Positions 1-54,997 are shown, counted from the first letter of the stretch. The stretch: 54,997 bases of DNA from an uncultured Chthonomonas sp. (GCA_903885605.1 CAISJD010000001.1:1-54997); one strand, 5' to 3'. A program made the numbers and translations. The notes: generated by a model not told the origin, from the letters alone.

Positions 1-356
1 TCGCTTCTCTAGAGAAGCTGAGCGTGCTCGAGCTCGTAGAGCTTACCAAGGCCATCCAGGACAAGTGGGGCGTCTCCGCGGCCCCCGTCGCCGTCGCAGC
101 CGCCGCGGCCGCGCCCGCTGAGGCCGCCGCCGAGGTCGAGGAGAAGACCTCCTTCGACGTCATCCTGAAGGGCGCCGGCGACAAGAAGATCCAGGTGATC
201 AAGGTCGTCCGCGAGCTGACCGCGCTGGGCCTGAAGGAAGCGAAGGACCTGGTCGAGGGCGCACCGCAGCCCGTGAAGCAGGGCCTGAACAAGGACGATG
301 CCGAGGCCGCCAAGGCCAAGCTCGAGGCCGAGGGCGCGAGCGTCGAGATCGTCTAG
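1..356 (+). CDS. rplL: 50S ribosomal protein L7/L12, 5'-truncated by the window
   Basis: This is the acidic stalk protein L7/L12 of the large ribosomal subunit, which recruits translational GTPases. The frame is open to the left edge (first full codon at position 3), so the true start lies outside the window and the GTG at 24 is internal. Seen: the N-terminal dimerisation segment ([20 protein letters not shown]), an Ala/Pro/Glu-rich hinge, and the C-terminal domain with the factor-binding helix ([20 protein letters not shown]) and the closing GASVEIV. Only about 6-12 N-terminal residues should be missing. Two GC-rich hairpins follow the stop. It would normally sit last in an rplJL pair, which cannot be checked here. 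Confidence 0.97.
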
Positions 357-366
357 CCATCTGCTT

Positions 367-430
367 CGCCCGGCTGGCCGGGCGTCTCCGCAGAGGTCGA
401 ACGGCCGGCGGCCCCAAGCTGCCGGCCGTT
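367..430 (+). terminator. Two tandem hairpins after rplL
   Basis: A 7-bp stem (367-373 with 378-384, 4-nt loop) is followed by a perfect 10-bp stem (400-409 with 421-430, 11-nt loop). Both lie between the rplL stop and the hrcA promoter. There is no clear T-run, so this is either a GC-rich terminator of a high-GC genome or an attenuating structure. Confidence 0.55.
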
Positions 431-451
431 CGTGCGCCCGGCCCCTTCAGC

Positions 452-482
452 TTGACTCCCGGCAATGCCCGTGTTCTATACT
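452..482 (+). promoter_or_regulatory. Putative sigma-70 promoter of hrcA
   Basis: TTGACT (452-457) and TATACT (477-482) are separated by 19 bp, slightly long. They lie 43 bp before the hrcA GTG. A second -10-like TATGCT is at 482-487. I see no CIRCE inverted repeat (TTAGCACTC-N9-GAGTGCTAA), so classical HrcA autoregulation is not evident. Confidence 0.45.
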
Positions 483-525
483 ATGCTATGTCCCCGAGCC
501 TGAGCCCGTTCGATGAGGTGGGTGC

Positions 526-1560
526 GTGAACCTGGAGCAACGTCAGGGGCGCATCCTTCAGGTCATCGTTGATGACTACGTAGCCACCGCCGAGCCGGTC
601 GGTTCCGAGTACCTTGCCCGGAACTACGACTTCGGTTGCCGCGGCGCGACGTTGCGCAACGACATGTCCGAGATGTCGACCCTGGGCTTTCTGGTTCAAC
701 CGCATACGTCATCGGGCCGCATACCCACGCCCCAGGGCTATCGCTACTATGTGAACCGCCTCATGACGGTGCCTGAGCAATCCCCGCAGGCGTCGTTCCA
801 CGGAGCCGCGCCATGGCGGGACCGTCCCGATGTGGAGGACCTGGTCCAGGCCGCATGCCGCCTCCTGTCGGAACTGACGAGGTACCCGTGCGTGGCGTCT
901 CCTCCGGTGGCGCACGCTGCCCATCTGGTCCGCGTCTTCGTCGCCCCGGCCAGCTCCCGCCACATCCTGGTGGTGCTCCTCTTCTCCACCGGCCAGGTTG
1001 AGCATCGCGTCGTGGAGTTCGACCCGGCTCCGTCGCCGGCCGTCCTTGAGAGGGTCACCGGCTTCCTCGACGCCGAGTTGGCGGGCGCCGATGTCGCCCA
1101 CCTCGCGGCAGGTGTCTCGCTTCGGCCGTCGGGGCAGATGGAGGCCTGGCGCGGGCTGATCGACACCGTCGGACGTGAGGTGGTGGCTTCGGCGCGGTCG
1201 ATCTTCCAGGGGCGCGTCTTCCTTGAGGGGACCGAGCATATGCTGCGCCAGCGCGAGTTCCGCGATGTCGCCGCGCTTGAGCGCCTCCTGCAGGTGCTTG
1301 CCGAACACGACCTGCTCAGCGAGGTCTTCAGCCGCTCGCTGAACGAGGAGGGCGTCATGGTCTCCATCGGACCGGAATCCGGGCATGAGGCCATGTCCTT
1401 CTGCAGCGTCGTCTCGACCCCGTACATGATCGGCGATCAGGCCGGCGGGTTCATCGGCGTGCTTGGACCGACCCGCATGCCGTATGGCGCGGTGGTCGCC
1501 CATGTATCGATGGTAGCCCGGGAACTCTCAATCGTACTCACGCGCTCAAGCCTCTGCTAG
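526..1560 (+). CDS. hrcA: Heat-inducible transcription repressor HrcA
   Basis: HrcA normally represses class I heat-shock genes by binding CIRCE operators, with GroEL modulating its activity. The 344-residue length fits the family. The N-terminal winged-helix region shows the family signature: RQGRILQVIVDDYVATAEPVG, then RGATLRNDMSEM and GFLVQPHTSSGRIPT. The remainder is the dimerisation/inserted domain ending in MVARELSIVLT. The start is GTG at 526. It lies 100 bp upstream of grpE, the usual hrcA-grpE order, but dnaK and dnaJ are absent from the cluster, and no CIRCE is visible upstream. Confidence 0.93.
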   Translation: MNLEQRQGRILQVIVDDYVATAEPVGSEYLARNYDFGCRGATLRNDMSEMSTLGFLVQPHTSSGRIPTPQGYRYYVNRLMTVPEQSPQASFHGAAPWRDRPDVEDLVQAACRLLSELTRYPCVASPPVAHAAHLVRVFVAPASSRHILVVLLFSTGQVEHRVVEFDPAPSPAVLERVTGFLDAELAGADVAHLAAGVSLRPSGQMEAWRGLIDTVGREVVASARSIFQGRVFLEGTEHMLRQREFRDVAALERLLQVLAEHDLLSEVFSRSLNEEGVMVSIGPESGHEAMSFCSVVSTPYMIGDQAGGFIGVLGPTRMPYGAVVAHVSMVARELSIVLTRSSLC

Positions 1561-1660
1561 CCCCGCAAGGGCTTGCAGTGTGCGCTTGCGGCGTGCGCCG
1601 GCGGCGGTATCCTCGTTTACGGCCTCCCGTCGCTTACTATCGTCCGAAAGGCGTCCCCAT

Positions 1661-2242
1661 ATGAACCGACGTTCGCACAAGCCTCGCAATGGACCCGCAG
1701 AAGCGCCACCTCCGGAGACCCCGCAGGAGGCCGTGGATCAGCAGGAGCAGGCTGAGGCCGCCCCCGAGTCGCCCTGCGCCGAACTCGCGGCTAAGCTGGA
1801 CGAGTGCGCCAGGGAGCTGGATCAGGAGCGCAATGCCAGGCTTCGTGTTCTCGCCGATATGCAGAACTACCGTCGCCGGGCCGAGGAGCAGAAGCGCGAC
1901 GCCGCGCAGTTCGCCATCAGCGACTTCGCCGAGGGCCTGCTGCCGGTTCTGGACAACTTCGACCGGGCACTGGCCTCCGCTGTGAAGGCCCAGAGCTTCG
2001 AGGCCCTCATGAGCGGCGTCGCACTGACGCAGAAGCAGCTCTCCGACGTGCTGAAGCGCAACGGCCTTGAGCCGATCGAGGCCGCCGGCCTGCCGTTCGA
2101 TCCCAACCTGCATGAGGCGATCCTGACCGCCGAGGCCGACGATGTGCCCGAGAACACCGTTATTGAGGACCTTCAGCGCGGGTACACGCTCCACGGTCGT
2201 GTGCTTCGCGCATCCAAGGTCAAGGTCTCCGTTCAGCCGTGA
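1661..2242 (+). CDS. grpE: Nucleotide exchange factor GrpE
   Basis: GrpE is the DnaK co-chaperone that drives ADP release. I chose ATG 1661 (AAAGG 9 nt upstream), giving 193 residues; the frame stays open upstream to 1580 but that extension is basic and unlike GrpE. Seen: a Pro/Glu-rich disordered N-terminus, a long coiled coil (AELAAKLDECARELDQERNA, LADMQNYRRRAEEQKRD) and the C-terminal beta domain with the family-typical GLEPIEAAGLPFDPNLHEAI and GYTLHGRVLRASKVKVS. The stop overlaps the glmM start by 4 nt, implying translational coupling. The usual downstream partners dnaK and dnaJ are replaced by glmM. Confidence 0.94.
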   Translation: MNRRSHKPRNGPAEAPPPETPQEAVDQQEQAEAAPESPCAELAAKLDECARELDQERNARLRVLADMQNYRRRAEEQKRDAAQFAISDFAEGLLPVLDNFDRALASAVKAQSFEALMSGVALTQKQLSDVLKRNGLEPIEAAGLPFDPNLHEAILTAEADDVPENTVIEDLQRGYTLHGRVLRASKVKVSVQP

Positions 2243-3585
2243 CCGGCCCCGAGCCTCGCTTCGGCACCGACGGCATCCGCGGCGTCGCCAACCGCGGACT
2301 GACCGCGCACCTTGCCCTGAAGCTCGGCATCGCCGCCGCGCATGTCCTGAGTCGCCACGGTGTGGACCGGCATGTCGTCGTTGGCCGCGACACGCGCCTG
2401 TCGGGTGATATGCTCGAGGCCGCCCTGAACGCCGGTCTGGCCGCCACAGGATGCCGCGTGACCAACGTGGGCGTGATGCCCACTCCGGCCGTATCGCGCA
2501 TGGTGGTGCTGGCCGGGGCCGCCATGGGGGTCGTGATCTCTGCAAGCCACAATCCGTTCGAGGATAACGGCATCAAGCTGCTGGGACCCAACGGACGCAA
2601 GCTCTCCGATGCTCTGGAGTGTGAGATCGAGGCCGCGCTGGATGTCTGGGAGACGCTGCCCCGGCCCACCGGCGCCGAGATTGGCCGCATCGTCTCCTCT
2701 CGCGAACTCGTTGCGGAGTACGTCGCACACCTGACTGCCTCGTCGGCGGTGACGCTCGATGGCCTGTCGTTGGTCCTCGACTGCGCCAATGGAGCGACAT
2801 GGGCCATCGCACCCAAGCTGTTCGCCAATCTTGGCGCTCGCGTCGATGTCATGCACGCCGCGCCGGATGGGGCCAACATCAACCACGGATGCGGCTCGAC
2901 ACACCCCGGCGGCCTCGCCCAACGGGTCAGGAAGAACGGCGCCGATGCAGGCCTCGCGTTCGACGGCGACGGAGACCGCGTCATCATGGTCGATGCCGGC
3001 GGACGCGTCGTCGACGGCGACCGGATGATGCTCATCCTCGCCGAAGGCATGCGCCGCCGGGGTGAACTGGCCCACGATACGGTGGTGGCGACCATCATGA
3101 GCAACGCCGGCTTCGAGACTGCCCTGGAGGACCGCGGCATGCGCCTCGTGCGGACCGACGTGGGCGACCGGTACGTCGCTGAGGCCATGGATGCCATGGG
3201 CGCGGTGTTGGGCGGCGAGCAGTCGGGCCACGTGCTCATGCCTCGGTACACGCCCACCGGCGACGGTATGCTCACCGGTTTGAGGGTGCTGGCCGAGTGC
3301 CGCGCCACGGGCAAGCCGCTGGCTACGCTGGCAGACGGCATGGAGACGCTGCCGCAGGTGCTGCGCAATGTGCGCCTGCGTGATCGCGAGGCATGGAAGA
3401 GCGACGCTACGGTATCCGCGCTGATCGGCCAGGCAAAGGCCGAGGTCGGGCATCCGGAGTGGGTCTCCGTACGCGCTTCAGGCACCGAGCCGCTTGTTCG
3501 CGTGATGGTCCAGGATCGCGACGCTACCCGCGTCGACCGGCTTGTGGCGGGTCTGGTCCTGGCGCTGGCGGCGGCAGGGGAGTGA
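2239..3585 (+). CDS. glmM: Phosphoglucosamine mutase GlmM
   Basis: GlmM interconverts glucosamine-6-phosphate and glucosamine-1-phosphate on the route to UDP-GlcNAc and peptidoglycan. At 448 residues it has family length. Seen: N-terminal FGTDGIRGVAN, the phosphoserine loop ISASHNPFEDNGIK (Ser near residue 101), the metal-binding loop FDGDGDRVIMVD near 240, the sugar-binding GGEQSGH, and the phosphate-binding VRASGTEPLVRVM near the C-terminus. FGTDGIRG and GGEQSGH favour GlmM over phosphomannomutase; the second family member in this window (9898-11235) lacks them. The GTG start overlaps the grpE stop (GTGA). Confidence 0.95.
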   Translation: MTGPEPRFGTDGIRGVANRGLTAHLALKLGIAAAHVLSRHGVDRHVVVGRDTRLSGDMLEAALNAGLAATGCRVTNVGVMPTPAVSRMVVLAGAAMGVVISASHNPFEDNGIKLLGPNGRKLSDALECEIEAALDVWETLPRPTGAEIGRIVSSRELVAEYVAHLTASSAVTLDGLSLVLDCANGATWAIAPKLFANLGARVDVMHAAPDGANINHGCGSTHPGGLAQRVRKNGADAGLAFDGDGDRVIMVDAGGRVVDGDRMMLILAEGMRRRGELAHDTVVATIMSNAGFETALEDRGMRLVRTDVGDRYVAEAMDAMGAVLGGEQSGHVLMPRYTPTGDGMLTGLRVLAECRATGKPLATLADGMETLPQVLRNVRLRDREAWKSDATVSALIGQAKAEVGHPEWVSVRASGTEPLVRVMVQDRDATRVDRLVAGLVLALAAAGE

Positions 3586-4292
3586 GCGACGGCCCGGAGG
3601 CGCATGTGGGCGTCGACCTGGCGCCGCGAATGCGCGCCTGGGGCCTTCCGCTCAAAGCACAGGGCCCGCGCGGCACATGCTCCGTCTTCGCGATTGTCGC
3701 CGCCGTTGAGTACGCCCTGGCCCGCCGCAATGCCTGTGGCACCACCCTCAGCGAGCAGTTCCTGAACTGGGCCACGCATGAGGCGTCCGGTGAGGCAGGG
3801 GACGGCGGCTTCTTCAGCGACATCTGGGCGGGCTTCCGGGCCTCCGGGACATGCGCCGTGGCGCTGGCGCCCTACAGCGAGACGTTCGACCCCGGGTACA
3901 GGCCGGGCGCCGAGGCCATCGCGCAGGCCGCGGCTCTCACGAACAAGCCGTTCGCGTTCCACTGGATCAAGGAGTGGGACGTGGAGACGGGGCTCACCGA
4001 CGAGCATGTGGCCGCCGTTGAGGCCTGCCTGCTCTCTGGATGGCCGGTCTGCGCCGGAATGCGCTGGCCCAGGCAGGCCCCGTGGCGCGACGGCATCCTA
4101 CGGGCGCCGGACGACGCCGAGGTCTACGACGGCCACAGCGTGCTGGTGACGGGCGTCGGGCCCGACCCCGCGGACCCGGCCGGCCGCCTCTGGTGGCTGA
4201 AGGATTCCGCGGCCGGCGGCTGCGCCCGTGCCGTGCCGGTCTCGTATGCGCGGCGGTATGTGAACGACCTGGCGTGGGTGGAGCTGCCCTAG
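3582..4292 (+). CDS. Papain-like cysteine peptidase (C1 family)
   Basis: A 236-residue C1-type peptidase. The start is the GTG overlapping the glmM stop by 4 nt; the same frame runs upstream inside glmM but is not needed. Seen: the nucleophile segment KAQGPRGTCSVFAIVAAVEY (Cys33) as in papain-like QGxCGSCWAF, the His segment DGHSVLVTGVG, and RLWWLKDSAAGG where papains have WxVKNSWG, so the usual catalytic Asn is Asp. There is no signal peptide or long propeptide, so it is either cytoplasmic or activated in an unusual way. Substrate unknown. Placement in the glmM operon suggests, by inference only, a cell-wall or stress role. Confidence 0.75.
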   Translation: MSDGPEAHVGVDLAPRMRAWGLPLKAQGPRGTCSVFAIVAAVEYALARRNACGTTLSEQFLNWATHEASGEAGDGGFFSDIWAGFRASGTCAVALAPYSETFDPGYRPGAEAIAQAAALTNKPFAFHWIKEWDVETGLTDEHVAAVEACLLSGWPVCAGMRWPRQAPWRDGILRAPDDAEVYDGHSVLVTGVGPDPADPAGRLWWLKDSAAGGCARAVPVSYARRYVNDLAWVELP

Positions 4293-4319
4293 AGGTGGCC
4301 GGACCCGGAGGAGTTGGGT

Positions 4320-5204
4320 ATGCGTCTGCGTCTCGTGGCATGTCTGGGTCTTCTGGCGTTGGCGGCGACCGCGGGCGCGCAGGAGGCGGCATCGGCGATC
4401 TGGGCGAACGGCTCCAGGGTCGAGTTCGGCGCCATGGTCGAGGCCCTCGCCAAGGCTGATGTGGTGATGGTCGGTGAGCAACATGACCATGCGGCCGGCC
4501 ACGAGATGGAGCGGCGCCTCGTGGAGGCCCTCCACAAACGAGCCGGACGTCTGACGCTGGCCATGGAGATGTTCGAGAGTGATACCCAACTCGTGATCGA
4601 TGAGTACCTGGCCGGCCATCTGACCGGCAGCTCGTTCGAGTCTTCGTCGCGTCCCTGGCCTCGGTATGCCACCGACTACAAGCCCATGGTCGAGTACTGC
4701 AAAGCCAATGGACTGCGCGTCGTGGCATCGAATGTGCCGCGCCGGTATGTCAATCTGGTGAGCCGCAAGGGGCAGGAGGCGCTGAAGGCCCTGCCGCGCG
4801 CATCGCGCCGCCTGCTTCCGCGCTTGCCGTTGGCCATGGACCTGCCCGAAGGCTACGCCAAGCAGCTGGACGAGCTGTTCGGCGGTTCGCACGGCGCCGC
4901 GCCGACGCCTGGGATGCCGTCGCCGGCCAACATGAAGGAGGCGCAGGCGCTCTGGGATGTGGGTATGGGCGCCTCGATCGTGGCGGCCAAGCGCGCCCAG
5001 GGCCGCGGCGTCGTGGTCCACGTCAACGGGGCGACGCACAGCGACAGCCGCTACGGCATCGTGGACCGCATCCGCCGCCAGGCTCCGAGGCTTAAGGTGG
5101 CGGTCGTCTCGATCCGTCCTGATGCCGCGTACAGCGTCTGGTCGCCGGCCAACGCGGGCATCGCGGACTACCTGATCCTGACGGCCCCGCCTCCGGCACG
5201 CTGA
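4320..5204 (+). CDS. ChaN-like haem-binding/uptake family protein
   Basis: A 294-residue exported protein of the ChaN/Cofac_haem_bdg family (PF04187), linked to haem or iron handling in other bacteria. ATG 4320 is chosen because GGAGGAG (4307-4313) sits 6 nt before it. An N-terminal signal peptide (MRLRLVACLGLLALAATAGA) lacks an obvious lipobox Cys. Conserved family segments: VMVGEQHDHAAGHEMERRLV, LTLAMEMFESDTQ, ASNVPRRYVNLVSRKG and VVHVNGATHSDSRYGI. It follows the papain-like gene by 27 nt on the same strand and is probably cotranscribed. Confidence 0.82.
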   Translation: MRLRLVACLGLLALAATAGAQEAASAIWANGSRVEFGAMVEALAKADVVMVGEQHDHAAGHEMERRLVEALHKRAGRLTLAMEMFESDTQLVIDEYLAGHLTGSSFESSSRPWPRYATDYKPMVEYCKANGLRVVASNVPRRYVNLVSRKGQEALKALPRASRRLLPRLPLAMDLPEGYAKQLDELFGGSHGAAPTPGMPSPANMKEAQALWDVGMGASIVAAKRAQGRGVVVHVNGATHSDSRYGIVDRIRRQAPRLKVAVVSIRPDAAYSVWSPANAGIADYLILTAPPPAR

Positions 5205-5223
5205 CGCCGGCCCGGTCCGCTGG

Positions 5224-5253
5224 TTGACTTCGGAGCGAGCGAACGCACATAAT
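5224..5253 (+). promoter_or_regulatory. Putative sigma-70 promoter of hppA
   Basis: TTGACT (5224-5229) and CATAAT (5248-5253) have an 18-bp spacer. The leader is about 65 nt and holds a small hairpin (AGCGCC/GGCGCT, 5285-5300) just before the hppA ribosome-binding site AAGGAGG (5308-5314). Confidence 0.6.
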
Positions 5254-5326
5254 AGGAATCGACGATCCGTTTTCGATCACCACGAGCGCCTACCGGCGCT
5301 GATCCATAAGGAGGACTACCCGAGCC

Positions 5327-7897
<2,571 letters not shown>

Positions 7898-7919
7898 CGC
7901 CGGCCTTCCGGCAGACCGC

Positions 7920-7962
7920 AACGCCCGCCGTCGGCCTCCTCGCGGAGCCGACGGCGGGCGTT
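7920..7962. terminator. Strong 16-bp hairpin between hppA and yjbQ
   Basis: A perfect 16-bp stem (7920-7935 with 7947-7962) with an 11-nt loop ends in a short T-run on the plus strand. It lies between convergent genes and could terminate both. Confidence 0.85.
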
Positions 7963-7989
7963 TGCGTGCGCGGCCGCGCGACGGGTGCG

Positions 7990-8406
7990 CTACTCGCCCA
8001 TCACCGTGATCACCAATGTGCGCGTACGGGAGTGCACGTCGCACTCGGCAAGGAAGAGCTGTTGCCACGCGCCCAGCACCGGCTCTCCGCCCCTGACCGG
8101 GACGGTGGCGCTGCTGCCGAGCATCGTGGCCTGCACGTGCGAGTGGCCGTTGCCGTCCTGCCAGGCCTGTTCATGGGCATAGTCGAGCCCGGGCGGGAAG
8201 AGCCGGTCGAGCGCCACGGGAAGGTCGCGTGCCAGGCCGGGCTCAAACTCGATGAGGCCCACGGACGCGGTGCTGCCCACGTTGAAGACGTGGGCGATGC
8301 CCGCACGGATGCCGGACTGCCGCACGGCTTCGCGCAGGGCTTCGGTGATGTCCAACATATCGCCATGGCCGCGAGTGGCCACCGTGATGTCCTTTTGATA
8401 GACCAA
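7990..8406 (-). CDS. YjbQ/UPF0047 family protein
   Basis: A 138-residue protein of the YjbQ family (some members have weak thiamine-phosphate synthase activity; the true role is unsettled). Seen: HVFNVGSTASVGLIEFEPGL, the GST variant of the family's HTTAA motif, the loop PPGLDYAHEQAWQDGNGHSH and HVQATMLGSSATVPV with its conserved HxH. The start is TTG at 8406 preceded by AAGGAG at 6 nt spacing. It is last in the run priA / UroD-like / phosphohexomutase / FGGY kinase and follows the kinase by 25 nt. Confidence 0.88.
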   Translation of the reverse strand: MVYQKDITVATRGHGDMLDITEALREAVRQSGIRAGIAHVFNVGSTASVGLIEFEPGLARDLPVALDRLFPPGLDYAHEQAWQDGNGHSHVQATMLGSSATVPVRGGEPVLGAWQQLFLAECDVHSRTRTLVITVMGE

Positions 8407-8431
8407 CGTTGTCTCCTTCGCTCGCTCCGGG

Positions 8432-9901
8432 CTAGGTTGCGATCCAGCCGCGGTCCGTCAGGGCCGTAAGCCACCGGTCGTAGGCCGTGCCAAACAGGGA
8501 GCTGACCTCGGGCCTCGGCTGCCACTGCCTTTCGACCACTGTCATTCGCCGCGCTACTTCCCGTACTGGAACGCCCAGCACGTGTGCCGCGGCGAGGACG
8601 GCGCATCCCATGGCCGCTCCGGGCGACTGGGTGCGCAGCACCGGCAATCCCAGGGCGTCAGCGCGGATCTGCGCCCACTCATCGGAGGCGGCCCCGCCAC
8701 CCGTGGTGAAGACGCAGTCCGCCGATGAGCAACCTAGCCCGCGCAGCCGTTCCAGGGCAAGCCGCTCGGTGAAGCCGATGGCGGTCAGCGTAGCGGAGTA
8801 CATGTCCCGCACGTCGTCGGCGACACCGTCAATGAAGGCGGCCGCGTCCGGCGCGCAGAACGGGAAACGCTCTCCCGGCGCGTCGAGTACGTAGGCGCTG
8901 AGGCGCGTCGGCGCCCGGAGCAGTGCCTCGCGGCTCCATGCGTCACGGTCGATGCCGGGAAACTTGGCGTCGAGGGCCCTGCAGCCCGTGTTGGCCGCCC
9001 CGCCGGGCATCCAGAGGCCGTCCGGGTGGGGGTGGCAGTAGACCACGCCGTCGGGATCGCGGATGAACTCGCTGGAGAGCCCCTTCAGCACCAGCGTGCT
9101 TCCCAGGACGCTGTTCCACTGGCCGGGTTCCGCGGCGCCGGAGGAAAACTGCTCGGCGCAACCGTCTGTGGTGCCGAGGAGAACCTGTGTGGCCGTGCTG
9201 AGGCCCGTGACGGCCGCTGCCGCCGCGCTGACGGCGCCCACCGGCGCACCGGCTCGGTAGACCCTGGGGAGCTTGTCCTGATCGATGCCGGCGGCCGAAA
9301 TGAAGTCAGGCCAGGCGCCTGCCGCGGCATCGTAGCCCGTCTTGAGTGCGTTGTTGGCGTCTGTGATCCCCGCCACGCCGGTCAGCCACGCCACGATGAC
9401 GTCGGCAGCGTGGGCCATGTGAGCCGTGCGTGCCCAGTTTTCGGGTTCGTTCCGAGCCAACCAGGCGGCCTTGGGCAACCCGTACGAAGCGCCGAACCGC
9501 ACGCCGGTCCGTCGGCAGAAGTCGACTCCAGCCTCATTCAGCGCCTCGGCTTCGGAGCGGGAGCGCTGGTCGCTGTACATGATCGCCGGGGCCAGGGGGC
9601 GTCCGTGGACGTCAACCGGGACGATGGTGCCGGAGGTCGAGTCAGCCGCCGCAGCGACGACGTCGGCCGGTCCGTGGCCCTGGAGGCTCAGTTGCGCCCA
9701 GAGATCGCCCAGCGCCGCGGTAAGGGCCTCAAACCAGCGTTCGCACTCCTGCTCGAAGCGTCCGTCGGGTCCGGGCCGCGTCTCCGTGTCGGTGAACGAC
9801 TTCCCGACGCGGGCCGCCACACTGCCTGTGAGCGATGCGGCAACAACGCGCACGCCCTGAGTGCCGACATCGATGCCCAGGACCAGCTGGTCGCGCTTCA
9901 A
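8432..9901 (-). CDS. FGGY-family carbohydrate kinase (xylulokinase/ribulokinase-like)
   Basis: A 489-residue ATP-dependent sugar kinase. The N-terminal phosphate loop (LVLGIDVGTQGVRVV), SDQRSRSEAEALNEAG substrate region, catalytic-Asp segment GTTDGCAEQFSSGA, and C-terminal adenosine motif (TTGGGAASDEWAQIRADALG) are all present. The closest feel is the D-xylulose/D-ribulose group, but the sugar cannot be fixed by eye. I chose TTG 9901, which overlaps the upstream stop as TTGA and has GAGGAG upstream. An ATG at 9925 would give 8 more residues but a longer overlap. Confidence 0.88.
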   Translation of the reverse strand: MKRDQLVLGIDVGTQGVRVVAASLTGSVAARVGKSFTDTETRPGPDGRFEQECERWFEALTAALGDLWAQLSLQGHGPADVVAAAADSTSGTIVPVDVHGRPLAPAIMYSDQRSRSEAEALNEAGVDFCRRTGVRFGASYGLPKAAWLARNEPENWARTAHMAHAADVIVAWLTGVAGITDANNALKTGYDAAAGAWPDFISAAGIDQDKLPRVYRAGAPVGAVSAAAAAVTGLSTATQVLLGTTDGCAEQFSSGAAEPGQWNSVLGSTLVLKGLSSEFIRDPDGVVYCHPHPDGLWMPGGAANTGCRALDAKFPGIDRDAWSREALLRAPTRLSAYVLDAPGERFPFCAPDAAAFIDGVADDVRDMYSATLTAIGFTERLALERLRGLGCSSADCVFTTGGGAASDEWAQIRADALGLPVLRTQSPGAAMGCAVLAAAHVLGVPVREVARRMTVVERQWQPRPEVSSLFGTAYDRWLTALTDRGWIAT

Positions 9902-11235
9902 AGATAGCTCCTCAGGCCGGTCCATGCCTCGGCGAAGTCGGCCTGCACCCGGTGCAGGTCGTCACGGGTGTGGCCCTCAAAGCGAGCCGTGAGCATCGGC
10001 TCTGTGACCGACATGCGCACAAGGCCCCAACCGTGCTCCGCCTCGGCCCTGACCCCGTCGGCCCGCGAAACCCGGTAATCAGCGGCGAGGTGCTCCGCGA
10101 GCCTGTCCAGCACCTCCTGCGCATCGCCTGCCGAGGCGACGGGCACCCGGAGCTCAGGTCCGGTGGCGTAGGTCGGCAGGTGTGCAACCATGGCGGAGAG
10201 CGGGCCGTTGGCGGCCACAAGCCTGGCCATCCGGGCGCCGGCGAGCAATCCGTCATCGCCCTGGATCTCGCGGAAGAAGTGGTGGCCTGACAGCTCGCCG
10301 GCGTAGGGCGCCTGAAGCTTGATGAGTGCCGTCCTGATGAACGCGTATCCCGACCGCTGCGCTATCGGCTCGCCGCCGCACCGACGGATCTCATCGGGCA
10401 CGAGGCGCGAGCACTTCTGGTCGTAGACGATCAAGGCGCCGGGGTGTGCCGTCAGCGCATCCGCCGCGAGGATCGCGACGGTCTGGTCGGGCGTGAGCGG
10501 CGTTCCGCGCTCGTCCACGAAGGCGGCTCGGTCACCGTCGCCGTCGAAGGCGATGCCCAGGTCGGCGCCGTCGGTTATCACAGCCCGTGAGAGCGGCTCC
10601 AGCGCCCCTGGCATGCCGGGGTTGGGTCCGCGCCCCGGAAAGTCGGCGTCCACCTCAGGGAAGAGGGCATCGACCCGGTGGCCGATGGCCCGTAGCGCCG
10701 CGACCGCCGGTGCACCCATCACACCGTTGCCGGCGTCGACCACCACGCGGATCGGGCGGCACGGCGGCTCCATGGCAGCTCGCGCCTCGACGTACCCGGA
10801 TATGACCTCTGCAGCTGTTACGCTGCCGCCCGGCCGCGCATTGGTGGCGCCCGACTCCATGGCCTGCCGCAACAGGCCCATCCCGGCTTCCGTGAGCGGC
10901 ATTTCCCCGAGCACGACCTTGAAGCCGTTGTCGTCAGGCGGGTTGTGCGATGCCGTCACCATGACGCCGGGCATGACCCCCAGTCGGCCGCGGGCGAAAT
11001 AGAACGCCGGGGTAGGCAGCGTTCCGAGGTCCAGGACCCGGAGCCCGCCCTGAGCCATGGCGGTCATGAGGCCGGCCTGAAGCTCGGGCGTCGAACGGCG
11101 TCCATCGCCGCCCACAAGAACCGCGGAACCCTGGGGCAAGATGACGGCCAGCGCGTGCCCGAGGGCCGAGGCATGCTCGGGCATGATCTCGGTACCGAAC
11201 CTGCCTCGTATGTCGCAAGCCTTGTAGATGCTCAC
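9898..11235 (-). CDS. Phosphomannomutase/phosphoglucomutase (ManB/AlgC-like)
   Basis: A 445-residue alpha-D-phosphohexomutase. Seen: N-terminal YKACDIRGRFGTEI (the CDIRG form typical of PMM/PGM), the phosphoserine loop VTASHNPPDDNGFKVV, the metal loop AFDGDGDRAAFVD, and sugar-specificity segment GELSGHHFF where GlmM has GGEQSGH. It would interconvert mannose or glucose 6- and 1-phosphates for polysaccharide or nucleotide-sugar synthesis. The start is GTG 11235, 6 nt after the UroD-like stop; its own stop overlaps the kinase start. The linked kinase suggests a sugar-phosphate pathway, by inference. Confidence 0.9.
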   Translation of the reverse strand: MSIYKACDIRGRFGTEIMPEHASALGHALAVILPQGSAVLVGGDGRRSTPELQAGLMTAMAQGGLRVLDLGTLPTPAFYFARGRLGVMPGVMVTASHNPPDDNGFKVVLGEMPLTEAGMGLLRQAMESGATNARPGGSVTAAEVISGYVEARAAMEPPCRPIRVVVDAGNGVMGAPAVAALRAIGHRVDALFPEVDADFPGRGPNPGMPGALEPLSRAVITDGADLGIAFDGDGDRAAFVDERGTPLTPDQTVAILAADALTAHPGALIVYDQKCSRLVPDEIRRCGGEPIAQRSGYAFIRTALIKLQAPYAGELSGHHFFREIQGDDGLLAGARMARLVAANGPLSAMVAHLPTYATGPELRVPVASAGDAQEVLDRLAEHLAADYRVSRADGVRAEAEHGWGLVRMSVTEPMLTARFEGHTRDDLHRVQADFAEAWTGLRSYL

Positions 11236-11241
11236 GCGGTC

Positions 11242-12342
11242 CTAGCGACCAGCCCAGTTGCGGCTCTCGTCGAGCATCGTCAGGTAGGCGTCTACAGGGA
11301 TGTAGTTGGCCACGCTGTTGCCGGTACCCATGCAGTAGCCGCCGCCCAACATGCAGTGCTCCAGTGTGCGCCGCACGCGCTTGCGGATCATCTGCTGGTC
11401 GGCGACGCAGAGGAAGTCCACGTCGATGCCGCCCAGGAGGGCGATCCGAGACCCGTAGCCGGACTTAACCTCCACCACATCCTCGATGGTGTCCTCGAAG
11501 CTATGCTTGGCATCGATCTTCACGTCGTCGATCAGGTCGTCCATGATGTCGCGCAGGTTGCCGCAGGAATGGAGCAGGTAGGGGCGCCCGGCGGCGTGGG
11601 ACATCTCTGCCATCAGCTTGTGGCCGGGCAAGACGAAGCGGCGCATGTCCGCCGGCGAGATCAAGAGCCCCGAGCGGAAGCCGAAGTCATCGCTACCCCA
11701 TGCCATCTTCACGCAGTCGAACTGCAGTATCCGCTCCAGCGCGACGCGATAGATGTCGTTCATGCGGTCGGAGATAGCCTGCACCAGGTCGCGCTGGTCG
11801 AAGAGGGCGTAGCAGAGCGTCTCGTAGCCCATGAGCCACGTCAGGTGCTCGGCGAAGTGCGCGAAGCCGCCGCCGGCGATGACGCACATGCCGTCCGGCA
11901 GGTTCTTTTCGCACCACTCCAGCGCCCTGGTGGTGGCATGGTTCGCGTCGGGCCATGGGTAGGCTTCGAACTCGTCCCAGTTGGTGATCGGGCCGGTATG
12001 CTCGTCAATGTAGGAGCGTCCGCCCGCCCGACCCAGCGAGGCCGTGTCGTCGGTGGTGCCGCGGTTCATGGGCCAGTCGAGGCCCTCGACGCCGCAGCGC
12101 ACGAAGTCGTATCCCAGCCCGCGCTGGATCGCCACCTCGCGCTGGTAGCCGTAGTCCGGTGCCGCCGTGTCGAGGCCGTCGCACAGGCCGAGCCGGTCGG
12201 CAACGGCCTCCTTCACCTCGGGGTCAAGGAACAGCTCGATAAGGTGAACCCGATCCGGCGTGCCCTGCCGCATGATGCAGCGCCGAAGCGCCTCCCAGTC
12301 GGGCTTAACCGGGCGTAGCGTTGTGATGGGGATCAGGCTCAT
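11242..12342 (-). CDS. Uroporphyrinogen decarboxylase (UroD)-like protein
   Basis: A 366-residue protein of the UroD/MtaA-like superfamily. ATG 12342 has GGAGGA at good spacing; the frame continues about 110 codons upstream into priA, but that part is low-complexity and not coding-like. Seen: WPMNRGTTDD near the middle, GGGFAHFAEHLTWLMGYE, and YLLHSCGNLRDIMDDL, whose HxCG matches the zinc-site region of corrinoid methyltransferases rather than haem-pathway HemE. The HemE N-terminal RQAGRY motif is absent. It is therefore more likely a methyltransferase-type or unknown-function paralogue than HemE. It lies 65 nt downstream of priA. Confidence 0.78.
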   Translation of the reverse strand: MSLIPITTLRPVKPDWEALRRCIMRQGTPDRVHLIELFLDPEVKEAVADRLGLCDGLDTAAPDYGYQREVAIQRGLGYDFVRCGVEGLDWPMNRGTTDDTASLGRAGGRSYIDEHTGPITNWDEFEAYPWPDANHATTRALEWCEKNLPDGMCVIAGGGFAHFAEHLTWLMGYETLCYALFDQRDLVQAISDRMNDIYRVALERILQFDCVKMAWGSDDFGFRSGLLISPADMRRFVLPGHKLMAEMSHAAGRPYLLHSCGNLRDIMDDLIDDVKIDAKHSFEDTIEDVVEVKSGYGSRIALLGGIDVDFLCVADQQMIRKRVRRTLEHCMLGGGYCMGTGNSVANYIPVDAYLTMLDESRNWAGR

Positions 12343-12407
12343 GGTGGCGTCCTCCGCGCTGGGATGGTTGGCCTGACGGTTCGCTATGGGCGACCGGAAC
12401 TCCTGCC

Positions 12408-14888
12408 TCAGGCCAGGTTCTGGGGGTCGATATCGACGATCAAGGCACGACGTAGCGACGAGGGCAGTGTGGCCAGTGCCCGGGCGACAGATGCGGCAAT
12501 GTCGTGCTCCGGCCGCGTACGAAGCAGGGCATGCCAACGGTACAGAGTATTCAGTTTTGCCAGGGGAGCAGGCGCGGGCCCAAGCACCTCGGCCTCCGGC
12601 GGAGCGGCGCCGCGGAGCGCACCTGCGACTGCCTCGGCGCCGGATCGAGCGGCGGCGTCGCCCTTGTCCTGGCACACCAGGTTGGCGAGGCGGCTGAAGG
12701 GCGGATAGAGCAGCTCACGCCGCGCCTCAATCTCGTCGGCGTAGAACGACGCGTAGTCGTGCCGTGCGGCGGCTTGAACGGCGGTGTGCTCCGGCGCGAA
12801 GGTTTGGATCAGCACCTCGCCCGAGGTCGTGCCCCTTCCCGCGCGGCCTGCCACCTGCGCAAGGAGCTGGAACGACCGCTCCGAGGCGCGGAAGTCCGGC
12901 ACATGCAACGTAGTGTCTGCGTTGATGACGCCTACGAGCGTGACGCCCGGGAAGTCGAGGCCCTTGGCGACCATCTGTGTGCCGATCAGGATGTCCGCCT
13001 CTCTCGAGCGGAACCGGCCCAGTATCTCGGCATGCGCCCCCTTCCGGCCTGTGGTGTCGCGGTCCATGCGTGCGACGGAGGCGTCTGGGAAGAGGCGCTG
13101 GATCTCCTCTTCCACGCGCTCGGTGCCGACGCCGAAGCCCTTCAGCGATGCTCCGCGGCACTCGGGGCAGAGCACGGGCAGACGCTCGCCATGGTCGCAG
13201 TGATGGCACCTGAGCCGTTGCGCGCCTGCATGGTACGTCATGGCCACGGCGCAGTTTGGGCAGCCCGGCACATGCCCGCAATCCCGGCAGAGCAGGAACG
13301 GCGAGTAGCCGCGGCGGTTCAGGAATAGGATCGTCTGCTCGCCGCGGGAGAGGCGATCTCCGATGGCATCCGAGAGGTCCGGAGAGAAGAGGCTCCGCTG
13401 GGCGCGCAGGGCCGAGCGCATATCGACCACGCGCACATTGGGCATCGGCCGATCACCGACGCGGGTGTGCATCTCGAGCAGGCATATTCGTCCGCCCTGG
13501 GCAGCATGGTAGGTCTCCACGCTAGGGGTGGCGCTGCCCAGGATCAGTTGGGCGTTCGCCTCGACGGCGCGGACCTCGGCCACGTCCCGTGCGTGGTACC
13601 GCGGCGACTTGTCCTGCTTGTAGGAGCTCTCGTGCTCCTCGTCTACGATCACCAGACCCAGGTCGCGGACCGGCGCGAAGATGGCCGACCGGGCGCCGAC
13701 GGCGATCCGCGCCTCGCCGCCCTCCAGTCGGCGCCATTCGTCATGCCACTCGCCGGGCGTCAAGGCGCTATGGAGGATGGCTACCTCATCGCCGAAGCGG
13801 GCTGTGAAGACGTGCAGCGCCTGTGCGGTCAGCGCGATCTCTGGCAGCAACACCACCGAGCCGCGGCCCCGCTCCAGGCCGCGGGCGATGGCGTCCAGGT
13901 AGACCTCGGTCTTGCCGCTCGCCGTGACGCCGTGCAGGAGGAAGCGCCCGCCGCCGTCGGAGCAGGCCAGGGCGCGACAGGCGTCTGCCTGCGACGGCGT
14001 GAGGGTGGGCGCCACATTGCGGCGCTCGGAGGCTCCACCGGGAGCGCGCCGCACGGAGACGGTGGTGCAGAGCAGGGCGCCGCGCTCAGCCAGGGCGCGG
14101 ACCACGGCGGGGGTGGATCCGGCAAGCTCCGCCAGTGATCGGGCATCGAGCCATGCGTCGCCGTCCTGGTCCGCCCGGCGTGCGGCGTCAAGCACCCGTC
14201 GCATCGCAGAGCCCAGGCGTGTGGCGCCCGGCTCCCAGTCGGCCGCGATCGCGAACCTGTCCAGCGTTTTGGCTTTGGCGGCAGGGCCGACCAGTCGGTA
14301 CTCGCGGGCCACAGCGCCCAGGTGGAGCAGCGAGGAGAGTGCAGCGTCATAGGAAGCAGCAGGGGCAGACCGCTTCAGTTCGGCATCGGTGAGGGGTCCC
14401 TTCGCCGCGTCGAGCGCATCCAGCAGGCGCTCACGGGCATCGAGGATGGAGGCATCCTGCCGCCGTGCGGCACCCAGTAGCCGCATGTCGCCGCGGTCCC
14501 AGGCCAGCCGGTAGACGCGCCGGGTGGCTCCGACGACCAGTGGCGGCGCTACGCAACGGATGGCCGAGCCGAGGTCAGTGAGCCACCTGTGCGATATCTC
14601 CCGCGCCAGCGCGATTCGATCCGCGGTCAGCGCGCAGGAGTCAGGTGACGTGGCCAGGATGCCGGAGAGACGCTCAGCCGGCGGATCCCCCGGGCCGATG
14701 CCGCGGACGCCGAGGACATACCCCACGCTCTCCCGTCGGTTGAACGGGATGTGGACGCACGCGCCCACGATGACGTCAGCCGTCAGTCCGGAGGGCACGC
14801 GGTACGTGTAGGTGGGCAACAACCCCTGGGCGTCCGTGATCACGGCGACATCTGCCACGACTACAGGTTCGGTGCTGGGTGCGGGCAA
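12408..14888 (-). CDS. priA: Primosomal protein N' (replication restart helicase PriA)
   Basis: PriA recognises stalled or repaired forks and reloads the replisome. The 826-residue frame covers the N-terminal fork-binding domain (TYRVPSGL, GACVHIPFNRRESVGYVLG), Walker A (HGVTASGKTEVYL), the DEEH box (IVDEEHESSYKQD), the zinc-binding Cys cluster (CRDCGHVPGCPNC, LRCHHCDHG, LCPEC), and helicase motifs V/VI (GTQMVAKGLDFPGVTLVG, QVAGRAGRG). The most upstream start is TTG 14888 without a clear Shine-Dalgarno; an in-frame GTG about 10 codons in is possible, so the exact start is uncertain. First gene of the minus-strand run ending at yjbQ. Confidence 0.96.
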   Translation of the reverse strand: MPAPSTEPVVVADVAVITDAQGLLPTYTYRVPSGLTADVIVGACVHIPFNRRESVGYVLGVRGIGPGDPPAERLSGILATSPDSCALTADRIALAREISHRWLTDLGSAIRCVAPPLVVGATRRVYRLAWDRGDMRLLGAARRQDASILDARERLLDALDAAKGPLTDAELKRSAPAASYDAALSSLLHLGAVAREYRLVGPAAKAKTLDRFAIAADWEPGATRLGSAMRRVLDAARRADQDGDAWLDARSLAELAGSTPAVVRALAERGALLCTTVSVRRAPGGASERRNVAPTLTPSQADACRALACSDGGGRFLLHGVTASGKTEVYLDAIARGLERGRGSVVLLPEIALTAQALHVFTARFGDEVAILHSALTPGEWHDEWRRLEGGEARIAVGARSAIFAPVRDLGLVIVDEEHESSYKQDKSPRYHARDVAEVRAVEANAQLILGSATPSVETYHAAQGGRICLLEMHTRVGDRPMPNVRVVDMRSALRAQRSLFSPDLSDAIGDRLSRGEQTILFLNRRGYSPFLLCRDCGHVPGCPNCAVAMTYHAGAQRLRCHHCDHGERLPVLCPECRGASLKGFGVGTERVEEEIQRLFPDASVARMDRDTTGRKGAHAEILGRFRSREADILIGTQMVAKGLDFPGVTLVGVINADTTLHVPDFRASERSFQLLAQVAGRAGRGTTSGEVLIQTFAPEHTAVQAAARHDYASFYADEIEARRELLYPPFSRLANLVCQDKGDAAARSGAEAVAGALRGAAPPEAEVLGPAPAPLAKLNTLYRWHALLRTRPEHDIAASVARALATLPSSLRRALIVDIDPQNLA

Positions 14889-15006
14889 GGGGCAAGTCCG
14901 TGGGGCGTTGGTATGCAGTGTTGTACCCGATCCGCCGCCGCCCTGCCGAACGGCGGCGCCGGCGACGATATGGCCCTGATAGGCGCCGGAATGGTGCGCG
15001 GAGCGT

Positions 15007-15035
15007 TTGTGTTCGCGGCGGCTTTGGGCTATAAT
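15007..15035 (+). promoter_or_regulatory. Sigma-70 promoter of tRNA-Val
   Basis: TTGTGT (15007-15012), a 17-bp spacer and a perfect TATAAT (15030-15035) end 10 bp before the tRNA 5' end. Confidence 0.75.
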
Positions 15036-15045
15036 CTACGGGCGC

Positions 15046-15120
15046 GGGCGGTTAGCTCAGGGGTAGAGCGCTTCGTTGACACCGAAGAGGTCACTGGTTC
15101 AAATCCAGTACTGCCCACCA
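15046..15120 (+). tRNA. tRNA-Val(GAC), CCA encoded
   Basis: A 75-nt cloverleaf. The acceptor stem GGGCGGT pairs with ACTGCCC (one G-T pair), the D-arm reads AGCTCAGGGGTAGAGC, the anticodon stem CTTCG/CGAAG encloses loop TTGACAC (anticodon GAC at 15078-15080), and the T-arm reads CTGGTTCAAATCCAG. The discriminator A and CCA follow and are genomically encoded. Confidence 0.97.
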
Positions 15121-15226
15121 CTCCAGTTGGAACGGCGTTGGCCGGCTACGGCCGGTCGCCGGTTCTCTCCATGTGATCCACTGCTGATAGCTTCTGGTGC
15201 ATTGCACCCTTCGGAGGCCTGCCAAC

Positions 15227-15475
15227 GTGGAAGAGGGGAGAGGGACTTCGTCCCATAGGCGCCATCATCACCATGGCGACCATCGTCGCGGCTTGGCCCC
15301 ATGCACCAGTTGTGGGCGCCTGATTGATCGCCGCTGGCGGCGTTGCCCGCTCTGCGGCACTGCCGGGGCATTCAGCGCGCAGCAACGGAAGCTCGTAACG
15401 GCGGCTATCATCCTGGCCGTCCCACTCAGCATCTTTGCCCTGGGCTACCTTCTTGTCTCGCTGATCCAGCCGTAG
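15227..15475 (+). CDS. Small zinc-ribbon membrane protein
   Basis: An 82-residue protein of unknown function. GTG 15227 is preceded by GGAGG at about 9 nt. It has a His-rich, basic N-terminal stretch (HRRHHHHGDHRR), a single zinc ribbon (CTSCGRLIDRRWRRCPLCG, two CxxC), then one hydrophobic helix near the C-terminus (AAIILAVPLSIFALGYLLVS). The architecture, cytoplasmic zinc ribbon plus tail anchor, is common among unstudied small proteins. It lies downstream of tRNA-Val and converges on purM; its stop lies inside a shared hairpin. Cys spacing and the transmembrane segment argue against a chance frame. Confidence 0.62.
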   Translation: MEEGRGTSSHRRHHHHGDHRRGLAPCTSCGRLIDRRWRRCPLCGTAGAFSAQQRKLVTAAIILAVPLSIFALGYLLVSLIQP

Positions 15476-15494
15476 GGGCGTCAGCCGCCCCTAC
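15472..15494. terminator. Bidirectional hairpin containing both stop codons
   Basis: A perfect 9-bp stem (15472-15480 with 15486-15494, 5-nt loop). The stop codon of the small zinc-ribbon gene (15473-15475) and that of purM on the other strand (15491-15493) pair with each other within the stem. No T-run follows. Confidence 0.6.
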
Positions 15495-16531
15495 AGGATG
15501 TCCACCTCGTGGACGCCGCGGAAGACATCGCCGATAATCCCCGCCGTCTCGCCCGCGCTGGTCAACTCCGTCACGATCTCAGACGCCTGTAGCCTGTCAG
15601 CGATGATGATGTAGCCGATCCCCATGTTGAAGGTGCGGTACATCTCCGGGTCCGGTACTGCGCCCAACTCCTGGATCAACTGGAATATGGGCGGAACCAC
15701 CCAGAGGCGGCGGTCCAGCGTTACGGAGCAGTCGCTCGGCAGGATGCGCGGGATATTGTCGTAGAAGCCTCCCCCCGTGATGTGCGCCATGCCGCGGATG
15801 TCGAACCTCTCAAGTAGCGGGAGTACGGGCGCCGCGTAGCATCGGTGCGGGTCCAGCAGTACATCACCCACCGAGCGTCCGGCGAGTTGCGCGGGCGTGC
15901 TGTCCGGCACCAGGCCGGCGCAGGTGAACAGGATGTGGCGCGCCAAGGAGTAGCCGTTTGTGTGGAGGCCTGACGACGCCAGCCCTATGACTGCGTCGCC
16001 CGGCTCCACGCGCGAACCATCGACGACGCTGTTGCGGTCGACCATGCCGACGATGCATCCGGCCAGATCGTACTCGCCGTCGTTGTAGACACCGGGCATC
16101 TCTGCCGTCTCTCCGCCCAGCAGCGCGCAACCGGCGGCGCGGCAGCCGTCGGACAGACCGCGAACAACATCCACGACGACGTCGGGCTGCAGCTTGCCGG
16201 TGGCGAAGTAGTCCAGGAAGAAGAGCGGGCGTGCGCCCTGAACCAGGATGTCGTTGGCGCAGTGCGAGACGAGGTCGGCGCCGACTGTGTGGTGTCGCGC
16301 CATGGACTGCGCCACCTTCACCTTCGTGCCGACGCCGTCAATGCTGGAGACGAGTACAGGGTCCTTGTACGCCGTCCAGGGCGGCGCGAAGACGCCCCCG
16401 AAGGAGCCCACATCCGTCAGGACGCCCGGCGTGAATGTCGTGCGTACATGCTCACGCATACGCAGGACGGCGCTGTTCATAGCGTCGATATCGACACCGG
16501 CGTCACGGTATGTGATGGACTCATCTGGCAT
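15491..16531 (-). CDS. purM: Phosphoribosylformylglycinamidine cyclo-ligase PurM
   Basis: AIR synthetase, fifth step of de novo purine synthesis: FGAM plus ATP gives AIR. At 346 residues it is of usual length. Seen: TYRDAGVDIDAMN at the start, LVSSIDGVGTKVKVAQ, HCANDILVQGARPLFFLDYFA, LLGGETAEMPGVY, GLASSGLHTNGYSLAR and the late AHITGGGFYDNIPRILP. ATG start. It is separated from purL and purF by three other genes on the same strand. Confidence 0.97.
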   Translation of the reverse strand: MPDESITYRDAGVDIDAMNSAVLRMREHVRTTFTPGVLTDVGSFGGVFAPPWTAYKDPVLVSSIDGVGTKVKVAQSMARHHTVGADLVSHCANDILVQGARPLFFLDYFATGKLQPDVVVDVVRGLSDGCRAAGCALLGGETAEMPGVYNDGEYDLAGCIVGMVDRNSVVDGSRVEPGDAVIGLASSGLHTNGYSLARHILFTCAGLVPDSTPAQLAGRSVGDVLLDPHRCYAAPVLPLLERFDIRGMAHITGGGFYDNIPRILPSDCSVTLDRRLWVVPPIFQLIQELGAVPDPEMYRTFNMGIGYIIIADRLQASEIVTELTSAGETAGIIGDVFRGVHEVDIL

Positions 16532-16579
16532 AATGGGTTTGTCCCTTCGTGGCGTCGGGCGGCTATGCGGATGCTCCAG

Positions 16580-17323
16580 CTAGGCCGCTCCGGGCGAGTA
16601 CTGGCGAAATGTGATGCCGGCACCAAGGTTACCCTCGAAGCGGCCCACGATGTTCGCACCCCGCGTTACTGTACCAGTAACGCCGCCGCCGGCGTCGATG
16701 CGTAGGCGGCCGACGTTGCCCCGGTTGTCCGAGACATTGGCCGTACCGTGCACCTGGGTGCGCGGCCCCGTCACTTGGATCAGGTTCGAGGTGAACTCAA
16801 GGTCGGACTCGATGCTCGCCACGTATCCGTTCTCGAACCGAATCGAAACCGTGTCGGGCGTGCGCATATTCACTCTCGGCCCTGAGAACTTCGACGAGAG
16901 CAGGCGGCGGCTGCCGCTGACGCGGGCTACGCCGGGCGCGTCCATCTCAAACTGCCAGCGAGGTTCGGGCTCGGGAGCCGTTGTGATGACGCTAGCCTGG
17001 CCCGCGCCCTTGCGGGCCTTCACTTTGCGCTCGAAACCCACGCTGTCGACCGCCGGAGGACCTGCGATGCCGGCTGCCGATTGGTGCGCCACGTTGATCA
17101 GGTAAGCCGTGCACGCGGCGAGCGCGGCCTCGCTCTCATCCTCGGTGTAACCGGCCGCAACGTTCAACTGCTGACTGTCCAGCAAGGCCTCGCCCAGCCG
17201 CTCCGCCGCGTTGATCCTCTTGCTGCCCACATATCGGGCGCCCGCCGTCGCCACCGCGGCGCCGCCGGCTGCCACCGCTGCCACCGCCAGACGCCTGAGA
17301 ACGCTTCCCAGTATCGCTGCCAT
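16580..17323 (-). CDS. Unknown protein with N-terminal membrane anchor
   Basis: 247 residues that I do not recognise. An N-terminal Arg plus Ala/Gly-rich hydrophobic segment (LAVAAVAAGGAAVATAGARY) looks like a signal peptide or anchor. Next comes a helical part with AERLGEALLDSQQLNVAAGY, then from about residue 115 a beta-rich domain with LptA-like alternation (VRVSG-type strands, NGYVASIESDLEFTSNLIQV, THVHG-like VHGTANVSDNRGNVG). It lies between the ABC-2 permease (81 nt upstream) and purM (48 nt downstream). A cell-envelope location is inferred; no function is claimed. Confidence 0.6.
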   Translation of the reverse strand: MAAILGSVLRRLAVAAVAAGGAAVATAGARYVGSKRINAAERLGEALLDSQQLNVAAGYTEDESEAALAACTAYLINVAHQSAAGIAGPPAVDSVGFERKVKARKGAGQASVITTAPEPEPRWQFEMDAPGVARVSGSRRLLSSKFSGPRVNMRTPDTVSIRFENGYVASIESDLEFTSNLIQVTGPRTQVHGTANVSDNRGNVGRLRIDAGGGVTGTVTRGANIVGRFEGNLGAGITFRQYSPGAA

Positions 17324-17404
17324 TGTGATGCCTCCATGTCCGTCACCGAAACGTATGCGATAGACGGACAGGACCCACCATCGGTTTCCCCTGCTCGCGG
17401 GTGG

Positions 17405-18754
17405 CTACAGGTCGCGCCTCCGAAACCAGGCCATGGCCAGGAGCGCCGCCAGCACCGCCGGACCGCCGAAGCCCAGCAGGTACCTCCAGACCGCGACCTG
17501 CGCCTGGGTGAGCGTGCTACCCTTGGGCCGCATCTCGACGCCCGTCGCGCTACGGACCTTGGTCATCGTAACGCGCACCGGTGACTCGCGGTCCAGCGCC
17601 AGTCCAGCCAGCAGGACCTGCCGCGTCCTGGGCCGGTAGATCGCTTGTCGAACGTCCAGTGTCTTTCCCGGAGGCGACTCGACAAGGTAGTTGGCCGTGA
17701 TATCGGCCTCATCAGGGTCGAGTTCAGTGTTCATCTCAAGCCGGATGCTCGTGTCGGTGAGGCTACAGGAGAGTATGGCGGGTGCGGGTCCCTTGCGCTG
17801 CGGCTTCGCGCCGGCGGGCTTTGCCGACGGCTCGGAGCCCTGGACCACGACGCGGCTTACCTCCGAAGCGGCGCTAAGCGGCGATCCGCCCTTGTCGCGT
17901 AGCCCGCGCAGGGTAAGCGTCAGGTTGGCGCCCTCCTTGAGCGTGAGTCCGCCCAAGATCGCCGAGTTGGCGGCGGCGTCGTAGGTGACGGCGGCGACAG
18001 ATGCCGTCTGGCCGTCGGCCGCTTCGATCGCATAGCACTCCGGCGCCTCAACGACGGCAGAATCCATCTTCTTCGAGAAGTAGACCGTCATCGACTTCGT
18101 GTCGGCTGTTACCTGCACGACCTGGGGCGCGTTGAGGTCCTTCAGCATCAGTGGCAGGTTGCGCGCGAGGCTGGCGGGCGCCAGGTAGTCCGCGCCGAGG
18201 AAGGCGAAGATCGGCGACGCGACATACCAGAGCAGGAAGACGCCGATGACGGCGAAGACGGTGTTGTTGGAAGCCACGCTGAAGGCGACCCCCAGCGCGA
18301 CCAGCAGCACCAGCGCCAGGGCCACTACTCCGAGCCCTGTGAGGATCGTCGCGGGCGTCATGTCGTTGGCCGCATACCGCCAGCAGACCAGCGCCGAGGT
18401 GCCGCCGAAGAGCGCGTAGACAGCCAGCACCGTCCCCATGCGCGAGATGAGCTTGGCGCCGATGTACTGCGTCCGTGTGCAAGCGCGGCTCAGGATGCCG
18501 TCCGTCACCATGTCCGACTCGGCTGAGACGGAACCGGCGCTGAGGAAGATGACGAAGGTGCTCCAGACGAACAGGAAGCCCTGGAGGCTCATGGACAGCA
18601 CCAGGGAGGCGGGTATGGCGCCGCTACGGCCGCTGGCGAGGGCGCCCGACAGCGTCAGCAGTTCGCTGATCGCCAGGGCGATGAGCCAGCCCCGAAAGAC
18701 CCAGGTACGTCCGAGCGAGTTGAGGTCAGCTTTGCACAGCGCCGACAGCGCCAT
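17405..18754 (-). CDS. ABC-2 type permease with two Ig-like domains in a loop
   Basis: Membrane subunit of an exporter, about 449 residues from ATG 18754 (overlapping the ATPase gene by 29 nt; frames open to 18832 but would overlap by 107). Six hydrophobic segments occupy roughly residues 20-210. Then come about 190 residues with two similar beta-rich units (VVQVTADTKSMTVYFSKKMD and APAILSCSLTDTSIRLEMNT) of the SbsA/Ig-like kind, a linker (AKPAGAKPQRKGPAP), and a final transmembrane helix (YLLGFGGPAVLAALLAMAWF) with the closing RRRDL typical of ABC-2 permeases. The loop is probably extracytoplasmic. Start uncertain. Confidence 0.78.
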   Translation of the reverse strand: MALSALCKADLNSLGRTWVFRGWLIALAISELLTLSGALASGRSGAIPASLVLSMSLQGFLFVWSTFVIFLSAGSVSAESDMVTDGILSRACTRTQYIGAKLISRMGTVLAVYALFGGTSALVCWRYAANDMTPATILTGLGVVALALVLLVALGVAFSVASNNTVFAVIGVFLLWYVASPIFAFLGADYLAPASLARNLPLMLKDLNAPQVVQVTADTKSMTVYFSKKMDSAVVEAPECYAIEAADGQTASVAAVTYDAAANSAILGGLTLKEGANLTLTLRGLRDKGGSPLSAASEVSRVVVQGSEPSAKPAGAKPQRKGPAPAILSCSLTDTSIRLEMNTELDPDEADITANYLVESPPGKTLDVRQAIYRPRTRQVLLAGLALDRESPVRVTMTKVRSATGVEMRPKGSTLTQAQVAVWRYLLGFGGPAVLAALLAMAWFRRRDL

Positions 18755-19742
18755 CACCTGACGGCGCCATCTCGCTGTAGGCCCTTGAGAAACCATTGGC
18801 TTGGTCAGCCTCCAGTAGCTGTAGGAAGGCATCCTCCGTCTGCGCCCGGGCGGACGTCACGGACAGAACCTCAAGCTCGTGTTGCGTGGCCAGTGCCAGG
18901 ATGGTCGCCAGCGGCCCTGCGAGCGTCGCGTCAGGATCCAGCGCCACGGAGACCCAGGCCCCCGTGCGCTGCACGGCCCGCACGGGGGCCAGCACTCGGG
19001 CCTCGGCCTCCCATGAGGCAAGGCGCGCCTCGGGTCCATCGAGCTCGACCTCAATCGTGTTGCGGCCGATGGTGCGCTTCAGGTCCGCTACCGAGCCGCA
19101 GTAGATCACCTTGCCGTCGTGCATGATGCCCACATGGTCGCAGACCCGGTCGATGTCCGATAGGATGTGCGACGAGACGATGATCGTCTTCTCCTGCCCG
19201 AGCTCGCGGATAAGGTCCAGCGTGTACTTCCTCGCTGCAGGGTCCAGGCCCGCAGTGGGCTCGTCCCAGATCAGCAGCTCCGGATCGTTCATGAGCGCGG
19301 CGGCAATTCCGAGTCGCGTGGTCATGCCGGTGGAGAGGGTCTTGATGGGCTGGGCGGCCGCGCCGAGGAGGTCCACAGCGCGGAGCAGGGCCGCCAACCG
19401 CGGCTTGCGGAGGTCGGCGTCCATGCCGAAGAGCTGCCCGACAAGGTCCAGGTAGCCGATGGGCGTGAGCGTCGGCGGGAACTTGGGGTTGGTGGGAAGG
19501 TACCCGATCCGCTGCCTGACGTTGGAGGCGTTGGCGCTGACCTTCTCGCCAAAGAGGGTCACCGAGCCGGCCGTGGGCGACTGGAGGCCCATCACCAGCT
19601 TCAGCATGGTCGTCTTGCCGGCGCCGTTCGGTCCGAGCAAGCCGAAAACCCATCCGGGCTCGACCGCAAGGTTAACGCCGTTAACTGCAATTAATCGATT
19701 ATTGTAGATCTTCGTCAGGTTGCTCGTCTGAAGGAGTGCCAC
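18726..19742 (-). CDS. ABC transporter ATP-binding protein (ABC-2 exporter)
   Basis: The 338-residue nucleotide-binding subunit paired with the overlapping permease. Walker A LLGPNGAGKTTMLKLVMGL, signature LSTGMTTRLGIAAAL, Walker B LLIWDEPTAGLDPAARK, H-loop IIVSSHILSDIDRVCDH. The C-terminal 110 residues form an accessory domain as in CcmA/NatA-type ATPases. GTG start at 19742, 17 nt after purF on the same strand, so the exporter is probably transcribed with the purine genes. Substrate unknown. Confidence 0.93.
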   Translation of the reverse strand: MALLQTSNLTKIYNNRLIAVNGVNLAVEPGWVFGLLGPNGAGKTTMLKLVMGLQSPTAGSVTLFGEKVSANASNVRQRIGYLPTNPKFPPTLTPIGYLDLVGQLFGMDADLRKPRLAALLRAVDLLGAAAQPIKTLSTGMTTRLGIAAALMNDPELLIWDEPTAGLDPAARKYTLDLIRELGQEKTIIVSSHILSDIDRVCDHVGIMHDGKVIYCGSVADLKRTIGRNTIEVELDGPEARLASWEAEARVLAPVRAVQRTGAWVSVALDPDATLAGPLATILALATQHELEVLSVTSARAQTEDAFLQLLEADQANGFSRAYSEMAPSGDGAVGAVQS

Positions 19743-19759
19743 GTGGGCCGCCTCGCTTT

Positions 19760-21241
19760 TCAGGCAGGGAGCGCGGGAAGGTCGTCGATCGGGTCGCCGC
19801 CTTCCGGTGAGGGTTCACACACGTCCTCCAGCATCATCTTGCTGATGCGGACGTGCTCCGGTATGTCGATCGGGTACTTGCCGTCAAAGCAGGCTCGGCA
19901 GAAGCTGTTCTTGTGCATGCCGATTCCTCTGACGACCCGTTCGAGGGAGAGGTAACCCAACGACGTTGCGCCGATCATCCGCCGGATGTCCTCGACGGAG
20001 TGCCTGTGCGCGACGAGTTCATCCTGATCGGCCATATCGATCCCGTAGTAGCAGGGGTACTTCACGGGCGGCGAGCTGATGCGCACATGGACTTCCTTGG
20101 CTCCGGCCTCGAAGAGCATGCGAACCAGCTTACCGGTGGTGTTGCCGCGCACGATGGAATCGTCCACCATCACCACGCGCCGGCCGTCAAGCACATCGCG
20201 TAGCGGCGTGTACTTGAGCTTGGCGCCCAGTTCGCGCATGCGCTGGTCTGGCTGGATGAAGGTGCGCTGGATGTAGCGGTTCTTGACCACGCCCTCGCTG
20301 TACGGCAACCGGGCCGCCTCGGCGTAACCCAGGGCAGCGGGAATGGCCGAGTCGGGGATGGGCATGACGATCTGCGCACCCGGCGCGGGGTGCTCGCGCG
20401 CCAGTTCCTGGCCCATGCGGCGGCGCGCCTGATGGAGCGTGCGGTCGAAGATGCGGCTGTCCGGCCTGGCGAAGTAGATGAACTCGAAGATGCAGGTGGC
20501 GTGGCGGGCCGTGGGCACGACCTGCGATTCGACGACGCCTTTGTCGTCGATGGTGACCATCTCGCCCGGTTCAATGTCCCGGACGAACTGGGCGCCGGTG
20601 ACATTCAGCGCGCAGGTCTCCGATGCGACCGCGTACGCCGATGGGCCGATCCTGCCGAGGGAGAGGGGCCGGATGCCGTGGGGATCGCGGACGGCGATGA
20701 GCCGGTCCTTGGTCAGCACGACCAGCGAGTAGGCGCCCGAGACGCGGCCCATCATGGTCCGGATCGCATCCTCGATGGAGCCGGTCCAGCACTCGGCGAG
20801 GATGCGCGCGATGACCTCGCTGTCGTTGGTCGTGTCGAACTGCGTGCCCTCATTGGTCATCTTGTCGCGGAGGGCCTGTGTGTTTACCAGGTTGCCGTTA
20901 TGGGCCACCGCGATCTGCCCGGCGGGCGCCGTCAGCAGGATCGGCTGGGCGTTCCGCACCACCGCGGAGCCCATGGTGGAGTAGCGCGTATGCCCGATGG
21001 CGATGTGGCACGGCCGGAAGCGCTTCAGGCGCCGCTCGTCGAAGACCTGCGTGACGAGGCCCATCTCTTTGTGGACGCGCACGGTGGCGTCATCGGCCAC
21101 AGCGATGCCGGCGCTCTCCTGTCCGCGGTGCTGCAGGGCGAAAAGACCGAAGTACGTGGTGCGGGCGACGTCCTCGCCGCGGCCAAACACGCCGAAGACG
21201 CCGCACTCATCGTGCACGCCGTCCTGTCGCCACGGATCCAT
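19760..21241 (-). CDS. purF: Amidophosphoribosyltransferase PurF
   Basis: Commits PRPP to purine synthesis by forming phosphoribosylamine. 493 residues. A short propeptide precedes the Ntn nucleophile Cys (HDECGVFGVFG, Cys13). Seen: LQHRGQESAGIAV, NGNLVNTQALRDK, the PRPP loop VVMVDDSIVRGNTT. Cys residues in CIFEFIYFARPDS, YPCYYGIDM and SFCRACFDGKYP match the four [4Fe-4S] ligands of Bacillus-type PurF, so this is the cluster-containing, propeptide-processed class. It starts 2 nt after the purL stop. Confidence 0.97.
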   Translation of the reverse strand: MDPWRQDGVHDECGVFGVFGRGEDVARTTYFGLFALQHRGQESAGIAVADDATVRVHKEMGLVTQVFDERRLKRFRPCHIAIGHTRYSTMGSAVVRNAQPILLTAPAGQIAVAHNGNLVNTQALRDKMTNEGTQFDTTNDSEVIARILAECWTGSIEDAIRTMMGRVSGAYSLVVLTKDRLIAVRDPHGIRPLSLGRIGPSAYAVASETCALNVTGAQFVRDIEPGEMVTIDDKGVVESQVVPTARHATCIFEFIYFARPDSRIFDRTLHQARRRMGQELAREHPAPGAQIVMPIPDSAIPAALGYAEAARLPYSEGVVKNRYIQRTFIQPDQRMRELGAKLKYTPLRDVLDGRRVVMVDDSIVRGNTTGKLVRMLFEAGAKEVHVRISSPPVKYPCYYGIDMADQDELVAHRHSVEDIRRMIGATSLGYLSLERVVRGIGMHKNSFCRACFDGKYPIDIPEHVRISKMMLEDVCEPSPEGGDPIDDLPALPA

Positions 21242-21243
21242 GC

Positions 21244-23499
<2,256 letters not shown>

Positions 23500-23625
23500 C
23501 TCAAGACTCCTTGTGGTGCGCGGTATCGCTGTTGCCGGGACGAATCCAGACTGCCACGGGACCGTGCGATCCCGCGGCCTGCAGGTCAGGAGTATACCGC
23601 AGCCAGGCCGACCCGGACCGGGGCC

Positions 23626-25266
23626 TCAGGCCGTGGGCGCCGCTCCGCTCCGGGATCGACCACGGCGGAGCATCCCTACGATCTGGCTTGTCTCGTCCAT
23701 CCTCAGGGCGAAGGCCGCGCCGAAGTAGACGCCGACGAAAACGCCCCCTCCGGCCAATAGCCTGAGCAGGGCTCCAAGCTTCACGGCGGCAAGTCCGTTG
23801 CCTATGGCGGGTGCGAGGTCGATGAGCCGCAGCGCCGCCCATCCGGCAGCGCCGGCTATGGCGCTGGCCGCGCAGATCAGCGCCGCCGAGCGGACGATGC
23901 CCGCAGCGCCTATGCCCGACAGCCGGCGCGAGAGGACCGTTCCCATGGCCAGCATATGCAGCGTGGCGGCAACGGTGGTGGCCAGCGGCAGGCCGACGAT
24001 GCCGAGGTGGAGGCCGTTCATGAAAAAGAGGTTCGTCGGAATGAAGATCAGCGTTACCACCGTGCCCACGACCACCGGCGTCACGGTGTCCTGCAGTGCG
24101 TAGAACCCGCGGCTCAGCACTCCCTGAGCGGCCCAGGCGAAGAGGCCGATGGAGTAGTAGGTCAGCGCGACGACCACCATGTCGGTGTCGGCCTGGCGGA
24201 AGACGCCGTGCTGCAGCCAGAGGGCGATGGCTGGATGGCCCAGCAACACGAGGCCCACCGAACTGGGGATCGTCAGGAACAACACGAACCGCATGCCCTG
24301 GTTCACCGTGTTGCGCATGCCGCCGAAGTCCTTGCGCGCGGCCTGCGCAGCCATGGTGGGGAAGATCGCGATCGCCAGCGCCTGCCCGAAGATGCCCAGG
24401 GGAGCCTGCATCAGCAGGGCGCCGCGCTGAAGGGCCGAGACCGGACCTTGCCCCAGCGAGGAAGCGAATATCTTGTTGAACAGCATGCTCACCTGCGGCA
24501 GGGCGATGCCGAAGATCACCGGGAGCATGAGCTTCCAGACCCGCATGACATCCGGGTCGCGCCAGGCCAGCGACGGTGTGAAGCGCATGCCGAGCTTCCG
24601 CACGCCGATCAGCTGGATCACGAAGTTACCGATGATGGCTCCGCCAAGCGCGCCCCAGCAGAGCCCCTCGGGGCCCAGCGTCGATCCAAGCGCCATCCCG
24701 CCGACGATGATGCCGACGTTGTAGATGTTTGGACCCAGCGACGGCACCAGGAACTTGCCGTGGGCCTGCTGGGCGCCCATCATGAGGCCGCCGAGGAAGA
24801 AGCAGAGCTGTGCCGGCAGCACGATGCGTGTCAGGCGCACTGTCTCCGGGATAAGCTCCGGCGCGAACCCGTAGCTTGTGAGGCGAACCAACTGGTGCGC
24901 CAGTAGCTCGCCGGCGACGACCACCCCGGAAACCACCAGGGACATGACGCAGGCGACCGTGCTGAAGATGCGCCACGCCTCCTGCCGCCGGCCCAGCGTG
25001 ATCTTCTCTGTGAAGACAGGGATGAAGGCCGAGGAGAGCGCGCCGCCGGCGATGAGGTAGAAGAGCAGGTCGGGCACGTTGAACGCCGCGTAGTAGACGT
25101 CGGAGCCCGCGCCCTGGCCGAACTTACCGGAGATGATGGCGTCGCGCACGAAACCGAGCACGCGGCTTGCGAACATGGAAGCCATCATCACGGCGGCGGC
25201 GCCCGCCATGCGCCTGCTGGTATCGTTGCGGCTCTGCTGGGTTGCTGCCTCGGTGGTCTCGCTCAT
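23626..25266 (-). CDS. murJ: Lipid II flippase MurJ (MviN)
   Basis: MurJ moves lipid II across the inner membrane for peptidoglycan synthesis. The 546-residue polytopic protein has about 14 hydrophobic segments. Family marks: SRVLGFVRDAIISGKFG near residue 40, VYYAAFNVPDLLFYLIAGGA, LSSAFIPVFTE, and a middle QRGALLMQAPLGIFGQALAIA. It follows anmK by 12 nt on the same strand, giving a cell-wall pair. About 125 bp separate it from purL downstream. Confidence 0.95.
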   Translation of the reverse strand: MSETTEAATQQSRNDTSRRMAGAAAVMMASMFASRVLGFVRDAIISGKFGQGAGSDVYYAAFNVPDLLFYLIAGGALSSAFIPVFTEKITLGRRQEAWRIFSTVACVMSLVVSGVVVAGELLAHQLVRLTSYGFAPELIPETVRLTRIVLPAQLCFFLGGLMMGAQQAHGKFLVPSLGPNIYNVGIIVGGMALGSTLGPEGLCWGALGGAIIGNFVIQLIGVRKLGMRFTPSLAWRDPDVMRVWKLMLPVIFGIALPQVSMLFNKIFASSLGQGPVSALQRGALLMQAPLGIFGQALAIAIFPTMAAQAARKDFGGMRNTVNQGMRFVLFLTIPSSVGLVLLGHPAIALWLQHGVFRQADTDMVVVALTYYSIGLFAWAAQGVLSRGFYALQDTVTPVVVGTVVTLIFIPTNLFFMNGLHLGIVGLPLATTVAATLHMLAMGTVLSRRLSGIGAAGIVRSAALICAASAIAGAAGWAALRLIDLAPAIGNGLAAVKLGALLRLLAGGGVFVGVYFGAAFALRMDETSQIVGMLRRGRSRSGAAPTA

Positions 25267-25278
25267 TCCTTGGGAAGT

Positions 25279-26475
25279 CTACCAGATGGGCCGGCGTGCG
25301 CCGGGCGTGATGCTGCCCAGGACGGCGGGCCGCGACGCGCCGGTGGCGCTGGGCACATTGCCCGGCAGGCCGCGAAGGGTCAGTGCCGCCAGCACGGCAA
25401 ATGCCACGGCCTCTTTCATGGAGGCGTCAACCCCCAGTTCGTCTGACGTGGTCACGACGCAGGCACGGAGGTTCCTGCGCAGGCGCGCCATGAGGGCCGG
25501 GTTCCGAGCGCCGCCACCGCACGCCACCACTTGCGCCCCCGCGCCGAAGCCGGGTAGCCATCGCCGGTACGCGTCGGCGATCGTGCGGGCCGTCAGCTCC
25601 GTGAGTGTCGCCAGGAGGTCGACCCCGTGGACGCCCAGCGACTGGCTTAGCGGAAGCACGACCTCGCGGAAGGTCGCCGCTCCGAAGGCCTCGCGCCCTG
25701 TGCTCTTCGGCGGCGCCAGCCCAAAGAACGGTGTTTCGTCAATAAGCGTGCGCACCATGGCCTCGCTCGCACGTCCGGCGCGGGCCAGCAGTCCATCGAC
25801 ATCCATCGCTCGACAGCCGCTGGTGACCATCTGCGCGGCGGCGTCGATCAGCATGTTGCCGGGCCCTGTGTCGAAGGCCACGATGTCGCTGACCGCACCG
25901 CGCCGCCGAAGCCACGTGACGTTAGCAATCCCGCCGATGTTCTGGACGGCTCGATCGACGTGGTCTGCGCTCAGCGCAAGCCAGTCCGCTATGGGCACCA
26001 GGGGCGCCCCCTGTCCACCAAGCGCCATATCCGCCGAACGGAAGTCGGAGACCACGGTGCAGCCCGTGGCGGCGGCGATGAGCGCCGGGTTCCCGAGTTG
26101 AAGCGTGCCGCGGCAGGTGTGCCCGCCGAATGCAATGGGCTCAGGTTGGTGCCAGATCGTCTGGCCGTGGCTACCGATGACCTGCACCTTGCTCAGCGGG
26201 ACGCCCGCGGCGTTGCACAGGTCGACCGCCGCCCGGGCGAAGGCGTGGCCGAGCGCCTGATGCAGGGCGCAGAGGCTGTCGGCGCCGGCGCCGCCCGGCG
26301 CGCATGCCGCGATGATCTCGGCGCGGAGCCCGGGCTTGTGGGGCGCCGCCAAGGCGGCCAGGACCTCCTGTGCCGCGCCCGGACGGAGCCGGACCCTCAC
26401 CAACGCGGCATCGATCCCGTCGGCCGATGTGCCGGACATGAGGCCGATCGCCAGGACTGGGGCGTCGCCGTCCAT
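25279..26475 (-). CDS. anmK: Anhydro-N-acetylmuramic acid kinase AnmK
   Basis: Recycles peptidoglycan by converting 1,6-anhydro-MurNAc into MurNAc-6-phosphate. 398 residues of the actin-like kinase fold. Seen: AIGLMSGTSADGIDAALV at the start, GSHGQTIWHQPEP, VVSDFRSADMALGGQGAPLV, VQNIGGIANVTWL, DTGPGNMLIDAAA and CGGGARNPALMARLRRNL. ATG 26475 has GGAGGG about 10 nt upstream. It is first in an anmK-murJ pair and divergent from the FmdB-type gene. Confidence 0.95.
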   Translation of the reverse strand: MDGDAPVLAIGLMSGTSADGIDAALVRVRLRPGAAQEVLAALAAPHKPGLRAEIIAACAPGGAGADSLCALHQALGHAFARAAVDLCNAAGVPLSKVQVIGSHGQTIWHQPEPIAFGGHTCRGTLQLGNPALIAAATGCTVVSDFRSADMALGGQGAPLVPIADWLALSADHVDRAVQNIGGIANVTWLRRRGAVSDIVAFDTGPGNMLIDAAAQMVTSGCRAMDVDGLLARAGRASEAMVRTLIDETPFFGLAPPKSTGREAFGAATFREVVLPLSQSLGVHGVDLLATLTELTARTIADAYRRWLPGFGAGAQVVACGGGARNPALMARLRRNLRACVVTTSDELGVDASMKEAVAFAVLAALTLRGLPGNVPSATGASRPAVLGSITPGARRPIW

Positions 26476-26530
26476 GCTCTCATAGCCCTCCTGCCGCGCC
26501 GAACGGGAACCCCGGCAAGGCGTCGTCTGC

Positions 26531-26536
26531 TATAAT
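26531..26536 (+). promoter_or_regulatory. -10 box upstream of the FmdB-type gene
   Basis: A perfect TATAAT lies 38 bp before the GTG start in the divergent anmK/fmdB gap. No good -35 is seen at 16-18 bp, so the assignment rests on the -10 alone. Confidence 0.4.
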
Positions 26537-26573
26537 GAAGTGATTGAGCAATCCAGTTGGTGAGGTGATGACC

Positions 26574-26873
26574 GTGCCAGTGTACGGGTACGAGTGTACG
26601 CGCTGCAAGGCCACGTTCGAGGTCACGCAGCGCATGTCGGACGCTCCGTTGAAGGAGCACGATGATTGCGGCGGTGAGTTGCGGAAGCTCGTGTTTCCGG
26701 TCGGCATCGCGTTCAAGGGCTCAGGTTTCCACGTGAACGACTATGCCCGCAAGAGCAGCACCGCCGCCGGCAAGTCCGAGCCGGAAAAGGCTGCCGCCGC
26801 CGCTCCCGCCAAGGCGGAGACACCGGCAGCCTCTACGCCGGCGTCGCCCGCTCCGGCGAAGGCCGCCGACTAG
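26574..26873 (+). CDS. FmdB-type zinc-ribbon protein
   Basis: A 99-residue putative regulatory protein of the FmdB/CxxC family. I chose GTG 26574 because it yields the family's usual start (M)PVYGYECTRC and has GAGG 8 nt upstream; an ATG at 26568 is also possible. Seen: CTRC, then CGGELRKLVFP with only one clear Cys where the family often has CP-x-C, GSGFHVNDY, and an Ala/Pro/Lys-rich tail of about 45 residues (AAAAAPAKAETPAASTPASP). Function of the family is unsettled. A hairpin follows the stop. Confidence 0.82.
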   Translation: MPVYGYECTRCKATFEVTQRMSDAPLKEHDDCGGELRKLVFPVGIAFKGSGFHVNDYARKSSTAAGKSEPEKAAAAAPAKAETPAASTPASPAPAKAAD

Positions 26874-26894
26874 GCGCCGAACCGATGCGCAACA

Positions 26895-26925
26895 GAACGG
26901 GACGCCGACCATCGGCGTCCCGTTC
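26895..26925. terminator. 14-bp hairpin between two convergent zinc-protein genes
   Basis: A perfect 14-bp stem (26895-26908 with 26912-26925) with a 3-nt loop, 21 bp after the FmdB-type stop. No T-run on either side. It can serve both the plus gene and the minus-strand gene ending at 27103. Confidence 0.7.
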
Positions 26926-27102
26926 CAGTGTGTGCCAGGCTGGGGGACCGACGAGGGGTCCCGGCCGCAGTTGGCCGCCCGGACAACGTCGATGCCTGAC
27001 TTCGCGACCTTCGGGGCTGATCGCCTGGGTCAGGATGTCCATGCCTCAGGCGCCGTCCAGGCTCCGAGTGCCCGGCAACCTGCGGCGCCCGAGGCGGCCG
27101 CA

Positions 27103-27240
27103 CTACTTGCCGATCTTGAACATCTTGGTCCCGCAGGTGGCGCAGGTACCGGTGGTCGCGGGCTTGCCGTTCTTCATCGTGATGCTCGTGGGATCCTTCA
27201 TTTCCTTCTTGGCCTTGCACTTGACGCAATAGGCTTCCAT
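27103..27240 (-). CDS. 45-residue DUF5679-type zinc protein
   Basis: A tiny gene found by reading the minus strand: ATG at 27240, TAG at 27103. The product begins MEAYCVKCKAKKEMKDPTS and ends GTCATCGTKMFKIGK, two CxxC knuckles separated by a short beta-like stretch with MKNGKPATTG. This matches my memory of the DUF5679 family, small zinc-binding proteins of unknown role. GAGAGG about 8 nt upstream is a plausible ribosome-binding site. The four spaced Cys and the family-like ending make a chance frame unlikely. Confidence 0.8.
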   Translation of the reverse strand: MEAYCVKCKAKKEMKDPTSITMKNGKPATTGTCATCGTKMFKIGK

Positions 27241-27602
27241 ACGTGATCCTCTCCGTCCGAGATGGACTGTGATTGCTTACATCAGGTTCGATGTGCGTCA
27301 GGCGACACCTGCTTGCACCGTCGCACGAGCCCTGCCTCTCGGCCCAACGGGGCGAGTCCGCGTCCAGGCTGCCAACAGGTTACCCCGTGGCGCCCGTGAG
27401 CACGATGCATGGTACATTTCGCCGTGGTCCGGCGGTTCACCTTCGTGGCTCGGCGCCATTTTCGCTTCAGGCAGATCGGCGTCCGGTCGCATCAGTCCGG
27501 TGTGTCGATGGTTGCGAAGCCATGCACGGCTCAAGTATAATGACGCGCAACGACAACCCGGCGACAACCGGGCGGCAGGCCGATGGTGGCCGTGCGTAGC
27601 CC
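27241..27602. other. Intergenic region, about 360 bp
   Basis: No convincing gene on either strand. The only signal I can support is the promoter at 27512-27541 that faces the sigma factor gene. The left part should hold the promoter of the minus-strand 45-residue gene, but I see no clear boxes there. Confidence 0.5.
27512..27541 (+). promoter_or_regulatory. Putative promoter of the SigH-like gene
   Basis: TTGCGA (27512-27517), an 18-bp spacer and a perfect TATAAT (27536-27541), about 95 bp before the GTG start. Confidence 0.6.
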
Positions 27603-27635
27603 TTGCCGGTCGACAATGCGAGTACGGAGATCCGT

Positions 27636-28319
27636 GTGGACCTTGACCTGCAGCAGCAACTCAGACCCGCGCACTCCCGTTACCTCGACATGTCGGATCG
27701 CGAGATCGTCGCCCGGGCCCAGCGGGGCGAAGAGCTTGCTGCGGAGTACCTGCTCTACAAGTACCGCAACCTGGTACGGACCAAGGTCAAGTCCTATTTC
27801 CTGGTCGGCGCCGAGAAGGAGGACCTCCTCCAGGTCGGCATGATCGGGCTCTGGCAGGCGGTGGTCGACTTCAGTTGCGAGCGCGCCATCTCTTTTCCGG
27901 CTTTCGCCAAGGTCTGCATCCAGCGGCATATCATCACTGCGATCAAGACCGCTACCCGCCAGAAGCAGATGCCGCTGAACACGTCGCTGCCGCTGGAGAC
28001 CTCGTCCGACGACAGCGGCCCGGACTGGTCCCTCGCCGATGTCCTCTGTTCCACCAGTTCGCCTGATCCCGAGGGGATCGTCCTCCAGGTCGAAGATACC
28101 CGCAGGCTCCATCAGATGCTCCAGCATATGCTCAGCGACTTTGAGTGGCGCGTGCTCGCGGGCTACCAGATCGGCAAGTCCTACCGGGAGATTGCGGTCG
28201 AGCTTCAGTGCAAGACTAAGTCCGTAGATAACGCCCTCGCCAGGATCAAGCGCAAGGTCTCGTGTGTGCCCCTTGGCTTGGCCAACCTGAGCGAGTTGCT
28301 GGTGAACCACGCCAGGTGA
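27636..28319 (+). CDS. SigH-like sigma-70 family RNA polymerase sigma factor
   Basis: A 227-residue sigma factor close in layout to Bacillus SigH. GTG 27636 has CGGAGA at 5 nt; TTG 27603 would add 11 residues without a clear ribosome-binding site. Region 2: YLLYKYRNLVRTKVKSYFL, GAEKEDLLQVGMIGLWQAV, SFPAFAKVCIQRHIITAIKT, ATRQKQMPLNTSLPL, which match SigH strongly. Region 4: LSDFEWRVLAGYQIGKSYRE and KTKSVDNALARIKRKV. In endospore formers this factor governs the transition state and sporulation; its role here is unknown. It has its own promoter and is followed by a hairpin. Confidence 0.9.
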   Translation: MDLDLQQQLRPAHSRYLDMSDREIVARAQRGEELAAEYLLYKYRNLVRTKVKSYFLVGAEKEDLLQVGMIGLWQAVVDFSCERAISFPAFAKVCIQRHIITAIKTATRQKQMPLNTSLPLETSSDDSGPDWSLADVLCSTSSPDPEGIVLQVEDTRRLHQMLQHMLSDFEWRVLAGYQIGKSYREIAVELQCKTKSVDNALARIKRKVSCVPLGLANLSELLVNHAR

Positions 28320-28352
28320 TCCTGGCCTGGCCACAACTGATGCGGAAAGAGC

Positions 28353-28376
28353 GCCCCGCCCATTGCGGCGGGGCGT
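28353..28376 (+). terminator. Hairpin after the SigH-like gene
   Basis: A perfect 9-bp GC stem (28353-28361 with 28368-28376), 6-nt loop, 34 bp after the stop and 23 bp before the next ATG. There is no T-run, so read-through into the M42 peptidase gene is possible. Confidence 0.6.
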
Positions 28377-28398
28377 ATGACTGTGAGAGGGGGAGGCG

Positions 28399-29469
28399 AT
28401 GGCCGATATCAACTTCGGGCTGCTGAAGCAGCTCTGCGAGACGCCCGGCATTCCCGGGCGCGAGGAACCGATCCGCCGCTTGGTCGCAGATGCCATGCGG
28501 CCGCTGGTAGGCGAGGTCGCCGTCGATGCTCTGGGGAATGTCATCGGTCGACGCCCGGGCCGTTCCTCCTGTCGCGTCATGCTTGCTGCGCACATGGACG
28601 AGATCGGGTTCATGGTGAAGCACATCGATGACAAGGGCTTCGTCCGCATCCTGCCCATGGGCGGCTGGGACCCGCGCAACGTCGTCTCCCAGCGCGTCTA
28701 CGTCCACACGCGGTCTGGTGAGAGCCTCCTCGGTGCGGTGATGCCCGGCGTCAAGCCGATCCACATGCAGAAGCCCGAGGATGCCAACAAACCGCCGACC
28801 ATTGACGAGCTCTTTGTAGACCTGGGCCTGCCCGCCGATGAGGTCAAGGCCCGCTTGGAGATCGGCGACCCTGTGACCATGGCGCGGACCGCCGAGATCG
28901 TCGGCGGCAACGTGATGAGCAAGACGTTGGACGCCCGCGTCGCCGTCTTCGTCATGCTGGAGGCCCTTCGCGTTGTGGGCGACCACGAGGCCGAGGTGCT
29001 CGCCGTCGCCACCACGCAGGAAGAGGTCGGCACGCGCGGCGCGCTGGTGGCCGCGCACGACCTGCAGCCCACCGTAGGCGTGGCGATCGACACCACGCTG
29101 GCCAACGACTACCCCGGTCCTGCCGACTACGACGCAGTCACTCGGCTCGGCTCTGGAGTAGGCATCAAGATACTGGACTCGTCGCTGATCTGCAACCCAC
29201 AGCTGGTTCGCCACTTCCGCGATCTGGCCGAAGCCAACAACATCAGCCACCAGATGGAGATCCTGCCGCGGGGCGGCACGGATGCCGGCGCGATCCAACG
29301 GTCACGCGGGCCCGTTCCGAGCATCACACTCTCCGTCCCGTCGCGCTACGTGCATACAGTGAACGAGATGGCCAGCCTGAAGGACATCGAGGCAGCCATC
29401 CAACTGCTGACCGTCTACCTGCGGCACGCACACGAGGGGCGCTACGGCTTCGAGGCGGACCTGGGCTGA
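28399..29469 (+). CDS. M42 family metallopeptidase (glutamyl aminopeptidase/tetrahedral aminopeptidase-like)
   Basis: A 356-residue di-metal aminopeptidase of the M42 family (often mislabelled endoglucanase), forming large tetrahedral complexes in relatives. Metal and catalytic residues are visible: AAHMDEIGFMV (His and Asp), MSKTLDARVAV (bridging Asp), TTQEEVGTRGA (Glu-Glu), VAIDTTLANDYPG (Asp), and SVPSRYVHTVNEM (His). Start ATG 28399 has GAGAGGGGGAGG upstream. A cytoplasmic role in peptide turnover is expected. gpsA follows after 19 nt. Confidence 0.93.
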   Translation: MADINFGLLKQLCETPGIPGREEPIRRLVADAMRPLVGEVAVDALGNVIGRRPGRSSCRVMLAAHMDEIGFMVKHIDDKGFVRILPMGGWDPRNVVSQRVYVHTRSGESLLGAVMPGVKPIHMQKPEDANKPPTIDELFVDLGLPADEVKARLEIGDPVTMARTAEIVGGNVMSKTLDARVAVFVMLEALRVVGDHEAEVLAVATTQEEVGTRGALVAAHDLQPTVGVAIDTTLANDYPGPADYDAVTRLGSGVGIKILDSSLICNPQLVRHFRDLAEANNISHQMEILPRGGTDAGAIQRSRGPVPSITLSVPSRYVHTVNEMASLKDIEAAIQLLTVYLRHAHEGRYGFEADLG

Positions 29470-29488
29470 TGGACCTGGACGTGCGCCC

Positions 29489-30502
29489 ATGAGCCGGGTG
29501 ACGATCCTCGGTGCGGGTAGCTGGGGCACCGCCCTGTCCTCCATCCTACAGCATCGCCATGCGGTCACGCTCTGGTCTCGGGATGCCGACCTGGCCCGGG
29601 CCATCGTTGCTCAGCGCCAGAACGCGCATTATCTGCCCGGCATCGACCTCGGTCCCTCCGTGGCGGTGCAGGCCGACCTGGCCGCGGCGCTGGCCGGAGC
29701 CGAGGCCGTGGTCCTCGCCATCCCCAGCGCAGGGATGGAGGACGCCAGCCGTCTGGCCGCGCCCCTGATCCCGCGGACTGCCCTCCTGGTCAGCGCCTCC
29801 AAGGGCTTGACCGAAGAGGGTGGCCTGCGCATGTCGCAGGTGATCGGCCGCGCCCTCGACGACGCCTGGGGCATCGAGGGCGCGGCACGCCGTGTGGCCG
29901 TGATCTCCGGTCCGAACTTGGCCATGGAAGTGGCCATGGGGCATCCGTCGGCCACGGTGGCGGCCTGCGGTGAGACCGACCTGGCCGAGAGGAGCCGTGC
30001 GCTCTTCATGGGTCCCGCATTCCGCGTCTACTCGTCGGACGATGTCGTGGGCGTGGAACTGGCAGGCGCCATGAAGAACGTGATCGCCATAGGCTGCGGC
30101 GTATGCGAGGGGCGCGGGTATGGCGACAACACCCGGGCCGCCCTGATGACGCGCGGGTTGGCTGAGATCACCCGGCTGGGCCTGGCGCTCGGGGCCAAGC
30201 AGAGCACCTTCCTCGGCCTCGCCGGGGTGGGCGACCTGATCGCTACCGGCGGAAGCAAGCTCTCTCGGAACTACCGCGTGGGTGTGGGGCTCGGAAAGGG
30301 ACAGGCGCTGGCCGAGGTGTTGGCCGACATCGGGCAGGTCGCCGAGGGAGTGCCGACGACGCGGGCCATGTGGCGACTGGCGGGCAGTATGGGCGCCGAG
30401 ATGCCGATCACGCGCTCCATGTACGGCTTGCTGTTCGAGGGCATGGCGGTCGATCGCGCCGTGGAGGAGCTGATGTTGAGACCGCCCAGGGCTGAGGGCT
30501 AG
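29489..30502 (+). CDS. gpsA: Glycerol-3-phosphate dehydrogenase [NAD(P)+]
   Basis: Reduces dihydroxyacetone phosphate to sn-glycerol-3-phosphate for phospholipid synthesis. 337 residues. Seen: N-terminal Rossmann loop ILGAGSWGTALSSIL, QNAHYLPGIDL, SASKGLTEEGGLRMS, ISGPNLAMEVAMGHPSATV, catalytic-Lys segment GAMKNVIAIGCGVCEG, and FLGLAGVGDLIATGGSKLSR. It shares a CTAG tetranucleotide with the convergent gene on the other strand, which serves as TAG for both. Confidence 0.96.
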   Translation: MSRVTILGAGSWGTALSSILQHRHAVTLWSRDADLARAIVAQRQNAHYLPGIDLGPSVAVQADLAAALAGAEAVVLAIPSAGMEDASRLAAPLIPRTALLVSASKGLTEEGGLRMSQVIGRALDDAWGIEGAARRVAVISGPNLAMEVAMGHPSATVAACGETDLAERSRALFMGPAFRVYSSDDVVGVELAGAMKNVIAIGCGVCEGRGYGDNTRAALMTRGLAEITRLGLALGAKQSTFLGLAGVGDLIATGGSKLSRNYRVGVGLGKGQALAEVLADIGQVAEGVPTTRAMWRLAGSMGAEMPITRSMYGLLFEGMAVDRAVEELMLRPPRAEG

Positions 30503-30807
30503 GGCGTCGGCCCGGTGCGGCCGGTGCGGTCGCCTGAGAGCAGCAGTTGGACGCCCTTGCCTGCCACCATCGAGCCGCAGAGGCAGGCCAGCAGCAGGAT
30601 CGCCAGCCGCGTGAGCAGGCGCATAAATGAAGCGCCCAGCGCCATGGCCGAAGCCGCCGAGGCGCCGCCGGCGTCCGGTATGCCCGCCTTGGGGTCAGCC
30701 AGCATCCCAAAGGCGATCCGCAGCACGATGCCGATCACCCCGATGCCGATCACGAACGCCAGCACCCCCAGCGTCTGTTGTGTTCGGCCTGTGCCGGAGC
30801 CTGCCAT
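30499..30807 (-). CDS. Small membrane protein at the end of the cobalt/nickel transporter operon
   Basis: 102 residues with hydrophobic segments near 12-32 (LGVLAFVIGIGVIGIVLRIA) and 62-85 (FMRLLTRLAILLLACLCGSM), plus an Ala/Gly-rich loop between them. Unknown family. The ATG shares one nt with the TGA of the ECF ATPase gene (TGATG), which implies translational coupling and an accessory role in the transporter, by inference. Both ends overlap neighbouring coding sequence. Confidence 0.62.
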   Translation of the reverse strand: MAGSGTGRTQQTLGVLAFVIGIGVIGIVLRIAFGMLADPKAGIPDAGGASAASAMALGASFMRLLTRLAILLLACLCGSMVAGKGVQLLLSGDRTGRTGPTP

Positions 30808-31643
30808 CAGCGTCCATCCTCGCCATGGGTGTGTCTGCCCGCATGGGTATGCGGGTGGGCATGGCTGTCGTCGTCGTGAGCGTGCGCGTGCGTATGGATA
30901 AGGTTCGCGCGCTCCAGCAGTTCAAGGTCGTCAAGTATGGCTCCTGCCGGCCCGTCGGCGACCAGGCCGCTGCCTGACCCGAGCACGATGGCTCGGTCCG
31001 CCACCTCGGCGGCCAGATGGAGGCTGTGCGTGGCGGCTACGATGGTCTTGCCCGCCGCCGCCAGCTGATGCAGCATATCGATGAGCCAGCTCTCGCTCTT
31101 CGGGTCCAGCCCGGTCGTGGGTTCGTCCATCAGTATGACACCAGGGTTCACGGCCAGTGTGCAGGCCAGGGCGACTCTTCGCTTCTCACCGCCCGACAGG
31201 CGGAACGGGGCGCGGTCCATGAGCCGCTCGATGTCGAATGATGCTGCCAGTTCGTGCGCCCGGCGGCGCGCTTGGTCGGCGGCCAGGCCCAGGTGCAAGG
31301 GGCCGAACATCAGTTCTTCCTCAACGGTGGGCGAGAAGAGCTGGGCGTCGGCATCCTGGAATACGAAGCCGACGCGGCTGCGGAACCAGCGCGACAGGGC
31401 GGCGTCGCGCAGGATGTCCGGCGAGACTTCGCGGCCGAACGCGCAGATCCGGCCCGCCGTCGGGGCCATCAAGACGTCCATCAGGCGCAGCAGTGTGGAC
31501 TTGCCCGCACCATTGGCTCCCAGCAGCATGACGGTCTCGCCGCGGCCGATCTCGAACGAGACCTCGCTTAGCGCCGCGGGTCCCTGAGCGTAGGCATACG
31601 ACACGCCCCTCAGGCTGAAAGCAGGCTCGCCGGCCGGGGTCAT
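30807..31643 (-). CDS. cbiO: ECF transporter ATPase with His-rich tail (CbiO-type)
   Basis: Energising ATPase of a cobalt/nickel ECF importer. ATG 31643 overlaps the CbiM/Q stop as ATGA, giving 278 residues; the frame extends upstream but inside the previous gene. Walker A LLGANGAGKSTLLRLMDVL, Q-loop GFVFQDADAQLF, signature LSGGEKRRVALACTLAV, Walker B VILMDEPTTGLDPKS, H-loop VAATHSLHLAAEVAD. The last 30 residues are an extra tail with ten His alternating with small residues (HTHAHAHDDDSHAHPHTHAG), which likely binds Ni2+ or Co2+. Confidence 0.92.
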   Translation of the reverse strand: MTPAGEPAFSLRGVSYAYAQGPAALSEVSFEIGRGETVMLLGANGAGKSTLLRLMDVLMAPTAGRICAFGREVSPDILRDAALSRWFRSRVGFVFQDADAQLFSPTVEEELMFGPLHLGLAADQARRRAHELAASFDIERLMDRAPFRLSGGEKRRVALACTLAVNPGVILMDEPTTGLDPKSESWLIDMLHQLAAAGKTIVAATHSLHLAAEVADRAIVLGSGSGLVADGPAGAILDDLELLERANLIHTHAHAHDDDSHAHPHTHAGRHTHGEDGR

Positions 31644-33577
31644 GTCTGCGCTCCCAACAGCAGTGAAACCGCCGTGGCGCCGCCGACCCCGGCGAGCCAA
31701 GCCCAGTCCATCGGAGCCAGCCGTAGCGGCTCCCCCGTCACGAACTCGCCTCGCCACCCGCGGGAGACCATGGCCGCGTGGATGTCATCGGTCAGCTGCA
31801 GGGACTTCCAGATGAGTACCGCGGCCACGGCTCCGAGATACTGCCGGCCCCTGCCGGCCGGGGTGGTTCCCGGCGTCCTGCTGCGGCGGGCCGTGAGCAT
31901 CTCTTGCAGCGTGGCCAGGATCACGGCGGTGTACCGATAGGTCATCTCCAGCACTACCGTCAGTGAGCGAGGGGCTCCCAGGGCTCCCAGGCCGCGAAGC
32001 AGGAGTTGCCAGCGCGTGCAGGAGACCACCACCGAGACGCCCACGAGGCAGAGCAGGACGCGCGTGCCGGCAAGCGCCACGTAGCTCAAGCCGTGAGCGG
32101 TGATCGACAGGTACGGGTCGTGGAGCAGGACCAGGAGAGCCGGTGCGGTCCGGTCGAGGCTGAAGGCTGCGGGGAGGATGCCGGCCGCGCTGAACATCAC
32201 CGTGCCAAGGCCGGCCCGCGCCCAGATCCGCAGCGGAGGAGCACCGGAGAGGAGGCTCAGCGCCACGACCAGGGCCGCCATGGCGGCGACCGAAGCCCAT
32301 GACCTGGCGCAGGCGCAGCCAACCAGCAGGACGCCTAGGCCGATCACCTTGGCGCGTGGGTCCAGGGCCTGTACCGGGCCGGCAATCCGCGACCACTCCT
32401 CCAGACGGAGGGTGTCCGCCGCCGCGCCGGAGATGCCGGTTAGCGACCGCTCCAAGAAGTCGGCGCCTCGCCGTCGCTCTGCAACCGGTGGGTCGTCGCT
32501 GCCCTGGTCCGCAAGGAGCCACTCCGGCAGCTTGCCGGTGCCGGAGGCGCCGCCGCCGCTCGGCGGGGTAGGGCCGTCGTCGGGGGGCGGACCGCGTCGG
32601 CGCCCCACGGCCGCCGCTATGCCCAGCCCGAGCAGCAAGGCCACTGCGCCGCCGGCAAGGCCGGATGCGATATAGGCCGCCGGGCCCCGCTCGGCGTTGT
32701 AGTCTGGCAGCAGGTTGAAGCCCTTCCAGCCTTGCTGTTCCACCCTGGCGCCCATGCTTGGCGTGTAGCCGGCCATCTTGCTCAACGTGGCCTGGTCCCA
32801 CTCGCCCCAGGCCTCGCCCGTAGCAAGCAGGCCGAGCGGCGCCATCGCGACGAGTAGCGCCAGAGTCACCCATCCCGGCTTCAGGTTCACGCGGGAGCCG
32901 GCGTCCGTCGATCCCTCGGTTCCGACCAGACCTCCGGCATGGGCGAAGCGCAGCGCGAACGCGGTGATCGCGCCCTCGATCAGGCCCACCACGGCGAGAT
33001 GGGGGATCACCAGTGCGGGAACCGTGACCCGCAGGTCGAACGGGAAGTAGAGCGCCCGGCCTGCCGCGTCATGGCTCACCGCGGGTTGGATGCCCAAGAT
33101 GATGGCCGTCAGCAGGGCCGCGATGTTGGCGCCCAGGTAGCCCGCCACGAAGGCCGCCACGGCCCGGCGTCGGGCGGAGCACCGCCCCGCGGCGACGGCG
33201 CGGTACGCTGCGTAGCCCACCAGCGGCATGCCCAAGGCCATCGTGAAGCTGTTTGCGCCCCATGCCAACACGCCGCCGTCGCCGAAGAACAGGGCCTGCA
33301 CGAGCAGCGCCACGCTGGCCGCCATGATGGCCGCCCACGGGCCCAGCAGGATCGCGACCATGACGGAGCCCACCGGGTGTGCGGTGGTGCCGCCGATCAC
33401 CGGGACGTTGAACATCTGGAGGACGAAGCAGAAGGCCGAGGCCATCGCCAGGAACGGCGCCTGACGCGTGTCAAGATCCAGCCGTAGCCGCCGGGCTGAG
33501 TACCACCACGCCGGGGCCATGGCCGCCCCGGCCACGGCGCATGTGGCGGGACTGATCATCGCGTCAGGGATATGCAT
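31640..33577 (-). CDS. Fused cobalt/nickel ECF transporter, CbiM-(N-like)-CbiQ in one chain
   Basis: 645 residues joining subunits that are usually separate. Residues 1-220 are the substrate-binding S component CbiM/NikM: it begins MHIPDAMISP, whose N-terminal Met-His metal site is essential in the family, with NVPVIGGTTAHPVGSVMVAI. About 230-325 is the CbiN-like part (LATGEAWGEWDQATLSKMAG, then LLPDY and a transmembrane helix). A Pro/Gly-rich linker follows, then from about 370 the T component CbiQ (EWSRIAGPVQALDPRAKVIG, QMTYRYTAV-like EMTYRYTAVILATLQEML, DDIHAAMVSRGWRG). Spaced 22 nt after the glycyl radical enzyme; stop overlaps cbiO. Confidence 0.9.
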   Translation of the reverse strand: MHIPDAMISPATCAVAGAAMAPAWWYSARRLRLDLDTRQAPFLAMASAFCFVLQMFNVPVIGGTTAHPVGSVMVAILLGPWAAIMAASVALLVQALFFGDGGVLAWGANSFTMALGMPLVGYAAYRAVAAGRCSARRRAVAAFVAGYLGANIAALLTAIILGIQPAVSHDAAGRALYFPFDLRVTVPALVIPHLAVVGLIEGAITAFALRFAHAGGLVGTEGSTDAGSRVNLKPGWVTLALLVAMAPLGLLATGEAWGEWDQATLSKMAGYTPSMGARVEQQGWKGFNLLPDYNAERGPAAYIASGLAGGAVALLLGLGIAAAVGRRRGPPPDDGPTPPSGGGASGTGKLPEWLLADQGSDDPPVAERRRGADFLERSLTGISGAAADTLRLEEWSRIAGPVQALDPRAKVIGLGVLLVGCACARSWASVAAMAALVVALSLLSGAPPLRIWARAGLGTVMFSAAGILPAAFSLDRTAPALLVLLHDPYLSITAHGLSYVALAGTRVLLCLVGVSVVVSCTRWQLLLRGLGALGAPRSLTVVLEMTYRYTAVILATLQEMLTARRSRTPGTTPAGRGRQYLGAVAAVLIWKSLQLTDDIHAAMVSRGWRGEFVTGEPLRLAPMDWAWLAGVGGATAVSLLLGAQT

Positions 33578-33599
33578 TCACAGGCTCCAGCGCTGCCGT

Positions 33600-35930
33600 T
33601 CAGCCTCGCGCATGCTTGGTCCGGGCGACGATATGCTCCTGCATCTCGCGGTCGAGAAGCCGGAACTGCTGGCTGAAGCCCGACACCCGCACACAGAGGT
33701 TCGCGTACCGGCTCGGATCCTCCTGCGCGGCCCGCAGCGTTTCGGCGCTGACGACGTTGAACTGCAGTTGGCCCACGCGCAGTCGCACGGCCGCCATGAG
33801 CAGGTCGGCGAACGCGCCGATGCCGCCCGACTCGAGGAGGACCGGATCCAGCTCCAGGATCGCCGAACTGCTGGCGGCCACCCGATGGTGCGGCAGCGCG
33901 GCCAGCGAGCGGACCACGGCGGTGAGGCCGTGCGTGTCCCGTCCCTGGCCCGGCGAGACGCTATAGGCGAGCGGCTCTCCGGCGCGGCGCCCGTCGGGTG
34001 TGGCGCCGGTGGCGCGGCCCATGGGCAGCATGAGCGTGAACGTGAAGAGGTGCGTGAAGAAGCGGCCGCCCCGCACCGTCTGGTGGCCGTCCAGTACGTC
34101 GCAGTACATATCCACGAGCCGAGCCGCCATGGCGTCCGGCGCGGCGTCGTCATTGCCGTACCGGGCGCAGCGCATCAGCCTGCCCCGCAGCGCTTCATGG
34201 CCCTCGAAGTCCGCGCCCAGAGCCAGAAGGACCTCGTCGGCGGTGGACGAACCATCGACGTACAGCACCTGGTTCAAGGCCGCCAGGCTATCGGCCGCGT
34301 TGGGCACTCCCATGGCCGCGCTGGAGTGGTAGTTGTACCGAGCGCCCCCTTCCATGATATCCATCCCTCGGCCGATGCAATCGTCGGTGAGGATCGAGAG
34401 GTAGGGGAGCCGGTACTGGGCCTGGTGCGCCGTCTCGGCCGAGTTCGAGCCGTAGACCGACCACGCCGCGAAGTGCTCGAACTGCTGCTTGAACGCCGCC
34501 ACCACGTCGTCCATGCACGCGCATTGGCGCAGGTCGGGGCCCTCGGGGCCGATCTGGCGGCCGTCGCGCGGGTCGCGGCCGCCATGCAGCGTGAGCTCCA
34601 GCACGCGGGCCAGGTTGATCCAGTGGCTTACGGCGTGTGGCGACGCCTTGCCCGGCACCGTGATCTCGATGCAGCCGATCGCGGCGTAGCCCCGCGCATC
34701 CTCGATCGGGACGCCATGGTCCACAAGCGCCGGGATGAGCGCCTCGTCATTGAAGAAGAAGGGGATGCCGCCGCCGCGGGCCACGAGCTCGAGGCATCGC
34801 GTGACGAAGGGCCTCGGCGACCCGTTGTGCAGGCGAGCGGAGAGGCACCGCACGAAGTCCATCGCCTCGGTCACGTCGAGGACGAGATAGCTCAGCGGGT
34901 TCACGGCGTCGGAGCCATCGGGGTGCTGCCCGCCTACCATCATCTGCTGCACGTCGTAGGGCATGTAGAGCTTGAGCCACAGCTCCGCCAGTAGCTCGGA
35001 AGCCTCGGCGAGCGTGGTGCGCCCGGCGGCCAGGTCGGCCTCGAGGTAGGGCCACAGTATCTGGTCGATGCGCCCGATCCCATTGGCGTTGACGCCGTCC
35101 TCCCACACGGTGACCATATGGGCGAACCAGAGCGACTGCACGGCCTCGGCGAAGGTGCGTGCCGGCTCTGCGGGCACTCGCTCGCAGATATTGGCCACGG
35201 TCTGAAGGCGTGTGCGCGTTGCCTCGTCGGGCGCCTCGGTCATCTTGGCGCGCAACCCCTCGGCGTGACGGAGGCCCAGCCCTTGCGCCGCATCGGCCAC
35301 CGCGTGGAACGCCCAGAGGGCGGCCCGGCGTTGCGGCGCCTGCGGATCGGTCGGGGCTTGGGCGGCGACGGCCTCCCCGATCCGGTTGCGGATGCCCGTG
35401 AAGCCTTCTGATAGGACCCGGCTGTAGTCGCGGATGCTGTGGTTCAGGTCGGTGCCCCAGACCTGCACAATGGCTCGGTCCTGGGCTTCGCGGAGTTCCG
35501 GCGGCCAACCAGCGACCGGCGCCAGCGACTGCCACGCAAACGGCTGCGAGGCCACCCAGTCGCGCATCTCCTCGACGGCCTCGGCGGGCAGTCCGGCCGC
35601 GACAGCCCGCTCAACCACGTCGGAGCCCAGATGTGAGCGGAAGCCGATGTAGCTGTGGTCCCCGCCATGCTCACCGGCCAGCGAGGCGTCGCCGCACAGC
35701 CCCAGCGGAATCTCACGGATCACGGCTGCCAGGGAGACCCCGAAGCGCTCCGGCAGTGATGCGCCGTCAGCGCGCACCCATTCACGGAGGAAGAGGTAGT
35801 CACGCCATGCGGCCAGGAGCGGCTGCGTCGGAGTTTCCATCCGCCGCTTCCGCAGCGTGGCCAGGCGGGGTGAGAGCCGGAAGCGGTCGCCGGTCAGCAT
35901 CGTCGCGTTCTCCTCACGAGGGTCGCCCAT
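33600..35930 (-). CDS. Glycyl radical enzyme (pyruvate formate-lyase family)
   Basis: 776 residues of the PFL/diol-dehydratase superfamily. The active-site Cys is in AAIGCIEITVPGK (mid-chain), and the C-terminal glycyl radical segment reads CVRVSGFSQQF, keeping the essential Gly of RVxGYxAxF with Phe for Tyr. Also HDDCTG-like segment TDDCIGRGMDIMEGGARYNY and TATPDGR-like ATGATPDGRRAGEPL are present. Only one Cys at the active site argues against PFL itself; substrate unknown. No radical-SAM activase gene is nearby. ATG 35930 has GGGAG upstream; ATG 35900, after GAGGAG, is an alternative. Requires anoxic conditions. Confidence 0.88.
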   Translation of the reverse strand: MGDPREENATMLTGDRFRLSPRLATLRKRRMETPTQPLLAAWRDYLFLREWVRADGASLPERFGVSLAAVIREIPLGLCGDASLAGEHGGDHSYIGFRSHLGSDVVERAVAAGLPAEAVEEMRDWVASQPFAWQSLAPVAGWPPELREAQDRAIVQVWGTDLNHSIRDYSRVLSEGFTGIRNRIGEAVAAQAPTDPQAPQRRAALWAFHAVADAAQGLGLRHAEGLRAKMTEAPDEATRTRLQTVANICERVPAEPARTFAEAVQSLWFAHMVTVWEDGVNANGIGRIDQILWPYLEADLAAGRTTLAEASELLAELWLKLYMPYDVQQMMVGGQHPDGSDAVNPLSYLVLDVTEAMDFVRCLSARLHNGSPRPFVTRCLELVARGGGIPFFFNDEALIPALVDHGVPIEDARGYAAIGCIEITVPGKASPHAVSHWINLARVLELTLHGGRDPRDGRQIGPEGPDLRQCACMDDVVAAFKQQFEHFAAWSVYGSNSAETAHQAQYRLPYLSILTDDCIGRGMDIMEGGARYNYHSSAAMGVPNAADSLAALNQVLYVDGSSTADEVLLALGADFEGHEALRGRLMRCARYGNDDAAPDAMAARLVDMYCDVLDGHQTVRGGRFFTHLFTFTLMLPMGRATGATPDGRRAGEPLAYSVSPGQGRDTHGLTAVVRSLAALPHHRVAASSSAILELDPVLLESGGIGAFADLLMAAVRLRVGQLQFNVVSAETLRAAQEDPSRYANLCVRVSGFSQQFRLLDREMQEHIVARTKHARG

Positions 35931-36006
35931 AGGATACTCCCTGCACGCATTCCCGGCGCGCGGTTATCGATTGTAGCGGGAAGTCGGCTGTCAGGGAGCG
36001 CCAATC

Positions 36007-36035
36007 TCGACGCGAATAAGGATGCGTGGTAGACT
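36007..36035 (+). promoter_or_regulatory. Putative promoter of the 122-residue unknown gene
   Basis: TCGACG (36007-36012), 17-bp spacer, TAGACT (36030-36035). Weak matches but ideal spacing and position, 38 bp before the chosen start. Confidence 0.4.
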
Positions 36036-36072
36036 GACCGCGTAAGGCGATTCTGCAATGGAGGGTATACAC

Positions 36073-36441
36073 GTGTCAGGATTTTCCATTGAGGAGATGA
36101 AGGCGGCCAACTGGCGGCTTCAGTTCACCGTGACGATGACCGACGAGTTCGCCTCGCTGGCCAAGTTGCTGACGGATGATGACCCCAGGAACGCCGTGCT
36201 CGAGCATGCACGTCAGTGCTCGGACGTTGTGGTGCGCCTGGGCGGCCTGGCCCCCGTCGTCCCGATCAGGCCCGAGTACCACCGCGGCATGACCGATGCG
36301 GTGCCCATCGCGAAGATGGACGGCAGCGGCTCGATCCTATGCAACCGCCGCGGCCGCCCCAACCGGGAAGCGCGCGACTACATGCTGGCAGAGAACGCCC
36401 GCATCGACTGGACACAGAGCCGGTTCGTTAAGAAGGGCTAG
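36073..36441 (+). CDS. Conserved-looking hypothetical protein
   Basis: 122 residues, not recognised. I chose GTG 36073 because GGAGGG lies 8 nt before it; ATG 36058 would place that sequence inside the gene. The product starts MSGFSIEEMKAANWRLQFTV, is mixed charged and soluble, and ends with a basic part (SILCNRRGRPNREARDYMLA). No membrane segment and no obvious metal site. It is a single-gene unit between a plausible promoter and a strong hairpin. Confidence 0.62.
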   Translation: MSGFSIEEMKAANWRLQFTVTMTDEFASLAKLLTDDDPRNAVLEHARQCSDVVVRLGGLAPVVPIRPEYHRGMTDAVPIAKMDGSGSILCNRRGRPNREARDYMLAENARIDWTQSRFVKKG

Positions 36442-36467
36442 CCCACCCGGCCCCGAATACTAAGTGG

Positions 36468-36494
36468 CGCCCGCCGGAGTGTCTCCGGCGGGCG
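36468..36494 (+). terminator. 11-bp hairpin after the unknown gene
   Basis: A perfect 11-bp stem (36468-36478 with 36484-36494) with a 5-nt loop, 26 bp after the stop. It lacks a clear T-run. Confidence 0.7.
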
Positions 36495-36695
36495 TACCAT
36501 AGCTCGCGGCGGCATGACCGGCATCGGCGCGAAAGCAGCCATGTCGGTCGCAGGGGACGGTATGTGGAACGGCTCCAGATGTAGCTGCATGAGTGCATCT
36601 TCGTCCCCTGCTGTCCCTGTTACTATCGCGCCGAAGCCGAATCCGGAAGGCCGTGGCGCAGTTTTCCGCACCGTTCTACAGGATCGGGCCGTCGG

Positions 36696-36725
36696 TTGAC
36701 GCCCAGGCGCTTCGTTCGCCATACT
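36696..36725 (+). promoter_or_regulatory. Promoter of the nucleoside-type ABC operon
   Basis: TTGACG (36696-36701), an 18-bp spacer and CATACT (36720-36725). Transcription would begin near 36732, only about 3 nt before the ATG at 36735, so the message may be leaderless. Confidence 0.55.
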
Positions 36726-36734
36726 GCAGGCGAT

Positions 36735-38270
36735 ATGCGCGCCGATAATCCCCCTGCCGTGCACATGCGGAACATCACCAAGCGGTATCCCGGCGGCGTG
36801 GTGGCCAACAACGCTATCTCCTTGACGGTGCTTCCGGGGACTGCGCACGCCGTCGTCGGCGAGAACGGCGCGGGCAAGTCGACCTTGATGGGGGTGCTGT
36901 ACGGTAGCGTCCGGCCCGATGCCGGCTCCATCGAGATCGATGGGGCGCCCGTGACGTTGCGCCGCCCAGCCGACGCGATTCGGCACGGCATCGGCCTGGT
37001 CACGCAGCACACCACCATGATCCCGGCCCTCACAGCACTTGACAACGTCCTCCTGGGCTTCGAGCCAGTCCGTTTCGGTACGCTGGATCGGCGAACCGGC
37101 CGCCGCCGCGTGGAGGAACTCTCCGCCCAGGCCGGCATCGAGGTAGATTGGCTGGCCTCCGCGGACACGCTCTCTGTCGCCGCGCTGCAGAAGGCCGAGA
37201 TCGTCAAGGCGCTCTATCGCGGCGCCCGGGTCCTCATACTGGACGAGCCGACAGCGACCTTGGCCCCGGCCGAGGCCGACCGTCTCTTCGCGGTGGTGCA
37301 GGGCATCGTGGCGTCAGGAGCGTCTGTGCTCTTCATCACACACAAGTTGCGCGAGGTGCTGGAGCACAGCGGCCATGTGACCATCCTCCGCGGCGGCGCC
37401 AAGACCGGTGACCGGGTTACCTCCGAGACGAACGCCGATGAATTGGTTTCGCTGATGCTGGGTGCGGATCGGTCTGCCGTGCGGTTGGAGCAGCCACAGC
37501 GCGATCGTTCCGAACCGAGCGACGTCTCCCTGCAGGTGAGAGCGCTCACCGTGCGCGGGCGCGGCGGGAGGCCTGCCGTCCACTCCGCCGACCTGACGGT
37601 GCGGACCGGCGAGGTGCTGGGCGTGGCCGGCGTCGACGGAAGCGGCCAACGTGAGCTGGCTGAGGCTATTGTAGGCCTTCGGCCCACAGTCTCCGGCTCC
37701 GTACTGCTGTGCGGCGAGGATGTGACAGGCAGCTCCGTGGCGTTCCGGGCTGCGGCCGGCATCGCCTATGTGCCCGAGGACCGCCACCGCGAGGGGCTGA
37801 TCCTCGATTTCGACCTCGCTGAGAACCTCCTCCTCGGCAGGCATCGCGATGCGTCCGCCGGCGGTGGCAGGTTCCTCCAGCGCCGCCGCGTGCTGGCCGA
37901 CGCCGAGCGGCTGCTGACCGAGTCGGGCGTGGCGTCTGCGGGTCCGCTGTCGCCGGCATCATCGCTTTCGGGCGGGAACCAGCAGAAGGTCGTCGTGGCC
38001 CGTGCGCTGGCCCGCAACCCTCGTGCCCTGGTCGCCATGCAGCCCACCCGCGGCCTCGACGTGGGAGCCTCTGCGGCGGTCTATGACGCCATTCGCGCAC
38101 ATACGGCCGCAGGCATGGGGGTGCTGCTCTTCTCGTTGGATCTGGACGAGTTGCGCGAGGTGTCCGATCGCATTGCCGTCATGTACAACGGCCGCATCGC
38201 CGGTGTCCTGGATCGCGACGAGGCCGGCGTCGAGCGGCTGGGCAAGCTGATGACCGAGGGGCGGCCATGA
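36735..38270 (+). CDS. Nucleoside/sugar-type ABC importer ATPase, two fused NBDs
   Basis: 511 residues with two nucleotide-binding domains, as in the BMP-linked nucleoside importers (NupO/YufO, RbsA layout). First NBD: Walker A VVGENGAGKSTLMGVLYG, signature-like LSVAALQKAEIVKALY, Walker B LILDEPTATLAP. Second: degenerate Walker A VAGVDGSGQRELAEAIVGL, signature LSGGNQQKVVVARALA, then AMQPTRGLDVGA in place of the usual DEPT. I chose ATG 36735; an upstream TTG at 36696 coincides with the -35 box. The stop overlaps the first permease by 4 nt. Confidence 0.92.
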   Translation: MRADNPPAVHMRNITKRYPGGVVANNAISLTVLPGTAHAVVGENGAGKSTLMGVLYGSVRPDAGSIEIDGAPVTLRRPADAIRHGIGLVTQHTTMIPALTALDNVLLGFEPVRFGTLDRRTGRRRVEELSAQAGIEVDWLASADTLSVAALQKAEIVKALYRGARVLILDEPTATLAPAEADRLFAVVQGIVASGASVLFITHKLREVLEHSGHVTILRGGAKTGDRVTSETNADELVSLMLGADRSAVRLEQPQRDRSEPSDVSLQVRALTVRGRGGRPAVHSADLTVRTGEVLGVAGVDGSGQRELAEAIVGLRPTVSGSVLLCGEDVTGSSVAFRAAAGIAYVPEDRHREGLILDFDLAENLLLGRHRDASAGGGRFLQRRRVLADAERLLTESGVASAGPLSPASSLSGGNQQKVVVARALARNPRALVAMQPTRGLDVGASAAVYDAIRAHTAAGMGVLLFSLDLDELREVSDRIAVMYNGRIAGVLDRDEAGVERLGKLMTEGRP

Positions 38271-39283
38271 TCCTCCGTCGCCTGGCTCCCGTCGTCCAGC
38301 CGCTGCTTTCGGTTCTGGGCGCCTTCGTCGTCGCGGGCATCGTGGTCTGGGCCTGCGGCGGCAGTCCGTTCGAGGCGCTGAGTGCCCTCTTGCAGGGCTC
38401 CTGCGGTTCCTCTACGGGCCTCTTGCGCACGCTATCCAAGGCCACGCCGCTGCTCCTGAGCGGCCTGGCGGTGGCCGTGGCGCTTCGGGCGGGCCTCTTC
38501 AACATCGGAGCCGAGGGGCAGCTGATCCTGGGCGCCCTTGCGGCCGCGTGGGCGGGCCATGCGTTCACAGGCCTGCCCGCATGGATCCACATCCCGATCT
38601 GCCTGGCCGCCGGAGTGCTCGTGGGTGGCCTCTGGGCGGCCATCCCCGGCGCCCTGCGTGCCTGGCGAGGGTCGCATGAGGTCATCGTGACCATCATGCT
38701 GAACTACCTCGCCATCCAGTTCGCGCACTTCCTGGTCAACGGCGTCATGAAGGATCCCGGCAGTATGGCCCCGGCCACAGCAATGGTCGAGCCGTCGGCG
38801 CGGCTCTGGGCGGCCGCGGACGGCAGCAACTTCTCGGCGGGCTTCGGATTGGCGCTTCTTGCCGCCGTGGGTGTGGCTGTGTTGCTACGGCGCACCGCAC
38901 TGGGCTTCGAAATCCGGGCGGTCGGACTGGGTGCGGATGCCGCCCGCGTGGCCGGGGTCAACGTGGGCCGGACCATGGTCTCGGCCATGGCTCTCTCCGG
39001 CGCGCTGGCCGGGCTGGCAGGCGCCATCGAGGTGTTGGGCGTCCACCGGCGCTACCTCGATGCCTTCTCGCCGGGGTACGGCTTCGACAGCATCGCGGTG
39101 GCCCTGCTCGGCGGCGGCAGCCCTGTGGGTGTGACCCTCTCGTCGCTTCTGTTCGGTGGCCTGAGCGCCGGCGCGACCTACATGGAGGCCTGGACCCACG
39201 TGCCGCGGCAGATCGCGGGCATTGTCCAGGGCGTGGTCATCTTCTCGGCGGGCGCCCGGTACCTGAAGGGTCGCCGGCGATGA
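38267..39283 (+). CDS. ABC importer permease 1 (NupP/YufP-type)
   Basis: 338 residues with about 9 hydrophobic helices. Family marks: AVALRAGLFNIGAEGQLILG near residue 75, GSHEVIVTIMLNYLAIQF near 130, and GFDSIAVALLGGGSPVGVTL near 270. These fit the BPD_transp_2 permeases of nucleoside and simple-sugar importers. ATG overlaps the ATPase stop (ATGA). Confidence 0.92.
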   Translation: MILRRLAPVVQPLLSVLGAFVVAGIVVWACGGSPFEALSALLQGSCGSSTGLLRTLSKATPLLLSGLAVAVALRAGLFNIGAEGQLILGALAAAWAGHAFTGLPAWIHIPICLAAGVLVGGLWAAIPGALRAWRGSHEVIVTIMLNYLAIQFAHFLVNGVMKDPGSMAPATAMVEPSARLWAAADGSNFSAGFGLALLAAVGVAVLLRRTALGFEIRAVGLGADAARVAGVNVGRTMVSAMALSGALAGLAGAIEVLGVHRRYLDAFSPGYGFDSIAVALLGGGSPVGVTLSSLLFGGLSAGATYMEAWTHVPRQIAGIVQGVVIFSAGARYLKGRRR

Positions 39284-40149
39284 GCGGCCCCGAACTGGCC
39301 GGCCTCCTACTGCCGCTGGGCGTCGCCGCGCTACGGCAGGCTACGCCGCTCGTCCTGGCCGGCCTGGGCGGCATCTGCTCCGAGCGCGTGGGGATCGTCA
39401 ACATTGCGCTGGAGGGCATGATGCTGGCCGGTGCCTTTACCGGCCTCGTGGCCGGCCGCCTGGCAGGTCCCTTGGTCGGCGTCCTGGCGGCGGTGACGGT
39501 GGGCATGCTGGTCGGGCTGACGCACCTCTGGGCGACCCGCAAGCTTCGGCTGAACCACATCGTCAGCGGCGTGGCGATCAACCTCCTGGCCCTCCACTCG
39601 ACCACCTTCCTCCTTCGTCGGCTCTTCAACCAGGCGGACCCGCCGGTCGAGGCACGCATCGAGTCCATGCTCCCCACGTCGCTTTTCACGGGCGTGGCGC
39701 TGGCGCTGGTGCTTGTCTTCCACCTCGTGCTCTACTACACTCCACTGGGGTTGCGCATCAGGGCGGTGGGCGAGAGCGAGGCCAGTACCCGCATGGCCGG
39801 CGTCGACACGGCCCGCGTGAAGATGCTGGGCCTGGCGGCATCGGGCGTGCTGGCGGGACTGGCCGGGGCGTACCTCTCGCTGGCGCAGGTGGGGCGTTTC
39901 AGTGACGACATGGTCAGCGGCCGCGGCTTCATCGCCCTGGCGGCCGTGGTCTGCGGGAGGTGGACGCCGCTGGGCATGGCGGCCGCCTCGCTGGCCTTCG
40001 GCGCGCTCGATGCGCTACAGTTCCACCTGCAGGGAAGCGTCGCGTTGCCGGGCGAACTGCTGCGGAGCATCCCGTATATCGCCACCGTCGTGGCTGCGAT
40101 GGCGCTCCGTCCCCGTCCGCCGGCCGATCTGGGCCGCCAGGAGGAGTAG
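39280..40149 (+). CDS. ABC importer permease 2 (NupQ/YufQ-type)
   Basis: 289 residues, polytopic. Marks of the second permease of nucleoside importers: TPLVLAGLGGICSERVGIVN near the start, IALEGMMLAGAFTGLVAG, and GRGFIALAAVVCGRWTPLGM near 210. ATGA overlap with permease 1. No substrate-binding (BMP/Med) lipoprotein gene follows; the next gene is on the other strand 9 bp away, so the binding protein must be elsewhere. Confidence 0.92.
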   Translation: MSGPELAGLLLPLGVAALRQATPLVLAGLGGICSERVGIVNIALEGMMLAGAFTGLVAGRLAGPLVGVLAAVTVGMLVGLTHLWATRKLRLNHIVSGVAINLLALHSTTFLLRRLFNQADPPVEARIESMLPTSLFTGVALALVLVFHLVLYYTPLGLRIRAVGESEASTRMAGVDTARVKMLGLAASGVLAGLAGAYLSLAQVGRFSDDMVSGRGFIALAAVVCGRWTPLGMAAASLAFGALDALQFHLQGSVALPGELLRSIPYIATVVAAMALRPRPPADLGRQEE

Positions 40150-40158
40150 GCCGCGCCC

Positions 40159-40974
40159 CTACGATCCTGTCGAGGCGTAGCGCCGCTCGCCGAGCTTCCA
40201 CACAAGCAGGCAGGCCGCGAGGAATGGCCCGCCGACGCAAGGCGCCAGCCACGTCAGCGGCGCGGGAAGCCCGCTGAGTTCCGGGCGCGACAGCAGTGCG
40301 GCCATCGGCACGGTGTTGATGGCCGCCAACGGCACGGCCACCGTGAAAAAGAGCCGGAACCAGGGGCGGTAGATCGTCAGCGGGTACTGGGCCATCTGGT
40401 TGCCGCCGTAGGTGACGATGTTCACCACCTCCAGCGACTCAATGGTCCAGAACGCCAGCGTCGCCTGCAGCACGAAGAGCCCGGCGAAGATGCAGGCGCC
40501 GCCGACGACGCAAAGGCCGACCAGCGACACGCGGGTCGCGTCCCACTCGATGCCCAGACCCATGCAGCCCCACGCGAGGATCGCGGAGCCCTGCACCAGC
40601 CGCCCCACCCGCATGATCTGCACCTCATGGGCGGCGAGTTGGAATGCCGTTGGCAGGGGGCGCAGCAGCAGTCGGTCGAAGTCGCCGGTGCGGACCATGC
40701 CGGGGAAGACGTCAAAGCCCCGCGCCCCCGCCTCGGCCAGCGCGAAGGCCACGTTGCTGATGCCGTACAGCACCGCGACCTCCGGCAGTCGCCACCCCGG
40801 CAGCGACCCGAACCGCGCGAAGAGCGCCCAGATGGCGCCGAACTCAGCCAGTGTTGCCACTAGTTGCGAGGCCGAGTAGAGCGCGAATGAGGCCCGGTAC
40901 TGCCACTGCGACCGCACCGAGGCGGCGACCAGGCGACCGTAGATGCGCGCGTATCGCCGCACCGATCGGATCAT
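40159..40974 (-). CDS. ABC-2 family permease (PF06182-type), second subunit
   Basis: 271 residues with about six hydrophobic segments. Marks of the COG3694-like partner: SQWQYRASFALYSASQLVA near 25, GMVRTGDFDRLLLRPLPTAF near 93, and late YPLTIYRPWFRLFFTVAVPL. Its ATPase and first permease (44022-45790) lie upstream on the same strand but are separated from it by the 983-residue secreted protein gene. The stop lies 9 bp from the convergent importer permease. Export of an unknown substrate. Confidence 0.85.
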   Translation of the reverse strand: MIRSVRRYARIYGRLVAASVRSQWQYRASFALYSASQLVATLAEFGAIWALFARFGSLPGWRLPEVAVLYGISNVAFALAEAGARGFDVFPGMVRTGDFDRLLLRPLPTAFQLAAHEVQIMRVGRLVQGSAILAWGCMGLGIEWDATRVSLVGLCVVGGACIFAGLFVLQATLAFWTIESLEVVNIVTYGGNQMAQYPLTIYRPWFRLFFTVAVPLAAINTVPMAALLSRPELSGLPAPLTWLAPCVGGPFLAACLLVWKLGERRYASTGS

Positions 40975-41002
40975 CCCGGCCTCGCCTCGATCACGTTCCG
41001 GC

Positions 41003-43954
41003 CTACGGCGCCGGCGTCACGTAGAGCCAGCGGCCCACGGCCTCCGGTCCCACGGTGATCGCCAGGGCGCCCGCGCTCCGATCGCACTTGACCTCGGCGC
41101 CGCGGCTACCGGGACCCGTCCCTTCGGCGTAGACCTTCACATTGGCCGGCAAGCCGATGTCCGGTATTCGAACCACGCCTTGCCAGTAGACCATGGCCTG
41201 CATAACGGCGCCGCCCGGCACTCGCCTCGCTTCGGGCACCGGCGCCCAGGCCAACTGCCCGGTCGGGCCGTCGGCGTAGACGCTGGTCTTGCCGTCGACC
41301 GTGATGGAGTTGGCCAGGCTCCCGGCGAAGGCGATCAGGTTGCCCGCGCCGTCCACGCGGAAGCACATGGAGCCCTTTCCCTTGTAGGTCACCGTATGGC
41401 CGTTGACGTCGGCGTTGCTCAGTTCCAGCGTGTCGTCCGGCAGCGTGATGCCTGCCATGGCAACCTTGTCGCGCTCCTCGTTCCGGGCAAATCCGCCCTC
41501 CCACTGCTCCTCCACCGTCCGCAGGTGCGGGGCCGCGGCTACCGCGCCATTGGGGAAGCGGCAGAAGAGGTAGGGCGTCGTCCGTGACAGCGCCTCGGTG
41601 TTGCCCTTGCCGTCATAGGCTCCCAGCGCCGATAGGATGTCGTAGAGCGTTCGCTCTTCGCGTCCCAGGCTGGCCGACTGGTCGTCGCGGGGCCGGAAGC
41701 CCAGCGCAACGCACTGACCGCCTCCCGGCAAGGTGCGCCGGACGCCGATGATGCGCCCCCTGCACCGCGCCACCGGCTCGGAGCCGGCCGCCGGCTCCAG
41801 CGGATAGATGCGGTCCACCAGCATGTCGGTCAGGATGGTCTGCGGCGCCACCTGCTTCAGTGCGCCCTCGAAGGCCACCTGCCGTCCCGGCGCTATGACG
41901 CCGAGGTTGTGGCCGGGCTTGGTGGTCGCGCCGAACAGCTCCGACCATATCGCCGACGCAGGCTCGCCCTCGGCGGTGAGCGTGGGCGGCGGGCCGCACC
42001 AGATCACGCGTCCGCCCGCCCGGGCCAGTGCGCCCATCATGGCCAGCAGCTTGGCGCTGGGCAGCGGCTCGAACTGCGCCATGAGCGTGGTGAACCTGCG
42101 GCCTGCCAGCACGATGGCGCCGCCCTCCACCTTTCCGAGCTCCACCAGCTTGGCCTGGGTGATCAGGTTGGCATAGCCGTACTGCGTCATCCATGAACCG
42201 AAGCGCTCCTCGGTGGCCACCAGGTCCAGTGGGTAGAGCATGAGCACGGAGACGTCGCGGTGCTGCATTTCCTGTACCATGCCGAAGAGCGGAGAGCCCG
42301 CGGCGCCGTAGACGTTGACCAGGTCCATGCGGCGCGCGTTGATGGCGTTGGGCATTCCCCAGTGCGCGCCGTAGGAGTAGGGGACCTCATTGATGACGCC
42401 CGTGGAGCAGGCCAGCGCCAGTCCCACATAGTTGCGGTCGAGCCATCCGCACTCGGCGTGGTCGTTGCCGTTGCCGGTGAGGAACTCGCCCCACTTGAAG
42501 TAGTCGTGGCACGCGGAGGCGGCCTGATGGACCGTGTTGGACCAGACGAAGTTCGGCGTGTACTCGTAGGCCTGGCTGTACATGTTCTCGCCGTAGGCCC
42601 GCCAGTTGTCGATGGTCGGGCTCTCTGCCCAGGTGGCGTGGGCCCGCGACTCCAGCGTGTGGCCCATGCGAGCCTCGGCATGGCGCTTGGCGGCCGCGAA
42701 GAGCTCCACCACGCCGTCCTGCAGCAGGCGGTAGTAGCGCGACCGGAACAGCTCAGTGCGGCGGGCGTCCTCCGGCGCGGCGCCCATGACGTGCGAGACG
42801 CGCTCGGCTGCGGAGAGGTCGTTGGCCTGGTCCTCCTGCCCGTAGGCGAAGTAGACCATGTACTTGGCCAGGTCGACGTACTCCGCGCCGTACTTCTGGG
42901 CGAAGGCCCGCGAGAGGCCCGGCGATACATAGCGCATGGCGAACTGGCCGTGGTCATGGTGCCCGAAGTAGTTCCAGTCCTGCTGGATGTGCATCTCGTC
43001 GGAGTAGAGCGCGTTGAGCTTCACTCCGGCGTCGGCGTACTTGTCGATCAGCTTCTTCAGGTAGGGCAGCGCCTTGGGGCTCAGGTAGTCCATCTCGGGC
43101 GTCTTGTACTGCTGGACCACCAGCACGCGCTCCAGGCCGCCCACGTCGGTGCGTCCCTTGCCGAAGACGCGAATCTGCACGGCCGACTTGCCCTCGGCCT
43201 CCTTCTCCATCAGTTCGACCGAGGCGGTATCGGTGATCTCGCGGATGCCCTTGGGGTCCACGGCGCGGTAGGGGGTGCCGCTGATGGGCGCCTCGTGGAA
43301 CGCGAAGACGCGGACGCCGGCGTCGGCGATCTTGAACGGCCCCTTGTTGTTGACCCAGATGCGCTGCTGCCAGAGCTGTACGCTGTACTTGCCCGTGGCC
43401 GGGTCGCGTCGGCCCTCGCGGTAGTGCATCCAGAGGCCCTGCTCGCCCGTCGCCCGCGTGTAGGCCTTCCCGATCTCCAGCGGCGTGAGCAGGCTCAGCT
43501 CCAGTCCCAGCCCGTACTTCTCGGCGAACCGGCCGATCTTTGCGATCCGCTGGACATACTCGTCCATGTCGGGCATCAGGTTGCGCGGGCCGGACTGGCC
43601 GGGCCGGTACTGGCTGAAGAAGTGGTCGAAGGCGATGATCAGCGTCCGCTGTCCCGCGGCCTTGGCACGCTCGCACACCTGCCGAAGGCTGGCCTCCTCC
43701 TTCTGGAAGGTGAGCGTGAGGTTCAGGACCTTGTCGGGATCCTCCAGCGCCTCGAACTCCTTGTCGCTGACGAGGATGATGCACGCGCGTCCGAGCTGGA
43801 AGCTCCAGGCGCCGGGGTACGAGACCAGTTCGCCTTTGTACACGTTCTCCGGGACGTCTTGCTTCACTGGCGTCTTCTCCTGTGCGTCGGCGAGGCCCGT
43901 GGCCATCCAGACGGCGGCGGCCAGCAGGGCGGCGAGCGTTGATCGGAATCGCAT
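41003..43954 (-). CDS. Large secreted protein, possibly glycoside-hydrolase-like
   Basis: 983 residues from ATG 43954 (GAGGAG upstream; gives a clean signal peptide, MRFRSTLAALLAAAVWMATG...ADAQ). I do not recognise the family. From about 60 to 480 it has a TIM-barrel feel with aromatic-rich strands, e.g. TLIIAFDHFFSQY, LNALYSDEMHIQQDW (an acidic residue at a strand end, a candidate catalytic Glu), and ANFVW-like PNFVWSNTVHQAA. Around 640-760 a Rossmann-like part (AGGRVIWCGPPPTLT) recalls the trimerisation domain of GH42 enzymes; the last 200 residues look beta-rich. It sits between two ABC-2 permease genes in one orientation. Confidence 0.7.
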   Translation of the reverse strand: MRFRSTLAALLAAAVWMATGLADAQEKTPVKQDVPENVYKGELVSYPGAWSFQLGRACIILVSDKEFEALEDPDKVLNLTLTFQKEEASLRQVCERAKAAGQRTLIIAFDHFFSQYRPGQSGPRNLMPDMDEYVQRIAKIGRFAEKYGLGLELSLLTPLEIGKAYTRATGEQGLWMHYREGRRDPATGKYSVQLWQQRIWVNNKGPFKIADAGVRVFAFHEAPISGTPYRAVDPKGIREITDTASVELMEKEAEGKSAVQIRVFGKGRTDVGGLERVLVVQQYKTPEMDYLSPKALPYLKKLIDKYADAGVKLNALYSDEMHIQQDWNYFGHHDHGQFAMRYVSPGLSRAFAQKYGAEYVDLAKYMVYFAYGQEDQANDLSAAERVSHVMGAAPEDARRTELFRSRYYRLLQDGVVELFAAAKRHAEARMGHTLESRAHATWAESPTIDNWRAYGENMYSQAYEYTPNFVWSNTVHQAASACHDYFKWGEFLTGNGNDHAECGWLDRNYVGLALACSTGVINEVPYSYGAHWGMPNAINARRMDLVNVYGAAGSPLFGMVQEMQHRDVSVLMLYPLDLVATEERFGSWMTQYGYANLITQAKLVELGKVEGGAIVLAGRRFTTLMAQFEPLPSAKLLAMMGALARAGGRVIWCGPPPTLTAEGEPASAIWSELFGATTKPGHNLGVIAPGRQVAFEGALKQVAPQTILTDMLVDRIYPLEPAAGSEPVARCRGRIIGVRRTLPGGGQCVALGFRPRDDQSASLGREERTLYDILSALGAYDGKGNTEALSRTTPYLFCRFPNGAVAAAPHLRTVEEQWEGGFARNEERDKVAMAGITLPDDTLELSNADVNGHTVTYKGKGSMCFRVDGAGNLIAFAGSLANSITVDGKTSVYADGPTGQLAWAPVPEARRVPGGAVMQAMVYWQGVVRIPDIGLPANVKVYAEGTGPGSRGAEVKCDRSAGALAITVGPEAVGRWLYVTPAP

Positions 43955-44021
43955 CGGGTCCGTCTCCTCACATGCGGCGTTCGACATAGGCTTCGGCGCG
44001 GGCGGCGTGGTTTCCTGCGGA

Positions 44022-44810
44022 TCAGCCGCCCATCACGGTGAGGCGCCGCATCCCGCGGTTCACCATGCCCCGACCGAGGGCCACCAGGGCCACGGTCCAG
44101 AGCGACTGATGCAGCAGCACGAGCCAGGCGTTCTCGGGCGGGATGTTGCCGGAGTAGAGGCGGAAGGGGAGGTCGACGATGCCGCTGAAGGGCAGGAGGA
44201 CCACCGCGCGGCCCAACCAATCCGGCAGCAGGGCCAGGGGCGCGATGTTGCCAGAGAGGCTGAGGGCCACGGCCGCCAGCAGGCGCGAGGCGCCGTCGCC
44301 GGAGATGGTCCAGAGCGCCGAGGCCGTGAGGATCACCGTCAACGCGCAGGCCAGCAGCAGCGCGAGGAGCATCGACGCGGCGAACCACATCAACGAGGCC
44401 GCGCTCGCCGGGCCGGGCATCCCGAAGAGCAGCAGGGCGGCCGTGAGGAGCGGCACCGATCGGAGCAGCGTCGGCGCGGTCCGCATGGCCAGCGCACGGG
44501 CGAACCAGAGCGAGTAGAGGTCGATGGGCCGAGCCAGCTCATACGCCACGGAGCCCGTGCGGACCTGGTCGCGGACGTCGGCGTCCACGTTCCACGGGAA
44601 CATGGCCAGGAACGCCTGCCCCAGCCAGACGTAGGCGGAGACCTGCGAGAGGGTCATGGGCGCCGGCCCGCCGGCCCGGTAGAATGCCTCCAGGATCATC
44701 AGGCGCAGGAAGCCCCACGCCACCTGGGTCGCGAGGCCCGCGGCGGCCGCGGCGCGGTACTGCAGCAGCAGTCGGCACCGGGTGCGCAGGACGGCGAGGT
44801 AGGGGCGCAT
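44022..44810 (-). CDS. ABC-2 family permease (PF06182-type), first subunit
   Basis: 262 residues with about six hydrophobic segments. Seen: LLLQYRAAAAAGLATQVAWG near 15, VRTGSVAYELARPIDLYSLW near 83, typical of the COG4587-like half, and LLPFSGIVDLPFRLYSGNIP near 205. Its ATG shares a nucleotide with the upstream ATPase stop. Together with 44810-45790 and 40159-40974 it forms a three-subunit exporter. Confidence 0.87.
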   Translation of the reverse strand: MRPYLAVLRTRCRLLLQYRAAAAAGLATQVAWGFLRLMILEAFYRAGGPAPMTLSQVSAYVWLGQAFLAMFPWNVDADVRDQVRTGSVAYELARPIDLYSLWFARALAMRTAPTLLRSVPLLTAALLLFGMPGPASAASLMWFAASMLLALLLACALTVILTASALWTISGDGASRLLAAVALSLSGNIAPLALLPDWLGRAVVLLPFSGIVDLPFRLYSGNIPPENAWLVLLHQSLWTVALVALGRGMVNRGMRRLTVMGG

Positions 44811-45790
44811 CAGGGCGTATCGCGGTAGACCTGCGCCACCACTTCCTCGATGGGCCGGTCCGCCACAGTCAGGTCGCGGATGGGGCAGGCCGCCGCGGCT
44901 CGTGCGATCAGCTCGTGCGTGGCGACCTGCTCGGGGTCATACTCCAGCCAGAGCCGGTCTCCCTCGCGCCGCACCAGTTCGGCGCCCTCCAGGTCGACGT
45001 CGGCCACGTCGGCCGCGAGGTCGATCATCAACGTGCGCCGGGCGCTGCTCATGCGGCGGAGGTCATCTACGGCTCCGTCGAGCAACAGCGAGCCGTCCGC
45101 GATGAGCAGCACGCGACGGCAGAGGCGCTCGATGTCGTCCATGTCGTGGGTCGTCAGCAGCACGGTGACCCCGCGCTCGGTCGACCAGTCACGAATCGCC
45201 TCGCGCAGGGCGAGCTTGGAGACGGCGTCGAGGCCGATGGTGGGCTCGTCCAGGAAGAGTATGCTCGGCCGGTGTAGCAGCGCCGCGGCCAGGTCGCAGC
45301 GCATCCGCAGCCCCAGGCTCAGCTGCCGCACCGGCGAGTCGAGTACCTCGGCCAGGTGGAAGCGCTCCACAACATCGGCCAGCGTCTCGTCGTAGTCGCG
45401 GCGGGGCAAATCGTAGATCTCGCGGAGCAGGGCGAACGAGTCGATGACGGGCAGGTCCCACCAGAGCTGCGTTCGCTGCCCGAAGACCACGCCGATGTGG
45501 CGCACGTGCGCCTTGCGGTCGGCCCAGGGGGTGCGTCCCAGCACGGTGGCCTCGCCGCCGTCGGGGTTCATGATCCCCGCGATGATCTTGATGGCGGTGG
45601 ACTTCCCGGCGCCGTTGGGGCCGATGCAGCCGACGATCTGGCCCGCTTCGATCTCGAAGGTGATGCCCTTCAGGGCCTCAACGGTTCGGGTGCGCCGGTG
45701 GACGAGGTCCATCAGGGCGCCGAAGGGGCCGGAGGACCTGAGCGGAACGCGGAAGCTCTTGCGGAGGCCCCGGACCTCGATCTGCGCCAC
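44810..45790 (-). CDS. ABC-2 exporter ATP-binding protein (COG4586-like)
   Basis: 326 residues. The N-terminal extension before the core (FGALMDLVHRRTRTVEALKG) is typical of this subfamily. Walker A CIGPNGAGKSTAIKIIAGI, Q-loop VVFGQRTQLWWDLPVIDSFA, signature LSLGLRMRCDLAAALLHRP, Walker B ILFLDEPTIGLDAVSK, H-loop LTTHDMDDIERLCRR. It starts 12 nt after the anti-sigma-like gene and overlaps the first permease by one nt. Confidence 0.93.
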   Translation of the reverse strand: MAQIEVRGLRKSFRVPLRSSGPFGALMDLVHRRTRTVEALKGITFEIEAGQIVGCIGPNGAGKSTAIKIIAGIMNPDGGEATVLGRTPWADRKAHVRHIGVVFGQRTQLWWDLPVIDSFALLREIYDLPRRDYDETLADVVERFHLAEVLDSPVRQLSLGLRMRCDLAAALLHRPSILFLDEPTIGLDAVSKLALREAIRDWSTERGVTVLLTTHDMDDIERLCRRVLLIADGSLLLDGAVDDLRRMSSARRTLMIDLAADVADVDLEGAELVRREGDRLWLEYDPEQVATHELIARAAAACPIRDLTVADRPIEEVVAQVYRDTP

Positions 45791-45802
45791 GGGCGGCCCG
45801 CG

Positions 45803-46726
45803 CTAGAAGCGGCTGCGGACGAGGGACACCGTGGCCTCGCGCCGAGCGTCGCGCCCGGCCTCCCACGTGTCGGGCAGGGGCTCCATGGCGGCTCGGGAGG
45901 ATCGGATCGACGCCAGCGTGGCGACCACGCCGTCTGCCAGGCCGCTGGAAGGCGCTGCGGAGAGCACCACCACCGGGGTGGATGCGAGCGCAGGCGCCGA
46001 GGGCGTCTCGTCTGCCTCGAGCCACTCGTCATCGGCCTGCGCGGGCTGCGGCTCCGCGTCGGCCCGCCGTTCGGCGCCGGGCGGCGCTACGGCCACGGCG
46101 CGCAGCGATGTGGGTTCCACAGGATCAGCGCTCAGCGTCGCCGTCGTGGGCCACCGGAGGACCGCGTAGGAGACGGCAGGGCGCCGTGCGCGGGTGGGCG
46201 CCTCGCGCATATCGGCAGGCTCGGTGCGCACGATGGCGGACCGCACCGGCTGCTCGGCGAAGACTGTGGCGGCGGTCGGGCGCGCGGCGTTCGGCGCCGG
46301 CGGTTCAGTGACCGTGACGGTTGCGGGCGCTGCCGGTTGTGTCAGCTGCTTCCATAGGGCCATCATCGGATGTGGCCGCGAGATGAACGACGCGTCGAGC
46401 CAGACCGACCCGGGCTTCCGAACGACTGCCGCCACAAGCAGCGTGGCGCAGGCGCCGCATACTCCGGCCATCGCCAGACGGCGGTGTAGGGCCCTGCGGC
46501 GTCGGCCCTCGATGGTCGCGGCGATGATCGCGTCTCGGAGGCCGGCGGGGGCGGTCGCATCGCACTCATCCTGGTCGCTGGATGCCATCAGGACGGCCAT
46601 CTGGAGTGCCTGCTTGCACTGTGCACACCGGTCGAGGTGCAGGTGCGCGGCAGCCACCTCCTCGGCGGACGATGCCGTAGAGAGGAGCGCGGCTAGAGTG
46701 CGGTCTTGGTGCCTGCAGCGTTCCAT
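45803..46726 (-). CDS. Anti-sigma-factor-like membrane protein with zinc-finger motif
   Basis: 307 residues. The N-terminal domain contains HLHLDRCAQCKQAL, the HxxxCxxC motif of zinc anti-sigma (ZAS/zf-HC2) domains. One transmembrane helix follows near residue 85-105 (LAMAGVCGACATLLVAAVV), then about 200 residues of Pro/Ala/Glu-rich, probably extracytoplasmic sequence with no recognisable fold. There is no ECF sigma gene beside it, which is unusual. It lies 98 nt after dapB and 12 nt before the ABC ATPase. Confidence 0.7.
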   Translation of the reverse strand: MERCRHQDRTLAALLSTASSAEEVAAAHLHLDRCAQCKQALQMAVLMASSDQDECDATAPAGLRDAIIAATIEGRRRRALHRRLAMAGVCGACATLLVAAVVRKPGSVWLDASFISRPHPMMALWKQLTQPAAPATVTVTEPPAPNAARPTAATVFAEQPVRSAIVRTEPADMREAPTRARRPAVSYAVLRWPTTATLSADPVEPTSLRAVAVAPPGAERRADAEPQPAQADDEWLEADETPSAPALASTPVVVLSAAPSSGLADGVVATLASIRSSRAAMEPLPDTWEAGRDARREATVSLVRSRF

Positions 46727-46824
46727 GGTCGGTGGTCCTGACGGTCGCCGGGGTGTTGCCTTCCGTGCGCCAACTACTTAGATGCGCACGGGCGCCTCTC
46801 CGTTCCCGGTCGCACGAAACAGGC

Positions 46825-47646
46825 CTATCCCTGCGCCCCGGATGCCGTCATAACATGCTCCAGACCCACGCGAAGGCCCTGCACCGTGCCGATGCGCCGG
46901 ATGGCCAGCACGACGCCGGGCATGAACGAGCGCCGGTCGATGCTGTCGTGCCGGATCGAGAGCGTCTGCCCCAGCGCGCCGAACAGGACCTCCTGGTGCG
47001 CCACCAGCCCGGGCAGGCGGATGCTGTGTACCGGCACGCCGTCGGGGCTCGCGCCTCGGGCGCCGGGCGACTTCTCGATCTGCCCCTCGGGCATGGGCAA
47101 CTGGCCGCTGCGGACCCGGGCGATGCGCGCGGCCGTCTCCATGGCGGTGCCGGAGGGCGAGTCGAGCTTCTTCTCGTGGTGGAGCTCGATCACCTCCACG
47201 TCGGGCATGTAGCGGGCGGCCTCCTCGGCGAAGCGCATCATCAGCACGGCTCCGATGGCGAAGTTCGGGGCCACAAGCAGACCGAGCCCGGCTTCCTCGG
47301 CTACGGCGCCCAGCCTGTCGCGCTCGGAGGGATCGATGCCCGTTGAGCCGACCACGGCATGGCAGCCCTGCCGGAGAGCAGCCTTGATATTGCCCACCGC
47401 CGACCGAGCCGGCGAGAACTCCACCAGCACCTCGGCGCGTCCCGCCAGCTGCGCCTCATCGACCGATGCCGCCACCGCGATGCCCAGCGAGCCGATGCCC
47501 GCCAGCTCCCCGATGTCGGACCCATGCCCTGCGGGGTCGATGGCCGCAACCAGCATCAGGCCCTCGGCCTCATGCACAGCTCGCACCACCTCCAGGCCCA
47601 TGCGGCCCGCGGCGCCCGATACGGCGACCCGAATCTCCTGGCTCAT
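46825..47646 (-). CDS. dapB: 4-hydroxy-tetrahydrodipicolinate reductase DapB
   Basis: Reduces HTPA in lysine/diaminopimelate synthesis. 273 residues. Seen: N-terminal nucleotide loop VAVSGAAGRMGLEVV, VEFSPARSAVG (family: DFT), VVGSTGIDPSERDRL, APNFAIGAVLMMRFAEEAA, the catalytic ELHHEKKLDSPSGTAMETA, and HQEVLFGALGQTLSIRHDS. ATG overlaps the M16 peptidase stop as ATGA, so the two are translationally coupled; protease-dapB linkage is also common in Bacillota. Confidence 0.96.
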   Translation of the reverse strand: MSQEIRVAVSGAAGRMGLEVVRAVHEAEGLMLVAAIDPAGHGSDIGELAGIGSLGIAVAASVDEAQLAGRAEVLVEFSPARSAVGNIKAALRQGCHAVVGSTGIDPSERDRLGAVAEEAGLGLLVAPNFAIGAVLMMRFAEEAARYMPDVEVIELHHEKKLDSPSGTAMETAARIARVRSGQLPMPEGQIEKSPGARGASPDGVPVHSIRLPGLVAHQEVLFGALGQTLSIRHDSIDRRSFMPGVVLAIRRIGTVQGLRVGLEHVMTASGAQG

Positions 47647-48905
47647 GCTGCCTCCTCGGCCGCCGCGAGCCTTGCGAAGGGCCCGATGGCGGTGGTGGTA
47701 AGGCCGTCCGGATCGAGGCCGGCGGCGGCGACCTGCTGCACGTCCTCCACGGTCACCGCGTTGATGTGCGCGGCGTACTCATCCAGCAGCGGCACATAGC
47801 CGAAGCTGAGGATCGACTTGCCCAGGCGCATCATGCGGGCGCTCATCCCCTCCAGTCCGAGGATCAGCGAGCCGCGCACCTGGTTCTTGGCCTTCTGAAC
47901 CTCGTCCGGCGTCAGACCCTGCTCCCGCACCTTGGCCAGCTCCACGTGCACCAGCTCCAGCACCTCATCGTAGGTCTCGGGGCTGGTGCCGCCATAGACG
48001 GTGAAGTAGCCGCAATCCTGGAACACGGTCAGGTACGAGCCGATGGAGTAGGCCAGGCCGCGCTTCTCCCGGATCTCCTGGAAGAGGCGCGAGCTCATGT
48101 TGCCGCCCAGCACCATATCCAGGATGGTGAGAGGGAACCGGCGGGCGTCGTGCTGCCCTGCGCCGTCGCCGCCCAGGCAGAAGTGCACCTGCTCCGTCTT
48201 CTTCCGCACGCTCTTGCTCAGCCGTGAGACGTGTGGCGGCTTGCGGCTCTTCCGTCGCGAGGCGCCCGTCTGCCCGCCCAGCATCTGCGACGCCAGCTCC
48301 ACGATCCGCTCGTGCGGCACGTTGCCGGCCGCGGCCACCACGATCCGGTCCGGGGTGTAGTTCTCGGCCATGTAGGCGCGCACGGCCACGTCGTCCAGCT
48401 CGGCCACGGTCCGCGAGGAGCCCAGCACCGGGCGGCCCAGCGGGTGTCGCTTCCAGAGCGTCTGGGTGAAGACGTCGTGGATGATGTCGTCCGGCGTATC
48501 CTCGTAGCGCTTGATCTCCTCGAGCACCACGTTGCGCTCCAGGGCCAGCTCGCCGGGGTCGAGGCGCGATGCGATGAGCATGTCGCTCAGCACATCCATG
48601 GCCACCTCGGCATCCTCGGCCAGCGACTTCACGTAGAAGCAGGTGCACTCCTTGTCCGTGAAGGCGTTCAGCGACCCCCCGCGTGACTCGATGGCCTCGG
48701 CGATCTGCTGCGCGTTGCGCTTCCCCGTGCCCTTGAAGAGCATATGCTCGATGAAGTGCGAGATCCCCCGCACGCCGGCGGGCTCGTCCACGGATCCGGC
48801 GTCCACCCAGATCCCCAGCGAGAGGCTCTGCACGTGCGACGCGGTCTCGGAGACGACCCGAACGCCGTTGGGGAGGGTACTGAGTTGTATTGCCTCAGAG
48901 GGCAT
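47643..48905 (-). CDS. M16 family zinc peptidase (insulinase-like)
   Basis: 420 residues from ATG 48905 (AAAGGA at 6 nt); a longer frame upstream runs through the terminator and tRNA fragment and is not coding. Seen: LPNGVRVVSETASHVQSLSL, the inverted zinc motif HFIEHMLFKGT (HxxEH) with the later Glu in ALERNVVLEEIKRYEDTPDD, and the C-terminal half with GLAYSIGSYLTVFQDCGYFT. Typical size for the bacterial MPP-beta-like single-chain form (YmxG/PqqL small type). Cytoplasmic or processing peptidase; substrate unknown. Confidence 0.93.
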   Translation of the reverse strand: MPSEAIQLSTLPNGVRVVSETASHVQSLSLGIWVDAGSVDEPAGVRGISHFIEHMLFKGTGKRNAQQIAEAIESRGGSLNAFTDKECTCFYVKSLAEDAEVAMDVLSDMLIASRLDPGELALERNVVLEEIKRYEDTPDDIIHDVFTQTLWKRHPLGRPVLGSSRTVAELDDVAVRAYMAENYTPDRIVVAAAGNVPHERIVELASQMLGGQTGASRRKSRKPPHVSRLSKSVRKKTEQVHFCLGGDGAGQHDARRFPLTILDMVLGGNMSSRLFQEIREKRGLAYSIGSYLTVFQDCGYFTVYGGTSPETYDEVLELVHVELAKVREQGLTPDEVQKAKNQVRGSLILGLEGMSARMMRLGKSILSFGYVPLLDEYAAHINAVTVEDVQQVAAAGLDPDGLTTTAIGPFARLAAAEEAA

Positions 48906-48942
48906 AGATGGTCCTTTGGCTGCCGGAGGCAGGGAACAGAAA

Positions 48943-48970
48943 GCGGCCTCGGCATCGGAGCCGAGGCCGC
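48943..48970 (-). terminator. Intrinsic terminator on the 3' side of the tRNA-Gly fragment
   Basis: A perfect 11-bp stem (48943-48953 with 48960-48970, 6-nt loop). On the minus strand it is followed by TTTCTGTT, a fair T-run. It lies just downstream of the tRNA-Gly 3' end, as expected for a tRNA transcription unit. Confidence 0.75.
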
Positions 48971-48975
48971 ATGAA

Positions 48976-49009
48976 TGGAGCGGGAAACGGGACTCGAACC
49001 CGCGACCCT
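48976..49009 (-). pseudogene. 3' fragment of tRNA-Gly, probable integration (att) scar
   Basis: Read on the minus strand: variable-loop GGGTC, T-arm GCGGGTTCGAGTCCCGT (49003-48987), acceptor 3' strand TTCCCGC, discriminator T, and CCA (48978-48976). By recall it matches the last 33 nt of E. coli tRNA-Gly(GCC) at all but two positions. The 5' acceptor strand GCGGGAA, D-arm and anticodon arm are absent from the 80 nt that should hold them. This is the classic leftover when an element integrates into a tRNA gene and rebuilds the intact copy at its other end, here to the right of the window. Confidence 0.75.
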
Positions 49010-49496
49010 GAGGCGCGGGCGAATGCCGCTCCGGCGACCGACCTGAAGCGTTGAGCAGAGGCTCACCAGAGAGTATATCACCATCGCCGCGCCGGTGGGG
49101 CATGGCGCGCTAGCGGCGCACGATGGATCGGAGTCGCCGGGAAGCGGCCCAGGACGCCGTCGGCGTAGCGCGCGATGAGATGGATAGGTCAGCGTCCAAG
49201 CCATCCATCAGCCCCGTGGCACGGCTGATTGCCAAAGCCGATAGTCAATGTCCAGTGGCGGCTCCCCGGGCCAGTGCAGTCGTATCCACGTATGACAGCG
49301 CCTATGGCAGCCGCTGATCTCGAACCCAGTCGGGGCGCCGGAGCGGTCCCAATGTCCACATTGGCCGAGACCGCGCATCCACGGACCTTCCCAGTAACGC
49401 CCGGTGCTACACGACCACACCTTGCGTCTTACATCCCGGGGCCGCGGCGCGGCTCACCCTCACGACCGAAAGGCGGACTGACATACTTAGGTGCAC
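49010..49496. other. Gene-poor stretch at the island's left end, about 490 bp
   Basis: No convincing coding frame on either strand, and no intact tRNA. The operon on the right ends at 49497. An AIPR or other last gene of a related system could once have been here, but I see no recognisable remnant. Confidence 0.5.
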
Positions 49497-50519
49497 TTAT
49501 CGGCGCAGGACCGACCTGAAAAGCCCGCCCTCAGCACGACACCATTCGGAACTCACAGGAGGAACGTCCGTCAGGTCTGCCATAAAGCGAACATCGGAGA
49601 CACTAGGAGGCAAGGGCCCGGGAATGCAGGGGATGTCAGTTGCGCGGTAGAAGGCTAGTGACTTCTCCGCCAGTTGTGTGTCGAACCTATCCTCGAGTCC
49701 TTGCCGCCAATCAGAGCCCAAGGTGAGGCCGATGACCCGGTCGACGTGCAGCACCATATCGGGATGCGCTGCCATCCGTGTCCGCACCAGATTGGCTAGT
49801 TCGCACACCGAGGCTCCCGTCTCAGCCCGCTCTACATACAGCGACGCCACGAGTACATCCGCGGGCTGGTTGGGGCGCAACTGCTCCAACCCAAAGTGGT
49901 GCCGTCGAGAACGGAGCGCCGTGCTCTTCACCTCAATGCGCTGATCTGCGGATCCGAAATCGAAACGCTCTTCTGGCAACAAGTGCCATGCCCCTGTGAG
50001 GCGCACAGGATCACCCGCCTTGGCGACCAGCAGCAGCTCGGCCCACAATCCCTGAACTGACTTTGCCGGGGGCTGCGTCATGGCCCGGAACAACTCTACG
50101 AGATTAGCCACGGCATCAGCAACGTCCTGTCCAGCCGGATCATCGCCAACTGCACCTAGCATGGCGCCAGCAACGCGAAGGAAGTAGCCATGCAGTACTG
50201 TATCATCTCCCAAGCACTGGATGAGCGTGAAACGGCCAGCCTCGACTAGCCCATCCGAGCGCGTGACACGGCACTCAGTACCGAAGCTAACCGTGACGTG
50301 CCGCAACATGATCATCGCGGCGGCCCTCGAGGCGCCGTTGGTTTCCGACCTCAGCAGGATTGCGGGCGCGCCACAACTATCTTGCGCTAGCCGATGGCTC
50401 GGATAGCCTGGAATCACAACTGCGCTTAGTTGGCCGCTGCAAGCCGGCGCGGCTGCCTGCGCAAGAGTTTCGGCATAAAGGGCTGCCAGATCGGGGATGC
50501 CTTGGCGTTGCGTCGACAT
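49497..50519 (-). CDS. PD-(D/E)XK motif protein, DUF4420-type nuclease
   Basis: 340 residues. The nuclease core is visible: GLWAELLLVAKAG (Glu161), then ERFDFGSADQRIEVKSTALR, giving Asp187, Glu196 and Lys198 of the PD-(D/E)XK fold. The C-terminal half includes LRPNQPADVLVASLYVERAE, typical of DUF4420. In MutL/Z1-type systems this family supplies the restriction nuclease. ATG 50519 lies 3 nt after the Z1 gene's stop, so it is the last gene of the operon. Confidence 0.83.
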   Translation of the reverse strand: MSTQRQGIPDLAALYAETLAQAAAPACSGQLSAVVIPGYPSHRLAQDSCGAPAILLRSETNGASRAAAMIMLRHVTVSFGTECRVTRSDGLVEAGRFTLIQCLGDDTVLHGYFLRVAGAMLGAVGDDPAGQDVADAVANLVELFRAMTQPPAKSVQGLWAELLLVAKAGDPVRLTGAWHLLPEERFDFGSADQRIEVKSTALRSRRHHFGLEQLRPNQPADVLVASLYVERAETGASVCELANLVRTRMAAHPDMVLHVDRVIGLTLGSDWRQGLEDRFDTQLAEKSLAFYRATDIPCIPGPLPPSVSDVRFMADLTDVPPVSSEWCRAEGGLFRSVLRR

Positions 50520-50522
50520 GGC

Positions 50523-52730
50523 CTAGCACTCAGCCACCCAGTGCCGCGCCATGCACTTGGGGACCCAGACAGCGACCGCCGGCACTCGATCCGCCACGAC
50601 CATGCCCTTGCTTCGCAGGCGCAGCCAGTGCACCTGCACCGTAAGCGTGGCCAGATCACGGACAGCGCGATCACCCGGGTAGATGGAGCCGGTGCTATCA
50701 GGATGTGGGCCCTGGAACAACTGCTGTATGCCGTCGTTACCGAGTTCGCGCTCCCGCGTCCTCCCCCGGCTCATCAGATAGACCGCACATCGAGTGTCTC
50801 CGGCACCGGGTGCGGGACTGGCATCTAGGAATGACCGCAACTGGAGTAGCAGACCCACCAGGTTCTGTGCATCCTTAGGTGCCCCGTAGCGCAGGCGCTC
50901 AAGCAGGTCTGCATGGATCGACGCCAAGGACACCGCGCGCGCAACGAGGTGGCGCTGCGCCTCAGTGCGTGCGGCATGACCAGTGTCAGGCTCAAGCGAA
51001 AGCCCACCAATGAATGCCGACACGGTTTTTTCATTGGTCGCAAGTGCATCGATTGGCAGGTGCGGCATATCGGGCGCGAACCATCGGTCAGAATAACCGC
51101 CGCGGGTATAGGTGCGCTGCACCACCTCGTCACGCGTGGGTCGAAGGTTCGGCGACAGAAAGAAGGCACGCCGCCAGTCCCGCAAGGACTCACCATCGTC
51201 GAAGTGCGCTCGCAACTCCTGCCGAACGCTCTCCTCATGCTCCACGCACTCCGAGTACGCCTGACGAGTGTCTGCGCTCAGATGCACCCTACACAAGCCA
51301 AGGTAGTCGGCCTTGTAGCCAAACCAGCGCGCCCGCTGCTGGATGGTATCGGCGTTGCCGACGCCGCGACCTCGCGGCATATACGTCACCGTCAGGCCCC
51401 GAATGGTTACGCCCCGATTGAGCACTTCGCCACCAACGGCGATGTGCGCGTAGTCGCGCTTCCAGTTCGGCTCCTCGATCTTGCCCTTGGAAGAGTTCAT
51501 CTCCGTAACGATTGTTGTGGAGATCGCATTGCCTAGCAGGGGGACCACGTCGCCAAACGGCGGAAGACTGCTTTCGGTACTGGCGAGGTCATTGTATGCC
51601 ACGGCGAACTCCGCGATGAGATCCTGGCAATCACTGTCGGTCAGCCCTTGGCCGAGCGTACGCTGCCATTCACGCTGCGTGGCGCGGACCCATCGGGCGT
51701 AGTCAGCGTGGCCCGCTATCTCCTTGGATGGATGGACCATCATGGAGCGGTTACCCTTGTCACCGCCACTAAGACCGACAGCGACGCCAATGTAAAACGC
51801 TCGCAGCGCTTCCAGTAGACTGTCAGGTGGCTCGACCACCGGTACCGAACCCGTCGGGATGTCATTCTGCGGGATTGTGCGGACAAGATCTAGGCGCTTC
51901 TCAAAGAAAACCTGGCCACCGGTGTATGCGTTGCCGGGCGTCAATAGGACGCCAAACTCCGGTGAAAGTTGGTCGATAATGCTAATCAGCAGCGGCGCCT
52001 GGGGTGTTGCAGTGTATTGCAGGAACGTGTGGTGCGGCAGTAGTGCGCGTAGTGATACCACCTTGGAGTAGGTTGGGCTCTGCCCATTGTTGTGCACCTT
52101 GCTATTCAGGCTAGCCTGATCGGCCTCATCGTCAATAACAAGAGCAGGTACATCGCGCAAGTCCATATCAGCTAGCAGTATTCTCAGGTTCTCGAGGTGC
52201 CGGCAGTTCTTCATAACCGTGATAAGCACCGTGCGCCCACACGTGCCCGGCACTGGCGGCGGCCCAAGTGCATTGTAGATGCTCTGCCTGTTCGCTGGCG
52301 TCACCCTAGGATTACTGAAGTGGCTCCACTCCCGGTCATCCCGCGTGTCAAGCCGAAGGTCCTCCTGCAGTCGGGCCTTCGATTGCTCGAACAGGTTGGT
52401 GGTAACGCCAGTCAGCACGATCACCAGGCGATAGCCGTTGTCGCGTGCCAAGGCAGCAACCGCGGTGAACGACATGGTCTTGCCGCTTTGAACATAGCCG
52501 ATCACGAGGCCGGTCCCAGTTCCAGTGACCGACCGCGGCGGCACGCATCGCTCTAGAACGGCAACCGCCTCGCGTAGGACAACTGCGCCGCCCCCACCCG
52601 CCAAGCGCCGATACTCGAGAAGCGCCAGCGTCTCTTGACCCACAACTGGAGACCAACGCGCCTCGCTACTTGCGCACCTAAGCACCTCGACGACTTCCGT
52701 TGCCGCCCGCACTTGGGTCTCATCATCCAT
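50523..52730 (-). CDS. Z1-domain protein, superfamily II helicase-like ATPase
   Basis: 735 residues. Seen: Walker A VIGYVQSGKTMSFTAVAALA (Lys84), TGVTTNLFEQ (motif Ia region), Walker B VIDDEADQASLN (Asp200-Asp204), motif III LQYTATPQAPLL, motif V GGEVLNRGVTIRGLTVTYMP and motif VI TIQQRARWFGY. The C-terminal portion (about 480-640) is the Z1 domain, with TRDEVVQRTYTRGGYSDRWF. Such proteins occur almost only in R-M and defence loci, probably as translocases for the nuclease. The ATG is 28 nt after the GHKL gene's stop. Confidence 0.88.
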   Translation of the reverse strand: MDDETQVRAATEVVEVLRCASSEARWSPVVGQETLALLEYRRLAGGGGAVVLREAVAVLERCVPPRSVTGTGTGLVIGYVQSGKTMSFTAVAALARDNGYRLVIVLTGVTTNLFEQSKARLQEDLRLDTRDDREWSHFSNPRVTPANRQSIYNALGPPPVPGTCGRTVLITVMKNCRHLENLRILLADMDLRDVPALVIDDEADQASLNSKVHNNGQSPTYSKVVSLRALLPHHTFLQYTATPQAPLLISIIDQLSPEFGVLLTPGNAYTGGQVFFEKRLDLVRTIPQNDIPTGSVPVVEPPDSLLEALRAFYIGVAVGLSGGDKGNRSMMVHPSKEIAGHADYARWVRATQREWQRTLGQGLTDSDCQDLIAEFAVAYNDLASTESSLPPFGDVVPLLGNAISTTIVTEMNSSKGKIEEPNWKRDYAHIAVGGEVLNRGVTIRGLTVTYMPRGRGVGNADTIQQRARWFGYKADYLGLCRVHLSADTRQAYSECVEHEESVRQELRAHFDDGESLRDWRRAFFLSPNLRPTRDEVVQRTYTRGGYSDRWFAPDMPHLPIDALATNEKTVSAFIGGLSLEPDTGHAARTEAQRHLVARAVSLASIHADLLERLRYGAPKDAQNLVGLLLQLRSFLDASPAPGAGDTRCAVYLMSRGRTRERELGNDGIQQLFQGPHPDSTGSIYPGDRAVRDLATLTVQVHWLRLRSKGMVVADRVPAVAVWVPKCMARHWVAEC

Positions 52731-52758
52731 CTGGGCTCACCTCCGCTGCGCTTCGCCT

Positions 52759-54312
52759 CTATGGTTTGGACAACGCATGCCTTAGCAACTCGTTCACATT
52801 GCGCCGGACGACACCGACCTTCTTAACACCTGCTTCCCGCGCGGCCGACTCAGCGAGGGCAAGGGCGCACGCGACACGCAACAGCGGCTCAATGCTGTCA
52901 GTGGTTGTGCCGCCGAATCGCTCCATGAAGGGGTGAGCTAGTCCCAGGCGGACGCCCACACGCCTCCGCGTGATGTCGAGTGGCAGAGTGTCAGTAAGCA
53001 CGTCATCTGAGATGTCAAGCCAGTCACCCACCGCGGGATCGTCGGACAATTCCAACACGATCTCCCAGTCCATGTCGGCGAAGCGTATGCTGATGTTGCG
53101 CTTCGACGCGACGTGTGCACCAGGGAACTCGCTCGGCAGGTCCTGCTCCAGGGTACTGTCGACGAGTCCCTCCAAGACAGGCGGAGCCTCACGCTCAATC
53201 GTGGCTGCGGTGTGTTTCGTAGCCGTCTCTGCGCCAGCCTGAAGGTCGCTAGGTTTGGGCCTAGAGCGGAAGCCCTCAGCTTGCGAGAGCAGTGGGAGAG
53301 CCTGATCGTCTAGCATATCTCTTAGCAGCGACAGGAACACCTCCTCATTCTCTTGCCACTTGAATCCGTCCTTAGTGTGACTTACCTCAAACCCGTCCAG
53401 ATGCAGTTCTCCGAATAACCGTTGATACGCATAACTATTTGATTTTCCAAACACGGGTTCCGGCCGATACCCTTCGTCTGCGCTGCCTTCAATGAGCCGG
53501 TTCTTCCTGAACAACGCAAATCCAGCTCCTGTAGTGCTGCCAATCCGCCGCAATGCCGCGAAGCCGTGGGCTCGAAGCCCAAGCCCGAAGTCAAACGCCA
53601 GGTCCTTCCGCCACGTGACCGCAGGTGCCGAGGGAGTCTTGTAGAACGGCGCGCAAAGCACTTCGGGCTCCGTGAAGTTCAGCGTCTCACCATCAAACCG
53701 TAGTTCAAGGCTGCCATCGCGAAGGAAAACGCGATAGATGCCGGTGAGGTGCTCCTTCACTTTGCCAATAGTCCTGCCGTACAGCCGTTGGTGAAGCCCG
53801 GTGAGCACGATCTCTGTGTAGTGGTGCCTGGGGTCAACCAGAGCGGTATGAACGTCGAGTTCTTCGATCTGGCCGTTAACAATCTTGCTAATGTCGAACG
53901 CGATCGTCCGCTCCACATCGTCGCCCAGAGCCGAGGTCCGCACCGTCCATCGCTTGGCTAACCAGCAGGCTGCGCTCTTCATGCCCATACCGAACTCGTT
54001 TAGGCCACTGGTGTCTGGAGGTACTTCAGCCGGTCGGAACGCCCTCGGGTACTCACTGGCGAATATGCCAGCCGCGTTGTCACGTATTGTCAGTCGGCCG
54101 TCATCCGATGGGTCGAGCGTGATCGACACACTGAGGCGGCTCTGCCCACATTCCGAACGCAGATCGTCTTTATGTGCCAGAAAGCTCTGCAGGGAGTTGT
54201 CAACGAACTCCGCCAGCGCGAACCACGGGCGGTAGTTCAGGTGGCGGAGTACGGCTAGGACCGTGACGCCCGGCCGAATGTTCACTCGTTCATTGGTCAC
54301 GGTGCTGATCAC
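52759..54312 (-). CDS. MutL/MORC-like GHKL ATPase
   Basis: 517 residues. The Bergerat ATP-binding fold is complete: N-box ALAEFVDNSLQSF (Glu35, Asp38, Asn39), G1 RLTIRDNAAGI (Asp78, Gly82), G2 LNEFGMGMKSAACWLAKRW (Gly108-Lys112). The MutL-like transducer domain follows (about 160-330, with TEIVLTGLHQRLYGRTIGKV and a conserved Lys in GFKWQE), then an Arg/Glu-rich linker and an unclassified C-terminal domain. In this context it is an ATP-dependent clamp linked to nuclease and methylase partners. The start is GTG 54312, 10 nt after the methyltransferase stop. Confidence 0.88.
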   Translation of the reverse strand: MISTVTNERVNIRPGVTVLAVLRHLNYRPWFALAEFVDNSLQSFLAHKDDLRSECGQSRLSVSITLDPSDDGRLTIRDNAAGIFASEYPRAFRPAEVPPDTSGLNEFGMGMKSAACWLAKRWTVRTSALGDDVERTIAFDISKIVNGQIEELDVHTALVDPRHHYTEIVLTGLHQRLYGRTIGKVKEHLTGIYRVFLRDGSLELRFDGETLNFTEPEVLCAPFYKTPSAPAVTWRKDLAFDFGLGLRAHGFAALRRIGSTTGAGFALFRKNRLIEGSADEGYRPEPVFGKSNSYAYQRLFGELHLDGFEVSHTKDGFKWQENEEVFLSLLRDMLDDQALPLLSQAEGFRSRPKPSDLQAGAETATKHTAATIEREAPPVLEGLVDSTLEQDLPSEFPGAHVASKRNISIRFADMDWEIVLELSDDPAVGDWLDISDDVLTDTLPLDITRRRVGVRLGLAHPFMERFGGTTTDSIEPLLRVACALALAESAAREAGVKKVGVVRRNVNELLRHALSKP

Positions 54313-54322
54313 TGGGACTGCC

Positions 54323-54997
54323 TCATGGTGTGACTGCTCCTAAGCTCGGCGATGCGACCAGTTCGGGTTCGCATGCACAACCGTGAGCACCCAAGGCAGT
54401 ACGGCCGGTGCCGGTGCGGTCCCGGGCAACCAGTCGCTCCGCGATCAACTTCACCAACTCCACATTCACTGCATTGCCTAGGGCGTTGAACGCTGCATTC
54501 TGTCCGGTGGGTAGGTACGGCAGTTCGCTCATGCTCTGGAGCTTGGCGCACTCCCGCGGAGTGAGGTACCTCCGCTGCCAACCGATAATGGGGACCTGCG
54601 TGGCAGTCATGGCGATGAGCGACGGCGACGTTGCCGGGCGTTTGACGCGGACGCCAGATGCTCGGAACTGGATAATGTAGCGCCAAATATCCCGCACCTC
54701 ACCTTTGCAATTCCATTCCAACTTTTGAAGACTAGCTGGAAATGCCAGCACTTTGGGGTGCCACTGGCTAATCCAGCCGATATTGGAGTGATACAGTGTC
54801 CGATTCTGCTTAATGAATTGTACTTTCCATGCAGGAAATTGAGCCTCTTTCGTTCGGGCATATGCAGGTAGGCTGGCCATTACCGCCTCGTCTGGCAGGT
54901 CTTGCAGAGGGACGCCGTGGCTGCCGTGGAACTTCCTAAGGCGAGCTACACCGATCGAGTGGGGCGTGTCATGTTCATAGGGGTAGTCTGCGCCGAA
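54323..54997 (-). CDS. DNA (cytosine-5-)-methyltransferase, C-terminal part; cut by the window end
   Basis: The frame is open to the right edge of the window, so the start, SAM-binding motif I and PC catalytic motif are outside. The 224 visible residues contain, upstream of the internal ATG at 54880, GADYPYEHDTPHSIGVARLR, a target-recognition region rich in Trp and Tyr (TLYHSNIGWISQWHPKVLAF), motif IX/X YLTPRECAKLQSM and GQNAAFNALGNAVNVELVKL. These are typical of C5-methylases. It leads the operon seen here and probably marks host DNA as self. Confidence 0.87.
   Translation of the reverse strand, partial: FGADYPYEHDTPHSIGVARLRKFHGSHGVPLQDLPDEAVMASLPAYARTKEAQFPAWKVQFIKQNRTLYHSNIGWISQWHPKVLAFPASLQKLEWNCKGEVRDIWRYIIQFRASGVRVKRPATSPSLIAMTATQVPIIGWQRRYLTPRECAKLQSMSELPYLPTGQNAAFNALGNAVNVELVKLIAERLVARDRTGTGRTALGAHGCACEPELVASPSLGAVTP

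Follow-up and report, generated by a model that had tools for sequence, protein, structure and literature searches.

Restriction operons of a third MORC type were predicted computationally by Iyer, Abhiman and Aravind in 2008 (PMC2292703), in an account that also proposes that prokaryotic MORC restriction operons gave rise to the eukaryotic MORC silencers. A library search of the literature found no experiment on any MORC-Z1-DUF4420 set or on any prokaryotic MORC restriction operon, and the closest biochemical precedent for the operon described here is CglI and NgoAVII, in which three linked genes encode a C5 methylase, a Z1-domain ATPase and a nuclease (PMC4267653, PMC5737866). Cleavage by CglI is confined to unmethylated sites and depends on heavy ATP hydrolysis. 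In the CglI/NgoAVII systems the site is protected by the C5 methylase, while the Z1 ATPase and the nuclease form an R2N2 complex that hydrolyzes ATP only on unmethylated target DNA and probably translocates before it cuts (PMC4267653, PMC5737866). What these systems have in common with our locus is a type II-like C5 methylase, a Z1-domain SF2 ATPase and a separate nuclease; however, the CglI nuclease is of the PLD-B3 kind, whereas a DUF4420 protein is found here, and CglI has no MORC ATPase.

The window, that is, the whole stretch of DNA analyzed, corresponds to one entire contig (C1, 54,997 bp) from a draft genome of 5.6 Mb. Near the right-hand end of the contig, four open reading frames on the minus strand follow one another with gaps of 10, 28 and 3 nt: a C5-cytosine DNA methylase, within which the contig breaks off, so that the C-terminal 224 aa (residues 229–452, 54323..54997, open at the contig end) lie in the window; a predicted MORC-family GHKL-S5 ATPase of 517 aa with a GTG start (52759..54312); a Z1-domain SF2 helicase/translocase of 735 aa (50523..52730); and a DUF4420 PD-(D/E)XK nuclease of 340 aa (49497..50519). 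These coordinates agree with an earlier sequence-only reading of this DNA, which had described four co-oriented genes with the same spacing, and its domain calls (GHKL, Z1, DUF4420 and C5-methylase) are borne out by profile searches in which all four proteins exceed the Pfam gathering cut-off. The key motifs, which that reading had called complete, are indeed so, with catalytic residues that are invariant or almost so in all four proteins (44–49 homologues each).

Judged by its sequence, the operon is a third-type MORC restriction operon in the sense of Iyer et al. (PMC2292703). Both combine a MORC GHKL-S5 ATPase, a Z1-motif SF2 helicase, an E-D-ExK restriction-endonuclease-fold protein and a cytosine methylase; the methylase is described there as frequent and mostly of the cytosine kind, and is present here (210 bits against the dcm model), and vsr, which is optional there and occurs in some members, is absent from the island here, such that nothing essential differs. 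The island setting, present here, is not among the features described in the text consulted. The kind of operon was thus already predicted, and the new parts are the island setting and the exchange of cargo at one tRNA gene. From sequence or predicted structure, we find four genes with intact active sites, a MORC identity for the ATPase, and a horizontally acquired island, and such a complete and compact four-gene set makes the role of prokaryotic MORC restriction operons testable.

Taking these features into account, we consider it probable that the locus is a MORC-type restriction-modification system, carried as the sole cargo of a 7.3-kb tRNA-Gly(CCC) island, that would work by self-marking, a motor, and clamp-licensed cleavage. 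The C5 methylase would mark host DNA at a fixed target, and unmarked incoming DNA would cause the Z1 SF2 motor and DUF4420, as a putative motor-nuclease pair analogous to that of CglI/NgoAVII, to start ATP-driven translocation. The MORC ATPase would dimerize on ATP as a DNA clamp, its closure licensing the nuclease roughly as MutL acts on MutH, and DUF4420 would then make the cut. We infer here a DNA target, complex formation, this order of steps and an anti-phage effect. The earlier suggestion that methylation marks self and that the ATPases gate the DUF4420 nuclease is plausible in its logic.

The GHKL protein matches HATPase_c_3 in Pfam (1.7e-12), and its residues E35, N39, D78, G82, G108, G110 and K112 are invariant or nearly so in 44–49 homologues; the N, G1 and G2 boxes, together with K314 of the S5 domain, are invariant, and the ATP-binding motifs are complete. 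The MORC-specific S5 motif, GhXhhpXXRhl, reads GFALFRKNRLI at residues 264–274, and is matched exactly in 41 of 48 homologues. The predicted structure (mean pLDDT 88) best matches MORC3, MORC2 and SMCHD1 (Foldseek E 3e-15, Z 21–23 over ~290 residues), with MORC4 also among the top-ranked folds and Hsp90/TRAP1 next (Z ~19), and a sequence search of solved structures with the GHKL profile gave a weak HtpG match only. We therefore assign the protein, from its sequence and its model, to the MORC family. The sequence-only reading had called this ATPase MutL/MORC-like; the MutL-like part of that name is one that we do not retain, given the MORC-specific motif and a fold ranking led by MORC3, MORC2, SMCHD1 and MORC4, followed by Hsp90/TRAP1, with MutL absent among the matches listed for the model; the protein may still be kin to MutL. 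We note that the fold shared with eukaryotic MORC2, MORC3 and SMCHD1 is that of the GHKL-S5 ATPase, whereas no CW, chromo or hinge domain is seen in the bacterial protein, which is instead encoded in an operon with a methylase, a helicase and a nuclease.

The second ATPase is recognized by both Pfam Z1 (1.5e-37) and PADLOC Helicase_II (3.7e-52), and its motifs GKT, DDE, YTATP, NRGxT and ADTIQQRARWFG are conserved among homologues. The C-terminal DThhQXuRhFG signature of the SF2 helicase appears as DTIQQRARWFG, with Q instead of a hydrophobic residue at one position. Z1 matches were found in one of 14 control genomes, that of C. glutamicum, the home species of CglI. The Z1 profile gave no match in the sequence search of solved structures, nor did that of DUF4420.

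The DUF4420 protein (Pfam DUF4420, 4e-21) carries a catalytic set, E161-D187-E196xK198, that is invariant in 44 homologues, apart from a change of E196 to D in two. In its predicted structure (pLDDT 93.6), Foldseek alone gave no significant match, and a second structural alignment placed a restriction-endonuclease fold at residues ~148–331, with NhoI as the top match (Z 6.8, 111 residues, 3.8 Å) and Hjc resolvases, DpnI, SwaI and EcoRV among the others; the Z scores are modest (≤6.8) and fall in a single fold class, in line with the E-D-ExK motif. For the N-terminal 147 residues, structural alignment found only weak START/lipocalin-like matches (Z <4). No target-recognition domain was identified on the restriction side, DUF4420 being without the B3 domain used by CglI, and the candidates for this role are the methylase, the N-terminal part of DUF4420 and the C-terminal part of the MORC protein. 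The conservation of the nuclease also bears on a different account of the locus, in which the locus would silence rather than cut: foreign DNA without methylation would be compacted or trapped by the MORC and Z1 ATPases, in the way that eukaryotic MORCs act on transposons, with DUF4420 being accessory or structural. This account gains from the fact that the closest solved folds are those of the eukaryotic MORC silencers, yet we consider it unlikely, given the near-invariant catalytic residues just described and the replacement of DUF4420 by an HNH nuclease in one related locus (L043).

The part of the methylase in the window matches Pfam DNA_methylase (2.6e-6), and its N-terminal residues 1–232 lie on the plus strand of a second contig, C99 (L058, 11,574 bp), at L058:10879-11574, where the contig ends in an open reading frame carrying methylase motifs I–VIII. 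The terminal 12 bases of C99, TTCGGCGCAGAC, are identical to those at the start of the window's reverse complement, giving a 12-nt in-frame overlap across which the reading frame runs on, and the joined gene encodes a complete methylase of 452 aa that scores 210 bits against TIGR00675 dcm (cut-off 100.65), with PCQ and ENV conserved among homologues. The join is supported because the junction falls within the block W225..E228-F-G-A-x-Y233, which is conserved in 46 homologues; in addition, the genes of one congener (G001) that match C99 run into sequence that in another congener (G002) is upstream of the same tRNA-Gly. Taken on overlap, frame, conservation and synteny, rather than on reads, the join is very probably right. 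Of the two elements that the sequence-only reading had hoped to find beyond the contig end, the methylase N-terminus was thus recovered from C99, whereas no vsr gene was found between the repeats that bound the island, the sole Vsr of this genome being on contig C138. The target-recognition regions of the operon methylases have a median identity of 37%, where the catalytic part is 45–55% identical, as compared with 24% when 16 unrelated C5 methylases from the phylum are used and 19% with shuffled sequences, in a comparison by segment alignments with shorter control regions and a small, mixed control set. This fits a single methylase lineage that probably shares its specificity, and it predicts a single recognition sequence common to the operon methylases.

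A scan of genome contigs yielded 50 loci encoding relatives of the GHKL protein, from Nitrospirae, Chloroflexi, Planctomycetes, Proteobacteria, Acidobacteria, Bacteroidetes and others, and 42 of these keep the four genes in the order methylase-GHKL-Z1-DUF4420. Because the same order recurs across many phyla, the four-gene association is more than chance, and the unit is more uniform than the 2008 description of MORC operons suggests. The exceptions comprise loci that are cut or fragmentary (L010, L023, L051), a locus in which the GHKL reading frame is split (L021), two in which the methylase is inverted or moved (L014, L015), one with no detectable DUF4420 (L057), and L043, where the HNH nuclease follows Z1 in the position of DUF4420, as expected if this slot requires a nuclease. 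Pairwise divergence is correlated among the four proteins (Mantel r 0.54–0.90). Optional neighbors in the relatives include MTaX1 (PF20296, in Bacteroidetes), a PD-Lambda-5_A-like gene together with an uncharacterized partner, and Vsr, which adjoins the operon in several loci, as expected where 5mC is made. The same four genes occur under generic names on an actinobacterial (Rathayibacter) plasmid, and a GHKL relative is found on one contig of a viral collection.

This constancy of the methylase matters for the other half of the sequence-only reading, which had offered "MZA-like or MORC-type R-M" as its class: the MORC-type half is upheld by motif and fold, and the MZA-like half is not upheld. 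Were the locus of MZA type, GHKL, Z1 and DUF4420 would act as MzaB, MzaC and MzaD in an abortive or otherwise non-R-M response, with the methylase incidental. The GHKL, Z1 and PD-(D/E)XK proteins are indeed distantly similar to their MZA counterparts (7.8e-6, 9e-31 and 0.019 for MzaB, MzaC and MzaD), but their scores against the NCBIfam equivalog models are only 24.5, 106.6 and 14.2 bits for cut-offs of 850, 1500 and 420, or 3%, 7% and 3% of these. None of the four island genes encodes AIPR, in whose place a methylase is found, and this methylase stands ahead of GHKL in nearly every relative and co-diverges with it. We accordingly do not count the operon among the anti-phage MZA systems, and regard this as the least probable of the accounts considered here.

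Looser likenesses can be drawn to two further systems. VcSduA, a paraMORC3 Shedu protein (PMC12137116), likewise couples a GHKL ATPase to a PD-(D/E)XK nuclease in phage defense, but as a single fused protein that is paraMORC rather than MORC, with neither a Z1 motor nor a methylase. The defense island of Corynebacterium diphtheriae BH8 (PMC5379612) likewise contains a Dcm-like methylase, a Z1 helicase and DUF4420; it differs in having an EcoRII-like nuclease and an HTH-fused methylase, and a MORC protein is not mentioned in its description.

Turning to the setting of the operon, the tRNA-Gly(CCC) gene lies on contig C99 at 10184-10258, and a 40-bp repeat identical to its 3' end forms the right attachment site, attR, on the minus strand of the window (48970..49009). 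The partner of this repeat is at C99 10225-10264, comprising the tRNA 3' end and six bases beyond. The two copies are perfect and in matching orientation, at 7,326 bp from repeat to repeat, and enclose the four genes with ~0.6 and ~0.5 kb of flank, and no other cargo. The intrinsic terminator that originally belonged to the tRNA-Gly gene (48943..48970, minus strand) is now found beyond the island's right end. In congener G002, the intact tRNA-Gly is followed directly by the same terminator stem and the same peptidase gene, and is thus an empty site, while congener G001 has a different island at this tRNA-Gly, the cargo of which includes a helicase similar to restriction enzymes of types IV and I, along with a DUF559-like nuclease gene. 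The two islands share sequence at both ends, ~95 bp on the right and ~48 bp on the left; the right-end segment (49010..49105, minus strand) is present in the G001 island and not in the G002 empty site, as seen by blastn and alignment, and is a candidate integrase arm region. The GC content of our island is 60–61%, versus 68–69% around it, and the GHKL gene was not found in a search of 11 other genomes of the family. Because the tRNA-Gly 3'-end repeat stands on both sides of them, we read the four genes as a 7.3-kb genomic island, horizontally acquired, in the 3' end of tRNA-Gly(CCC), and as an example of a restriction system moving as a bare unit, exchangeable for other restriction cargo at one tRNA gene.

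An island stripped of any other cargo could also point to selfish addiction, where the island is kept mainly because its loss kills the cell, the methylase being diluted before the nuclease, with defense secondary. Restriction-modification systems are known to act as addiction modules. However, addiction is compatible with defense, and a system of several subunits that depends on ATP differs from the simple type II pairs in which post-segregational killing is seen, such that we consider addiction as the main reason for its maintenance very unlikely, and continue to prefer a MORC-type restriction-modification system that would defend its host.

No integrase reading frame was found between the repeats, and seven tyrosine recombinases are encoded elsewhere in the genome. 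A promoter-like site (TTGACA-18-CATAAT) precedes tRNA-Gly, and a search for terminator-like sites ahead of the methylase gene found none; with the tRNA terminator beyond the far end, read-through of the island from the tRNA-Gly promoter is possible. A more specific extension of our preferred reading, which we put forward tentatively and hold to be rather doubtful as a whole, is that the MORC clamp gates a CglI-like translocating enzyme with the same target across phyla, and that the integrase-less island borrows an integrase acting in trans, is transcribed from the tRNA promoter and is capped by the tRNA terminator. Among the relatives, two operons (L020 and L036) begin shortly after a tRNA, with no repeat, one (L055) has a tRNA-Asp 3'-end repeat upstream, and in another (L013) a tRNA 3'-end repeat lies at a distance from the operon.

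At its tRNA-Gly site, the congener G001 carries a different restriction cargo (L079:1-3416 and L094:4806-5598, two pieces of this genome) in place of the MORC-type operon, consisting of a helicase like those of type IV and HsdR enzymes and a DUF559-like nuclease, and both end segments of this island, which occupies the same tRNA-Gly site, are shared with the MORC island. In the second congener, G002, two genes upstream of the same tRNA-Gly (L080:1810-5682), which by their sequences resemble a helicase/restriction gene and an N6-methylase gene, may be further defense genes at this locus. We note that tyrosine recombinases adjoin other tRNA-Gly genes of G002 (contigs C8:2165-3209 and C139:12267-13345), and these could possibly act in trans as integrases for islands such as the MORC island. 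Immediately upstream of the related operon at L055, a 45-bp repeat (at 77 and 2565) comprises a tRNA-Asp 3' end and terminator, hinting that this operon, too, may have a tRNA-island history.

Among the other relatives, an MTaX1-domain gene follows DUF4420 at L021:8979-10802, and a further 27 loci contain 27 genes resembling it; most of these loci are from Bacteroidetes. The products are 223-737 aa long, and the gene appears to be a fifth, lineage-specific part of the operon. A recurring gene pair is likewise found downstream of DUF4420 at L013:14871-16914, L019:11750-13805 and L020:10693-12743, where one protein type is ParB-like/PD-Lambda-5_A-like, and the other, of ~310 aa, has no match in Pfam, PADLOC or NCBIfam. 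At L043:13784-14713, an HNH_2 nuclease gene instead follows Z1, in the place of DUF4420.

The source genome also encodes a second C5 methylase (contig C138:1636-2703), which adjoins a Vsr gene on the opposite strand (C138:1267-1473; the pair spans 1267-2703). As similar methylases with 444-aa frames are present in both congeners, this is a methylation system separate from, and older than, that of the MORC operon.
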